Source of the DNA: Alphaproteobacteria bacterium
GTDB lineage: Bacteria; Pseudomonadota; Alphaproteobacteria; UBA8366; GCA-2717185
Direction of reading: 5' to 3'
Assembly: GCA_040905865.1 (NCBI GenBank)
Contig: JBBDQU010000024.1
Coordinates: 1 to 45,664, forward strand
Length of the DNA stretch: 45,664 bases
Shown: positions 1 through 45,664 of the stretch, piece after piece
Position numbering within the stretch: the stretch's first letter is position 1
How the letters are laid out: each line of letters starts with the position of its first letter
Notes under the pieces: model-generated
What the model was told of the DNA's origin: nothing
The model's input: the letters and a program-made list of their open reading frames with translations, nothing else
Database searches by the model: none
Made by a program: the position numbers and the translations under genes

Positions 1-13
1 CCCGCATTGAATC

Positions 14-44
14 ACAAACCCCTCACCAAAGGCGAGGGGTTTGT
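14..44. terminator. Strong hairpin, possible terminator of an upstream gene
   Basis: An 11-bp perfect stem (ACAAACCCCTC at 14-24 pairing with GAGGGGTTTGT at 34-44) encloses a 9-base loop. T residues lie within the 3' arm but no long T tract follows, so it could be a terminator of a gene left of the window or a plain structural repeat. A second hairpin lies just downstream at 56-74. Confidence 0.5.
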
Positions 45-55
45 CAGCGGTCTGG

Positions 56-74
56 CGTCGGGTTCCACCCGACG
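56..74. repeat. Short inverted repeat
   Basis: CGTCGGGT (56-63) pairs perfectly with ACCCGACG (67-74) around a three-base loop. It sits between the 14-44 hairpin and the EcfG-type promoter of the AsmA gene. There is no T tract. Its role is unknown. Confidence 0.4.
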
Positions 75-103
75 TTCCAGATTTTCAGCCCGCCGATCAC
101 CCT

Positions 104-128
104 GGAACCAGTGTCATGTTCCTGCGTT
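104..128 (+). promoter_or_regulatory. EcfG (general stress sigma) type promoter before the AsmA gene
   Basis: GGAAC at 104-108 and CGTT at 125-128 are separated by 16 bases, an exact match to the alphaproteobacterial EcfG consensus GGAAC-N16/17-CGTT. The predicted transcript would begin near 135, about 60 bases before the chosen start codon at 196. This also argues against starting the protein at position 7, upstream of the promoter. Confidence 0.65.
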
Positions 129-195
129 CCCCGGGCATGCCCGTTGCGCGCCGTGCCGGGCAGGTCGCCCAGGCCACAACGGGAGTATGCACCTC

Positions 196-2169
196 ATGCC
201 TCGTAAAGTTTTGATCTTCATTGGTATTACCCTGGTCGCCGTCATTGGGCTGGGCGTCGCGGCATGGTTGGTCTGGCGGTCCGACATCCCCCGCACACTC
301 CTGGCCGAAGCCGCTTCCGAGCGTCTCGGCCGGTCGGTTACGATAGGCGGTCTTGACGGTTCGATCGGGTGGGATCCGTATTTTACCCTGACGGATATCG
401 CTATCGCCGGTATCGATAGCGATGAAGGACGGGAATTCCTGACGATTGAATCGCTGGAATTGCAACTCGACGGATCGGAGTTGTTGAAGCTGCAGGTCGC
501 CTTTCATGTCATTCGGGTCATTAAGGCGGATCTCAACCTGCGCAGGCTGGAAGACGGTACGACGAACTGGGATTTTGCCGGAGCAGACGACAGCGAGGAG
601 ACGACGGAGCGGGATGAATTTCCGGTTATTCACGCCCTGATCATCGCAGACAGCCATATCCGCGTGGTTGACGACGCAAACGACGCCAGCTTTGACTTTC
701 AGGTTGATGTGGCGAGCGGACAGGCGGAAACCGGCGCCCGGGGCATCAAGCTGACGGGAGAAGGCAGCATCAAGGATCGTTCCCTGACCGTTCAGTTTAC
801 AGGCGATTCCGTGCCGACCCTGCAGGACGAGGATGTGCCGTATCATTTGACGGCGTCTGTCGCAGCGGGTGACACAAGCCTTGAAGCCGATGTGACGCTG
901 ACGGCAGGCTTCAAGAGCTGGGATACGATAGCCGGTATTCATCTGAAAGGGCCGGATCTGGCTCAACTGTTCCCGATAACGGGCATTTCACTTCCCAATA
1001 CGCCACCCTATGAACTGAAGGGCCGTCTCGCCCTGACCGACAAGCTGCTGCGTTTTACGGCGCTGCAAGGCCAGGTCGGGGACAGCGATGTTGCGGGTGA
1101 CGTTGACATTAATCTTCGCGGCGAGCGTCCCGTGGTTGTGGCGGACCTCGCGTCGGACCGTCTTGATGTCGTTGACCTGCGGGCTATTATCGGGGCCGGT
1201 CCGGAGACGGCAGAGGGCGAGACTACGTCAGGAACGCAAGCGCAGGCCGCCAACGGCCGCGCCGCATCGGAGAGGGTTATCCCGGATGTTCCCATCGATC
1301 TGAGCCGGATGCGGGCGATAGACGCGATGCTTCAATACCGCGCCGGGCGCGTGCAGACCGAGAGTTTACCCATAGACGACCTGTCGGTTGCATTGTCGTT
1401 GCGGGAGGGCGTTCTCGAACTTCAGCCGCTCAAATTCGGTATGGGAAGCGGGACGCTGGAAGCCGACATTACCGTGGATGCCTCCGATGAGCCGGTTGCG
1501 ACCAAGGTATCCATGGAAGTGACCCGGCTTCCGCTGGCGAAAGTACTGCAGACATTCGCGGACGACCTGGGCGATGCCGAAGACGCTGTTGGGGTCATGG
1601 GCGGCATTCTATCGCTGCAGGCTACAGGCAATTCCATGCATCGCGCGCTGGCCGGCGCCGACGGCGAGTTGCGCGTGGCCATGTCGGAAGGGCGGATTGG
1701 CGCTCTTCTGGTCGAAATCGCCGGCCTCGATATTGTCGAGGCCCTGGCAGTTGCCGTTACCGGTGAGGAAACGGCTGAAACCGTCCCCGTCCGCTGCGTC
1801 ATCATGGATTTCGATATTGTGGATGGCGTGATGAAGGCCCGGACCCTGGCGGTAGATACCGAGGACACCCTCATCCTCGGTAAAGGGGAGATCGATCTGG
1901 AGACAGAGACTCTTGCATTGTCCCTGGAGCCACATCCGCGTGACGCAAGCGCCGCTACCGTGCGCTCTACATGGCTGGTTGAAGGGACATTCCGCAATCC
2001 GACCGTGCAGCCGGACAAGTCCGATATTGCCGCCCAGGTGGGCATTGCCGCGGCGCTTGGGGTATTGTTGACGCCCGTGGCGGCGTTATTGCCCTTCCTC
2101 GATCCGGGCGACGACCAGCCCAGTCCGTGCCGGCATCTGGGGGAAGACTCAGGCGCCGGCGCGCGATAA
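196..2169 (+). CDS. AsmA-family envelope protein
   Basis: The predicted product has 657 residues. One N-terminal membrane anchor (about residues 5-25, hydrophobic after MPRKV) is followed by a long beta-rich periplasmic region ending in a hydrophobic segment (VLLTPVAALLPF) and a short polar tail, the usual AsmA layout. Proteins of this family are bridge-like and linked to lipid transport between inner and outer membranes and to outer-membrane assembly. The frame stays open back to position 7, but that extension looks non-coding and contains the promoter at 104-128. ATG196 is preceded by GGGAG at a suitable distance; ATG187 is an alternative. The EcfG-type promoter suggests stress induction. 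The exact subfamily is unclear. Confidence 0.85.
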   Translation: MPRKVLIFIGITLVAVIGLGVAAWLVWRSDIPRTLLAEAASERLGRSVTIGGLDGSIGWDPYFTLTDIAIAGIDSDEGREFLTIESLELQLDGSELLKLQVAFHVIRVIKADLNLRRLEDGTTNWDFAGADDSEETTERDEFPVIHALIIADSHIRVVDDANDASFDFQVDVASGQAETGARGIKLTGEGSIKDRSLTVQFTGDSVPTLQDEDVPYHLTASVAAGDTSLEADVTLTAGFKSWDTIAGIHLKGPDLAQLFPITGISLPNTPPYELKGRLALTDKLLRFTALQGQVGDSDVAGDVDINLRGERPVVVADLASDRLDVVDLRAIIGAGPETAEGETTSGTQAQAANGRAASERVIPDVPIDLSRMRAIDAMLQYRAGRVQTESLPIDDLSVALSLREGVLELQPLKFGMGSGTLEADITVDASDEPVATKVSMEVTRLPLAKVLQTFADDLGDAEDAVGVMGGILSLQATGNSMHRALAGADGELRVAMSEGRIGALLVEIAGLDIVEALAVAVTGEETAETVPVRCVIMDFDIVDGVMKARTLAVDTEDTLILGKGEIDLETETLALSLEPHPRDASAATVRSTWLVEGTFRNPTVQPDKSDIAAQVGIAAALGVLLTPVAALLPFLDPGDDQPSPCRHLGEDSGAGAR

Positions 2170-2258
2170 CCGGCCACGATGCTTCCCGTAATGGCGCCCG
2201 ATATACCGTAACGCTCTGGGCTACCTTTGGCCCCTGACGGCTCCCGCCGGAAAGAAGG

Positions 2259-2435
2259 TCAGTCCTTCGCGTCCTCGACGGCGCGCTTGGTGTCCTGAAC
2301 GCCTTCGTCAATTGCCTCGCCGGCTTGTTCCGCCGGCCCTTGCTCCTCGCATCCGCCCAACATCATTGCGGGCGCGGCGATGACGCCGAATGCGAGCATG
2401 CCCGCTCTGAGTCTTTGAGAAAAAGAAATGGTCAT
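2259..2435 (-). CDS. Small lipoprotein (entericidin-like)
   Basis: This is a 58-residue product. A basic, hydrophobic N-terminus ends in a lipobox (LGGC, Cys at residue 29), followed by a short charged, Ala/Glu/Asp-rich tail (EAIDEGVQDTKRAVEDAKD). AAAGGA lies 7-8 bases before the ATG. The layout resembles entericidin-type and other small stress-linked lipoproteins of alphaproteobacteria, but there is no proof of function. It would be anchored to the inner or outer membrane. It lies divergent to the PRC-barrel gene and close to EcfG-controlled genes, though no EcfG site was seen in front of it. Confidence 0.7.
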   Translation of the reverse strand: MTISFSQRLRAGMLAFGVIAAPAMMLGGCEEQGPAEQAGEAIDEGVQDTKRAVEDAKD

Positions 2436-2565
2436 GTTCGGTTCCTTTCGAGTTCCCGTGTCTTGTAATTGCGTTAACTGTCAGGGCCAAAAAAGGTTTC
2501 ACAGCAAGGCCGTCGAAAGAAGGCGCGCCGTATTCCGAATCCGCCGCCGGATCGCGAAATTCTCG

Positions 2566-2590
2566 GGAACCTTCGCATGCGCTCGCCGTT
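2566..2590 (+). promoter_or_regulatory. EcfG-type promoter before the PRC-barrel gene
   Basis: GGAAC (2566-2570) and CGTT (2587-2590) have a 16-base spacer, matching the EcfG consensus exactly. It lies about 110 bases before the PRC-barrel start codon, leaving a roughly 100-base leader. Confidence 0.7.
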
Positions 2591-2698
2591 GATTTGAAAA
2601 CGCAGCCGATTTGACGTCAGGAGGATTGACGCGACGGTTGAGCGGCAATGTACGGCTTGCAACGGTCGGAAAAACACTAAAACCAAAGGAGTCTCGAC

Positions 2699-3571
2699 AT
2701 GAAATCCTTCAAGACGAGTTTAATTACCGCGGTAAGCGCCATGGCCATCATGGCCGCGCCGGCTTTCGCCGACAATGAAACGCGTGCGACAGGAAAGACC
2801 CCCAGCGCCGCAAGCGACACGAATGCTACCAATGCTACTGACGCTAACAGAGGGGCCGGCGCGTCTGACGCTACCAGGGGTGCTAACGCTACTGACGCCA
2901 CCAGAGGCAGCAACGCTACCGGCGCCGCCCAGATGCGCGTAAAGGCCGACGATCTGGTCGGCAGGAATGTCACGAACGCGGGCGGCGAATCCATCGGCGA
3001 TATTGAATCTGTGATTATCGACCAATCCGGCGAGGTTGCCGCGGTCATCGTCGGCGTCGGCGGATTCCTCGGTATAGGCGAACGCGAAGTCGCCCTCGAC
3101 TGGAATGAACTGACGCTCAGCGGCGATGGCGGCGCTATTCGGACCCGCATGAACAAGGAACAAATGACGGCCCTGCCGGAGTACAGGTATGAACGTCCCG
3201 ACCAGCGCCGCACTGCGTTTGTCGACCCTGCCTATCTCGACAGGCGCATGGAAACCGCGTCCAATACCGAATGGGTTGATGCGCGCGGGATGAAAGCGAG
3301 CAACCTGATCGGTTCAGAAGTGATAAATGCGCAGAATGAGACGATTGGCGAGGTCGAGGATCTTGTTGTCCTCGACGGTCGGACGATGCTGATCCTGTCT
3401 GTCGGTGAATTCCTGGGTATGGGCGGTCATTCCGTCTCCATGGACCTGGACAAGGCGAGAATCCACCAGCAGCGGGGCAGTACAGACGACCTGCGCGTAT
3501 CCGTCAACATGAACAAGGAGCAGCTCAAGGCGCTTCCGAAGTACGACGAGACGACGTGGAACCAGCGTTGA
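2699..3571 (+). CDS. Exported protein with two PRC-barrel domains
   Basis: The product has 290 residues. A signal peptide (about 1-25, ending AFA) is followed by a low-complexity linker of repeated Asn-Ala-Thr-Asp-Ala-Thr units (about 40-78) and then two PRC-barrel domains at about 81-165 and 199-287. Each holds the pattern G-x-x-V-x-N-A-x-x-x-x-I-G-(D/E)-(I/V)-E and ends in NKEQ(M/L)-(T/K)-ALP-(E/K)-Y, so the protein arose by internal duplication. AAAGGAG lies just before the ATG. PRC-barrel proteins of this exported type are common in alphaproteobacteria; their ligands are mostly unknown. The EcfG-type promoter and a clear terminator suggest a single-gene stress transcript. Confidence 0.88.
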   Translation: MKSFKTSLITAVSAMAIMAAPAFADNETRATGKTPSAASDTNATNATDANRGAGASDATRGANATDATRGSNATGAAQMRVKADDLVGRNVTNAGGESIGDIESVIIDQSGEVAAVIVGVGGFLGIGEREVALDWNELTLSGDGGAIRTRMNKEQMTALPEYRYERPDQRRTAFVDPAYLDRRMETASNTEWVDARGMKASNLIGSEVINAQNETIGEVEDLVVLDGRTMLILSVGEFLGMGGHSVSMDLDKARIHQQRGSTDDLRVSVNMNKEQLKALPKYDETTWNQR

Positions 3572-4436
3572 CATTGGCGCAGCCGGTGATCGCAACGCGA
3601 TCGATGCCGGTTGGCAGCGGGAACGGCGGGGCACGATGTCCCGCCGTTTTTTTGTGTAGCGAGACGGCGGCGCAATCCTGCTTGTGAACGGGATCGGGGG
3701 CGATTCCGATGGCAGCGAGTACAGGCGCCGGTCCGTACAGGAACCGGATCCCCGCGATATCGCCCGGTTGCGGCAGGCGATAGTTCTCGCGGTACCGGAA
3801 GCTCATGACCGTATTATCCCGGGCGCCCGTATGGTCGAGACCGAGGATATGTCCGATTTCATGCATCGCAACATAGCGGAGATCGAACGATCCGCTGGCG
3901 CCGTCAAAGTCCGTTTTCCATGCGAGTTCAGGATTGAAGCAGATTGCCGCATGTCGAATCGGCGCAGGGGCCGGCGCCGCATGTCGGCTGGAGGCCCGCA
4001 CCACATCCGCATAGGCGATACCCGACGGTTTTGCCTGAACGCCAATCAGGAAATCCACCGTATCGGGATCGGTTGCCTCCACGAACTGGATCGCCGCGGC
4101 AGTGCTCCAGGCGGAAAGAGCGGTGCGTATTTCGGAAGACGCATTCGCGAACGAAACATTGCCGCTGCCGAAATGCGCCGGAAAGGGCCGCATCTCCCGG
4201 CAATTGCGGCCGCCTGTCCGGGAAGTGCGGGTCTGCACAAAGGCATATCGCACCGTTGCCGGGAACCCGAACCGGTCCTCGCCCCATTTTACATGGCGAC
4301 CGTCCAGCGACAGAAGCGCATAACCGTCGTTTTGAGCGGCGTCCCCGGCCAGGGCGGAGGAGGCCATTGAGGCGACGAACGCCAGCCCCAATATCCCCAA
4401 TGCCGCCATTTTAAGAAAATAACGCCTAACAGGCAT
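3525..4436 (-). CDS. Matrixin-like zinc metalloprotease (M10 type), exported
   Basis: The product has 303 residues. A signal peptide (about 1-30, MPVRRYF then a hydrophobic run ending ALA) precedes a catalytic domain to about residue 236. The zinc motif HEIGHILGLDH is at 192-202 and the Met-turn residue (TVMSF) at 211; both are standard for metzincins of the M10 family. No propeptide cysteine switch is obvious. About 65 further residues have no recognisable fold and run through the PRC-barrel terminator into the end of that convergent gene, an overlap of 47 bases. The ATG at 4436 is preceded by a G-rich ribosome site; a TTG six codons upstream is less likely. The substrate is unknown. Confidence 0.85.
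   Translation of the reverse strand: MPVRRYFLKMAALGILGLAFVASMASSALAGDAAQNDGYALLSLDGRHVKWGEDRFGFPATVRYAFVQTRTSRTGGRNCREMRPFPAHFGSGNVSFANASSEIRTALSAWSTAAAIQFVEATDPDTVDFLIGVQAKPSGIAYADVVRASSRHAAPAPAPIRHAAICFNPELAWKTDFDGASGSFDLRYVAMHEIGHILGLDHTGARDNTVMSFRYRENYRLPQPGDIAGIRFLYGPAPVLAAIGIAPDPVHKQDCAAVSLHKKTAGHRAPPFPLPTGIDRVAITGCANVNAGSTSSRRTSEAP
3622..3653 (+). terminator. Rho-independent terminator of the PRC-barrel gene
   Basis: A 9-bp stem (AACGGCGGG at 3622-3630, CCCGCCGTT at 3640-3648) is followed by a T run to 3653. The hairpin lies inside the 3' coding end of the convergent metalloprotease gene. On that strand it lacks a T tract, so it should stop only the plus-strand transcript. Confidence 0.85.
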
Positions 4437-4551
4437 GCCCCCACCCCGCCGCAAACAATCCGCTTGATCAGACTTTCAGTCTCCTCCTCGTGTATAGGTG
4501 ATTCGTTGAAAAACAATAAACGCCGATACTGTGTGTAATCCGGTCGGCATG

Positions 4552-4585
4552 AAAAAACCGTCCCGGGGATTGCCCGGGACGGTTT
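4552..4585 (-). terminator. Rho-independent terminator of the CsbD-like gene
   Basis: A 13-bp perfect stem (4555-4567 with 4573-4585, core CCGTCCCGGG) has a five-base loop. On the minus strand it ends in a run of six T. It lies about 45 bases past the stop of the CsbD-like gene. Confidence 0.85.
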
Positions 4586-4628
4586 CCAAAAATGTCGCAG
4601 CCGTAATACGGCGGCGTGTTACGGAGTG

Positions 4629-4826
4629 CTACAGTTTGCGCTCCCAGGTACTGACCTGTTTCTCGGCCTCTTCTTTCGCGACGCCGTAACGTTCCTGAAC
4701 CTTGCCAACCAGCTGATCGCGTTGACCTCCGATCTGGTCGACCTCGTCATCCGTCAGCTTGCCCCAGTTTTCGCGGGCCTTGCCGGAAAACTGCTTCCAA
4801 TTCCCCTTGATCTGTTCCCAATTCAT
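4629..4826 (-). CDS. CsbD-like small stress protein
   Basis: The product has 65 residues. It starts MNWEQIKGNWKQFSGKAREN and continues with WGKLTDDEVDQIGG and a charged helical tail, the hallmark sequence of the CsbD family. Members are highly charged, soluble and induced by general stress in many bacteria, with unknown biochemistry. The start is fixed by AGGAGAAGG just upstream of the ATG; an upstream in-frame start adds 13 unrelated residues. An EcfG-type promoter and a strong terminator frame it as a single-gene transcript. Confidence 0.93.
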   Translation of the reverse strand: MNWEQIKGNWKQFSGKARENWGKLTDDEVDQIGGQRDQLVGKVQERYGVAKEEAEKQVSTWERKL

Positions 4827-4871
4827 AGCCTTCTCCTGGTTGTGTGCGAGCACGTATCGGCTCATTTGACC

Positions 4872-4897
4872 AACGAAAATACCCGGGAGCGGGTTCC
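4872..4897 (-). promoter_or_regulatory. EcfG-type promoter before the CsbD-like gene
   Basis: On the minus strand GGAAC (4897-4893) and CGTT (4875-4872) are separated by 17 bases, an exact fit to the EcfG consensus. It sits just beyond the stop codon of the upstream DUF2254 gene and 46 bases before the CsbD-like ATG. Confidence 0.72.
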
Positions 4898-4901
4898 CGG
4901 T

Positions 4902-6245
4902 TTACGCCGACCTAACAGACTGATTTTTATCGAGTATATCGGCCAGCCTTTTGAATCTCTGTTCGATATCGTCCCTGTCGTTCGGTTCGTCGATTTCGGT
5001 CCTGAAGCTCCGATCGATCATTTGCGCCTGTCTGAAAATGGCGTTTTGCTGCTCTGCTTCCGTCGCAAACGGCGCAATCCGGATCAGCGCCTCCAGCAGG
5101 CGGATAACGACGGAAACATTACCCGGCGCGGTCTGGCGGATCTCGTTGAATGCAGAGGCCAGGAGGCCCCCGAATGTCAGCGGGTTCACGATGACGCGCA
5201 CCGAGCCAGCATCGTCCAGCAGGGCAGGGGGCGGTGGTCGCCGCTTCAGGACCTCTGCCAATGCCGAACTGATGTTGTCGATACAGGCTATGGCCGTATA
5301 GGTATCGTTGATCCCCGGAGACAGGGCGCGCAATGCGATTTCGACAAGGGCATTCACCGCAAATTCCAGGTCCTGCACCATGGTGTGCGTCTGCCCCACA
5401 ACCAGCGTATCGGCTACCGCACCGACAACATCCGCATTCGCGCGTGAGGCCGGGTGTACCAGAGCAATGGGTTCACCGGGCACGATGAAATGCCCCGCGC
5501 GGCATTCCAGCCACACTGTCACATTGTGCTCGACTCCCAGGACCATGAGCCGTTCATGGTCGATGGCCTGGATATACCCGTCCTGATTGCTGCGGACGGT
5601 GGCGGAATCGGCTGCCAGGTTTTCCCGCTCGGGGAGGGTGATGCTGTCCCGCTGCGCGTCGCCATCGTCACCGATTGCTTCGAATTGTGACTCGATCGCC
5701 TGGTCCAGCTCCCGGGCGACCTTCGCGATGATCGAATCCGCCTGAATGGAGCTGGCGATGTGATGGATGAAGTAAATCAGGATGCCGAAGCTGCCGATTG
5801 CCATGACCATCGCGGTGCCGATCGACAGATGCGGTACGATTTCTTCTTCATTCGCCTTGTGTATCGACCCGAGGGTGATCAGGGAAAAGACGAACGTTGC
5901 CAGGAATGTGCCCAGAACGATCTGGGTCACGCGGTCCTGCATGAAACTGGTCAACAACCGCGGACCGAATTGCGACGACGTCATGGTGAGCGCGATGAGC
6001 GTCAGCGAAAATACCAGACTCGTGACGGTAATCATGGAACCGGCTATCGTCGACATCAGCAGACGCGCCGCTTCCGGGCCGATCAGGAACAGGCCGCCCA
6101 GCTTTTCGAACAGCGCGGCGGGAAAATGCCGGTCGGCCATCAGGATGAGCTGCGAAAGTACGATTGCGCCAATCGTAATCACGGTGGGGACGAACCAGAA
6201 ACCGGTCCGGATTTTGTAAATCAGGTAGCTGACTTTAGTTTTCAT
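4902..6245 (-). CDS. DUF2254 integral membrane protein
   Basis: The product has 447 residues. Four hydrophobic segments lie in the first 180 residues (first at about 17-36; the second reads STIAGSMITVTSLVFSL). A long soluble part follows, with the conserved segment ALSPGINDTYTA. This matches the DUF2254 family of predicted membrane proteins, whose function is not established. The ATG giving MKTKVSYLIY is preferred over a TTG nine codons upstream. It lies downstream of the sigma factor gene on the same strand, separated by about 145 bases and a hairpin, so co-transcription is uncertain. Confidence 0.85.
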   Translation of the reverse strand: MKTKVSYLIYKIRTGFWFVPTVITIGAIVLSQLILMADRHFPAALFEKLGGLFLIGPEAARLLMSTIAGSMITVTSLVFSLTLIALTMTSSQFGPRLLTSFMQDRVTQIVLGTFLATFVFSLITLGSIHKANEEEIVPHLSIGTAMVMAIGSFGILIYFIHHIASSIQADSIIAKVARELDQAIESQFEAIGDDGDAQRDSITLPERENLAADSATVRSNQDGYIQAIDHERLMVLGVEHNVTVWLECRAGHFIVPGEPIALVHPASRANADVVGAVADTLVVGQTHTMVQDLEFAVNALVEIALRALSPGINDTYTAIACIDNISSALAEVLKRRPPPPALLDDAGSVRVIVNPLTFGGLLASAFNEIRQTAPGNVSVVIRLLEALIRIAPFATEAEQQNAIFRQAQMIDRSFRTEIDEPNDRDDIEQRFKRLADILDKNQSVRSA

Positions 6246-6343
6246 CGCGGTTCCGGTCTGGCGACAGGGCAAAGGCCTGTTATCGCCGGCGCCGCCGTGG
6301 CCCAGAGGCTGGTCCGGATCGTATTTTTATATTCGGGTCGAAA

Positions 6344-6374
6344 CATACCGGCAGCGGGGGCCGCTGCCGGTATG
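6344..6374 (-). terminator. Long hairpin after the ECF sigma gene
   Basis: A 14-bp perfect stem (CATACCGGCAGCGG at 6344-6357, complement at 6361-6374) has a GGG loop. On the minus strand only three T follow, so it may be a weak or Rho-assisted terminator between the sigma factor gene and the DUF2254 gene. Confidence 0.55.
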
Positions 6375-6388
6375 GCCGGGAGACGTTA

Positions 6389-6904
6389 TTATCCGACCAG
6401 CGACAGCCGGGTTTCCGACATACCGGGCTCGCTCAGTCGCTTCTGAACCGCTTCCCTGGCACGGAAGCAACGGGATTTGACGGTACCGACCGGAATGCCG
6501 AATTCCCGGGATACCTCCTCATAGGACTTCCCCTCGACGCCCACGCAATACAGGATTACGCGCTGCAGGTCCGGCAGGGCCATCATGGCCCTGCTGACGG
6601 CCCGGAGCATGACCGTGGCGGGCTGGGACGCCGATACGGACAGGTTGTCCAAGGCGGCGTCGGGGTCGGCGGGCTGTTTCCATTTGCCGTTTCGTCGCAG
6701 GTCGCTGACGTGAAGGTTATGCATGATCGTGAACAGCCAGGCCCGCAGGTTGGTGCCGGACTGGTACAGATGGGCTTTGGTCAGGCCCCGAACGACGCAC
6801 TCCTGAACCAGGTCATCCGCAGCGGCGGCATTTCGGCAAAGCGCCAGCGCGTAACGTTGCAGGGAGGGAACATGTTCTTCGATCCGTTGTGCGACTTCGT
6901 TCAT
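6389..6904 (-). CDS. ECF-type RNA polymerase sigma factor
   Basis: The product has 171 residues, usual for an ECF factor. Sigma region 2 is at about 8-75 (ALCRNAAAADDLVQEC and GTNLRAWLFTIMHN). Region 4, with its helix-turn-helix, is at about 110-155 (GKSYEEVSREFGIPVGTVKS). Region 3 is missing, as in all ECF factors. The ATG is preceded by GGAG eight bases away. No anti-sigma, NepR or PhyR gene lies next to it, so it cannot be called EcfG on context, although three EcfG-type promoters lie within 7 kb. It might be a paralogue in the same stress circuit; its own promoter shows no EcfG match. Confidence 0.88.
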   Translation of the reverse strand: MNEVAQRIEEHVPSLQRYALALCRNAAAADDLVQECVVRGLTKAHLYQSGTNLRAWLFTIMHNLHVSDLRRNGKWKQPADPDAALDNLSVSASQPATVMLRAVSRAMMALPDLQRVILYCVGVEGKSYEEVSREFGIPVGTVKSRCFRAREAVQKRLSEPGMSETRLSLVG

Positions 6905-7148
6905 TTTTCGCTCCAATCAGTTTCGTGTTGGCCTCAAGGGGCGCATCGACGTCTTGATGGTGCGAATCTAGGCGGCGGATTTGACTGGCGAATGTCGCCA
7001 GCGAAACAATCGGGTAAATTTTGTAACAGCCGTCACCGGATTGTGGCGCATTAAAGGCGGACGCGGTTACAATGTGGCAGCGTAACGTCTGTTGCCTCTA
7101 TTGCGCCCCTTTTCCGGCAGAAAATTGTTTCACTCGCTCGCGACGCGA

Positions 7149-7397
7149 TCAAATTGAGCGTTTGCCGGTTTGTTGCAGGTGATTGATCGCCCATTGTACG
7201 CGATACCGCAGGGCGGCTGCATCGCTTGTGGCGTCCCTGCGCCCGGTAGCCTGGCGGGTCCGGCTCTGCCATCGTCGCAGGATTTCCAGCTTCGACGACC
7301 GGTCGAGCCGCGGATCCGAAACAACGTTTTCCGGCGAACCGAAAACACGCTTCGGATCGGTCAGGGCCTCATCGATACTGAACGGTCGCCAATTCAT
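7149..7397 (-). CDS. Short conserved-looking hypothetical protein
   Basis: The product has 82 residues. The pattern DPKRVFGSPENVVSDPRL followed by KLEILRRW resembles a widespread short alphaproteobacterial and betaproteobacterial protein in which a leading Phe-x-x-Pro stretch precedes a helix with (I/L)LRxWE. No enzymatic motif, signal peptide or membrane segment is visible. It is basic and probably cytoplasmic. The ribosome site is weak. It lies divergent to the hybrid histidine kinase gene and upstream of the sigma factor on the same strand, 244 bases away. Confidence 0.65.
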   Translation of the reverse strand: MNWRPFSIDEALTDPKRVFGSPENVVSDPRLDRSSKLEILRRWQSRTRQATGRRDATSDAAALRYRVQWAINHLQQTGKRSI

Positions 7398-7473
7398 CAG
7401 GCTCTGTTTTCGTCACGTCTGGGGGGCGCCATAGCAACATAACGACATCGCCGCGGTGCCGGCGGCATGCATC

Positions 7474-7502
7474 GGGACAGATGCCGGGGATCCTGCTATA
7501 AT
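7474..7502 (+). promoter_or_regulatory. Possible housekeeping promoter of the hybrid kinase
   Basis: A perfect -10 box TATAAT (7497-7502) has a partial -35 box GGGACA (7474-7479) at a 17-base spacing. It lies about 90 bases before the kinase start codon. Confidence 0.45.
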
Positions 7503-7594
7503 CGAAAAATTAACGCCCACGCAGGGGGGCAGTTCCGCAAAAGTACGTCACCAGCTTGATTTAGCTGCGCAGGCGATAAAGGAGTCGTTGTTCG

Positions 7595-9535
7595 TTGTCG
7601 TTATCTCCGCCAGTTGTGATCAAACCGTTGCAATCAAACCACCACGATGTCGTACCATTTTGTCTTGGCGTCGTTCTGATTGCCGGTGTTTCCGTGTGCG
7701 ATTACTGGCTTTCCGGCATGGTGGCGGTGGGAATAGGTCATGCGGCAGTTCCCTTGCTTGGCCTCGCTGCGCACAGGGCCACCGCCGCACTGGTCCTGGC
7801 GACGATGGCGACCATTGGCATCGCCGTCGTCGGCGCATTCGATGTCATGGAACGAGCGGGCGCCGGGGCACATATCAATCATGCCCTGGAAATTGTCCTG
7901 GTATGGGTCGTCGCCACACTGGTGTTTCGGTCCCATGGTGCCCGGGAAACCGAAAAGCGGGTGCATGAATTCCTCAATACGAAGGAGGTCTGGCAGGCTG
8001 TTTTCGACCAGACATTTCAGTTCATTGCCGCGCTGGATCTGAACGGAAAAATCGTTGAGGCAAACCAGACCCTCCGCGCCTATGCGGGTTTGTCAGAAAA
8101 TGAAATACAGTCAATGTCCATCTGGCTGCTACCCATTTTTGAAAATGATTCCGCCGTACAGGAACGTCTGCAGACCGCCGTATTGAGGGCATCGGAAGGT
8201 AACTTCGTGCGGGAAGAATTTGTGGTGCACGGCGTCGGCGGCCAGCAAACCACAATCGATTTTTCGTTGAAATCGATCCGCGAGGAAGGCGGCCCGATCC
8301 GCCAGATTATCATGGAGGCCCGAGACGTTACCGAAGCGCGCATGCAGGATGAGATGCTGGTGCATGCGCAGAAAATGGAAGCCGTCGGCGCGTTGACCGC
8401 GGGGGTCGCGCATGATTTCAACAATCTGCTGACCGTGATTGTCGGCAATCTGGAGTTACTGGAAAGGCGGATTCAGGGCAATGAAAGCGCACAGAAGCGT
8501 CTAGACCGGGCCATCAGCGCCGCCTTCAGCGGCCAGGCGCTGACCCAGCAACTACTGGCATTCTCCCGCCGGCAACCGCTGAATCCGGTGGTTATCGACA
8601 TTAATACCCTGCTGAACGGCATGAACCAGCTCTATGAGACGCTGGGCGACGATATCGACATTACCTTCGATCTGGCAGACGACCTGCCACCCACCGAACT
8701 GGATCCTATTCTGCTGGAAACGGCTTTGCTCAATATCGCTATCAATGCGCGTGACGCGATGCCGGAAGGCGGCAAATTGCACTTCCAGACGGCGCTCTCC
8801 GAATTCGAGGACGCGCGTCAGGGCGGGATAACGGAGATTCCGCCCGGTGAATATATATGTCTGAGCATCAGCGATACCGGGGAAGGGATTTCGCCCGACA
8901 TTCTCTCCCAGGTATTCGATCCGTTCTTTACGACGAAACCGGAAGGCCATGGAACCGGCCTGGGACTCAGCATGGTATATGGGTTCGTCAAGCAATCCGG
9001 TGGCGACGTCAATATTTACTCCGAAACCGGTAAGGGGACCACGATTCGCATATTTCTGCCGACGACCGACAAGCCCCTGCCGGCGCGTGGGGAAACATGG
9101 CAAATTCCGGAACGCAGGGATAGCGAGGAAGACAAACTGGTTCTGCTCGTCGATGATAATGACGAGGTCAGGGAAGTTGTCCTGTCCGCCCTGCTGGACC
9201 TTGGCTGCCGGGTGGAAACGGCGGCCAGTGGCGATGCCGCCATAGAGTTGATCCGGGCGGGTAACGAATATGACCTGATTTTCACGGATATGGTCATGTC
9301 GGGCAATTCCGGCGGCACGGATGTCGCCCGCGCGGCCCGCGCGGCGCGGCCGAACGTGCCGATTATTTTCTGTTCCGGCTTTCCCCGCAAGATGCTGCAG
9401 GGCGAGGAGGCGGCGGTCGAGGGCGCATTTTTCCTGGCCAAGCCGTTTCACCAGGCGGTGCTGGTCGGCACCGTGCACCGGGCCCTCGCCAGGTCCGCCC
9501 GGCAGTCCGCAAAGGAATATCACGCACAGGTTTAG
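7595..9535 (+). CDS. Hybrid sensor histidine kinase with receiver domain
   Basis: The product has 646 residues. There are several membrane helices at about 20-112, a PAS domain at about 130-245 and a HisKA domain with the phosphorylated His at about 273 (VAHDFNNLL). The HATPase follows, with N box NIAINARDAMPEGG (380-393), G1 DTGEGI (427-432) and G2 GTGLGLS (453-459). A C-terminal receiver has acidic VDD near 519-521, phospho-acceptor Asp565 (FTDMVM) and Lys616. The start is a TTG, chosen because AAAGGAG lies ten bases upstream. The response regulator gene follows after 115 bases and is probably the partner. The signal sensed is unknown. Confidence 0.9.
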   Translation: MSLSPPVVIKPLQSNHHDVVPFCLGVVLIAGVSVCDYWLSGMVAVGIGHAAVPLLGLAAHRATAALVLATMATIGIAVVGAFDVMERAGAGAHINHALEIVLVWVVATLVFRSHGARETEKRVHEFLNTKEVWQAVFDQTFQFIAALDLNGKIVEANQTLRAYAGLSENEIQSMSIWLLPIFENDSAVQERLQTAVLRASEGNFVREEFVVHGVGGQQTTIDFSLKSIREEGGPIRQIIMEARDVTEARMQDEMLVHAQKMEAVGALTAGVAHDFNNLLTVIVGNLELLERRIQGNESAQKRLDRAISAAFSGQALTQQLLAFSRRQPLNPVVIDINTLLNGMNQLYETLGDDIDITFDLADDLPPTELDPILLETALLNIAINARDAMPEGGKLHFQTALSEFEDARQGGITEIPPGEYICLSISDTGEGISPDILSQVFDPFFTTKPEGHGTGLGLSMVYGFVKQSGGDVNIYSETGKGTTIRIFLPTTDKPLPARGETWQIPERRDSEEDKLVLLVDDNDEVREVVLSALLDLGCRVETAASGDAAIELIRAGNEYDLIFTDMVMSGNSGGTDVARAARAARPNVPIIFCSGFPRKMLQGEEAAVEGAFFLAKPFHQAVLVGTVHRALARSARQSAKEYHAQV

Positions 9536-9650
9536 ATATCTTTGGGTGATTGTGGGAGCCGGGGGAAAAAGGTAGAAGAAGAGACAGACTTTTGCAGTAT
9601 GAGCTTATGTTAACCGTATTCATTCTCAATTGCAGGTTGTAGCACTGAAA

Positions 9651-10424
9651 ATGACATCGAACAGTCCTTATATTATTGTCGTTGATGACGATGCCGATAT
9701 CCGGGATATCGTTCAGGAGTATTTTTCTGAAGAAGGCTTTTCCGTCGCGGAGGCGAGCGATGGCGATGCCATGCGCAGTCTCATTGCCGATCGGATTCCG
9801 GATGTTATCCTGCTGGATTTGAAGTTGCCGGGCGAAGACGGCTTGACACTGGCGCGGGAACTTCGCCGGAATTATCCGGCCATCGGCCTCGTAATGATCA
9901 GCGGCAAGGAAGATGTCGTCGATCGCGTGGCCGGGCTGGAAGTGGGCGCCGACGACTACATTGTCAAACCGTTTCATCTTCGTGAATTGCTGGCGCGTGT
10001 TCGTAGCGTGTTACGGCGAAGTGAGACAACCCAGAATGGAAAACCCGCTTCGCCCTCGAAGGACGCCAATGGAAATTCAGGGACTGTGTCCGCGCCCCGG
10101 CGTGTGTACCGGTTTTCCGACTGGACCCTCGATGGCGACAGGCGGGTCCTGCTATCGGGCGATGGCGGGCCGGTTGAACTGACCAGCGGTGAATTCGATC
10201 TGCTGGCGGCGTTCATGGAACACCCCAACCGGGTCCTGAGCCGGGATCAACTGCTTGAATTCGCGCGAAAACGGGAATCGGAAGCATTCGACCGCAGCAT
10301 CGATGTCCAGATCGGCAGGCTGCGCCGGAAGATAGAACGCGACCCGAAACGTCCGGCGCTGATCAAGACGATCCGGAATGTCGGCTATATGTTGAGCGCC
10401 GATGTCAAGGTCATGACCACCTGA
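9651..10424 (+). CDS. OmpR-family two-component response regulator
   Basis: The product has 257 residues. The receiver domain (1-120) has the acidic pocket VDDDAD (11-16), phospho-acceptor Asp56 (LLDLKLP) and Lys107 (VKPF). The C-terminal winged helix (about 150-250) has ELTSGEFDLL, RSIDVQIGRLRRKIE and IRNVGYML, all typical of OmpR/PhoB DNA-binding domains. A linker of about 25 residues rich in Pro, Ser and Asn joins them. A TTG seven codons earlier is an alternative start; neither has a clear ribosome site. It probably acts downstream of the hybrid kinase just before it, although that kinase also carries its own receiver. Confidence 0.9.
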   Translation: MTSNSPYIIVVDDDADIRDIVQEYFSEEGFSVAEASDGDAMRSLIADRIPDVILLDLKLPGEDGLTLARELRRNYPAIGLVMISGKEDVVDRVAGLEVGADDYIVKPFHLRELLARVRSVLRRSETTQNGKPASPSKDANGNSGTVSAPRRVYRFSDWTLDGDRRVLLSGDGGPVELTSGEFDLLAAFMEHPNRVLSRDQLLEFARKRESEAFDRSIDVQIGRLRRKIERDPKRPALIKTIRNVGYMLSADVKVMTT

Positions 10425-10492
10425 CAGGCCGGCCCGATGATCCGCAGCATTTGTTGTCCCCTCGAATAAAACGTCCTCTCGACCCAAAGGTT

Positions 10493-11242
10493 TCAGCAAT
10501 CGGCAATGCGTTCGAGACGATGCCGGTCCAGGACCACGATCCTGCGCCCGTCAATCGCCAGCAGGGACTGCTTCTGGAAGCGGTCCAGCGAGGCGGTAAC
10601 CCACTGGCGGGTGGCGCCGACCATGTTGGCGAGTTCCTCATGGGTGAGGGAACGGTCGATAAGGGTGCCTTTCGGTATCCGCGCGCCATCCAGTTCGCAC
10701 AGGGTCAGCAACAGCTGCGCCAGCCGTTGCAGGACAGAGCGTGTTCCCAGCATCTGCACCAGGGCTGAATAACACTTGCCCTTGAACACCAGCCCTTCGA
10801 CGAGCCCAGCGGCAAGGCCGGGCAATTCCGCCATCAACCGCCGTAATGACGCGCCCCGCAGATGGAGCAGCCGGCTGTCCGTCATGGCCGTGGCCGACCA
10901 CATGTGATATCCGCCGCCGAAGATTTCCGGCCCGCCAACGAAATGCCCCGGCGTCCAGTAGGCCAGCGTCAATTCCCGCCCCGAAGGGCCATGATAGAAG
11001 GTTCGCACGCTCCCGCTTTCGATCACATAGATGCCGTCATGGGCGTCGCCCTGGGCGAAAACCTGTTGATGGGCGGATACGGCAATATCGTAGCCGACAT
11101 CGCGGACACGTCGATACTCGTCGCCCGAAAGGCGCGCCAGAAAATTCGGACGCTCCGTAATGTCGACCAGTGTTTCGGTCAGATAGAGCGCCGATGCGGG
11201 ATCGTCGGAGCTTTTGGGAAGCCCTGCGGGAGTATCTTTCAT
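10493..11242 (-). CDS. Crp/Fnr-family transcriptional regulator
   Basis: The product has 249 residues. A cyclic-nucleotide-type beta-roll lies at about 40-145 (QGDAHDGIYVIESGSVR) and a winged helix at about 165-240 (LTHEELANMVGATRQWVTAS). There is no cysteine cluster for an iron-sulfur centre, so it is not an oxygen-sensing Fnr; the effector is unknown. GGAG precedes the ATG, which overlaps the stop codon of the cytochrome c gene (ATGA). It is the last gene of the minus-strand cluster beginning near 22 kb and could regulate that cluster in response to redox state or a ligand. Confidence 0.88.
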   Translation of the reverse strand: MKDTPAGLPKSSDDPASALYLTETLVDITERPNFLARLSGDEYRRVRDVGYDIAVSAHQQVFAQGDAHDGIYVIESGSVRTFYHGPSGRELTLAYWTPGHFVGGPEIFGGGYHMWSATAMTDSRLLHLRGASLRRLMAELPGLAAGLVEGLVFKGKCYSALVQMLGTRSVLQRLAQLLLTLCELDGARIPKGTLIDRSLTHEELANMVGATRQWVTASLDRFQKQSLLAIDGRRIVVLDRHRLERIADC

Positions 11243-11868
11243 GGTTGTCTCCGCTGTTGGCGTGGCCGGCTGGCGGCGTAGGTGGCGACAGCCTCGATTT
11301 CGTGCTCGGAAAGTTTCGCGGCGACCGACCGCATTACACCTTCGGGGTCGTTTGTCCGGCTGGCGGTCTGGAAATCGCGCAGCTGTTTTGCGATATAATC
11401 CGGATGCTGGGCCGTGATGTGCGGATAGCGCCCCGGATCCGCGCCATCGACGTGGCAGCCTGCGCAGGCGGGCAGGTCCCGGGCGGGATCGCCGTGATGA
11501 AAGATCTTCGCGCCCGAGGGAAAATGCGTATCGGCGGCAGGGACGATGGGTTCCGGCGCCGCCTGACTGCTGAAATGCCGGGCGACGACAGCAATTTCCG
11601 ACGCCGCCAGAAGCCCCGCATTGTCAGCCATGACGCTGTCGTCATTCTGGCGGCGCTTGGCGCGAAAGTCCTCGAGTTGCTTGACGAGATAGCGCTCCGG
11701 CTGGCCCGCCAGGCGGGGAAACTTCGGCATGCGGCTGATTCCGTCAAGACCATGGCACATGGCGCAGGTTTCCCATGGCTGCATGCCGCTGGTATCGATC
11801 ATATCGGCCAGGATCACAGCCGGCCATGACGCCGCAACGACGATCGCGAGGAACAGGGGCTGCATCAT
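11239..11868 (-). CDS. Dihaem cytochrome c (c4-like), periplasmic
   Basis: The product has 209 residues with a signal peptide (about 1-21). Two haem-binding motifs, CAMCH (35-39) and CAGCH (135-139), each sit in a similar domain containing a PxLAGQ/ITAQHPxYxxKQLxDF-type segment. This is the two-domain pattern of cytochrome c4, an electron shuttle in the periplasm. It starts 3 bases after the stop of the PCu(A)C gene and ends in an ATGA overlap with the Crp/Fnr gene, so translation is probably coupled. No terminal oxidase gene is in the window, so its partner is unknown. Confidence 0.88.
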   Translation of the reverse strand: MMQPLFLAIVVAASWPAVILADMIDTSGMQPWETCAMCHGLDGISRMPKFPRLAGQPERYLVKQLEDFRAKRRQNDDSVMADNAGLLAASEIAVVARHFSSQAAPEPIVPAADTHFPSGAKIFHHGDPARDLPACAGCHVDGADPGRYPHITAQHPDYIAKQLRDFQTASRTNDPEGVMRSVAAKLSEHEIEAVATYAASRPRQQRRQP

Positions 11869-11871
11869 CCT

Positions 11872-12357
11872 TCAGTTCATCTTGTGGCCGGAATGGCCGC
11901 CATGCGACATGCCGCTGGACTTCCTGACCATGGCTTTGAACGACAGCGTTCCGCCCTTGGCCATATGCAGGTTGATATCGACGGCATCGCCTTCCTTTAA
12001 AGCCGCATTCGGATGCATGAGCATCAGATGAAATCCGCCTGGCGCCATTTCGAGCATGCCGCCGGAAGGCAGGGTGATTTGATCCTGCCGGGTCATCGTC
12101 GCGACGCCGTCGACGATCCGGGAGTGGTGGATTTCCACATTCATGTATTGGGGACTGTCCGCGCCAACGACACTGGCCTCCGCAGCGGTGCTGTTGTGCA
12201 GCGTCAGATAGACGGCATGCATCTTCGCGCCGTTCGGGGCCAGGGGGACCCATGCATCGGACACCATCGGCATTTCCCCGGCGAATGCCGACAGGGAGGC
12301 AAATGCATACAGGCCGACAGCCATGGACAGATAACGCTTCGGACGGGACGATGGCAT
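11872..12357 (-). CDS. PCu(A)C-family periplasmic copper chaperone
   Basis: The product has 161 residues with a signal peptide (about 1-27). The core has the family copper site: VEIHHSR near 74-80, Met88 (VATMTR), the PSGG-M-LEMAPGG stretch and HLMLM (110-114). A His/Met-rich tail (SHGGHSGHKM) may add weak copper binding. Family members bind Cu(I) and pass it to cytochrome oxidase or other copper sites. The start is fixed by AGGAGAT just upstream; a longer frame upstream has no support. It lies between the SCO and cytochrome c genes. Confidence 0.92.
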   Translation of the reverse strand: MPSSRPKRYLSMAVGLYAFASLSAFAGEMPMVSDAWVPLAPNGAKMHAVYLTLHNSTAAEASVVGADSPQYMNVEIHHSRIVDGVATMTRQDQITLPSGGMLEMAPGGFHLMLMHPNAALKEGDAVDINLHMAKGGTLSFKAMVRKSSGMSHGGHSGHKMN

Positions 12358-12376
12358 CTTGGTATCTCCTGTTTTC

Positions 12377-13024
12377 CTATGTTTCCGACTGCTCGAAAAA
12401 CCGCAGCGCCTTTTCAAACTTCGTCGTTGTGTCGTCCGGGTCGAGCGGGGGCTGGAACTTTCCAAACAGGCGGCCCTTCGGGTCGATCAGGAAGATTTCC
12501 GCGCTGTGATCGACCCCGTAATCGCCGTCGCTGTCTTTGGGGCCGAGCCGGTAGAAAGCGCTGAGTTGTTTCGTGATCCGGTCAATCTCGCTTTTCGGGC
12601 CGGTCAGCCCCACGAAATCATCGCTGAAAAACGCGACATATTCCGCCAGCAGTGCCGGGGTGTCCCGGGCGGGGTCGACGGAAAGAAACACGAATTGCGG
12701 TTGTTGCGCCGGACCCAGCCTTTCCCGCATCCGGTTTTCGACCTCTGCCAGGTTGCCCAGCATGAAGGGGCAGACATCGGGACAATGCGTGAAACCGAGC
12801 GCCAGCAGCGTCCATTTTTCCCGGGCGGTCGCGGGGACGACGACGGATCCGTTTGCATCGGCCAGCGACACGGCATCAATCGGGACAGGCGCTGCAAGGG
12901 CGATATCGGCCAGTTCGTCCGGAATGCCGCCATCGCGCTGCAGGACGACACTTCCCGCAATGGCGACGCCGCCAATCAGAATCAGCGCAGCGACGAGCAG
13001 GAGGGTTTTCCCGGCGGCAGGCAT
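12377..13024 (-). CDS. SCO1/SenC-family protein
   Basis: The product has 215 residues. An N-terminal membrane anchor (about 7-26) is followed by a thioredoxin fold with the copper-binding CPDVC (81-85) and the conserved His173 (VDHSAEIFLID). SCO proteins deliver copper to, or reduce thiols in, the CuA site of cytochrome oxidase and related copper enzymes. Here it is transcribed after an ABC ATPase and before PCu(A)C. The trio SCO, PCu(A)C and cytochrome c normally accompanies an oxidase, but none is present in the window. Confidence 0.93.
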   Translation of the reverse strand: MPAAGKTLLLVAALILIGGVAIAGSVVLQRDGGIPDELADIALAAPVPIDAVSLADANGSVVVPATAREKWTLLALGFTHCPDVCPFMLGNLAEVENRMRERLGPAQQPQFVFLSVDPARDTPALLAEYVAFFSDDFVGLTGPKSEIDRITKQLSAFYRLGPKDSDGDYGVDHSAEIFLIDPKGRLFGKFQPPLDPDDTTTKFEKALRFFEQSET

Positions 13025-13032
13025 CGTGGCCC

Positions 13033-13884
13033 CTAGTTCCTATTCTGCTGTTCGAACGCTTTCAGCGTTTCGGCCCGAATGGCATCGATGCAGCGCTTTT
13101 TGATCGCGATGAATTCTTCCTCGGTGGCGATTTCAACGTCTCTCGGCCGTTCCAGGGACACAGTGATATCGGCGATGATCCGCCCCGGGCTGGCGCTCAT
13201 CACCAGGACCCGGTCCGCCAGAAAGATCGCCTCATCCACATCATGGGTAATGAACAGGACCGTGTTGCGGAACTGGGACCATATCTTGAGCAGGTTTTCC
13301 TGCATCATGACCCGTGTCTGGGCATCGAGGGCGCCGAACGGTTCGTCCATCAGCAGGACACTCGGATAATTGGCAAGCGCACGGGCGATGCCGACACGCT
13401 GTTTCATGCCGCCCGACAATTCCTCGGGATAACGGTTGGCAAAGGCGCTCAGGCCGACCATGGCAAGAAACGAATTGGCGGTGCGGACCGCTTCGGTATC
13501 GCTGTGTTTCGCAAGTCGCGGCCCGAAGGCGACGTTCTCCAGGACCGTCTTCCAGGGAAACAGGGAGTATTGCTGAAAGACCATCCCGCGGTCCGGCCCC
13601 GGTTCCCTGACCTCGTCATCGTCGATCAGGACACGCCCCGTCGTCGGTTCGATGAACCCCGCCACGGTATTCAGGAGGGTCGATTTACCGCAACCCGACG
13701 GGCCGAGGATGCAGACGAATTCGCCCGGCTCGATGGTCAGATGGGTTTTCTCGACCGCGCGGTTTTCGGATTTTCCCTTGCCGAAAACGATGCTGACATC
13801 GTCGATGACGATACGGCCCTTGGATATATCGCTGACGGGCTTTGCGGCGATGATCGTCTCAATGTTCGAAACGGGTTCCAGCAT
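13033..13884 (-). CDS. ABC transporter ATP-binding protein, NitT/TauT type
   Basis: The product has 283 residues. Walker A is GPSGCGKS (61-68), the Q-loop FQQYSLFPW is near 103-111, the signature LSGGMKQR is at 156-163, Walker B LLMDEP at 177-182, and the switch His214 follows. The sequence is close in style to SsuB, TauB and NrtD, which energise import of sulfonates, taurine or nitrate. Start: ATG with AGGAAAC upstream. It belongs with the permease and binding protein encoded just upstream; the substrate cannot be told from the ATPase. Confidence 0.92.
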   Translation of the reverse strand: MLEPVSNIETIIAAKPVSDISKGRIVIDDVSIVFGKGKSENRAVEKTHLTIEPGEFVCILGPSGCGKSTLLNTVAGFIEPTTGRVLIDDDEVREPGPDRGMVFQQYSLFPWKTVLENVAFGPRLAKHSDTEAVRTANSFLAMVGLSAFANRYPEELSGGMKQRVGIARALANYPSVLLMDEPFGALDAQTRVMMQENLLKIWSQFRNTVLFITHDVDEAIFLADRVLVMSASPGRIIADITVSLERPRDVEIATEEEFIAIKKRCIDAIRAETLKAFEQQNRN

Positions 13885-13898
13885 GACGTTTCCTGTTT

Positions 13899-14585
13899 CT
13901 ATGCGGTCTGGGTTGAAAATGTTGCGGAGCCATCGCCGGCGGGAACGGTACGGCGCCGGGCCAGCAGGCAAACGGGGATGACAAGAAGGAGAAAACCGCC
14001 GACTGTCATGACGTCGCCAAGCGGCTCCAGCCATAGCGCGAGGGAGGTGCTCATCCCCATCATGGCAAGGCTGACGACCCATGTCGGGGTCGCGCAGCAC
14101 ACCACCCAGCTCAGTGTGGCGCTGCTCAGCCCGACAAGGGCTGCGCCGCCCGATACGGAGGCAGCGACCGCATTCGTCCTGGGACCCGCAGCGCAGGCGG
14201 ATTTCTTCGGCCGCATCAAAAGGACAACGAAGCTGGCGACCAGCGCGGCGACGATCAGGATGATGAACAGCTTCGGCGGTATGACATTCATGGCCCATTC
14301 GGAGATGCCGTTGCCATAGTCGTAATTCATGTAGCCGATCTCCAGCAGCCATTCCTCGCTGACGATCCCGACCGCGTCCGACAGCGACGGCGTGCTGGTG
14401 AGGATGTGCCAGACATTCCGGGGCCAGTTGTAAACCGTCACATAGTTCGGAATGTTGCCGAACCGGACCAGCATCGTGGCGAGGAGCCCGAGATAGTAGA
14501 CAACGACAAAGCCTGTCAGGGTGCCGCCCCATACCCAGGGGCGTTCCCGGACGGCCTGTTTCAGTCCGCTCGCAATTGCGTTCAT
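13899..14585 (-). CDS. Four-helix membrane protein with vicinal Cys pair
   Basis: The product has 228 residues and I do not recognise the family. Predicted helices are at about 19-40, 104-124, 147-176 and 190-210, with an extracytoplasmic loop of about 60 residues after the first. The third helix carries Cys163-Cys164 followed by ATPTW. A CC pair in a membrane helix recalls MerT-type metal transporters, but overall similarity is not evident. There is no EAA loop, so it is not a normal ABC permease. Its start overlaps the permease stop by one base (TGATG) and the ATPase follows after 14 bases, so it is likely part of the transporter or of handling its cargo. Confidence 0.75.
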   Translation of the reverse strand: MNAIASGLKQAVRERPWVWGGTLTGFVVVYYLGLLATMLVRFGNIPNYVTVYNWPRNVWHILTSTPSLSDAVGIVSEEWLLEIGYMNYDYGNGISEWAMNVIPPKLFIILIVAALVASFVVLLMRPKKSACAAGPRTNAVAASVSGGAALVGLSSATLSWVVCCATPTWVVSLAMMGMSTSLALWLEPLGDVMTVGGFLLLVIPVCLLARRRTVPAGDGSATFSTQTA

Positions 14586-15496
14586 CAGTGTTTCTCCAGT
14601 GCCTGCCACCGCAGGAACGGTTTTGTCGCCAGGCGCACCAGATAGGTTGAAAGCGTGCCAAGGCCGCCGATTACCAGCATGCCGACGACGATGTTGTCGT
14701 ATTCGATCAGCGAATAGGCTGCCCAGGTGAAGTACCCGATGCCGTATTGCCCGCTGATGATTTCCCCGGCCAGCAGCGAAAACCAGGAGACGCCCATGCC
14801 GATGGAAAGGCCCGCCGCGATGCTCGGTAGCGACGATGGAATGACCACATGCCAGAAAATTTCCATGTTGCTGGCGCCCAGCGAGCGCGCCGCCCTGACC
14901 AGCACGGCGGGTGTCTGTTCCGCGCCAAGCGCGGTGTTCAGGACGATGGGGAAAAGTGCGCCGAGGAACGTAATGAAGATGATGCTGGATTCTTCCGTCG
15001 GCCACATGAGGATCGCCATCGGAATCCAGGCAACGGCGGGGATGGGCCGCAGGACCTCGATATAGGAAATGAAGAAATCTTCGGCCAGCTTCGAGCGGCC
15101 CATCAGCAGCCCGATGACGATGCCGATAACGACCGCGAAGCCATAGCCAATGAGGATACGTTTAATACTGACAACGATATGAATATAGAATTCCGACGTC
15201 TGGATATGTTCAAGGAAGGCAATGAAAACAGCCGCGGGATCGGGCACGTTTGCAAAATTCATGATGTAGTTGAAATTGTATTCGGTGAGGAGATGCCAGA
15301 AGGCGACGGCGATCACCAGCGCCCCGATGCGTATCGACCAGCGTTTGGCGGCCCGCGGGACCTGAAACGGTTCAGAAGCGGTGGCTTTGACGGCAACCGG
15401 ATCGGCAGCTGCGCCTGTCGATAACACCGCCTGATCAGGTGTCGTTGCGTCAGGATGGACCTGGCTGATACGCGATGCGCTTTGTTGTGCAGACAT
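14585..15496 (-). CDS. ABC transporter permease, NitT/TauT type
   Basis: The product has 303 residues. An N-terminal polar stretch of about 50 residues precedes six predicted helices. The cytoplasmic EAA-type loop reads AARSLGASNMEIFWHVVIPSS, as in SsuC/TauC-like permeases. It pairs with the ATPase at 13033 and the binding protein at 15574. It is coupled to the next gene by a TGATG overlap. A strong hairpin lies between it and the binding protein gene. The substrate is not predicted by the permease alone. Confidence 0.92.
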   Translation of the reverse strand: MSAQQSASRISQVHPDATTPDQAVLSTGAAADPVAVKATASEPFQVPRAAKRWSIRIGALVIAVAFWHLLTEYNFNYIMNFANVPDPAAVFIAFLEHIQTSEFYIHIVVSIKRILIGYGFAVVIGIVIGLLMGRSKLAEDFFISYIEVLRPIPAVAWIPMAILMWPTEESSIIFITFLGALFPIVLNTALGAEQTPAVLVRAARSLGASNMEIFWHVVIPSSLPSIAAGLSIGMGVSWFSLLAGEIISGQYGIGYFTWAAYSLIEYDNIVVGMLVIGGLGTLSTYLVRLATKPFLRWQALEKH

Positions 15497-15524
15497 TCGG
15501 TTCCCTTTTTCCTCTACCGCGAAG

Positions 15525-15552
15525 CGGCGGGAGATAGCCGTATCTCCCGCCG
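15525..15552 (-). repeat. Strong hairpin between binding-protein and permease genes
   Basis: A 12-bp perfect stem (15525-15536 with 15541-15552; core GGCGGGAGATA) has a four-base loop GCCG and lies in the 77-base gap after the binding protein stop. No T tract follows on the minus strand. Such hairpins often protect the upstream message or partly end transcription, so that more binding protein than permease is made. Confidence 0.6.
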
Positions 15553-15573
15553 TAACAAGACTGGCAGCGACGT

Positions 15574-16959
15574 TTATCCGGTTGTCATGCCGACGGCTTC
15601 TTCAAACCCGATGACCTTGCCGCCGATCGTGCCGGCATAGGCATCGGCGTCCTGCTTACGCAGGAAGGCTGTCATGGCGCCGTCCTTGCCCTGAACATAG
15701 AACGCCATCTTGCCGAACAGCTTCAGCCCGGTCGCCTTGTCGTAGACGTAGGTCGCATTCAGTTTCTGCGCGACCGTTCGGAATTCCGCGACGGCTTTCA
15801 GGAATTCGCCAATGGTTGCATAGGTCTTGATGCCATCCTTGGCGTGCCAGATTTCCAGTGGAAGATCGGCATTCTCGACCTCCGGGTCATATATGTCCGC
15901 GAGGTCCTTTTCGTAGTCGAGCGACTTTTCCTTGTAGGCCGCCCGGATATAGGTATCGGTAATCCATTCGTTGAAATCGAGTGGCGGGACCTGCTGTTCG
16001 CGGGCGAGCACGCCGTGATTGAATTTCAACGCGTCGACCCATTTCTCCTTGATTGTCGGTTCGAGGGTCAGGTGGCCACCCTTGCTGAAATAAAGGTACT
16101 GGACCTCCTTTTCGACACCGGTCCATTTTTCCAGGTTTTCCGCGGCCCGCATCGGGTCTTCGCGAACCCAGTCGCCGGCATCAATCACCGCCTTGAGGAA
16201 GGCAATGACGACCTCGGGATATTCCCTGGCCAGTTCCTGGCGCACGACGACGCCGTGGAGGTAGGGAATAGTTGTTTCGCTGCCGTCATAGATTTTGCGG
16301 CCCGTACCCCGGAACTCCATCAATTCGGACCAGGGACAGAAATCGGCATGGGCGTCGATCTTGCTCGTGGCGATATTGGCGGCGCCGACAGCCGGGCTCT
16401 GGTTCTTTATGGTGATTTCCGAACTCGGAATTCCGGCATCCTGAAGCGCCTTCAGGGTCATGCCCCAGGCGGCGCTGCCGACGGGAACGGAAATTTCCTT
16501 GCCGCGCAGTTCCTCGAATTTGTAAATCGACGACGAAACCGGAACGACGACCGCGTTGCCCGACCCTTTCAGGTTATAGCCCGTACCGGCGACATAGAGC
16601 GTCCGGAGGCTTTCGGTTTCCTGGAACTTGGCGCCGTTCACGATGAGCGGATAATCGCCCATGACGCCGATGTTCAGTTTGTTCGCCAGCATCTGGTTGG
16701 TGATCGGTCCGCCCGAACTGTAATCCGCCCAACGGACATTGAACGTGGCATCCTTGTATTTTTCGGTCTTCGCCAGTTCGGCCAGCTGCTGGTCGAGCAG
16801 GCCAAGTTCCTTGACGATAATGCCTGCCGTATATGTGTCGGTACACATGCTCTGGTGCCCGACGCCTATGTTTATTTCCTCGGCGATAACTGCCACCGGC
16901 GCGAATTGCGCAAGCCCGACGGCACCCACCGCAGCGATCAAGATGCGTGATTTGTACAT
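15574..16959 (-). CDS. NitT/TauT-type binding protein with NosL-like C-terminal region
   Basis: The product has 461 residues, longer than the usual 320-350. A signal peptide (about 1-26) precedes a periplasmic binding fold like NrtA/SsuA, with GVGHQSMCTD near the start and SSGGPITNQMLANKLNIGVMGDYP. From about 375 to 458 the sequence (IKTYATIGEFL, ATYVYDKATGLKLFGKMAFYV, AFLRKQDADAYAGTIGGKV-GFEEA) reads like the C-terminal part of NosL, a copper-site maturation lipoprotein. The NosL metal-binding Cys/Met residues are not evident. AAGGAGG precedes the ATG. It should capture the transporter's substrate in the periplasm. The fusion assignment is by eye. Confidence 0.85.
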   Translation of the reverse strand: MYKSRILIAAVGAVGLAQFAPVAVIAEEINIGVGHQSMCTDTYTAGIIVKELGLLDQQLAELAKTEKYKDATFNVRWADYSSGGPITNQMLANKLNIGVMGDYPLIVNGAKFQETESLRTLYVAGTGYNLKGSGNAVVVPVSSSIYKFEELRGKEISVPVGSAAWGMTLKALQDAGIPSSEITIKNQSPAVGAANIATSKIDAHADFCPWSELMEFRGTGRKIYDGSETTIPYLHGVVVRQELAREYPEVVIAFLKAVIDAGDWVREDPMRAAENLEKWTGVEKEVQYLYFSKGGHLTLEPTIKEKWVDALKFNHGVLAREQQVPPLDFNEWITDTYIRAAYKEKSLDYEKDLADIYDPEVENADLPLEIWHAKDGIKTYATIGEFLKAVAEFRTVAQKLNATYVYDKATGLKLFGKMAFYVQGKDGAMTAFLRKQDADAYAGTIGGKVIGFEEAVGMTTG

Positions 16960-17318
16960 ATCGCTACGCCTCCTTACCCGTGTCGGGTGATACGCCTTGT
17001 ATTACCCTTGCCAATAAGGTCTGCGAGCGGCGTGCCAACCGATTGAAGCAACCCGAAAATCAAAGGCAAGCACATGGAATCTTTAAATAATAGGAACTGA
17101 GCAATGACATTGAGAATCTTGCGCGTGTACCGAACCTGCTCAAATTCTCGGCACATTTGCGAATGGGGTGTTAATTCTTGGTCAGACCCGGTGCGCCATA
17201 TAAAGACAAGTGTCCCGGCGAGGGGGCCGGAAACGGGCATGATTGTACCGCCGCTCCGCCGTGTCCGATGGCCGAATGCGTTCCTGTTTGCCAAAATTCC
17301 AGCGTATGGAAACCCGGG
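16960..17318. other. 359-base gap without a gene
   Basis: This gap lies between the TlpA-like gene and the binding protein gene, both on the minus strand. It holds the strong ribosome site of the binding protein (AAGGAGG) and AT-rich patches such as TTTAAATAATAGG near 17083-17095 that could serve as a promoter. I saw no convincing operator palindrome, RNA gene or ORF. It may carry a separate promoter for the transport half of the cluster. Confidence 0.4.
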
Positions 17319-17843
17319 TCAGCGCAGCTTTCTGATCGTATCCAGAATGGCCGGGGAGTCCCATTTCCGATCGCCGATGGCGCCGTAATGGATGCGTCCA
17401 TCGGGTCCCACGACATAGGTCGTCGGCAGGCTCTGAATCTGCCAGGGGTCGAAGGTATCCGACTCGATATCCACCAGGACTGGAAATGTCACGGGCCGAT
17501 GTTTCAGGAATCGCTGGATCTTCTCCGGCGTATCGCCAAGATTCACCGCGACAAGCACGATGCCTTCCTGACGCAGGGTCGACCAGGCCTTCTCGAATAC
17601 CGGCATTTCCTTAAGGCAGGGCGCGCACCATGTCGCCCAGAAATTTACGACGACGACGCGGCCGCGATACGATCCGATATCGAATGTGTCTCCGTTCAGG
17701 AGCGACAGGCTGAGTGGCGGCGCCTGCGGCTTTTCCGGGAATTCGACGAGCGGAAGGCCTTCCGCCAGTGGCCGGTCCGCGATGGAAAATACGGTCAGCA
17801 GGACGACGATCGCCGATGCGGCTATCCTGAACCGGTTTACCAA
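17319..17843 (-). CDS. TlpA/ResA-like thiol-disulfide oxidoreductase
   Basis: The product has 174 residues. An N-terminal hydrophobic signal or anchor (about 7-27) is followed by a thioredoxin fold with active site WCAPC (Cys73 and Cys76) and the cis-Pro loop SLPTTYVV. Such proteins act in the periplasm to reduce disulfides, for example in apocytochrome c or SCO/CuA maturation. The gene start overlaps the GntR stop by 7 bases, which links it to the regulator and the flavoprotein half of the cluster. The cytochrome c and SCO genes downstream give plausible partners. Confidence 0.9.
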   Translation of the reverse strand: MVNRFRIAASAIVVLLTVFSIADRPLAEGLPLVEFPEKPQAPPLSLSLLNGDTFDIGSYRGRVVVVNFWATWCAPCLKEMPVFEKAWSTLRQEGIVLVAVNLGDTPEKIQRFLKHRPVTFPVLVDIESDTFDPWQIQSLPTTYVVGPDGRIHYGAIGDRKWDSPAILDTIRKLR

Positions 17844-18604
17844 CGGGGCACCAGAACCTTGAAACGATAGGCGTTCGGTATGCCGTACAGGTATTCGAAA
17901 TCCACCGGCTTGCCGGATTTCATATAGGCCACCCTCGTGACGTGAATGACCGGCCGGCCTGGCGCCAGGCCAAGCGCGCCGGCGATTTCGTCGTTGGCTT
18001 CCGCGACATCGATCAGGAAATCCGCATGGCCAAGGTCGTCATCCAGCAGGTCGCCCAGCAGTGCATAGACGTCGTTCGCCGACAGGTCGCATTCGGACAG
18101 TTTCCGGCCGAGCGGCAGGGGAAAATAGCTGATGTCGAAGGATAACGGGTTTTGATTCAGGTACCGGATTCGCTTCAGTTCGAAAACGACCGTACCGATA
18201 TCGAGGTCGAGTGCATCGGCCACGGAGGCGTCAGCGGCGACCTCGCGCGCCGAGACGACTGCCGAGCGTACGATATGGCTGGACTGTTCGACGGCTTCGG
18301 CGAGGCCCTGCAGCCGCCCGAGGTCCTGCACGACGGCGGGTCGTGTGACAAAGTATCCTTCACCCCGACGGCTCACGATCAGGCCGTCGTCCTGCAAGCC
18401 GGTGAGAGCGCGGCGAACGGTGACCCTGCTGGCGCCGAACAGGTCCATCAGATCATGTTCCGACGGTAGTTTTTCCGAGACTCCATAAGCGCCGCCAATA
18501 ATACGGTCGCGCAGGCTGTTTCGGATCTGAAGATACAGCGGCTGCTTCTTCGGTTCGGTGGCCGGTTCGACCTGCGTGCGCAGGGCTCCGGATACAGGAG
18601 TCAT
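17837..18604 (-). CDS. GntR-family regulator with UTRA domain (HutC type)
   Basis: The product has 255 residues. The winged helix at about 20-90 contains YLQIRNSLRDRI, LPSEHDLMDLFGASRVTVRRAL and GLIVSRRGEGYFV. A UTRA ligand-binding domain at about 110-250 contains FELKRIRYLNQNPLSFD. HutC-type regulators are usually repressors released by the substrate or an intermediate of the pathway they control. GGAGGG precedes the ATG. Placed between the HEAT-repeat gene and the TlpA gene, it probably controls this cluster. Confidence 0.92.
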   Translation of the reverse strand: MTPVSGALRTQVEPATEPKKQPLYLQIRNSLRDRIIGGAYGVSEKLPSEHDLMDLFGASRVTVRRALTGLQDDGLIVSRRGEGYFVTRPAVVQDLGRLQGLAEAVEQSSHIVRSAVVSAREVAADASVADALDLDIGTVVFELKRIRYLNQNPLSFDISYFPLPLGRKLSECDLSANDVYALLGDLLDDDLGHADFLIDVAEANDEIAGALGLAPGRPVIHVTRVAYMKSGKPVDFEYLYGIPNAYRFKVLVPRW

Positions 18605-18651
18605 CGGTATCCCTCCAACCGCAAGCGACGCCCCGAAATGTTATGGGGGCA

Positions 18652-19614
18652 CTACGCCGCTGCGATCCTTCCAATTGCCCAGCGAACATTCTTGCGAACA
18701 TCCGGATCCGGGTCTTCCAGGGCTTTCTCCAGATACGGCAGTGCAACGGAATCGGCGATTTCGCCAAGCGCCGCGGCGGCATCCTTGCGCAGGTTGCTGA
18801 TCGAATGTTCCAGGGCAGGAGCGATGAGCGGAACCGCACGCGCGACGCCAAGCTTGCCGAGGCTCCGGATGGCCTGGACCCTGACCTGCCAGTACGCATC
18901 GTCCAGAACACCGATCAGGCCGTCGATTCCTTCGGTACAGCCGATCTTGCCGATGGTTTCGGCCGCGATCTCCCGGACCCGCCATTCGCTATCCGCGAGC
19001 CCCTTCACAAGCGCTTCCGCAATGATGGGAAGGCGCGAATAAGCCAGTGCGCCAAGCGCGGCGCGCCGCACCTCCGTGTCCTGGTCGCGCGACGCCACGA
19101 TAAGTGCGTGCAGCGATTCTTCCAGTTGCAGATATCCGAGAACGCCAACCGCCTGAATGCGCACTCCCGCCACGGGGTCGGTCAGGGCATTCAGGGCGGG
19201 CATCAGCGAATCCGGATGCCGCAATTCCTTCATCGCCAGCAGTGCTTTCTCCCGAACGAAGGCCTTTTCGTGAACGGTGAGGGGCAGCAGGGGGACGGCT
19301 GCCTCAACGTCTTTCAGCTCCGCAAGGCTGTACGCGGCCGCCTCCGCGACTTCCCGGGAGGGGTCCTGCAAGGCGCCCGCCAGACCGGCCGACACGACGG
19401 CGCCGTCGAAATTTTCCAGTACGCGCGCGGCCTGCAGACGTACTTCATCGCTGGGGTCGGACAGGGCGGCGACGATATGCGGGACGACATCGGTGTCCGC
19501 CGTCTCCGCCATATCCATTACCGCAACCTGGCGGATCTTGGGGTCGGAATCGCCCAGTTTGTCGAGGATGTCGTCGATATCTTCAGATGAATCGAAAGGT
19601 TCGAATACGCTCAT
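18652..19614 (-). CDS. HEAT-repeat protein
   Basis: The product has 320 residues built almost wholly from about nine HEAT/PBS-lyase-like helical repeats of about 31 residues, each with a D-x-(D/S)-x-x-VR-xx-A-xxx-LG-type core (for example DPVAGVRIQAVGVLG and DAYWQVRVQAIRSLG). There is no signal peptide or membrane segment, so it is cytoplasmic. HEAT proteins of this kind act as scaffolds or assist cofactor attachment. The gene lies 6 bases after the ferredoxin gene, so it probably serves the flavoprotein-ferredoxin pair, as chaperone or scaffold. This role is inference. Confidence 0.88.
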   Translation of the reverse strand: MSVFEPFDSSEDIDDILDKLGDSDPKIRQVAVMDMAETADTDVVPHIVAALSDPSDEVRLQAARVLENFDGAVVSAGLAGALQDPSREVAEAAAYSLAELKDVEAAVPLLPLTVHEKAFVREKALLAMKELRHPDSLMPALNALTDPVAGVRIQAVGVLGYLQLEESLHALIVASRDQDTEVRRAALGALAYSRLPIIAEALVKGLADSEWRVREIAAETIGKIGCTEGIDGLIGVLDDAYWQVRVQAIRSLGKLGVARAVPLIAPALEHSISNLRKDAAAALGEIADSVALPYLEKALEDPDPDVRKNVRWAIGRIAAA

Positions 19615-19620
19615 ATGCCT

Positions 19621-19854
19621 TTACCTCAGAAGATAGGGGATGCTGACGGTCACGGCGCCTGTGGGGCAATCGGCTTCGCAGGGCATGCAGTACCAGCATT
19701 CGTCATACTTCATGTAGGCCTTGCCGGATTCCTCGCTGATCCGCAGCACGTCCAGCGGGCAGACATCGACGCAGACGGTGCAGCCTTTTTCCGCAATGCA
19801 TTTCGATTCATCGACCGTCACGGGGACGGTGGTTGGCGTATTGGCGATTGGCAT
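19621..19854 (-). CDS. Two-cluster ferredoxin, AprB-like
   Basis: The product has 77 residues. Eight cysteines form two [4Fe-4S] sites: Cys19, 25, 28, 32 and Cys53, 56, 59, 63, the last group in CWYCMPCEADCP. The order and the KAYMKYDECWYC segment resemble the ferredoxin part of APS reductase beta (AprB), which receives electrons from the flavin of AprA. The long C-terminal tail of AprB is missing. AGGAGAAAACG precedes the ATG; an upstream extension is unsupported. It lies between the flavoprotein and HEAT genes and is the likely electron partner of the flavoprotein. Confidence 0.92.
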   Translation of the reverse strand: MPIANTPTTVPVTVDESKCIAEKGCTVCVDVCPLDVLRISEESGKAYMKYDECWYCMPCEADCPTGAVTVSIPYLLR

Positions 19855-19903
19855 CGTTTTCTCCTGAAACTCTATGGAACGGTTCGGGCGACCTGTGCGG
19901 TCG

Positions 19904-21646
19904 TCAGTCCCCGGCCTCGGCTCTGACCCGCTGGTTGTCATAGGCGCCCATTTCCTCGTCATCGATCTCGATGACATACGGCTCAACCGGGCGCTTGAAG
20001 CTGGTCATCCTGCCGTTTTCATCCTTTTTCAGCTGCGTATGGCAGAACCAATTCTCGTTATCCTTTTCCGGGTAGTCCGCGTAATGATGATAGAGTCCCC
20101 AGCGGCTTTCCGTGCGGAACAGGGAGGCGTGGGCCGCCATATCCGCGCAATCGAGAATCGACCGAGCTTCCAGCGACCGCATCAGCTCATGTGAATCCCG
20201 GACGACCATGTGTTCCAGGTCGGCGCGGACTTCGGCAAAGCGATCCTGCGCCAACTGCATCTTCCGCGTGACTTTCGGCGGTTGCAGGTAATCGTTTACC
20301 AGGCGGCGGGTCTTGTATTCGATCTGGTTCGGCGGGATGCCGTCCTCGCGTTTCGTCGGGGCCAGAACACGTGTCATTTCGGCCTCGACCTGTCCGTCGT
20401 CGAAGGCCGCGAAGTCATGCTCCGCGACGAAATCCACCGCATCCTCGCCGGCAAAGGCGCCATTGGTGAACGCGCCCAGCATGTAGTTATGCGGCACGCT
20501 CGCCATATCGCCGGCGGCATACAGGCCCGCGACCGATGTCCGGGCATTTTCATCGACCCAGACGCCCGAGGCGCTGTGCCCGGAACAGAAGCCGATCTCC
20601 GAGATATGCATCTCGATCATTTCGCGGTTGTAGTCGGTGTTGCGGTTTTCATGGAACCGGCCGCGCGTCGGGCGCTCCACATTGTGAAGGGTTTTGGCGA
20701 TTTCCTTGACCGTATCCTCGTGCAGATGATCCAGCTTCAGGAAGACCGGGCCCTTGCCGGATTGCAGTTCATTATAGAATTCCTGCATCATCTGGCCGGA
20801 CCAGTAGTCGCATTCGATGAAGCGCATGCCCTCGTTGTTCGCGGTGTAGCCGCCGAACGGCCCGGCGACATAGGCGCAGGCCGGCCCGTTATAATCCTTG
20901 ATCAGCGGATTGATCTGATAGCATTCGAGGTTCGTGAGCTCGGCGCCGGCATGATAGGCCATGGCGTAACCGTCGCCGCTGTTTGCGGCGTTTTCATAGG
21001 TCCCGAAAAGATAGCCGGAGGTGGGCAGGCCGAGTCGTCCCGCCGCGCCCATGCACAGGATGACGGCCTTCGCCCGGATGACGAGGAATTCGCTGGTGCG
21101 CGTGTTCACGGCGATGGCGCCGGCGATGCGCCCATCCGCGCCGTTCAGCAGCCTTGTCGCCATGAAGCGGTTGGAAATCAGGATCTGCTTGCGGCGCAAC
21201 TGGCGGTAAAGCGCTTTCTTGACCGTGTCGCCGTTCGGCATCGGCAGGACATAGGTGCCGACGTGATGCACCTTTTTCACGTCATACTCGCCCGTTTCGT
21301 CCTTCTGGAACCGGATACCGAAGGAATCGAGTTCGTTGATGATGTCGAAGCAGTTCTCGGCGTAGCGCAGCACCGCCTTCTGATCCACAATTCCGTCATT
21401 CGCGACGGTGATTTCCTTCGTATACTGCTCCGGCGTCGCATGGCCCGGAATGACGGTGTTGTTCAGCCCGTCCATACCCATCGAAATGGCGCCGCTGCGC
21501 TTTACATTCGCTTTTTCAAGCAGCACGACCTTGGCGTTGGGGTTCTTGCACTTCGCCTTGTATGCCGCCATCGGCCCGGCGGTTCCCCCGCCGATTACAA
21601 GGATGTCGGCGTCGACATGGTGCAGGCCCGATTGAATGTCATCCAT
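19904..21646 (-). CDS. AprA/fumarate-reductase-like FAD flavoprotein
   Basis: The product has 580 residues. The FAD-binding Rossmann motif is at about 15-30 (ILVIGGGTAGPMAA), with a GAISMGMDGLNN segment near 55-65. A central capping domain is followed by the second FAD contact (VAGLYAAGDMASVPH). The C-terminal part (ESRWGLYHHYADYP, NWFCHT) is typical of the succinate dehydrogenase/fumarate reductase/APS reductase alpha family. With the adjacent AprB-like ferredoxin it looks like an APS-reductase relative, but I cannot confirm the AMP/sulfite site, and no sulfate adenylyltransferase or sulfite reductase is nearby. The start is fixed by GGAG before the ATG. It is cytoplasmic; the true reaction is unknown. 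Confidence 0.85.
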   Translation of the reverse strand: MDDIQSGLHHVDADILVIGGGTAGPMAAYKAKCKNPNAKVVLLEKANVKRSGAISMGMDGLNNTVIPGHATPEQYTKEITVANDGIVDQKAVLRYAENCFDIINELDSFGIRFQKDETGEYDVKKVHHVGTYVLPMPNGDTVKKALYRQLRRKQILISNRFMATRLLNGADGRIAGAIAVNTRTSEFLVIRAKAVILCMGAAGRLGLPTSGYLFGTYENAANSGDGYAMAYHAGAELTNLECYQINPLIKDYNGPACAYVAGPFGGYTANNEGMRFIECDYWSGQMMQEFYNELQSGKGPVFLKLDHLHEDTVKEIAKTLHNVERPTRGRFHENRNTDYNREMIEMHISEIGFCSGHSASGVWVDENARTSVAGLYAAGDMASVPHNYMLGAFTNGAFAGEDAVDFVAEHDFAAFDDGQVEAEMTRVLAPTKREDGIPPNQIEYKTRRLVNDYLQPPKVTRKMQLAQDRFAEVRADLEHMVVRDSHELMRSLEARSILDCADMAAHASLFRTESRWGLYHHYADYPEKDNENWFCHTQLKKDENGRMTSFKRPVEPYVIEIDDEEMGAYDNQRVRAEAGD

Positions 21647-21717
21647 TTTCTTTACTCCATACCGGCGAAATATTTTTGCCGCTCCAGTACCTGAATGGCA
21701 GTTGCGGCGCTTTGGCG

Positions 21718-22065
21718 TCAGCAATTACTTGCCATCGGACATTTTTCGTTCGTTGCGATTTCGCGGAGCCAGGCCCAGGGATAAATCCCGCGATGTTCCC
21801 CGTCGGAAAAGACAAGGTTCAGGGCGTATGTGCCAACCAGCCGGGCATCCATGATCGTAATGTCGCCGGGAATCTCGGCGTCGGCGCCATCGATGCGCGC
21901 GCGAACCGCGCCGGAAGAGCGGCAGTTGCGGCGTAGTACCGCGGCGCTGAGGCAATGCGTTACACCGCCCTGCCAGCTGACCGTCAGCGCGCGCCGGTCA
22001 TCCAGCACCATGATCTTGAGCGGCGGGCCGGAAACGGGGCGTTCGTCGGGGAATATCTGTTCCAT
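21718..22065 (-). CDS. DUF971 (GBBH-like N-terminal domain) protein
   Basis: The product has 115 residues. The stretch LTVSWQGGVTHCLSA, followed about 60 residues later by YALNLVFSDGEHRGIYPWAWLREI, is the signature of DUF971, the small domain found at the N-terminus of gamma-butyrobetaine hydroxylase and as a free protein. Free members are often linked with iron-sulfur or redox proteins; the function is unknown. Two Cys in the core and a final CPMASNC could bind metal. It is the first gene of the minus-strand cluster, 71 bases before the flavoprotein. The ribosome site is weak. Confidence 0.82.
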   Translation of the reverse strand: MEQIFPDERPVSGPPLKIMVLDDRRALTVSWQGGVTHCLSAAVLRRNCRSSGAVRARIDGADAEIPGDITIMDARLVGTYALNLVFSDGEHRGIYPWAWLREIATNEKCPMASNC

Positions 22066-22100
22066 GCGCCAAGACTGGCAGGCGCTGGAAAGGGATCCGA

Positions 22101-22112
22101 GCAATTAATTGC
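22101..22112. promoter_or_regulatory. Perfect 12-bp palindrome before the cluster
   Basis: GCAATTAATTGC reads the same on both strands and lies 36-47 bases upstream of the DUF971 start codon. It could be an operator for the GntR or Crp/Fnr regulators encoded in the cluster, but no second copy was found to support this. Confidence 0.3.
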
Positions 22113-22204
22113 GCAACGCAGCATTTCCGTTCGCAGTGCCCATATTTTGCGATTTCCGGCGCGCAAAAAAATGGCCGATCCTGCGGCAGGAATATTTAAA
22201 GTAC

Positions 22205-22213
22205 TGTTATAAT
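22205..22213 (+). promoter_or_regulatory. Extended -10 promoter of the first CDP-alcohol transferase gene
   Basis: TGT followed by TATAAT (22208-22213) is a good extended -10 box, with no clear -35 box. The leader would run about 165 bases to the ATG at 22384 and contains a 7-bp hairpin (GTGGCGG at 22231-22237, CCGCCAC at 22242-22248). Confidence 0.45.
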
Positions 22214-22383
22214 TTAGTTAATGTAAATACGTGGCGGAGCGCCGCCACAACACATACATTCGGTCTCTGCAATGGCGCCCGGGAATCCCGGCACGTTTTA
22301 CACTGTTGGCGATGCCCGGCGTATGTTACAGGGGGATCCGCACTCGCAGTGCATTACCGTCCCAGGGAAAACACGATCCGACA

Positions 22384-23016
22384 ATGCGCGCATACCCGGA
22401 CTCCCCCCCTCAGGCGCAGCCGCCGAAAACGTATGCCCATGCAGTGGCGCGCTGGTGTATTCGACCATTGATTGGCACAGCCGTTACTCCAAATCACCTC
22501 ACGACATTACGTTTGGTGACGGGTGTGGCCGCGGCATTGGCTTTAGCTGCGGGAACCCGCGACTGGGCAATCGTGGGCGGGACGGTCTTTCTTGTCTCGG
22601 CGATGCTCGACAGGGCGGACGGCGAGCTCGCGCGCCTCAGCGACCGGTCGAGCCCAGGCGGACATTGGTATGACCTGTATTCGGACATGGCGGTGAATGT
22701 GGCCGTATTCATCGGCATCGGTTTCGGACTCGTCGATTCGCCGCTTGGCGTGTGGGCGCCTGCCATGGGCGTTGTTTCCGGACTTTCCATCGGCGCCATT
22801 TTCCTGATCGTGTTTCAACTTCACGATCAGGGCAGCCACCCCAACGCGGTTTTCAGATATCCCAAGGGTTTCGATTTTGACGACGCCCTCTTTATCGTCG
22901 TCCCATGCGCCTGGTTCGGCGGTCTCCTGCCGCTCCTGATTGCGGGCGCCATCGGCGCACCGGCCTTCCTGGCGTTCTCAATCATAAAATGGCGAAAAGG
23001 CCGTACCCGTCCCTAA
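22384..23016 (+). CDS. CDP-alcohol phosphatidyltransferase family protein (1)
   Basis: The product has 210 residues with several membrane helices. The full family motif is present: DG-EL-AR, eight residues, G, three residues, D, three residues, D (DGELAR to YSD, about 70-92). These enzymes swap the CMP of a CDP-alcohol for another alcohol in phospholipid synthesis, in the inner membrane. The start at 22384 gives a short polar N-terminus; a GTG at 22231 would add 51 residues of unlikely sequence. It ends with a 4-base overlap with the convergent epimerase gene. The substrate is unknown. Confidence 0.85.
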   Translation: MRAYPDSPPQAQPPKTYAHAVARWCIRPLIGTAVTPNHLTTLRLVTGVAAALALAAGTRDWAIVGGTVFLVSAMLDRADGELARLSDRSSPGGHWYDLYSDMAVNVAVFIGIGFGLVDSPLGVWAPAMGVVSGLSIGAIFLIVFQLHDQGSHPNAVFRYPKGFDFDDALFIVVPCAWFGGLLPLLIAGAIGAPAFLAFSIIKWRKGRTRP

Positions 23017-23996
23017 AGCCACCCCTGCGCCCGGTACCAGGCAATCGAATCACGAACGGATTCTCTAATGCAGCGGGGTTGAAGGCCGAGTTCCGCCAGA
23101 TCCGGCGCCGTATCGAAAAACATGTTGCGTCGCGTCAGTCTTACGCCTGTGACCGTCGCCATGGGCATTGAATGACTGATATAATCCGCCCAAAACTCGC
23201 TGATGTAGGCCGTCCCCAGGGCAACGGCATATGGCACCCGCCAGCGCGGCACGGCGCGCCCCACTTCTTCGCCGACCAGCCGCAACCATTCGGACAGGTA
23301 CAGGTTTGTATCGCCCAAGACGTATCGCGCACCCTTGCGACCCTTTTCCATGGCAAGAACCATGCCCCAGGCGACGTCGCGCGCATCCATGAAGTTCAGC
23401 CGGCATTCCAGAAACGCCGGCATTTCGCCGCGGCAGAATGCCACGGTCATGCGCGTGGGCGGCGTCCGCTTCCAGTCCCCCGGGCCCACCGGAAGCGTCG
23501 GCGTCACGATGACAATCTGCGCCCCGTCCGCGACCATTGCATGCACGGCTCTCTCCGCCCGGAACTTGCTGACGCAGTAGGGGCCCGGCATGTCGCTTTC
23601 ATCGAGATCCAGCCGGTTATGTGCGTTTTCCTTCGACGGCGGCGGCGCGAGAATGCTTTCGGTGCTGGTATAGAGAATCTCCGTAATCCCCGCGTCAACC
23701 GCGGCGCGCATGACATTCACGGTGCCTTGATGGTTTACGGCATCGAATGACCGCCGGTCCCGGTGCCACAGGTTGGGGTCGGCGGCAAGGTGGTAGACCC
23801 GATCGCATCCTCGCACGGTCGGTCGCACGGCCGTCGCGTCCCGGATATCCGCTTCGACCACGTCGATCCGGTCGATGGGCAGATGATCCAAACATGCGCC
23901 GGGCTTCTCCAGCACGCGAACGTCCTGGCCCTCGGCAAGCAGGAGGGAAATGAGGTGCGCGCCCAGAAACCCGCCACCGCCTGTAACGAGATTCAT
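23013..23996 (-). CDS. NAD-dependent epimerase/dehydratase family protein
   Basis: The product has 327 residues of the extended short-chain dehydrogenase type. The Rossmann motif VTGGGGFLGAHL is at 4-15, with YHLAADPN following. A catalytic Tyr-x3-Lys lies in GPYCVSKFRAER, and a Ser/Thr just before it in TSTES. Family members act on nucleotide sugars, sterols or hydroxy acids. It overlaps the preceding ketopantoate-reductase-like gene by ATGA, and so belongs to the lipid-like cluster with the second CDP-alcohol transferase. The substrate cannot be named. Confidence 0.88.
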   Translation of the reverse strand: MNLVTGGGGFLGAHLISLLLAEGQDVRVLEKPGACLDHLPIDRIDVVEADIRDATAVRPTVRGCDRVYHLAADPNLWHRDRRSFDAVNHQGTVNVMRAAVDAGITEILYTSTESILAPPPSKENAHNRLDLDESDMPGPYCVSKFRAERAVHAMVADGAQIVIVTPTLPVGPGDWKRTPPTRMTVAFCRGEMPAFLECRLNFMDARDVAWGMVLAMEKGRKGARYVLGDTNLYLSEWLRLVGEEVGRAVPRWRVPYAVALGTAYISEFWADYISHSMPMATVTGVRLTRRNMFFDTAPDLAELGLQPRCIRESVRDSIAWYRAQGWL

Positions 23997-25033
23997 CGCA
24001 AAACCCCCGCCGGCAATGCTTCCGCGAGCCTTGAGAAGTTCTCCCGCCCGATAGGGTGTGTTCCCGAGGCAATCTCCCTGACCATCGAACAGGCTGCCCG
24101 GTTGATCGGACATGGAAAGTCCCTTGCGATCCTGATCAGGTGACCATTATAGGCGTCGACCTCCGTCCGGCCCGTCGCGATATCCGGCGCCATCGAGCAA
24201 TAGGTTCCCTTCAGTGACGGACGAAAAAACAGCGCCATCGCGTATGGCAACAAGGGTGTACTGAGTATTCGGGATACGGTCTTCGGATGAAAGGGACCAA
24301 TTCGGGCGAGTTCAACCCTGCAATGATGCAGAATGGCGTAGTTTTCGCGCAGTAACGCAAAGAACAGCCGCGTGGCCAGCGAATCCGTCAGCAATTCGCC
24401 GTTATCGACCCCCGCCGCGGCGGCCAGCGGCGATATTGCCGCGTTGTACATCAGCTTGGCCGATTTGTAGGGCAATATGTTATCGACATACCGCACCCTG
24501 AACAGTTTTCCCCCCGCCAATGCATCGGCCAGCAGCGCCAGATCGCCCGTTTCTTTCGCTGACGCCGATCGGCGCGTGCCGATGTGCAACTCGCCGGGCC
24601 GTGTAATCCGCGTAACCGGGCTGCTTCGATCGCATTCGGAAACGAATGACGATATCCCTTCGCCGGCGTGATTCAATTTTTCGAGTTCGGGGTCGACTCC
24701 ATTCTGAACCGGCACGAGGCAAGCGTCCGTCGTGAGCCGTTCAATGACAATGGGATTGTCGTAGGTCTTGGTGCAGATGAGGATGTAACCTGACGCTGGC
24801 GGGTTCCATTCATCGAACGCAACGAAGGGCGCCCGGACGGTGCCGTGCCCGACAACCGTCAAACCCTCGCTTGTGCCCCTCGCCACCTTTTCCGGATTGG
24901 CGTCGACGAGCGTAACGTCGTGCCCGGCCTGCAATAGCGACCACGCAAGGCTTACACCTATCCCGCCAGCCCCGACTATATGGATCGGCGGCATCAACCC
25001 TGTCTTTCTGGCGGTGCTGTGTTTCGACTTCAT
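23993..25033 (-). CDS. Ketopantoate reductase (PanE/ApbA) family protein
   Basis: The product has 346 residues. The NADP-binding motif IVGAGGIG is at about 18-25 and the catalytic-type Lys is in YKSAKLMYNAAISPLAAAAG. A C-terminal helical domain follows. True ketopantoate reductases are about 300 residues and make pantoate for coenzyme A, but many paralogues reduce other 2-oxo acids or act in lipid-like clusters. The start ATG overlaps the stop of the upstream CDP-alcohol transferase (ATGA) and its own stop overlaps the epimerase start the same way. The three-gene coupling suggests one pathway, not pantothenate synthesis. Confidence 0.85.
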   Translation of the reverse strand: MKSKHSTARKTGLMPPIHIVGAGGIGVSLAWSLLQAGHDVTLVDANPEKVARGTSEGLTVVGHGTVRAPFVAFDEWNPPASGYILICTKTYDNPIVIERLTTDACLVPVQNGVDPELEKLNHAGEGISSFVSECDRSSPVTRITRPGELHIGTRRSASAKETGDLALLADALAGGKLFRVRYVDNILPYKSAKLMYNAAISPLAAAAGVDNGELLTDSLATRLFFALLRENYAILHHCRVELARIGPFHPKTVSRILSTPLLPYAMALFFRPSLKGTYCSMAPDIATGRTEVDAYNGHLIRIARDFPCPINRAACSMVREIASGTHPIGRENFSRLAEALPAGVLR

Positions 25034-25689
25034 GGGACAAATTTATCCGCATTCTTCATTAAACCAGTCAGCCAATACACCTGGACCCCCACGGCAAAAA
25101 CCGGAAGCATGAGCCATGTGATATGGAACGCCTCCAGTACAAGGACCAATAGCCAGAAATCCGCGCGGAACAACCCGCGAAAGACATAAATGATCCTTTC
25201 CTGAAAATTCTCCGGAAGCGCAGCTTCGCCCGGGATCCTTGGTTGTTCCTCACCTCTGCTGGCGCGAAGCCATTCGCGGCACCACTGTGCAAAAGTATTT
25301 ATCGTCGTCCCCACCGCTGCCGCCGCACCCAACCACAACCATATGGAGCTTCCGGAAACACTGAACGCGCCATAGCCCAGTCCCAGGAAGAATGCCGAAT
25401 GCACTATCCAATCGACAACGTCGTCCAAAACAGCACCGAACCGGCTTGATTTCCCCGTCAGTCGCGCGACCTCGCCGTCGCAATAGTCCATAAGCGAACA
25501 AATCGCCCAAAATAGAGCGCCGGTTATCCCCCAAAAATGAGTCCCTACAGAAAAGCAGCCAGCGCTTGCCAGCCCGGCCACCAAGCCGAGGAACGTCACC
25601 TGATTGGGCGTGAATCCAGCACGGGCCAGCACGGGGCTTACCGCATGAGATATCCGCCGAATGACCGGAAAAACCTGTTGTTGCGCCAT
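25030..25689 (-). CDS. CDP-alcohol phosphatidyltransferase family protein (2)
   Basis: The product has 219 residues with five or six membrane helices. The full motif is present: DG-EV-AR, eight residues, G, AVL, D, DVV, D (DYCDGEVARLTGKSS to DDVVD, about 68-92). It differs clearly from the copy at 22384. It is the first gene of the three-gene minus-strand run and is translationally coupled to the next. Family members make phosphatidylinositol, phosphatidylserine, phosphatidylglycerol, phosphatidylcholine or archaetidyl-type head groups. The alcohol used here is unknown. Confidence 0.88.
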   Translation of the reverse strand: MAQQQVFPVIRRISHAVSPVLARAGFTPNQVTFLGLVAGLASAGCFSVGTHFWGITGALFWAICSLMDYCDGEVARLTGKSSRFGAVLDDVVDWIVHSAFFLGLGYGAFSVSGSSIWLWLGAAAAVGTTINTFAQWCREWLRASRGEEQPRIPGEAALPENFQERIIYVFRGLFRADFWLLVLVLEAFHITWLMLPVFAVGVQVYWLTGLMKNADKFVP

Positions 25690-26017
25690 TTAGGTCAGCC
25701 CTATTGCGTTACTTGCCGCAAAAATAGTCTCACCTCCTTGTAGGTAATCTTCGGCTCCTCCAGCGCCTATGTTACTTCTTCATGATCTTGCGCCTGTAGC
25801 TTAGAATCAACCATCGTTGCAGCAATAATTTTCCACGCCTGTTCACATGAAGCCTGTCCTTGGCCGTGTGTCAGGGAAATGTCATACGGCTGCCGGCCCT
25901 CCGGGTGGCGCAGATTGCCCGGCCCGCGCCATTCAGGCACGATCACCGGACGGACAGGTCCTTCCGCACGGAACCCTGCGCCGCAAAACGGTTTTTACAG
26001 GCAGGGAGACGCATTGA
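25690..26017. other. 328-base gap without a gene
   Basis: This gap lies between two divergently transcribed genes. It contains the likely promoters of both and the ribosome site GGGAGACG of the amidohydrolase. GCGCCTGTAGCTTAG near 25790-25804 recalls a tRNA 5' end, but no matching arms follow. I see nothing else convincing. Confidence 0.4.
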
Positions 26018-27700
26018 ATGTCCTACGATCTGATTATCCGCAACGGGTTCGTCGTGGACGGAACCGGCACGCCCGGCATTGCCGCCGATATTGCCGTCCG
26101 CGATGGCGTAATCGCGGAAATCGGCCAGGTCAGCGGCGCGGCAACGACGGAAATCGACGCCGCGGGGCGGGTCGTGTGCCCGGGATTCGTCGATATCCAT
26201 ACCCATTACGATGCCCAGATCTGCTGGGACCCGATCCTGGGCTCCTCGGCGGAGCATGGCGTCACGACCGTCGTCGTCGGCAATTGCGGCATCGGCGTCG
26301 CCCCCAGCCTGCCGGAGCACCGCGAAATCAACGCGCTGGATCTGGTGAGCCTGGAGGGCATGTCAATCGACGTGCTGGCGGCCGGGGTCACCTGGGAATG
26401 GGAATCCTTCGAAAGCTACATGAGCTATGCGGAATCGCGCGAGCCCGGCATCAATATCAGTTTCCTGATGCCATTGGCGGCGCTGCGCCGCTATGTCATG
26501 GGCGACGCCGCCGTCGAACGCGCCGCGACGGAAACGGAAACCGGCCGGATCGCGGCGCTGCTCGAATCCGCCATGCGGGCCGGGGCGAACGGGTTCAGCA
26601 CCACCACCATCGCACGCCAGAAGGGCTGGCAGGGCCAGCCGCTGGCCTGCACCCTGGCGAGCCTGGACGAATTGCGCTGTTACGCCCGGGTGCTGAAGAA
26701 GGTCGGCCGGGGTGTGATCCAGACGAACTGCGCCGACCGGCTGGGCAATCTGAGCGACAGCGAATTCGCCCTGCTGGACATGTTCCTGACCGAGAGCGGC
26801 CGGCCCGTCAGCTGGTCCGGCGCCGTCAGCAGCAGCAGCGACCGACCCGAAGCCTTCGCCGCCTATCTGAAGAAGATCGAACCGCTGGTCGCGAGAGGCG
26901 GCAAGCCGCAGGGCACCTCGCGGCCGTTGACAATCGAGGTCGGGCTGCGCAATCCGTTCTTCATGACCGACCTGGATGCCGGCGGCAAAGTGCTGGGACA
27001 GTCCTTCGACGAACAGATGAAGCACTACAGCGACCCCGCCTACCGCCGCGCGGTGCTGGCGGAATGGGAAGCCGGCGGCAAGTTCTTTTCCGCCGCCTGG
27101 AGTGAAAGCCAGGTGCTTCGCGTCAAGAGCCCGGCGATGCATAAGTATCTGCGGCGGACCGTCGCCGAAATCGCCGCCGAGCGCGGCGATGCGCCGATAG
27201 ATACATTCTTCGATCTCGCCATCGAGGACGGGCTGGAACTGAAATATCTCGGCGGTATCGCCAATGCCGAACCCGACCGGGTCGAGGCGCAGGTGCAGGA
27301 CGACCGCATCCTGATCGGCATGTCCGATGGCGGCGCGCATGTCGATATGCTGCTGGAATCGGGCTACACGACCTACATCCTGGGGCACTGGGTGCGCGAC
27401 CGGCAGGCCATGAGCCTCGAACGCGCCATCCACCGCATCACCGCGGAACCCGCGACGCTGTTCGGCATCACGGGCCGGGGGCGGCTCGCGCCCGGCATGG
27501 CGGCGGACATCACGATATTCGACCGCGACAGCGTCGGCTCCGCGATGAAGGCAACAGAGGTCCGCCGCGACCTACCCGCGGGGGGCGAACGACTCTACAC
27601 GCCGCCGCGCGGTATAGACTATGTCATCGTCAACGGCGCGGTCCTGTACGATCACGGACACTGCACCGGCGCTCGCGCGGGTCGCGTGTTACGGCAATAA
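26018..27700 (+). CDS. N-acyl-D-amino-acid deacylase-like amidohydrolase
   Basis: The product has 560 residues. The metal-binding HTHYD is at 61-65, the conserved GNCGIG lies near 92-97, and MSDGGAHVDML lies in the C-terminal half; all three are typical of D-aminoacylase and related N-acyl-D-amino-acid deacylases of the amidohydrolase superfamily. These hydrolyse N-acyl-D-amino acids to a carboxylate and a D-amino acid in the cytoplasm. GGGAG precedes the ATG. It seems to be transcribed alone; the neighbours give no hint on substrate. Other amidohydrolases of this subgroup act on different amides, so the substrate is open. Confidence 0.87.
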   Translation: MSYDLIIRNGFVVDGTGTPGIAADIAVRDGVIAEIGQVSGAATTEIDAAGRVVCPGFVDIHTHYDAQICWDPILGSSAEHGVTTVVVGNCGIGVAPSLPEHREINALDLVSLEGMSIDVLAAGVTWEWESFESYMSYAESREPGINISFLMPLAALRRYVMGDAAVERAATETETGRIAALLESAMRAGANGFSTTTIARQKGWQGQPLACTLASLDELRCYARVLKKVGRGVIQTNCADRLGNLSDSEFALLDMFLTESGRPVSWSGAVSSSSDRPEAFAAYLKKIEPLVARGGKPQGTSRPLTIEVGLRNPFFMTDLDAGGKVLGQSFDEQMKHYSDPAYRRAVLAEWEAGGKFFSAAWSESQVLRVKSPAMHKYLRRTVAEIAAERGDAPIDTFFDLAIEDGLELKYLGGIANAEPDRVEAQVQDDRILIGMSDGGAHVDMLLESGYTTYILGHWVRDRQAMSLERAIHRITAEPATLFGITGRGRLAPGMAADITIFDRDSVGSAMKATEVRRDLPAGGERLYTPPRGIDYVIVNGAVLYDHGHCTGARAGRVLRQ

Positions 27701-27766
27701 AACAGGTCGCTTTTGATCGGACGCCAACTTCAAGCGTCCGGCGGTCCCGGCCTTGTTCATGGCGGA

Positions 27767-28432
27767 TCAATTAAGACAGCACTTCTTGAACTTCTTGCCG
27801 GAACCGCATGGACAGGGGGCGTTGCGGCCCGGATTCGGTTGTTTCCCGTCCACGGACGCCACATGCGGCTTTGTCTGCGCGAGTCGTACACGATGCAGAA
27901 TTTTGACATGCGCCGCGATCAGGTCGGGCGCGAGGTCTTCCAGTTCCTCATCGATCTCCAGGGGCTCGATATCGTTTGGATTGGTTGCCAGTTCCGTGAG
28001 CCGACTGAGCACGAATAACGCCTGCTGGAGGTCGGCGTCTTCGATTCCAACGCAGGCAATCCAGGCATCGGGGCGCAGGCGCATGGCTTCCATGAATCCT
28101 TCGATCCATGTTTCCCATAGAATGGTGCCGTCGAAATCGATGTCGAAGATGGGATGGTAGCGCCCCCTGTCCAACTGGCGGATGATGTCATTGTAATGGC
28201 CCAGTATCAGGTTGCTGACGGTTTTCAGTTCTTCCACGCCGTCGAATTCGGGGCCTTCATCGTCACCCCAGATAACGGGCATCCATTCGCCAGGCATAAT
28301 CAGGTCGGGACAGACAATCACCCCCGCCAGGAACCCGTCCAGCTCGCTCAGCAGCATGGCGTCGTCGCCGGCGGAGTCGCTCAGCAGAAAGTCGTCCAGT
28401 TGCCGGAGCTTCTTCGACAGGCCCTTACTCAT
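27767..28432 (-). CDS. YecA/UPF0149-family protein with SEC-C motif
   Basis: The product has 221 residues. The N-terminal UPF0149-type domain (1-190) contains LLSELDGFLAGVIVCPDLIMP and WIEGFMEAM. A C-terminal SEC-C zinc motif (GRNAPCPCGSGKKFKKCC) has the CxC...CC pattern that binds one zinc ion, as in SecA. YecA proteins are linked to ribosome or Sec interactions. GGGAGGAACGG precedes the ATG. It is convergent with the amidohydrolase gene. No operon partner is visible. Confidence 0.92.
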   Translation of the reverse strand: MSKGLSKKLRQLDDFLLSDSAGDDAMLLSELDGFLAGVIVCPDLIMPGEWMPVIWGDDEGPEFDGVEELKTVSNLILGHYNDIIRQLDRGRYHPIFDIDFDGTILWETWIEGFMEAMRLRPDAWIACVGIEDADLQQALFVLSRLTELATNPNDIEPLEIDEELEDLAPDLIAAHVKILHRVRLAQTKPHVASVDGKQPNPGRNAPCPCGSGKKFKKCCLN

Positions 28433-28700
28433 CCGTTCCTCCCGTTCCGTATCCTGGGCAGGCGTTCGCCGCTACCGCAAATTTCATGATCGGCAATGCG
28501 GGCGATTGTTTCGGCCTGTATCCAGCCCTTGCAGGTCCCGGCATGATCCTGCGGCGGCGCGGCCGGGCGCGGGCAGCCTGACCGGCGTGTCGTCCGTGTC
28601 GTGCATAATGGATTTCTATCAGATCGGAGACCACCCTGAAATCCCCGCCCGTTGAAAAAGCCGTGTGACACAATGACGGCGAGCCTATATCCCTATTGCC

Positions 28701-29066
28701 ATGAAAGCTGGCAACAAGACCTCCGGTGCGCGGTTGCGGGTCGTGCTGGAGCCGAACATCGCCATCGGACCGGGCAAGGCCGACATCCTTGAGGGAATCC
28801 GGCAGACGGGCTCGATCGCGGCTGCCGGGCGGCGGATGGGCATGAGCTACAAGCGCGCCTGGCTGCTGGTCGAATCGATGAATGCCTGCTTCAAGCGCCC
28901 GCTGGTCGAAACCCGTCGCGGCGGGCAGGCCCGCGGTGGCGCCATCCTGACACCCGACGGCGAAGCGGTACTGGCCTGCTATCGCCGGATGGAGGCGCTG
29001 ACCGCCCGGGCCATCGCGGACGAGATGGCGCAGCTTCGCGTGCTGATGGCCGACATGTCCGGATAG
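28701..29066 (+). CDS. Single-domain ModE-like molybdate regulator
   Basis: The product has 121 residues. It has the ModE-type N-terminal winged helix (LEGIRQTGSIAAAGRRMGMSYKRAWLLVESMN, and GGAILTPDGEAVL) and stops before the paired molybdate-binding MOP domains that full ModE carries. Short forms of this type may act as DNA-binding subunits sensing molybdate by other means. It is followed by modABC and a strong palindrome in front of modA, so it very likely controls molybdate uptake. The ribosome site is weak. Confidence 0.88.
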   Translation: MKAGNKTSGARLRVVLEPNIAIGPGKADILEGIRQTGSIAAAGRRMGMSYKRAWLLVESMNACFKRPLVETRRGGQARGGAILTPDGEAVLACYRRMEALTARAIADEMAQLRVLMADMSG

Positions 29067-29090
29067 AAATAACGATTGCCGGCGCCCGTC

Positions 29091-29124
29091 TCCGCCGATA
29101 TGTTTAAATGAACATGTCGGCGGA
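29091..29124. promoter_or_regulatory. 34-bp near-perfect palindrome before modA, likely ModE operator
   Basis: The arms (TCCGCCGATATGTT at 29091-29104 and AACATGTCGGCGGA at 29111-29124) pair at 14 of 17 positions over the full 34 bases. The sequence keeps the CG-ATAT-like pattern of Mo-boxes. The right arm contains GGCGGAG, which serves as ribosome site for the ATG at 29132, so the same element could form an RNA hairpin that hides it. Confidence 0.6.
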
Positions 29125-29131
29125 GAGTCCC

Positions 29132-29926
29132 ATGAGAAGTATCCCCGCAGTGCTGGTGCGGTCCGTCGGCGCAGCACTGGCAGTCGCCCTGCTGAGCCTG
29201 TCAGTCGTCCCGGCGCCCGCGCACGCAGATGAAGCGCTTGTTGTGGTCGCGACGAACTTCAAGGAAGTCGCGGGCGAACTGAAGACCATGTTCGAGGCGG
29301 AAACGGAACATACGGTCAATATCACGACAGGCTCCACCGGCAAGCTCTACGCCCAGATCAAGAATGGCGCACCGTTCCACGTTTTCATGGCGGCCGACCG
29401 GGAACGGCCGAAGCGGCTCGAGGACGAAGGGGATGGCGTGCCCGGAACCCGCCTCACATATGCCATTGGCCGGATCGTCCTGTGGAGCCCCGATGCCGGC
29501 CGGATATCCGGCAATGGCGTCGAAGCGCTCAAGGCCGGCGATTTCGACCACCTTGCCATCGCCAACCCCGAACTCGCGCCCTACGGCCTCGCGGCGAAGC
29601 AGACGCTGCGGTATTACGGCCTCTGGGATACGGTATCCGCCAGGATCGTCATGGGCCAGAACATCGGCCAGGCGCACTCGATGGTGGCGACGGGTAACGC
29701 GCAAATGGGCTTCGTCGCCAAATCCCATGTGGCCAGCCCCGGCAACAGGCAGCCGGGCAGTTCCTGGGACGTGCCGGGAGAAGCATACGACCCGATCCGG
29801 CAGGACGCGGTGCTGCTGAAAGCAGGCGCGGAGAACGCGGCGGCGCGGGCGTTTCTCGATTTCCTCCGGTCGCCCTGGGCGCGAGAGGTCATCGGGCGGT
29901 TCGGGTATGGCGTGGAACAGCCATGA
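29132..29926 (+). CDS. modA: Molybdate ABC transporter binding protein
   Basis: The product has 264 residues with a signal peptide (about 1-32, ending AHA). The mature protein begins EALVVVATNFKE and has GSTGKLYAQIKNGAPFHVFMAADRERP, the typical ModA anion-binding region. It captures molybdate or tungstate in the periplasm. ATG29132 has GGAG upstream; ATG29108 lies inside the operator palindrome and is less likely. Its stop overlaps the modB start (ATGA). The next genes, modB and modC, complete the importer, which supplies metal for the formate dehydrogenase encoded nearby. Confidence 0.93.
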   Translation: MRSIPAVLVRSVGAALAVALLSLSVVPAPAHADEALVVVATNFKEVAGELKTMFEAETEHTVNITTGSTGKLYAQIKNGAPFHVFMAADRERPKRLEDEGDGVPGTRLTYAIGRIVLWSPDAGRISGNGVEALKAGDFDHLAIANPELAPYGLAAKQTLRYYGLWDTVSARIVMGQNIGQAHSMVATGNAQMGFVAKSHVASPGNRQPGSSWDVPGEAYDPIRQDAVLLKAGAENAAARAFLDFLRSPWAREVIGRFGYGVEQP

Positions 29927-30600
29927 TTCTCCCCGATCTCGGGCCGCTCTGGCTTACCCTTCATCTGGCCCTCGTAACGACGGCGATCCTTGTCGTGATC
30001 GGGACGCCGCTTGCGTGGTGGCTCGCGCATACCCGGTCGCGCGCGAAATCCGCGGTCGAAGCCGTTACCGCCCTGCCGCTGGTGCTGCCGCCGACAGTGC
30101 TCGGCTTCTACCTGCTCGTCTTTCTCAGTCCGACATCGCCGATCGGCAGCCTCTGGGTCAGCCTGACCGGCGGCACGCTGACCTTCTCGTTCACGGGTCT
30201 GGTGGTCGCATCTGTCTTTTACTCGTTGCCGTTCACCGTGCAGCCGCTTCAGGGCGCGTTCGAAACCATCGGTCGGGGGCCGCTCGAAGCCGGGGCGACC
30301 CTGCGCGCGTCGCCGCTCGATACCTTCTTCACCATCGCCGCCCCGATGGCGGCGCGGGGCTATCTGACGGCGACGGTGCTGACCTTCGCGCACACCATCG
30401 GCGAATTCGGCGTGGTCCTGATGGTGGGCGGGAACATCACCGGCAAGACCAAGGTGATTTCAATCGCCATCTACGAACATGTCGAGACGATCAACTACGC
30501 CGATGCGCATATCCTGTCGGCCGGACTCCTCGTCTTTTCCTTTCTCGTGCTCCTGTTCGTCTACACCGCGAACCGCCGTTTTCCGATCCATTTGGGGTAA
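29923..30600 (+). CDS. modB: Molybdate ABC transporter permease
   Basis: The product has 225 residues with five or six membrane helices. The conserved permease motifs are ALPLVLPPTVLGFYLL (about 47-62), TLRASPLDTFFTIAAPMAARG (the EAA-type cytoplasmic loop) and TIGEFGVVLMVGGNI, the standard ModB signature. It is coupled to modA by an ATGA overlap and followed by modC after 3 bases. Confidence 0.95.
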   Translation: MILPDLGPLWLTLHLALVTTAILVVIGTPLAWWLAHTRSRAKSAVEAVTALPLVLPPTVLGFYLLVFLSPTSPIGSLWVSLTGGTLTFSFTGLVVASVFYSLPFTVQPLQGAFETIGRGPLEAGATLRASPLDTFFTIAAPMAARGYLTATVLTFAHTIGEFGVVLMVGGNITGKTKVISIAIYEHVETINYADAHILSAGLLVFSFLVLLFVYTANRRFPIHLG

Positions 30601-30603
30601 GCG

Positions 30604-31746
30604 ATGATTGATCTGACCGTTGACGCGCGCAATGCCTATCCGGATTTCGAACTCGATATCTCTCACCGCTTCGGGCTCGACGGCATTACCGCATTGTTCG
30701 GCCCCAGCGGTTGCGGGAAAACCACGCTGCTCCGCATCATCGCCGGCCTTGAGAAAAACGCCGAGGGCCGCATCGCCTTCGGCGACGAGGCGTGGCTTGA
30801 TACCGGGGACGCTATCTTCGTACCGCCGCACCGGCGGGGCGTCGGTTACGTCTTTCAGGACGCGCGCCTGTTCCCCCACCTGTCGGTTGCGGGCAATCTG
30901 CGCTATGCGGCCCGCCGCTCTGCCGGGATCGATCGTCGCATCGAATTCGACGATGTCGTTACCGCACTGGATCTGGGCGCGCTGCTCCCCCGGCGCGTTG
31001 GCGCGCTGTCGGGCGGCGAACGGCAAAGGGCGGCGATCGGACGAACGCTCCTGACCCGGCCCCGCCTCCTGCTGATGGACGAACCGCTTGCCGCGCTCGA
31101 TATCCAGCGCAAGGCGGAAATCCTGCCTTATATCGAACGGCTTCCAGGGGCGTTCGGCGTACCGGTCATCTATGTGACGCATGCCATTGACGAGGTCGCA
31201 GGTCTGGCGCGTCGCATGGTGGTGCTTGCCAACGGAAAAAAGGTCGCCGAAGGACCGGTGGCGGCCGTGCTGGAACGTCTCGATCTCCAGCCAGCGACCG
31301 GGCGCTTCGAGGCCGGGGTGGTCCTCACCGCCCGTATCGTCGGACATGACAACCGGTTCCACCTGACGCGCCTCGACCATCATGGGCAGGCCATCGACAT
31401 ACCCATGGTGGAGCTGCCCATCGGCAGCGCGGTACGCCTGCGCGTCCGGGCCCGCGATGTATCCCTGGCGACCGAGCGTCCAGGCAAGGTTTCCGTCCGC
31501 AACATCCTTTCCGGCACTATCAGCCAGATTGAGGAAGAGGCGGATACAGCCTTTGCCGAGACGCTGGTGGATGTCGGTGGCGCGAATCTGCGCGCCCGGA
31601 TCACACGTGCTGCTGTTGCCGATCTCTGTCTCTCGCCGGGAACGCCAGTATTTGCACTGGTGAAGTCCATAGCCTTCGACCGACGGGCCCTGGTAAGCGC
31701 GGGGGAGACGTCGCATCCCGAACCCGCTGAGACCGGGCGTGTTTAA
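30604..31746 (+). CDS. modC: Molybdate ABC transporter ATP-binding protein
   Basis: The product has 380 residues. Walker A is GPSGCGKT (33-40), the signature LSGGERQR is near 137-144 and Walker B LLMDEPLAAL near 155-165. The C-terminal region (about 290-360) contains SVRNILSGTISQIEEE and LRARITRAAVADL, matching a MOP/TOBE molybdate-binding domain. It hydrolyses ATP to drive molybdate import and can sense cytoplasmic molybdate through the MOP domain. It is the last gene of the modABC operon. Confidence 0.95.
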   Translation: MIDLTVDARNAYPDFELDISHRFGLDGITALFGPSGCGKTTLLRIIAGLEKNAEGRIAFGDEAWLDTGDAIFVPPHRRGVGYVFQDARLFPHLSVAGNLRYAARRSAGIDRRIEFDDVVTALDLGALLPRRVGALSGGERQRAAIGRTLLTRPRLLLMDEPLAALDIQRKAEILPYIERLPGAFGVPVIYVTHAIDEVAGLARRMVVLANGKKVAEGPVAAVLERLDLQPATGRFEAGVVLTARIVGHDNRFHLTRLDHHGQAIDIPMVELPIGSAVRLRVRARDVSLATERPGKVSVRNILSGTISQIEEEADTAFAETLVDVGGANLRARITRAAVADLCLSPGTPVFALVKSIAFDRRALVSAGETSHPEPAETGRV

Positions 31747-31851
31747 GGCAATGGCTGGCTCGCCAATGCTCGCCGTGCCTGGCCCCTCTGGCGATCCCGC
31801 CGACACGTGAATCCACTTTACCTGATGACGACAACTTCTGGTGGCGCGGGG

Positions 31852-33903
31852 TTATTGTCGGGCTTTTGAGCGTCCACCCGATGACACATCGTCTGTGCCG
31901 TCGTTTCCGGCAGTACGCGCGCGCGGTGGCGCGGCTCCCTGGAATGGTTCGGCGCCGTGGTTGAACTGTGCGTTCACGCGACAGTCGCCACACATCTTCA
32001 GCCTGTCCGCCGCGGCCGGATCACGGAATATCGGATGGCTTCCGGCGAGCTGCGCAACGACGCGTTCGATCGAGGCGCGGGTACCGAACGGCGTACCGCA
32101 TCGAACACATTCGAACGGCTCCTCTTCTTTCAATACGCTCGGTCGACGGGTATCCTCGCCGAACCGCAGACGCGGGGCGAGCGTGATGGCTCCTTCGGGG
32201 CAGGTCGCATGGCAAAGCCCGCATTGCACGCAGCAATCTTCGACGAACGTAAGCTGTGGCATTTCGGGATTGTCCCCCAGCGCGCCTGTTGGACAGGTCG
32301 GCACGCAGGCAAGACAAAGCGTGCAGGCGTGCTGGTCTACCGAAATTGCTCCGAATGGCGCGCCGTCCGGGAGGTCTATCGCGTCGGTTGAACGTGGCGC
32401 CGCATCATGCAAGGCGCCCAGCGCCAGCCTGATCACATCGCGGGGTTGGCCCGCTGGCCTGAAACCTGCGGCTGCCGGATTGGCGTCCGGCACATCGTCA
32501 TATAACCACTCCTCCAGGGCTATCGGATCAATGTCTTCCCACAGCCGCACCCGTCCTGCGCCGTAGCCCAGTCCTTCGGTTACCGCGCATGCCAAAGACA
32601 CCGATTTCCGAAGCGCCTCGTTTCCGGCAGCGGCGGCTGGGTCTGCTACGAGGATGACACGGGTTGCGCCGAAAGCGAGGGCCGGCAAGGTGAGGTCGAG
32701 ACCCGCCTGGCCGGGCTCGTCCACGATGAAGGGCAGCACGTGAGCCGGCAGCCCCCGGCTGCAATGAGACATCAGCCGGATCGCCTCCGCACCACGTTTT
32801 TTATCATGGATAAGAACCACCGGCGCTTTGCCGCCGGCATCACGATAGGCAAGAAGGAGGCTTCGCATTCGTTCACCCTGTCTTTCGGCAGCTGCCTCAA
32901 AATAGGTCGCAGCACCGGTCGGACATACGGAATGACAGAGTGCGCAGCCGTCGCAGATTCCCGCGTCGATAGCGACAACGTCCTTGTCCGGACTGATGGC
33001 CGAGAGCGGACAGGCATCGAGGCAACGCGTGCAGCCTTGCAGTCCATTGCGCGCATGTGCGCAGCGATCGGGTCGATAATTAACATAGACGGGTTTTTCG
33101 AATTCCCCCACCAGGCCCACGGCGTCGAATAATGCCCTTTCGACGGCGGCCGGATTTCCCGGATCGGGACGCAAATAGCCATGACGCCTTTCGCCACCCG
33201 GGAGTAGAGGCGTACCGCCGCTCAGGTCGACGACAATATCGCAACTGGCGGTAGCACCATCATGCGTTGCCCCAAAGCCAAGACCGCCGCGTGAGGACGG
33301 CGATACAGCGGCATAGCCGTCTACCCTGAGGTCGAACCGGCCAAGGTACCCGCTCAGTGTGACAACGCGTCCTGAAAAAATGGGGAACGCCACGCTGTCC
33401 GTGCTGACGATACTGTCGCCGGACCCGCGGGTATCCAGAAGCAATGTTACGTCAAGCCGTTGCGCAAGGCGTGCCGCCGCGTCCAACGCTGTCTGATCCC
33501 GCCCGTAGACAAGACACCGTCCCTCAGAGGTTAATGTCATCGTATCGGTAGTTACCGGGTCATCCACCGCCGCGGCGAGGAGCGCTGCAATCTTGGGCAA
33601 AGCGTCTCCGGCACGTTCCGACCAGCCGGCGCTTTCGCGTATGTCGACAAATTGTATCGGATCGTCACGGTGGGCTTCAGCAGCCATCTTGCGGAAAAGC
33701 GCTTCCTGGTGACGGCACGCAACAACAATTGGATCGCCGTTTTCCGCGAAGGCCCGGGCCGCGATTTCTCTTTCCGAGCCGCAGAGCGCTGTATGAATGA
33801 TGTCGCCATCTTTTTTCCCAAAATGCCGCGAAAGGCCCGGTCCATCAATGTCCATCGTGCCTTCGCAGTCACAGATCAGGTAACGCTTACCGTTAAATTT
33901 CAT
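31852..33903 (-). CDS. Multi-cluster [4Fe-4S] ferredoxin protein of the formate dehydrogenase locus
   Basis: The product has 683 residues. Four ferredoxin motifs are visible: CxxCxxxCP near 291-298 with Cys281, then CDGCALCHSVCP (317-328), CTLCLACVPTCP and CVQCGLCHATCP in the C-terminal third. CVRCG and CGDC near the end could form another metal site. The middle is Rossmann-like. Proteins of this kind recur beside Tat-exported formate dehydrogenases with DUF3305/DUF3306 and TorD genes. It is cytoplasmic with no signal peptide, so it may feed or take electrons, or assist cofactor insertion; the role is not settled. It is divergent from the DUF3305 gene. Confidence 0.85.
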   Translation of the reverse strand: MKFNGKRYLICDCEGTMDIDGPGLSRHFGKKDGDIIHTALCGSEREIAARAFAENGDPIVVACRHQEALFRKMAAEAHRDDPIQFVDIRESAGWSERAGDALPKIAALLAAAVDDPVTTDTMTLTSEGRCLVYGRDQTALDAAARLAQRLDVTLLLDTRGSGDSIVSTDSVAFPIFSGRVVTLSGYLGRFDLRVDGYAAVSPSSRGGLGFGATHDGATASCDIVVDLSGGTPLLPGGERRHGYLRPDPGNPAAVERALFDAVGLVGEFEKPVYVNYRPDRCAHARNGLQGCTRCLDACPLSAISPDKDVVAIDAGICDGCALCHSVCPTGAATYFEAAAERQGERMRSLLLAYRDAGGKAPVVLIHDKKRGAEAIRLMSHCSRGLPAHVLPFIVDEPGQAGLDLTLPALAFGATRVILVADPAAAAGNEALRKSVSLACAVTEGLGYGAGRVRLWEDIDPIALEEWLYDDVPDANPAAAGFRPAGQPRDVIRLALGALHDAAPRSTDAIDLPDGAPFGAISVDQHACTLCLACVPTCPTGALGDNPEMPQLTFVEDCCVQCGLCHATCPEGAITLAPRLRFGEDTRRPSVLKEEEPFECVRCGTPFGTRASIERVVAQLAGSHPIFRDPAAADRLKMCGDCRVNAQFNHGAEPFQGAAPPRARTAGNDGTDDVSSGGRSKARQ

Positions 33904-34026
33904 GAGCCCTCCTGTTGAAGAAACGCCTGGAGGACAATTAGGTTCGGGTCCTCGCGCAGTTTACATTCACACCGCCGCCACCATGTTAATAAGGAGCGGG
34001 CGGCAAAAAGGATGAAGGGACGAAAA

Positions 34027-34572
34027 ATGGCTTCCCTTTGGGTCGGCATTTTAGTTGAAAAGCGTGCGGCAATTAGTGCATGGCAGAATTGGTCGTGGGC
34101 GGTGCGAGCGGTAATTCCGGTAAAGACGGATATTGCCAGGGAAGAATGGCAAGTCCTGATCAGGGAAGAAGAATATGCGCTGTTCCATACCGGGCATCTG
34201 CCGGTCGAACTGCATCGCGCAGAGACGGCGGCCTATAAGCAAAATCTTGGCATGGAGAATCCTGTCGTTTATGTCGCGGTTCGGCCACATCCTGTGGCGA
34301 CCGGGGAGGGAGCGATCATGCCGTACCTTGTTACTGTTTCTCCCGACGAAGCGATGGCCTGTACAGAAGGCGACGATGCCGTATTTCCCGTAGCGATGCC
34401 TGGTTTCATCCGCGTCTGGCTTGATCGCTTTATTGAATTAAATCATCGGGAAGCGCATTTCGAAAAGCGGAAGCGCAAGGGCGGCGGGGCCGGGGAGCAC
34501 GGCACAGCGCCGACATATGCCGGCCCGTCTGTCGCGCGAGCGGGCTGGGAGATCCCGGATCGTCATGGCTGA
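34027..34572 (+). CDS. DUF3305 protein
   Basis: The product has 181 residues. SLWVGILVEKRAAISAWQNWSW and GFIRVWLDRFIELNHREAHFEKRKRK are characteristic of DUF3305, a family found almost only in formate dehydrogenase loci. It is cytoplasmic. Function unknown; a role in enzyme assembly is likely from context. ATG34027 has AAGGGA upstream and is preferred over ATG34012. It overlaps the DUF3306 gene by 8 bases. Confidence 0.87.
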   Translation: MASLWVGILVEKRAAISAWQNWSWAVRAVIPVKTDIAREEWQVLIREEEYALFHTGHLPVELHRAETAAYKQNLGMENPVVYVAVRPHPVATGEGAIMPYLVTVSPDEAMACTEGDDAVFPVAMPGFIRVWLDRFIELNHREAHFEKRKRKGGGAGEHGTAPTYAGPSVARAGWEIPDRHG

Positions 34573-35050
34573 ACGCGATCGGTTGCTTTTGCGATGGTCA
34601 CGGCGCAAAAAAGAAGCTGTTGCGGACGAGGCGGCGGCGCCGCCACCGGCCCCAAAGGCGGAAACCAAGACGGAAACCGAGGTCGAGCCGGACGAGCCTT
34701 CGGCCCTTCCCGACATCGCATCGCTCGGGCGCGACTCCGACTATTCGGCTTTTATGCGACACGGAGTCGACGACGTATTGCGCAAGAATGCTCTGCGGAA
34801 GCTGTGGCGCGCCGATCCTTCTTTTTCGGAACTTGATGGACTTGTCGAATATGGCGAAGATTACACAGCGAAAGGAGCGATGGGGAGAGTCGTGCGCACA
34901 GCCTGGCGCTTCGGCCTCGGCATGACGGACGCCCTGAAGGCCGATGGAACCGACAGCGATAACGGTTCCGAGGAGCCTTCTGGCGACGACATACAAGCTG
35001 AGCAGAACGATAAGGCCGAATCCGGGCGCGCCGGAAGCGGGACCGTGTGA
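34565..35050 (+). CDS. DUF3306 protein
   Basis: The product has 161 residues. It starts MAERDRLLLRWSRRKKEAV, then has an acidic and Pro-rich linker, a conserved core (DYSAFMRHGVDDVLRKNALRKLWR, GLVEYGEDYT) and a variable tail. It matches DUF3306, again a family of formate dehydrogenase loci. The function is unknown. It overlaps the DUF3305 stop by 8 bases and precedes the TorD-like gene by 10 bases. Confidence 0.88.
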   Translation: MAERDRLLLRWSRRKKEAVADEAAAPPPAPKAETKTETEVEPDEPSALPDIASLGRDSDYSAFMRHGVDDVLRKNALRKLWRADPSFSELDGLVEYGEDYTAKGAMGRVVRTAWRFGLGMTDALKADGTDSDNGSEEPSGDDIQAEQNDKAESGRAGSGTV

Positions 35051-35060
35051 TGGAACAGTG

Positions 35061-35660
35061 ATGTCGGAACCGGATCGCGACAACCAGGCGCGCAGTCGAT
35101 ACTACATGCTGCTCGGTCGTCTTCTGGCCAGGCCGCCTGACCGAATGCTGCTCGATATGCTGCGCGGCTTCGATGGGGACCGCGGCCCCGTCGGGGCGGC
35201 ACTGGATGAAGTCGCGCTGGCGTCGGCGGAGACTGACGAATGCGAGGCGCGACGTGCGTATGAGACGATCTTCATCGGCGTCAGCCGCGGCGAACTGATT
35301 CCCTACGCATCCTATTATCTGACGGGCTTTGTCGCTGAGCGGCCCTTGGCCAAGCTTCGTAGCGACATGGCGTTACTCGGGATTGCGCGTGCGGAAGGGG
35401 TACATGAATCCGAAGATCACATCGCAGCACTGTGCGAGATGATGGCTGGTATGCTGACAGGTGCATTCGGTACGCGCAAGGATCTGCGTACGGAATCCGA
35501 TTTCTTCGAGGCGCATCTGGCACACTGGGCGCCTCGCTTTTTCGAGGATTTATCCCGAACCAGGCATTCGAAATTCTATGCTGCGGTCGGCGGGTTGGGT
35601 TCCCGCTTTATGGATGTGGAAAACGCATTGCTGCGCTGGCAGCGTGGACGATCCCTATAG
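35061..35660 (+). CDS. TorD/DmsD-family molecular chaperone
   Basis: The product has 199 residues, all helical. ARSRYYMLLGRLLARPPD at the start, YETIFIGVSRGELIPYASYYLTGF and HESEDHIAALCEMM are typical of the TorD family. These bind the Tat signal and the folding catalytic subunit of molybdenum enzymes until the cofactor is in place. The likely client is the FdhA subunit encoded convergently. The start is the ATG giving MSEPDRDN. Its end overlaps the small coupled ORF by 6 bases. Confidence 0.9.
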   Translation: MSEPDRDNQARSRYYMLLGRLLARPPDRMLLDMLRGFDGDRGPVGAALDEVALASAETDECEARRAYETIFIGVSRGELIPYASYYLTGFVAERPLAKLRSDMALLGIARAEGVHESEDHIAALCEMMAGMLTGAFGTRKDLRTESDFFEAHLAHWAPRFFEDLSRTRHSKFYAAVGGLGSRFMDVENALLRWQRGRSL

Positions 35661-35777
35661 GCGCACATTCTCTGTGGAATTGAACCGGGCGCTGTCGATT
35701 TCCACGGCATTCAGCGCGAAACCGGCCGCAATAGCGACTCCGATCGCAACACAGGTACCGGCAAGAAACATTTTCAT
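35655..35777 (-). CDS. 40-residue membrane peptide coupled to fdhC
   Basis: The product has 40 residues. A hydrophobic segment (about 3-24, LAGTCVAIGVAIAAGFAL) is followed by a short polar end, SARFNSTENVRL. The ATG overlaps the fdhC stop codon (ATGA), so it should be translated with the enzyme's membrane subunit. The sequence is too short for family assignment. It could be a small membrane subunit or an assembly peptide. It overlaps the convergent TorD gene by 6 bases. Confidence 0.6.
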   Translation of the reverse strand: MKMFLAGTCVAIGVAIAAGFALNAVEIDSARFNSTENVRL

Positions 35778-36958
35778 GGGTTCTTCCCCCGACTGTCGAT
35801 TTCATTCTGTACCCACAGCGAATGGTGTTCCTCGGCCCAATTGCGGTCGACGTCGCCGGACCACATCGCGTCTATTGCGCCGACCATGCCTACAGTACCG
35901 ATGTAGATATGGCCGATAATCACCGCGGTCATTATCAGGCCAAGCGCGGCGTGGACGATCAGGGCCCACTGCATGCCCTCGATACCGAACCAGAAGAACG
36001 GGAACATCAAGGTAAGCCCGCTCAGGATGAGCAATCCACCGCCGATAAAAACGCTCCAGAAGATCAGCTTCTGGCCGGCATTGAATTTTTCGGCGGGCGG
36101 GTTTTCGCTCTTGTCGCTCATGAATCCGCCGCCGCGCTTCAACCACTGCCAATCGACCTTCTTCGGTAGATTGCGACCCGTCCACATCACGACCATGCAG
36201 AGGAGCCCCAGGGCGAAGGCGACAGAGAAGGCCACGTGGGTGTAGAGGCTCGCCTGAGCGAGCCACCTGTAAGCGACAGCGCCCATCCAGGGTTTCAGGA
36301 GCATCTGGCCGTAGAGCAGAACCAGACCCGTTAGCGCCAGCATGACGAAACTTGACGCGGTGAACCAGTGGTTGGCGCGCTCGAGCGGCTCGAAGCGGCG
36401 GACCGTTTTTCCGCTGAATCCCTCCTTGAGGGGGATCCTGCCCCGGATCAGAAGGAACAGCGCCAGCAGCAGTGAGAACCCGAAGATCACCCAGCCGCCG
36501 CCATAGGTGATTTCGTGGTTATGGAGCCGCCGCCAGTCGCGTCCCTGCGGCTGCTGCAGCATACTGGCGCGGGGATCGGCGAGTGTGGGCGAGATACCGT
36601 TGATGAACCCTCTGTCGCGCAGCATCTGCCAGTCCCGGTCTTCATCCGCAAGCCACTGTCGGGTCAGTTCGGCTGGCGCGATGCCGGAACTGCGGGCTTC
36701 CAAATCTGTACCGAATACAGGATTGCTGCGCGCGCCATCGGGCGAGGGGCCCGATTCGCCGCGATAACGCTGTAGCCGCGTTCGTTCCCGAAACACCTGT
36801 TGCGCCGGTTCGTCGGACGGCAGCATATCCTGCGGCCCCCCATCGGTAACACCGCCGGTCGGTACGATCACAGGCTGATGCCCAAAGGTTCCGGCGATGG
36901 TCAGTCCGAGCAGGGCCCCGACGACAATAACGGTAATCGCGGCGCCAATCCGTACCAT
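35774..36958 (-). CDS. fdhC: Formate dehydrogenase gamma subunit (cytochrome b)
   Basis: The product has 394 residues. An N-terminal anchor (about 5-25) is followed by a periplasmic stretch of about 120 residues, then four membrane helices of the cytochrome b561 type. Candidate haem ligands are His in ERANHWFTASSF, YTHVAFSVAFALG and IGHIYIGTVG. It anchors the catalytic dimer to the inner membrane and passes electrons to quinone. The gene follows fdhB after 15 bases and ends in an ATGA overlap with the small ORF. Confidence 0.9.
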   Translation of the reverse strand: MVRIGAAITVIVVGALLGLTIAGTFGHQPVIVPTGGVTDGGPQDMLPSDEPAQQVFRERTRLQRYRGESGPSPDGARSNPVFGTDLEARSSGIAPAELTRQWLADEDRDWQMLRDRGFINGISPTLADPRASMLQQPQGRDWRRLHNHEITYGGGWVIFGFSLLLALFLLIRGRIPLKEGFSGKTVRRFEPLERANHWFTASSFVMLALTGLVLLYGQMLLKPWMGAVAYRWLAQASLYTHVAFSVAFALGLLCMVVMWTGRNLPKKVDWQWLKRGGGFMSDKSENPPAEKFNAGQKLIFWSVFIGGGLLILSGLTLMFPFFWFGIEGMQWALIVHAALGLIMTAVIIGHIYIGTVGMVGAIDAMWSGDVDRNWAEEHHSLWVQNEIDSRGKNP

Positions 36959-36973
36959 GTCAGCCTCTCTGTT

Positions 36974-37597
36974 TCAGTTGTCGTTCCACTCTTGGCCCGT
37001 GCCGGCCGCTCGCGACCCGTAATAGGCGGTCGACCATCCCCAGGCACCGGAGCCATAGCCACGGTTGGAGACGCGCTCTTTATAGATTTCACCGACTTCG
37101 TCGCCGTCGCCGGCGAGCAGCGCGCGTGTGGAGCACATCTCGGCGCAAAGCGGCAGCTTGCCCTCGGCGATCCGGTTGCGGCCGTATTTTTCGTACTCGG
37201 CCTCGGAGCCGTTATCTTCCGGTCCACCGGCGCAGTAAGTGCACTTGTCCATTTTTCCGCGGCTGCCGAATGTCGTCGCCTGTGGATACTGCGGTGCGCC
37301 AAACGGACAGGCATAATAGCAGTACCCGCAACCGATACAGATATCCTTGGAATGGAGGACAATTCCGATTTCGGTTTGATAGATGCAATCGACCGGACAC
37401 ACCGCGATGCAAGGCGCGTCCGTGCAGTGCATGCAGGAAATTGAAATCGATTTCTCCGCCGGTGTGCCGTCATTCAGTGTGACGAGGCGCCGCCGGTTCA
37501 TGCCCCACGGCACCTCGTGCTCGTTCTTGCACGCCGTGGTGCAGGCATTGCATTCGATGCACCGCTCGGCATCGCAGAGAAATTTCATGCGGGCCAT
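36974..37597 (-). CDS. fdhB: Formate dehydrogenase beta subunit (four [4Fe-4S] clusters)
   Basis: The product has 207 residues. The cysteine groups CIECNACTTACKNEHEVPW, CMHCTDAPCIAVCP, CIGCGYCYYACPFGAP and CTYC with a later C-x3-C (CAEMC) give four cluster sites. It links the molybdenum subunit to the cytochrome b subunit. It has no signal peptide, as expected for a partner carried out with FdhA by the Tat system. It follows fdhA after 10 bases. Confidence 0.94.
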   Translation of the reverse strand: MARMKFLCDAERCIECNACTTACKNEHEVPWGMNRRRLVTLNDGTPAEKSISISCMHCTDAPCIAVCPVDCIYQTEIGIVLHSKDICIGCGYCYYACPFGAPQYPQATTFGSRGKMDKCTYCAGGPEDNGSEAEYEKYGRNRIAEGKLPLCAEMCSTRALLAGDGDEVGEIYKERVSNRGYGSGAWGWSTAYYGSRAAGTGQEWNDN

Positions 37598-37607
37598 GAC
37601 GGCTCTC

Positions 37608-40496
37608 CTATCCAGTACTGATGCGGCACAGGGTTCCCTTTGATTCCTGCATAAAGGTCACGACATCGTAGCCGTACGTCATGGCCGTATTCGCGGCCTC
37701 GCCCATGACATATGGCGCCGCGCCGGGCGGATAGCGGGCGCTGATATCCTCGCCCATCCAGTACCCTCCGAAATGGAACGGCATGAATACCGTGCCGGAA
37801 CCGACACGTTCGGTGATCATGGCTGCGACACGGACGCGCGCGCCTTCAGGCGTATGCACCCAGATCATGTCGTCTTGCACGATGTCGTGTCTGGCGGCCT
37901 CGCGCGGATTGATTTCCGCGAACATCTGCTGCTGCAGCTCGGCAAGCCATTTGTTCGCACGTGTTTCGTCGCCGCCGCCTTCATACTCAACCAGACGTCC
38001 GGTTATCAGGATAAGCGGGAATTCGCGGCTTACGTCACGCTCCTGAATTGACTGGAAGAGCACGGGCAGCCGATAATCGCGGCGATCGCTATAGGTCCCG
38101 TATTTCGGCAGAAGATCGCGACGCCGTGTATAAAGCGGCTCGCGGTGGACGGGCACCGGATCGGGAAACGTCCAGATTGACGCACGGGCGCGCCCGTTGC
38201 CGTAAGGCGCACAGCCATGGGCGATGGCAACCCGCTGGATTCCGCCGGAAATGTCCGTTTTCCAGTTCACCCTGTCGAGCGTATCGTCCTCCGCAACTCG
38301 GCGGATCGTTGCCATTTCCTCGGCGGTTAGGTCGCTTTCCCACCCCAGCCGGCGAAGCATTCCATATGAAAATTCCGGGTATCCGTCCTGGATATCGGAA
38401 CCTTCCGGCCAGCTGTCCTCGGCCAGAAGAGTGTCGCCTTCATGCTCGACGCCCCAGCGAGCGCGATACGGAACGCCGCCCTCAGCCACCGGCTTGCTGA
38501 TGTCGTAGAGCAACGGCGTGCCGGGATGTTTCATCTCCGGCGTACCCCAGCATGGCCACGGGAGGCCGTAATATTCGCCCTCCACCGGGCCGCTCATGCC
38601 GCGTGTCGTGGTGCTGTCGAACTTGTCCTGATGCTGCATGTGCAGTTTTAGCCGCTCCGGCGACTGCCCGCTGTATCCGACGGTCCACATGCCGCGATTT
38701 ATCTCGCGCAGAATGTCCTCCGGCACAGGTTTGTCCTGCTCGACGTTGATATTCCGGCACAGCTCTTGCTCGAAGCCGAATTTCTTTGCGAACAAATAAG
38801 TGATTTCATAATCGGACTTCGCTTCGAAAACCGGATCGACGACTTTTTCCCGCCATTGAAGCGCCCGTTGCGAGTTCGTGACCGACCCCGCGCATTCCAT
38901 CGTGCTGCCAGCAGGTAGCAGGTACGTTCCGTCCCTCCGGTCCGACAGGACCGAAGTCAGTGTGGCCACCGGATCCCAGACGACGAGAAGGTCGAGCTTG
39001 TCCAGGCCTTTCTTCAGATCGGGCTGGCGGGTCATGGAATTCGGCGCATGACCCGCGAAGACCATGGCGCGGATGCGGTCAGGCTGATCCAGGTCCTGCA
39101 CGTCTTCGAGAACGCCGTCGAACCAGCGCGAGACCGGTATTCCCTTGGTTTCCATAAATTCCTGGTTGAAGAAGCGTCCCTTCAGCCACTCGTAGTTCAC
39201 ATTCCAGACGCGCGACCAATGCTTCCAGGCTCCTGTGCTCAACCCGTAGTAGCCGGGCAGATCGTGGCACAGCAGGCCCAGGTCCGTTGCGCCCTGCACA
39301 TTGTCATGACCACGAAAAATATTCACGCCGCCGCCCGACTGGCCCATGTTGCCTAGCGCAAACTGCAGGATGGCGGCGGCTCGGGTATTGTTGTTGCCGA
39401 TATGCGACTGGGTAAGGCCCATGCACCATACCAACGCACCAGGCCGGTTTTCGTGCAGCATGCGGGCGATGCGGCGTACCTGTGACGGTCGGACGCCGGT
39501 TATGTGTTCGACTTCGTCCGGCGTGTATTCGGCAACGACCGCGCGCACCTGATCCATGCCATAGATCCGCTTCTCTATGTGGGCCCGATCCTCCCAGCCA
39601 TTTTCGAAAATGTGCCAGAGAATACCCCAGATGAAGGCGACGTCGGTACCAGCCCGGACCCTGACATATTCGTTGGCATGCGCTGCGGTGCGGGTAAATC
39701 GGGGATCGACGACGATAATCTTCGCGCCCTTTTCCTTGGCATGGAGTACATGCAGCATGGAGACAGGATGAGCTTCCGCCGGATTGCCGCCGATGATGAA
39801 AATGCACTTCGAATTGTGCATATCGTTGAAACTGTTTGTCATCGCGCCATAGCCGAACGTGTTCGCGATACCGGCAACCGTCGTTGAATGGCAAATCCGG
39901 GCCTGGTGGTCGACATTGTTCGAACCCCAGAAGGCCACGAACTTGCGGAATAGATAGGCTTGTTCGTTGGTGAATTTCGCGGAGCCGAGCCAGTAAACGG
40001 AATCCGGACCCGATTCCGCGCGAATCTCCAGCATTTTGTCGCCGATCTCATCAATCGCCTGGCTCCACGGAATACGCTGCCAGGTGCCGCCGACGAGTTT
40101 CATCGGATACTTGAGGCGACGCTCTCCGATAACGAGTTCGCGCGTGGAGGCGCCTTTGGCGCAGTGCGTACCCATGTTTACCGGGCTTTCAAACGCCGGC
40201 TCCTGCCCTATCCACACGCCGTTCTGCACTTCTGCCCAGATACTGCAGCCGACGGCGCAGAACGGGCAAACCGTCTTTTTCCGCTCGATTTGACTGTCAC
40301 TGTATGATTCTTGAGCGTCAGCCCTTTTCACCATGGTGAATTCGAGAGCCGCTGCGGCTGGAATTGACGCCGCCGCCACGCCCGATCGCTTCAGGAAAAC
40401 GCGCCGGGAGACCCGTGCCGGAGGCCCCTTTTTCGTGTCGGTCGACCAATTCAGGCCGGATCGGGATTTCGGTGCAGTGCTCGTTTTCAAAGGCAT
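37608..40496 (-). CDS. fdhA: Formate dehydrogenase alpha subunit, Tat-exported, Cys type
   Basis: The product has 962 residues. The Tat signal contains SRRVFLKRS (30-38). One [4Fe-4S] site is formed by Cys77, Cys80, Cys84 and Cys112. The active-site Cys202 lies in ARICHSTTVAGIANTFGYGA, next to His203; this position is selenocysteine in E. coli FdnG and Cys here, so no Sec machinery is needed. It binds bis-molybdopterin (or tungsten) and oxidises formate to CO2 in the periplasm. The partner subunits, TorD chaperone and Mo uptake genes surround it. The Tat tail and ModABC support molybdenum. Confidence 0.95.
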   Translation of the reverse strand: MPLKTSTAPKSRSGLNWSTDTKKGPPARVSRRVFLKRSGVAAASIPAAAALEFTMVKRADAQESYSDSQIERKKTVCPFCAVGCSIWAEVQNGVWIGQEPAFESPVNMGTHCAKGASTRELVIGERRLKYPMKLVGGTWQRIPWSQAIDEIGDKMLEIRAESGPDSVYWLGSAKFTNEQAYLFRKFVAFWGSNNVDHQARICHSTTVAGIANTFGYGAMTNSFNDMHNSKCIFIIGGNPAEAHPVSMLHVLHAKEKGAKIIVVDPRFTRTAAHANEYVRVRAGTDVAFIWGILWHIFENGWEDRAHIEKRIYGMDQVRAVVAEYTPDEVEHITGVRPSQVRRIARMLHENRPGALVWCMGLTQSHIGNNNTRAAAILQFALGNMGQSGGGVNIFRGHDNVQGATDLGLLCHDLPGYYGLSTGAWKHWSRVWNVNYEWLKGRFFNQEFMETKGIPVSRWFDGVLEDVQDLDQPDRIRAMVFAGHAPNSMTRQPDLKKGLDKLDLLVVWDPVATLTSVLSDRRDGTYLLPAGSTMECAGSVTNSQRALQWREKVVDPVFEAKSDYEITYLFAKKFGFEQELCRNINVEQDKPVPEDILREINRGMWTVGYSGQSPERLKLHMQHQDKFDSTTTRGMSGPVEGEYYGLPWPCWGTPEMKHPGTPLLYDISKPVAEGGVPYRARWGVEHEGDTLLAEDSWPEGSDIQDGYPEFSYGMLRRLGWESDLTAEEMATIRRVAEDDTLDRVNWKTDISGGIQRVAIAHGCAPYGNGRARASIWTFPDPVPVHREPLYTRRRDLLPKYGTYSDRRDYRLPVLFQSIQERDVSREFPLILITGRLVEYEGGGDETRANKWLAELQQQMFAEINPREAARHDIVQDDMIWVHTPEGARVRVAAMITERVGSGTVFMPFHFGGYWMGEDISARYPPGAAPYVMGEAANTAMTYGYDVVTFMQESKGTLCRISTG

Positions 40497-40536
40497 TAAG
40501 TTCGGTTTCCTCCGCCCGACAAAGCAACCGCTTCAA

Positions 40537-40758
40537 TCAGAAGCGCGAGAGGCGATAAAATTCACGAATGTGGTCCGTTTCCCGATAAATCGGCTGATAG
40601 GGATCAGACCTTCCGGTGACGTCCTTCGGCGCAACGTCAGTCCCCAGGGTAGAGGCGACCAGCCCGCCAGTCGTCGCTGTAGCGGCGGACCACGAAATGA
40701 AGGAGCGCCTGTTCAACAGCGGCTTCCCTCCTGAACTGTGCTGTCTGCTCCGTGACAT
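40537..40758 (-). CDS. Formate dehydrogenase region Tat-signal peptide protein (FdhX-like)
   Basis: The product has 73 residues with a Tat-type signal (NRRSFISWS) followed by a short tail ending in HIREFYRLSRF. It is of the known kind of small Tat-signal proteins that precede formate dehydrogenase alpha genes; a chaperone or quality-control role has been suggested but not proven. AGGAG lies ten bases before the ATG; a longer start at 40785 is less likely. It is the first gene of the minus-strand fdh operon. Confidence 0.85.
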   Translation of the reverse strand: MSRSRQHSSGGKPLLNRRSFISWSAATATTGGLVASTLGTDVAPKDVTGRSDPYQPIYRETDHIREFYRLSRF

Positions 40759-40963
40759 GTACTTCCCACTCCTGATGGCGTGCATGGGACGGTCGGCTCT
40801 TCAATAGAACGGATGGCAGTTTGTTAGGTTCCAGCTTTTAAAAAATTTGCATGCGTGCGTCAGGCATAGGTGCCCTTGCTATCCGGAAATTCCGAATGAG
40901 CGGAACCACGTTCGATTGATCGAGTTTATGCTTCGACAGTCGCGATCAGGAGCGGAGGCGGAC

Positions 40964-41836
40964 ATGGCAACCAGGAAAAACCGCAAGCATGTCCATGACC
41001 ATGTCGCCGCCACCAATCCGAACCTGTCCGCGAGCGAACAAAAGGCGGTCGAAGAACGGAGCCGGTTGCCGCCGGTGATGGTCTACGAGATCGTCAGGGA
41101 AGAGGGGCTGCGGGAGGTCGGACGGCCCGTCGCAGCGTTGTGGTGGTCGGGAGTCGCCGCCGGCATGACCATCGGTCTCTCGGTCTTAGGCGAAGCGATA
41201 CTGACCGTACACCTGCCTCAGACCGATTGGTCTCCATTGGTCGCCAAGTTCGGCTATACGGCTGGATTCCTCATCGTCATCCTGTCGCGCCATCAACTGT
41301 TCACGGAAAGCACAATCACGCCAATCCTGCCGCTGATGGTCCGGCGAACCTGGTCGTTTGCTTACGCTGTCGCGCGGCTTTGGCTCGTTGTGTCGCTCGC
41401 CAACCTTACAGGTGCGCTGATATTCGCGGTGTTCTGGACGCTTACGGATATTACCGACGCGGAGACATTATCCGCAATGCACGAACTGGGCCGGCACACG
41501 ATGGCGAACGACCCGGTTACAATGTTTATCCGGGCAATCGGGGCCGGGTTCCTCATGGCATCGCTGGTTTGGGTTCTGCCCAGCGCGAAAGAGGCGGCTT
41601 TCTGGGCTGTTGTCACCGTAATCTACCTCATCGCCCTCGCGGATTTCGTGCATATCGTATCGGGCGGCGTCGAGGTATTGTTGCTTGTGGTCGCCGGAGA
41701 GGTCAGCGTTTTCGATTTTCTCCTTGCCTTCGGCGTACCTGCATTCGTCGGAAACGTAATCGGCGGCACCGCGCTTTTCAGTGTGATCGTGTATGCCGAG
41801 GTGCGCCGCGAGTTGAATGTCGGTGACGAAACTTGA
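40964..41836 (+). CDS. Formate/nitrite transporter (FNT) family channel
   Basis: The product has 290 residues. A polar N-terminus of about 75 residues precedes six helices; FNT hallmarks include LSRHQLFTESTITPILPL, NLTGALIFAVFW and VPAFVGNVIGGTALFSVIV. FNT channels pass formate, nitrite or similar ions across the inner membrane. The start was chosen at MATRKNRK, with AGGAG upstream. It is divergent from the formate dehydrogenase operon, so formate is the likely substrate, although the periplasmic site of oxidation makes import unnecessary for that enzyme. Confidence 0.88.
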   Translation: MATRKNRKHVHDHVAATNPNLSASEQKAVEERSRLPPVMVYEIVREEGLREVGRPVAALWWSGVAAGMTIGLSVLGEAILTVHLPQTDWSPLVAKFGYTAGFLIVILSRHQLFTESTITPILPLMVRRTWSFAYAVARLWLVVSLANLTGALIFAVFWTLTDITDAETLSAMHELGRHTMANDPVTMFIRAIGAGFLMASLVWVLPSAKEAAFWAVVTVIYLIALADFVHIVSGGVEVLLLVVAGEVSVFDFLLAFGVPAFVGNVIGGTALFSVIVYAEVRRELNVGDET

Positions 41837-41984
41837 GCGGAGCACCAGAAATTCTCTTAGATGTGGAAGCCGGTCCTTTACCGATCAAGGGACCACCCCT
41901 CACCCTCGGTGGCGCGCATTTGCCCGGCTGCGGCCGTTGCAGTTGCAGTAAGCTGCACAGACCAATTCGGAGGATCATCAGAGC

Positions 41985-42347
41985 ATGAATAGCTTTATCG
42001 AGATCAGACGTTTCGATTCACCTGACGAGCGGCTCGACATGAAGATGCACGGCGGCATCTCTATCGTGAAGATGGCTGACGGCACCACCGGGATGCGCGC
42101 GATCTTTGAGCCGGGCTGGACCTGGGAGGCCGACGAAAAGCCGCTTCTCGGCAACCCCGATGCGTGCCCGATGCACCATGTTGGCTACTGCGTCTCGGGG
42201 ACGCTCGCCGTCCAGATGATCGATACGGGGAACGAGACGCGCATCCGGCAGGGCGATTTTTTCGACATCCCGCCACGCCACCATGCCCATGTCGAGGGGT
42301 CGGAACGTGTCGAACTGGTTCTCTTCGCACCACCCGACGCGCATTGA
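41985..42347 (+). CDS. Single-domain cupin protein
   Basis: The product has 120 residues. Cupin motif 1 is in CPMHHVGYCVSGTLAVQM and motif 2 in GDFFDIPPRHHAHVEG; both carry His residues able to bind a metal ion. No substrate is evident. CGGAGG precedes the ATG. The gene stands alone between the FNT gene and a damaged region. Confidence 0.85.
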   Translation: MNSFIEIRRFDSPDERLDMKMHGGISIVKMADGTTGMRAIFEPGWTWEADEKPLLGNPDACPMHHVGYCVSGTLAVQMIDTGNETRIRQGDFFDIPPRHHAHVEGSERVELVLFAPPDAH

Positions 42348-42365
42348 GCCGCGGACGAACTTTGA

Positions 42366-42918
42366 TCCGATCTGGAGCAAGCCGATGACAGCGCCGCCGG
42401 AGCGCAGCCGAGAGCGCCGCCCTTCCTGGAGCTGAGGGATATTAGCCTCGACCGCGTCAGCATCCGCGGTGCCACGTCAGCACTGCCCGAAAGCGTCGGA
42501 GTTGAGCGCGAACGCCGCGCTGCGACCATCAAGAAAGTGCCTGAAGCCCCGATTCCTGCCGAAGCAAGTCCCTCCCCGCGGTGTCATCATCAGCGCAACC
42601 TCAGCCGAGCGGGCCATATTTACTCGCGACGCCCTGGCGCGACGCCTTGAGGAAGTCGGTCTGTTCATGACCATGACCGCAGGCGGGGACAAGATGTCCG
42701 TTCAGAAGGACGCGGACCGGGTCAGATTCATCCTGCTCGAGCGGACGAAAAGGGTAAAATACAACCCGACGCCCGAGGAGGTCGCTCGGGAGGAAAGACG
42801 AAAGGAAAATCAAGTACGCTCCTGTCTGCGCAACGACTGGGACAGCAACTCATTTGGCAGTCGACCCGGGCACGCTTTGGCGCCGGCGACAATGCGAAGA
42901 AAAGTAGTGAATGGTTGA
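42366..42918 (+). pseudogene. Frameshifted remnant of an unidentified gene
   Basis: Two reading frames look coding one after the other. The first (42366 to about 42575) contains FLELRDISLDRVSIRG and ERERRAATIKKVPEAP. The second (about 42575-42918) contains RGVIISATSAERAIFTRDAL and RVRFILLERTKRVKYNPTPE. A one-base shift near 42575 would join them. The style recalls large plasmid- or island-encoded proteins of rhizobia, but I cannot name a family. It could instead be two short real ORFs. No clear start codon or ribosome site was found for the first frame. Confidence 0.4.
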
Positions 42919-43969
42919 GATCGCGTTGCCCTTGATCGGAGGTCTCATTCTCCTCGTTATCGGGGGCGAGTTACTCGTACGGGGCGCTGTGCAGGTCGCG
43001 ACGCGGTTCGGCGTTTCGCCCCTGGTCATCGGGCTCACCCTCGTCGGCTTCGGGACATCCACCCCGGAACTCGTGACCTCGGTTCAGGCTGCCCTGAGCG
43101 GGTCCCCGGGAATCGCTTACGGCAACATCGTCGGCTCGAACATCGCGAACATTCTGCTCATCCTCGGGGCATCGGCCGTGTTGACGCCCATTTTGGTCAC
43201 GTCAAACGCGTTGAAGCGGGATTGCGCGGTTATGGTCGCCGTCACGCTCGTGTTTGCCGCAACGGCAGCTCTCATGCCGCTTGGCGCCTTGATCGGTGTC
43301 CTGTTCGTCGCAGCCCTTGCGCTCTATGTCTTCGCCGCCTTTCGGCAGGAGCGGCAACTTGCGACAGGCGATCACGGCGCCGTCTATGAGAAGACGATGG
43401 CTGCACAAGCGGTGGATCCTGCCCTCATTCCCGTCGAAAGCCCGACGCGCCCGGTTTTCATGTCGCTGTTCGTGGCCATCGCCGGATTAGCCCTCGTCGT
43501 TCTCGGTGGCTACTTTCTGGTCGGCGGCGCGGTCGCGCTCGCCCGGTCGCTCGGCGTCTCGGAGACGATCATAGGCCTGACGATCGTGGCGGTCGGGACC
43601 TCCATGCCGGAACTGGTCACGTCGATCATGGCGGCAATCCGCAAGCAGACCGATGTCGCTTTTGGCAACATCGTCGGGTCCAACATCTACAACATCCTCG
43701 GGATCGGAGGCGTTACGGCAACGATTGCCCCGACCCGGGTGCCGCCCGAGATCGTCCGCTTTGATAACCTGGTGATGATCGCGGCTTCGATCCTGCTTGT
43801 GGCCTTTGCCTATACCGGCAGACGTATCAGCCGGTGGGAGGGCGGATTGCTGGTGGCGCTCTATATCGGCTACGTGGCGTGGCTCTGGCCTTATAGTACA
43901 TCAGGTGTGAATGGAACCAGTCGCGGTTCCATTCACACCTGTGAACATGCCATATTTTCAATAGGATAG
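42911..43969 (+). CDS. Na+/Ca2+ exchanger family (CaCA, YrbG-like) antiporter
   Basis: The product has 352 residues with ten or eleven helices in two inverted halves. Each half has the alpha-repeat motif: GFGTSTPELVTS with YGNIVGSNIANILL, and AVGTSMPELVTS with FGNIVGSNIYNILG. These Glu and Asn residues form the cation site. It exchanges Ca2+ for Na+ or a related ion pair. The last 25 residues (SGVNGTSRGSIHTCEHA) are encoded by a perfect inverted repeat and do not look like the normal end of the family, so the 3' end may have been replaced. The ribosome site is weak. Confidence 0.88.
   Translation: MVEIALPLIGGLILLVIGGELLVRGAVQVATRFGVSPLVIGLTLVGFGTSTPELVTSVQAALSGSPGIAYGNIVGSNIANILLILGASAVLTPILVTSNALKRDCAVMVAVTLVFAATAALMPLGALIGVLFVAALALYVFAAFRQERQLATGDHGAVYEKTMAAQAVDPALIPVESPTRPVFMSLFVAIAGLALVVLGGYFLVGGAVALARSLGVSETIIGLTIVAVGTSMPELVTSIMAAIRKQTDVAFGNIVGSNIYNILGIGGVTATIAPTRVPPEIVRFDNLVMIAASILLVAFAYTGRRISRWEGGLLVALYIGYVAWLWPYSTSGVNGTSRGSIHTCEHAIFSIG
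43902..43941. repeat. Perfect 17-bp inverted repeat at the antiporter 3' end
   Basis: CAGGTGTGAATGGAACC (43902-43918) and its exact complement (43925-43941) flank a six-base loop. It lies in the last codons of the antiporter and has no T tract, so it is not a simple terminator. It could be the edge of a lost mobile element or a small palindromic repeat. Confidence 0.75.
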
Positions 43970-43970
43970 A

Positions 43971-44027
43971 TCAGATTCACATGTCTGGTTGGATCGCCAG
44001 AGGCGATTCCAATCAAGCACGATCTGA
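43971..44027. repeat. Imperfect inverted repeat, MITE-like or IS end
   Basis: TTGGATCGCC (43989-43998) faces GGCGATTCCAA (44002-44012) across a short centre. Outside these, TCAGAT (43971-43976) and ATCTGA (44022-44027) also match inversely. The structure resembles two insertion-sequence ends lying back to back or a small palindromic element. No transposase lies between them. Confidence 0.5.
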
Positions 44028-44230
44028 CCTAGCCGACGGGACCGCAACTGCGGTCCATCCACGAGGCGAGCCGTCAAGGCTGGCTCCGGAGTTGCGGACG
44101 GATATGACCGTCTCATCTTTCCACCCCGGCTACCAAACAGCGCAACTTGAAGGATGCAAAGGTGCCAACGAGCAGTCGCGCGCGGACGGCTGCAACGGAA
44201 AATGACGGCGACCAGTCGCCCAATGCGCTC
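44028..44230. other. Non-coding stretch between the repeats and the MFS stub
   Basis: No convincing gene is seen. Together with the flanking repeats and gene remnants this looks like decayed mobile or foreign DNA. Short GC-rich inverted segments are present (for example GGACCGCAACTGCGGTCC near 44039-44056), without a T tract. Confidence 0.4.
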
Positions 44231-44353
44231 CTATTTCCATATGAAGCCGGGATAGGCGAAACGGGAAAGGCCGATGCCGACGAGTATCGCCAGCACCGCA
44301 GCGATCACCGCTCGGATGGCCGCGCTGTTATTCTGAGCTCTGGTGCCCGACAA
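44231..44353 (-). pseudogene. N-terminal stub of a YbfB/YjiJ-type MFS transporter
   Basis: A 40-codon frame with a TTG start (GGGAG lies upstream) encodes a first-helix-like segment, AVIAAVLAILVGIGLSRFAYPGF, then stops. The GIGLxRFAY pattern is typical of the first helix of YbfB/YjiJ transporters, which are about 390 residues. The rest of the gene is absent, so it is a truncated remnant. It lies just after the LysR gene on the same strand; LysR regulators often sit beside such transporters. Confidence 0.55.
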
Positions 44354-44357
44354 CGTT

Positions 44358-44386
44358 GCTTCTCCCCGAAAAGTCCCGGGAGAAGC
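44358..44386. repeat. Hairpin between LysR gene and MFS stub
   Basis: GCTTCTCCC (44358-44366) pairs with GGGAGAAGC (44378-44386). No T tract follows on the minus strand. It might end the LysR transcript weakly. Confidence 0.4.
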
Positions 44387-44421
44387 GTAGGGTAGTCAGG
44401 AAATCGTTCAAAATGATTATA

Positions 44422-45348
44422 TCAGATAGCCGTAATCTGAAATATAGATATCTGGCCTTGCTCTGCGGCGACCTGGCTGGGTTTCCAGGCCTCGCGCGCC
44501 GCGTCGAGAAAATGGGTGAGAGCGCTTGACGCATAGGTATCGTGGCGTCGGATAAAAGCGGTCTGCACCCTGTTCTCGCTACCGCCCAGCGAGTGAACGG
44601 CGACACGCCCTTCAGGGCAGGCCGATCCAACGAGACGCCGGGGGAACAGGGTGAGGCCGAGGCCGGCCGAGACAGTGCTGAATATCGATTCGAGCGTGCC
44701 GAATTCCAGGAGCCGAAAACCGACGACGCCTCGGCGGGCAAGAGCTGCCTCCAGAATCAACCTGTAGGAGCACCCCGCGCGCAGCACGATGATCTTCAGG
44801 TTGGGTTTGGAGAGATAGACGTCCAGATCCTTCACGTCCGGCGCCGTCAGCACCACCAACTCTTCGTCGAAAAACACCTCCTCGGCCAATGCAGAGTGAT
44901 TGACGGGGCCGCAGACGAAGGCGCCGTCGAGTTGCCGTTCCAGAACCTGATCGATAAGTTCGCAGGTCGTCCCGGTCCGCAGGGTCAGATCGACATCGGG
45001 ATAGGTGCTCGTGTAACCCGCCATCACTGGGGAAAGACGCATCGCCGCTGTCGTTTCCAGCGTTCCCACTGTCAGAGGTCCCGCAGGGGTCCCATTGTCG
45101 ATCGCCGCCTGGCGGGCGTCGGTAAGCACACGGGCGACTGCCGCCGCATAGGGCAAGAGGCGCTTACCGGCCGGCGTGGGGCTGACTCCCCGGTTGCTCC
45201 TGAGCAGGAGCTGGACGCCCAGTTCCTGTTCCAGCGCCTGGATTCGCGTGGTCACATTCGATTGCACGGTATGCAGCTCTTCGCTGGCCCGGCTCATGCT
45301 GCCCAGCCTGACGACCGTCTCGAAGATTCTCAGATCAGCCGCATCCAT
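44422..45348 (-). CDS. LysR-family transcriptional regulator
   Basis: The product has 308 residues. The N-terminal winged helix (DLRIFETVVRLGSMSRASEELHTVQSNVTTRIQALEQELG) is followed by a substrate-binding domain (about 90-290, GPLTVGTLETTAAMRLSPVM and LTAPDVKDLD). The start ATG giving MDAADLRIF has AAGGG upstream; an in-frame upstream start adds 13 residues. The likely target was the MFS transporter of which only a stub remains at 44231-44353. The inducer is unknown. Confidence 0.9.
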   Translation of the reverse strand: MDAADLRIFETVVRLGSMSRASEELHTVQSNVTTRIQALEQELGVQLLLRSNRGVSPTPAGKRLLPYAAAVARVLTDARQAAIDNGTPAGPLTVGTLETTAAMRLSPVMAGYTSTYPDVDLTLRTGTTCELIDQVLERQLDGAFVCGPVNHSALAEEVFFDEELVVLTAPDVKDLDVYLSKPNLKIIVLRAGCSYRLILEAALARRGVVGFRLLEFGTLESIFSTVSAGLGLTLFPRRLVGSACPEGRVAVHSLGGSENRVQTAFIRRHDTYASSALTHFLDAAREAWKPSQVAAEQGQISIFQITAI

Positions 45349-45470
45349 TCCCGTACCCTTTCCCAGTCTGCGCGCGACCTCCCTCAAGCTATCTAACGGC
45401 TAACGTATATCAGCGTGCCCGAACAGTAAATTAGCGTGCAATAGTGAGCCACCCCGAGGAGAGGTGCCGA

Positions 45471-45664
45471 ATGACCGAACGACAAATTACAGCAAAGCCT
45501 TCAAGACAGAGGCGGTTCGCCTACTGGAGCTTGGTGAGATGCCGGCAGCGCCCCTGCCGGATTTGGTGGGGACTCGTTGTCGGGGGTTGGGAGCAACTGC
45601 CCCTACAATGCCAGCGGCGTCTTGCCGGAGATCCGGGTGAGCTGGATGCCGAGCCACCCATCGA
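45471..45664 (+). pseudogene. Frameshifted IS3-family transposase orfA remnant (runs off window)
   Basis: After GAGGAG an ATG at 45471 reads MTERQ, then a one-base shift gives YSKAFKTEAVRLLELGEMPAA, the usual N-terminus of IS3-family OrfA. Further along, fragments such as WEQLP appear in another frame. At least two frameshifts break it, so it is inactive. The right end lies beyond the window. TGAGCCACCCCG at 45445-45456 could be the left terminal repeat. Confidence 0.6.

Follow-up and report, generated by a model that had tools for sequence, protein, structure and literature searches.

A NosL-fold domain fused to a NitT/TauT-type substrate-binding protein tracks an AprA-like flavoprotein rather than copper genes

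The analyzed window, a stretch of 45,664 nucleotides from an alphaproteobacterial contig (JBBDQU010000024.1), contains on its minus strand an open reading frame (ORF) at positions 15574 to 16959, which starts with an ATG at 16959, encodes 461 amino acids and overlaps a long plus-strand frame. According to the ORF, profiles and a structural model, the product is a NitT/TauT-type substrate-binding protein with a NosL-fold C-terminal domain. Pfam, phmmer, Foldseek and alignment place a binding-protein domain with SsuA/TauA fold at residues 27 to 310 (positions 16030 to 16881). In the AlphaFold2 model, it is followed by linker helices (residues 311 to 365; 15865 to 16029) and by the NosL-fold domain (residues 366 to 457; 15589 to 15864), which consists of two bbab units and in which the known NosL copper-site residues are absent. 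The N-terminal part matched Pfam NMT1 above the curated cut-off (33.9 versus 20.5 bits), and permease and ATPase genes are adjacent, as in NitT/TauT systems. The best Foldseek matches of the full model were SsuA and TauA, and the protein stayed below the NCBIfam cut-offs for SsuA (103 versus 163.5 bits) and for taurine-specific binding proteins (77.6 versus 304.25 bits). The original prediction described it as more than 100 residues longer than normal NitT/TauT binding proteins. Indeed, with the signal peptide counted, it exceeds the SsuA/TauA chains in the PDB (298 to 348 residues) by 113 to 163 residues. Since NrtA/CmpA chains of 385 to 401 residues are also among its fold matches, we restrict this statement to SsuA/TauA. 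A phage origin was rejected, as the protein had no PHROG match at E ≤ 0.01.

All neighboring genes discussed here lie on the minus strand as well. Downstream are genes for an ABC permease (BPD_transp_1 by Pfam; 14585 to 15496), a membrane-type protein without a Pfam match (13899 to 14585), an ABC ATPase (13033 to 13884), an SCO1/SenC protein (12377 to 13024), a PCu(A)C copper chaperone (11872 to 12357), a di-haem c-type cytochrome (11239 to 11868) and a Crp/Fnr-type regulator (10493 to 11242). The membrane-type protein has the conserved motif WVvCCatPxWvVgLamlG; its Cys-Cys part (WVvCCatP) is reminiscent of MerT, and we call it the Cys-Cys protein below. The SCO and PCu(A)C genes had been predicted downstream of the binding protein, and Pfam confirmed both. 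Upstream are genes for a TlpA/ResA-type thioredoxin that is present in part of the loci (17319 to 17843), a GntR/UTRA regulator (17837 to 18604), a HEAT-repeat protein (18652 to 19614), a ferredoxin of 77 amino acids with AprB among its family matches (19621 to 19854), an AprA/PAPS-reductase-like flavoprotein (19904 to 21646; NCBIfam PRK08275, 1077 bits, cut-off 587) and a protein with a GBBH-like N-terminal domain (DUF971; 21718 to 22065).

This neighborhood is strongly conserved across loci. We clustered the ORFs around the best 80 of 119 relatives, with flanks of up to 10 kb, many of which end at contig ends. Clusters of the first permease (78 loci), the HEAT-repeat protein (71) and the AprA-like flavoprotein (69) were the most frequent of those considered here, followed by SCO and an FdxA-type ferredoxin (55 each), the di-haem cytochrome (50), GntR (49), an Fpr-type reductase (46), PCu(A)C (39), Crp (38) and a PF03601 (YeiH-type) transporter (32). 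In Methylobacterium radiotolerans (plasmid pMRAD01, L150), the importer genes are followed by those for FdxA and a ferredoxin-NADP reductase, and in Aquabacterium, a TauE/SafE sulfite-exporter gene is annotated in the cluster.

For the comparisons, we used alignment A1 of 66 full-length sequences, namely, the window protein and 65 from the best 80 of 119 relatives. Left out were L062 and 14 ORFs that extend far upstream (L020, L021, L026, L029, L030, L033, L036, L041, L064, L076, L081, L086, L087 and L091). Alignment A2 comprises the tails of A1, and A3 comprises 35 NosL sequences from 36 NosL-family loci (L099 was left out), part of them taken from the 30 best genome-search matches. A second locus set extended about 8 kb to each side (6.5 kb in one case), and absences from either set refer to the DNA covered. 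The sequences fall into three types, the names of which are coined here: type 1, which has Cys39 or Val39 and includes the window protein, type 2 and type 3. The fusion was found in Alpha-, Beta- and Gammaproteobacteria.

All 85 aligned sequences, including that of the window, carry the tail; the set was retrieved with the full-length protein, which favors tailed members. With the A1 profile, 20 of 398 Pseudomonadota genomes gave matches at E ≤ 1e-60, all of them reaching profile positions 450 to 455 of 457. A relative on plasmid pLAtc3 of Acidithiobacillus caldus (L149:9977-10975) aligns only to residue 320. Because its 3' end runs into an annotated ISL3-like transposase gene, we read it as an interrupted gene and rejected it as a tail-less natural relative. 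Arsenic-resistance and VapC-type toxin genes are also located on this plasmid. Among open-licence PMC papers, we found none on this architecture or cluster.

It had been predicted that the tail resembles the end of NosL. In the window protein, Pfam NosL matched residues 417 to 454 with 13.3 bits (E 0.11), below the cut-off of 24, and phmmer against the PDB returned NosL at E 0.32 to 0.34 for residues 418 to 455. In genome searches with Pfam NosL, the window protein did not reach E 0.1. An ORF whose translation reads like a threonine aldolase (L099:1171-2379, minus strand) matched Pfam NosL with 18.3 bits. Since this ORF outscored the window protein, weak Pfam NosL matches need caution, and a chance likeness of the tail to NosL was considered because the single-sequence score was weak and L099 had scored higher by chance.

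Comparison of profiles with each other gave a different picture. hhalign aligned the tails (A2) with NosL (A3) over 79 columns at 96.0% probability and E 4.4e-9, an E-value that applies to a single comparison. A near-identical tail alignment (residues 365 to 461) scored 53.6 against NosL. In the controls, the best of 200 column shuffles reached 22.6 and the reversed profile 12.4, and the top score among 44 further ORF clusters from these loci, some of them overlapping-frame ORFs, was 17.1. Furthermore, the binding domain without the tail reached only 0.1%, while type-2 and type-3 tails matched NosL at 97.2% and 98.0%. Pfam NosL was detected at E ≤ 1 in 23 of the 66 A1 members (best E, 0.0018), and an hmmsearch of PDB sequences with the A2 profile gave no match at E ≤ 10. 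One full-length type-2 relative, L136, bridges the two families: it matched Pfam NosL at profile positions 9 to 125 with 35.1 bits (38 bits in the genome search), above the cut-off of 24, and it is 43% identical to the window protein across 443 columns, tail included. Among ten relatives retested as proteins, it was the only one to pass; eight others scored 13.1 to 23.0, and L138 gave no Pfam NosL match at E ≤ 1. Eight more fusion loci passed only with neighboring stretches added. We therefore rejected the Pfam cut-off as proof for many relatives (L130, L135, L142 and L146 scored 19.5 to 21.9 as proteins) and counted L136 alone. Domain databases that accept members like L136 may already show both domains together.

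The predicted structure pointed in the same direction. The full-length AlphaFold2 model has a mean pLDDT of 92.0 and a pTM of 0.89, and the model of the tail alone has a pLDDT of 95.9. In the full model, the first tail unit consists of strands 368-372 and 376-380, helix 383-395 and strand 400-406, and the second consists of strands 413-415, 420-423 and 429-432, helix 435-445 and strand 448-450, in line with the two bbab units of the NosL domain. Foldseek against the PDB ranked NosL first to fifth with the tail model (E 3.5e-5 to 1.4e-4; rank 6, E 0.5). VIA-align matched the tail to NosL 7og7 with Z 10.6 (95 of 99 residues, rmsd 2.3) and to four further NosL chains with Z 10.3 to 9.8, ahead of MerB (8.5; 92 residues) and of NosL 2hpu (8.1). 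Based on these rankings, we assign the tail to the NosL/MerB fold with NosL as the nearest relative. MerB has catalytic cysteines. We rejected a MerB-like lyase identity, since no cysteine is present in the window tail and only 1 of 67 type-1 tails has one beyond residue 366. The hhalign result with its controls, Foldseek, VIA-align and L136 rule out a chance likeness. Since profile, fold and bridging sequence agree, we conclude that the tail is a true NosL homologue.

PMC6530538 proposes a CXM motif, and possibly one further conserved Met, as the Cu(I) ligands of NosL. In A3, C11, M13, M63 and M96 are invariant (35/35), which makes two further Met where the paper counts one. Neither CXM nor the further conserved Met was found in the tail. 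C-x-M was present in 0 of 85 tails (from residue 340 on), and so was a Met directly after YVxD, the place of NosL M63; in the hhalign alignment, gaps of the window tail lie opposite both M63 and M96. Some Met occurs within residues 399 to 411 in 1 of the 85 tails and within residues 422 to 431 in 4. The window tail has M418 and M429, which only 6 and 4 of the 66 A1 sequences share, respectively, and His372 is found in 49 of 66. Beyond residue 366, all 8 type-2 tails and none of the 10 type-3 tails have a Cys. The type-2 tails keep the Cys of CXM, and Lys or Thr replaces its Met. Most type-2 tails (L131 to L138) carry another Cys where the first helix begins, and a disulfide is possible. Judged by these alignments, the residues considered to bind Cu(I) in NosL have disappeared from the tail. 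Because the proposed ligand residues are missing, we class the tail as a NosL-fold domain rather than as a copper chaperone of the NosL kind. True NosL was missing in seven of the eight fusion genomes among the relatives, including the window's own, and the genomes G009, G204 and G239 carry both. With true NosL as a proxy, we think a link of the fusion to N2O reduction unlikely.

The copper genes were differently distributed. Profile searches at 99 loci revealed, next to the 60 Cys39 proteins, SCO in 54, PCu(A)C in 39, the cytochrome in 49 and the Cys-Cys protein in 56 cases. Next to the 20 Val39 proteins, SCO was detected in 8 cases and the other three in none; SCO was found at one of the eight type-2 loci, and none of the four at the ten type-3 loci. 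One untyped locus has all four. Taken together, none of the 38 Val39, type-2 and type-3 loci yielded PCu(A)C, the di-haem cytochrome or the Cys-Cys protein in the DNA covered, and 9 of 38 gave an SCO-like match, with a profile that may also match other thioredoxin-fold proteins. Since the tail occurs in all types and the copper genes occur with Cys39, the copper genes follow Cys39 and not the tail. The suggestion that the NosL-type tail ties substrate capture to copper was thus supported only in part: a NosL domain is fused and SCO and PCu(A)C are adjacent, but the ligand residues are gone and loci in which no PCu(A)C gene was found are equally tailed.

A much closer companion is the flavoprotein. 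Model NF006131 scored above its cut-off in 21 of 398 Pseudomonadota genomes, which we take to be the same draw as in the binding-protein search because the listed handles agree. Twenty of them are all the genomes with the binding protein, including that of the window; these counts are not independent, because the binding-protein genomes belong to only 10 of 213 genera (those with the flavoprotein to 11). The exception, G416, has a flavoprotein cluster (L152:5783-9802) in which an MFS transporter gene is divergent to GntR. Over 17.9 kb of this DNA, we detected neither a binding protein nor a permease or ATPase of the window's kind, which fits a possible replacement of the ABC importer by the MFS transporter. 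G124 has the genes for both binding protein and flavoprotein, far apart. Among 59 related genomes, eight have the fusion and eight the flavoprotein above the cut-off, and seven have both. The copy in G009 is located on a 4.4-kb contig, and in G001, which belongs to the window's genus, the contig stops approximately 100 bases beyond GntR, at the expected place of the fusion. The G001 contig also encodes a NitT/TauT-type binding protein that is 25% identical to that of the window. We rejected it as a different binding protein serving the flavoprotein, because it belongs to a neighboring unit. This ABC unit (L129:2030-6179, minus strand) comprises an apparent M20 peptidase and a Crp regulator and is located next to the flavoprotein cluster, and the annotation of pMRAD01 (L150) shows a similar arrangement. 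We conclude that the fusion tracks the AprA-like flavoprotein rather than the copper genes.

The nearest solved relatives of the flavoprotein are PAPS reductase 8a8o (E 9.7e-60) and AprA. According to PMC10322725, the PAPS reductase of M. thermolithotrophicus consists of an FAD subunit of the fumarate reductase family and a ferredoxin-like subunit with two [4Fe-4S] clusters. The window's flavoprotein failed the aprA equivalog cut-off (157.9 versus 641.75 bits), and at two positions occupied by Arg in both AprA 1jnr and the PAPS reductase (residues 260 and 265 of AprA, counted on the alignment), it carries Tyr and Leu. AprA Arg265 has a role in APS binding. Because of the Tyr and Leu at these positions, APS or PAPS would be unlikely substrates of the flavoprotein.

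We favor, with a probability of about 0.6, the following explanation: the fusion is the substrate-capturing component of an ABC importer that supplies the flavoprotein-ferredoxin enzyme, probably for an organosulfur substrate, and its NosL domain, dead for copper, would serve in docking. The substrate is probably a small sulfonate-like organosulfur compound, which the flavoprotein would cleave with release of sulfite. This reading is based on the binding domain being closest to SsuA/TauA, the flavoprotein being closest to PAPS reductase and AprA, the PF03601 transporter at 32 of 80 loci and the TauE/SafE gene in Aquabacterium. The periplasmic binding protein would capture the small organosulfur anion, and permease and ATPase would import it, as established for the family. 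In the cytoplasm, the flavoprotein and its ferredoxin, possibly supplied by Fpr and FdxA, would reduce the compound, and sulfite could leave the cell via an exporter presumed, or annotated, to be of the YeiH or TauE type. The NosL-fold domain may anchor the binding protein to a partner in the membrane or periplasm. Docking is suggested by analogy, because NosL sits on the ABC transporter NosDFY; the PDB entry titles of the Foldseek matches name NosDFYL complexes. Since the copper-gripping residues are gone and the companion is a flavin enzyme, the tail would be a fixed docking or structural module rather than a copper carrier.

Four other explanations were weighed. The best of them, which we nevertheless regard as rather improbable, assumes a real copper link of the Cys39 branch that resides in the binding pocket and the Cys-Cys protein, with a soft-metal or thiol-bound substrate and with SCO, PCu(A)C and cytochrome as branch-specific additions. 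In its favor, at the 65 A1 loci, the Cys-Cys protein accompanies Cys39 in 47 of 51 cases and Val39 in 0 of 14, and the profile count over the 99 loci was similar (56/60 with Cys39 versus 0/38 for the others). H204 and H235 are invariant in 85 of 85 aligned sequences, and C208, like C39 a residue of the window's branch, is invariant in 66 of 66 A1 sequences. On the other hand, the pocket site is predicted from the alignment with SsuA/TauA, types 2 and 3 have Val in place of Cys208, the loci are related by descent so that the counts are not independent, and the copper genes may act for a respiratory oxidase. A combined scenario, which we consider less probable still, is that importers recruited the NosL fold for docking and lost its copper site, after which copper would have re-emerged at Cys39/Cys208 and in the Cys-Cys protein, so that copper- or thiol-bound sulfur is captured. 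We give a similarly low chance to the tail being a stabilizing appendage only, without a specific partner: the tails are less conserved than the whole protein (mean column identity of 51% in A2 versus 61% in A1), but they are present in all 85 sequences, with W371, G411 and K413 invariant throughout. Finally, it is very unlikely that the tail is a working copper chaperone that binds Cu(I) and passes it to, or takes it from, SCO or PCu(A)C, since true NosL homology, the SCO, PCu(A)C and TlpA genes of the window's cluster, His372, the CXM-position Cys of type 2 and Met 418 and 429 of the window tail are outweighed by the missing C-x-M and post-YVxD Met, the near-absence of Cys from type-1 tails, the poor conservation of M418 and M429 and the scarcity of copper genes outside the Cys39 branch.

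The fusion shows a dedicated copper-chaperone fold that, stripped of its copper site, has been put to new use within an ABC binding protein. The almost one-to-one pairing makes the substrate of the AprA-like flavoprotein testable via the transporter. Furthermore, a match to a domain named NosL in such fusions should not be taken to indicate copper handling or N2O reduction.

Compared to known systems, the window protein shares fold and sequence of its N-terminal domain with SsuA/TauA and, like them, has adjacent permease and ATPase genes; SsuA/TauA chains in the PDB are shorter and lack the NosL-fold tail, and the protein scores below the SsuA and taurine cut-offs. With NosL (PF05573), the copper chaperone for the CuZ center of N2O reductase, the tail shares the pair of bbab units over nearly its whole length, but NosL has CXM and Met 63 and 96, while the tail, fused to a binding protein, lacks CXM and has gaps at both Met. 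The fold also resembles that of the organomercurial lyase MerB, yet 66 of 67 type-1 sequences have no Cys after residue 366. Like AprBA and the M. thermolithotrophicus PAPS reductase, the window combines a flavoprotein with an adjoining small ferredoxin gene, but its flavoprotein is below the aprA cut-off and has Tyr and Leu in place of the two Arg, and its cluster includes a HEAT-repeat gene.
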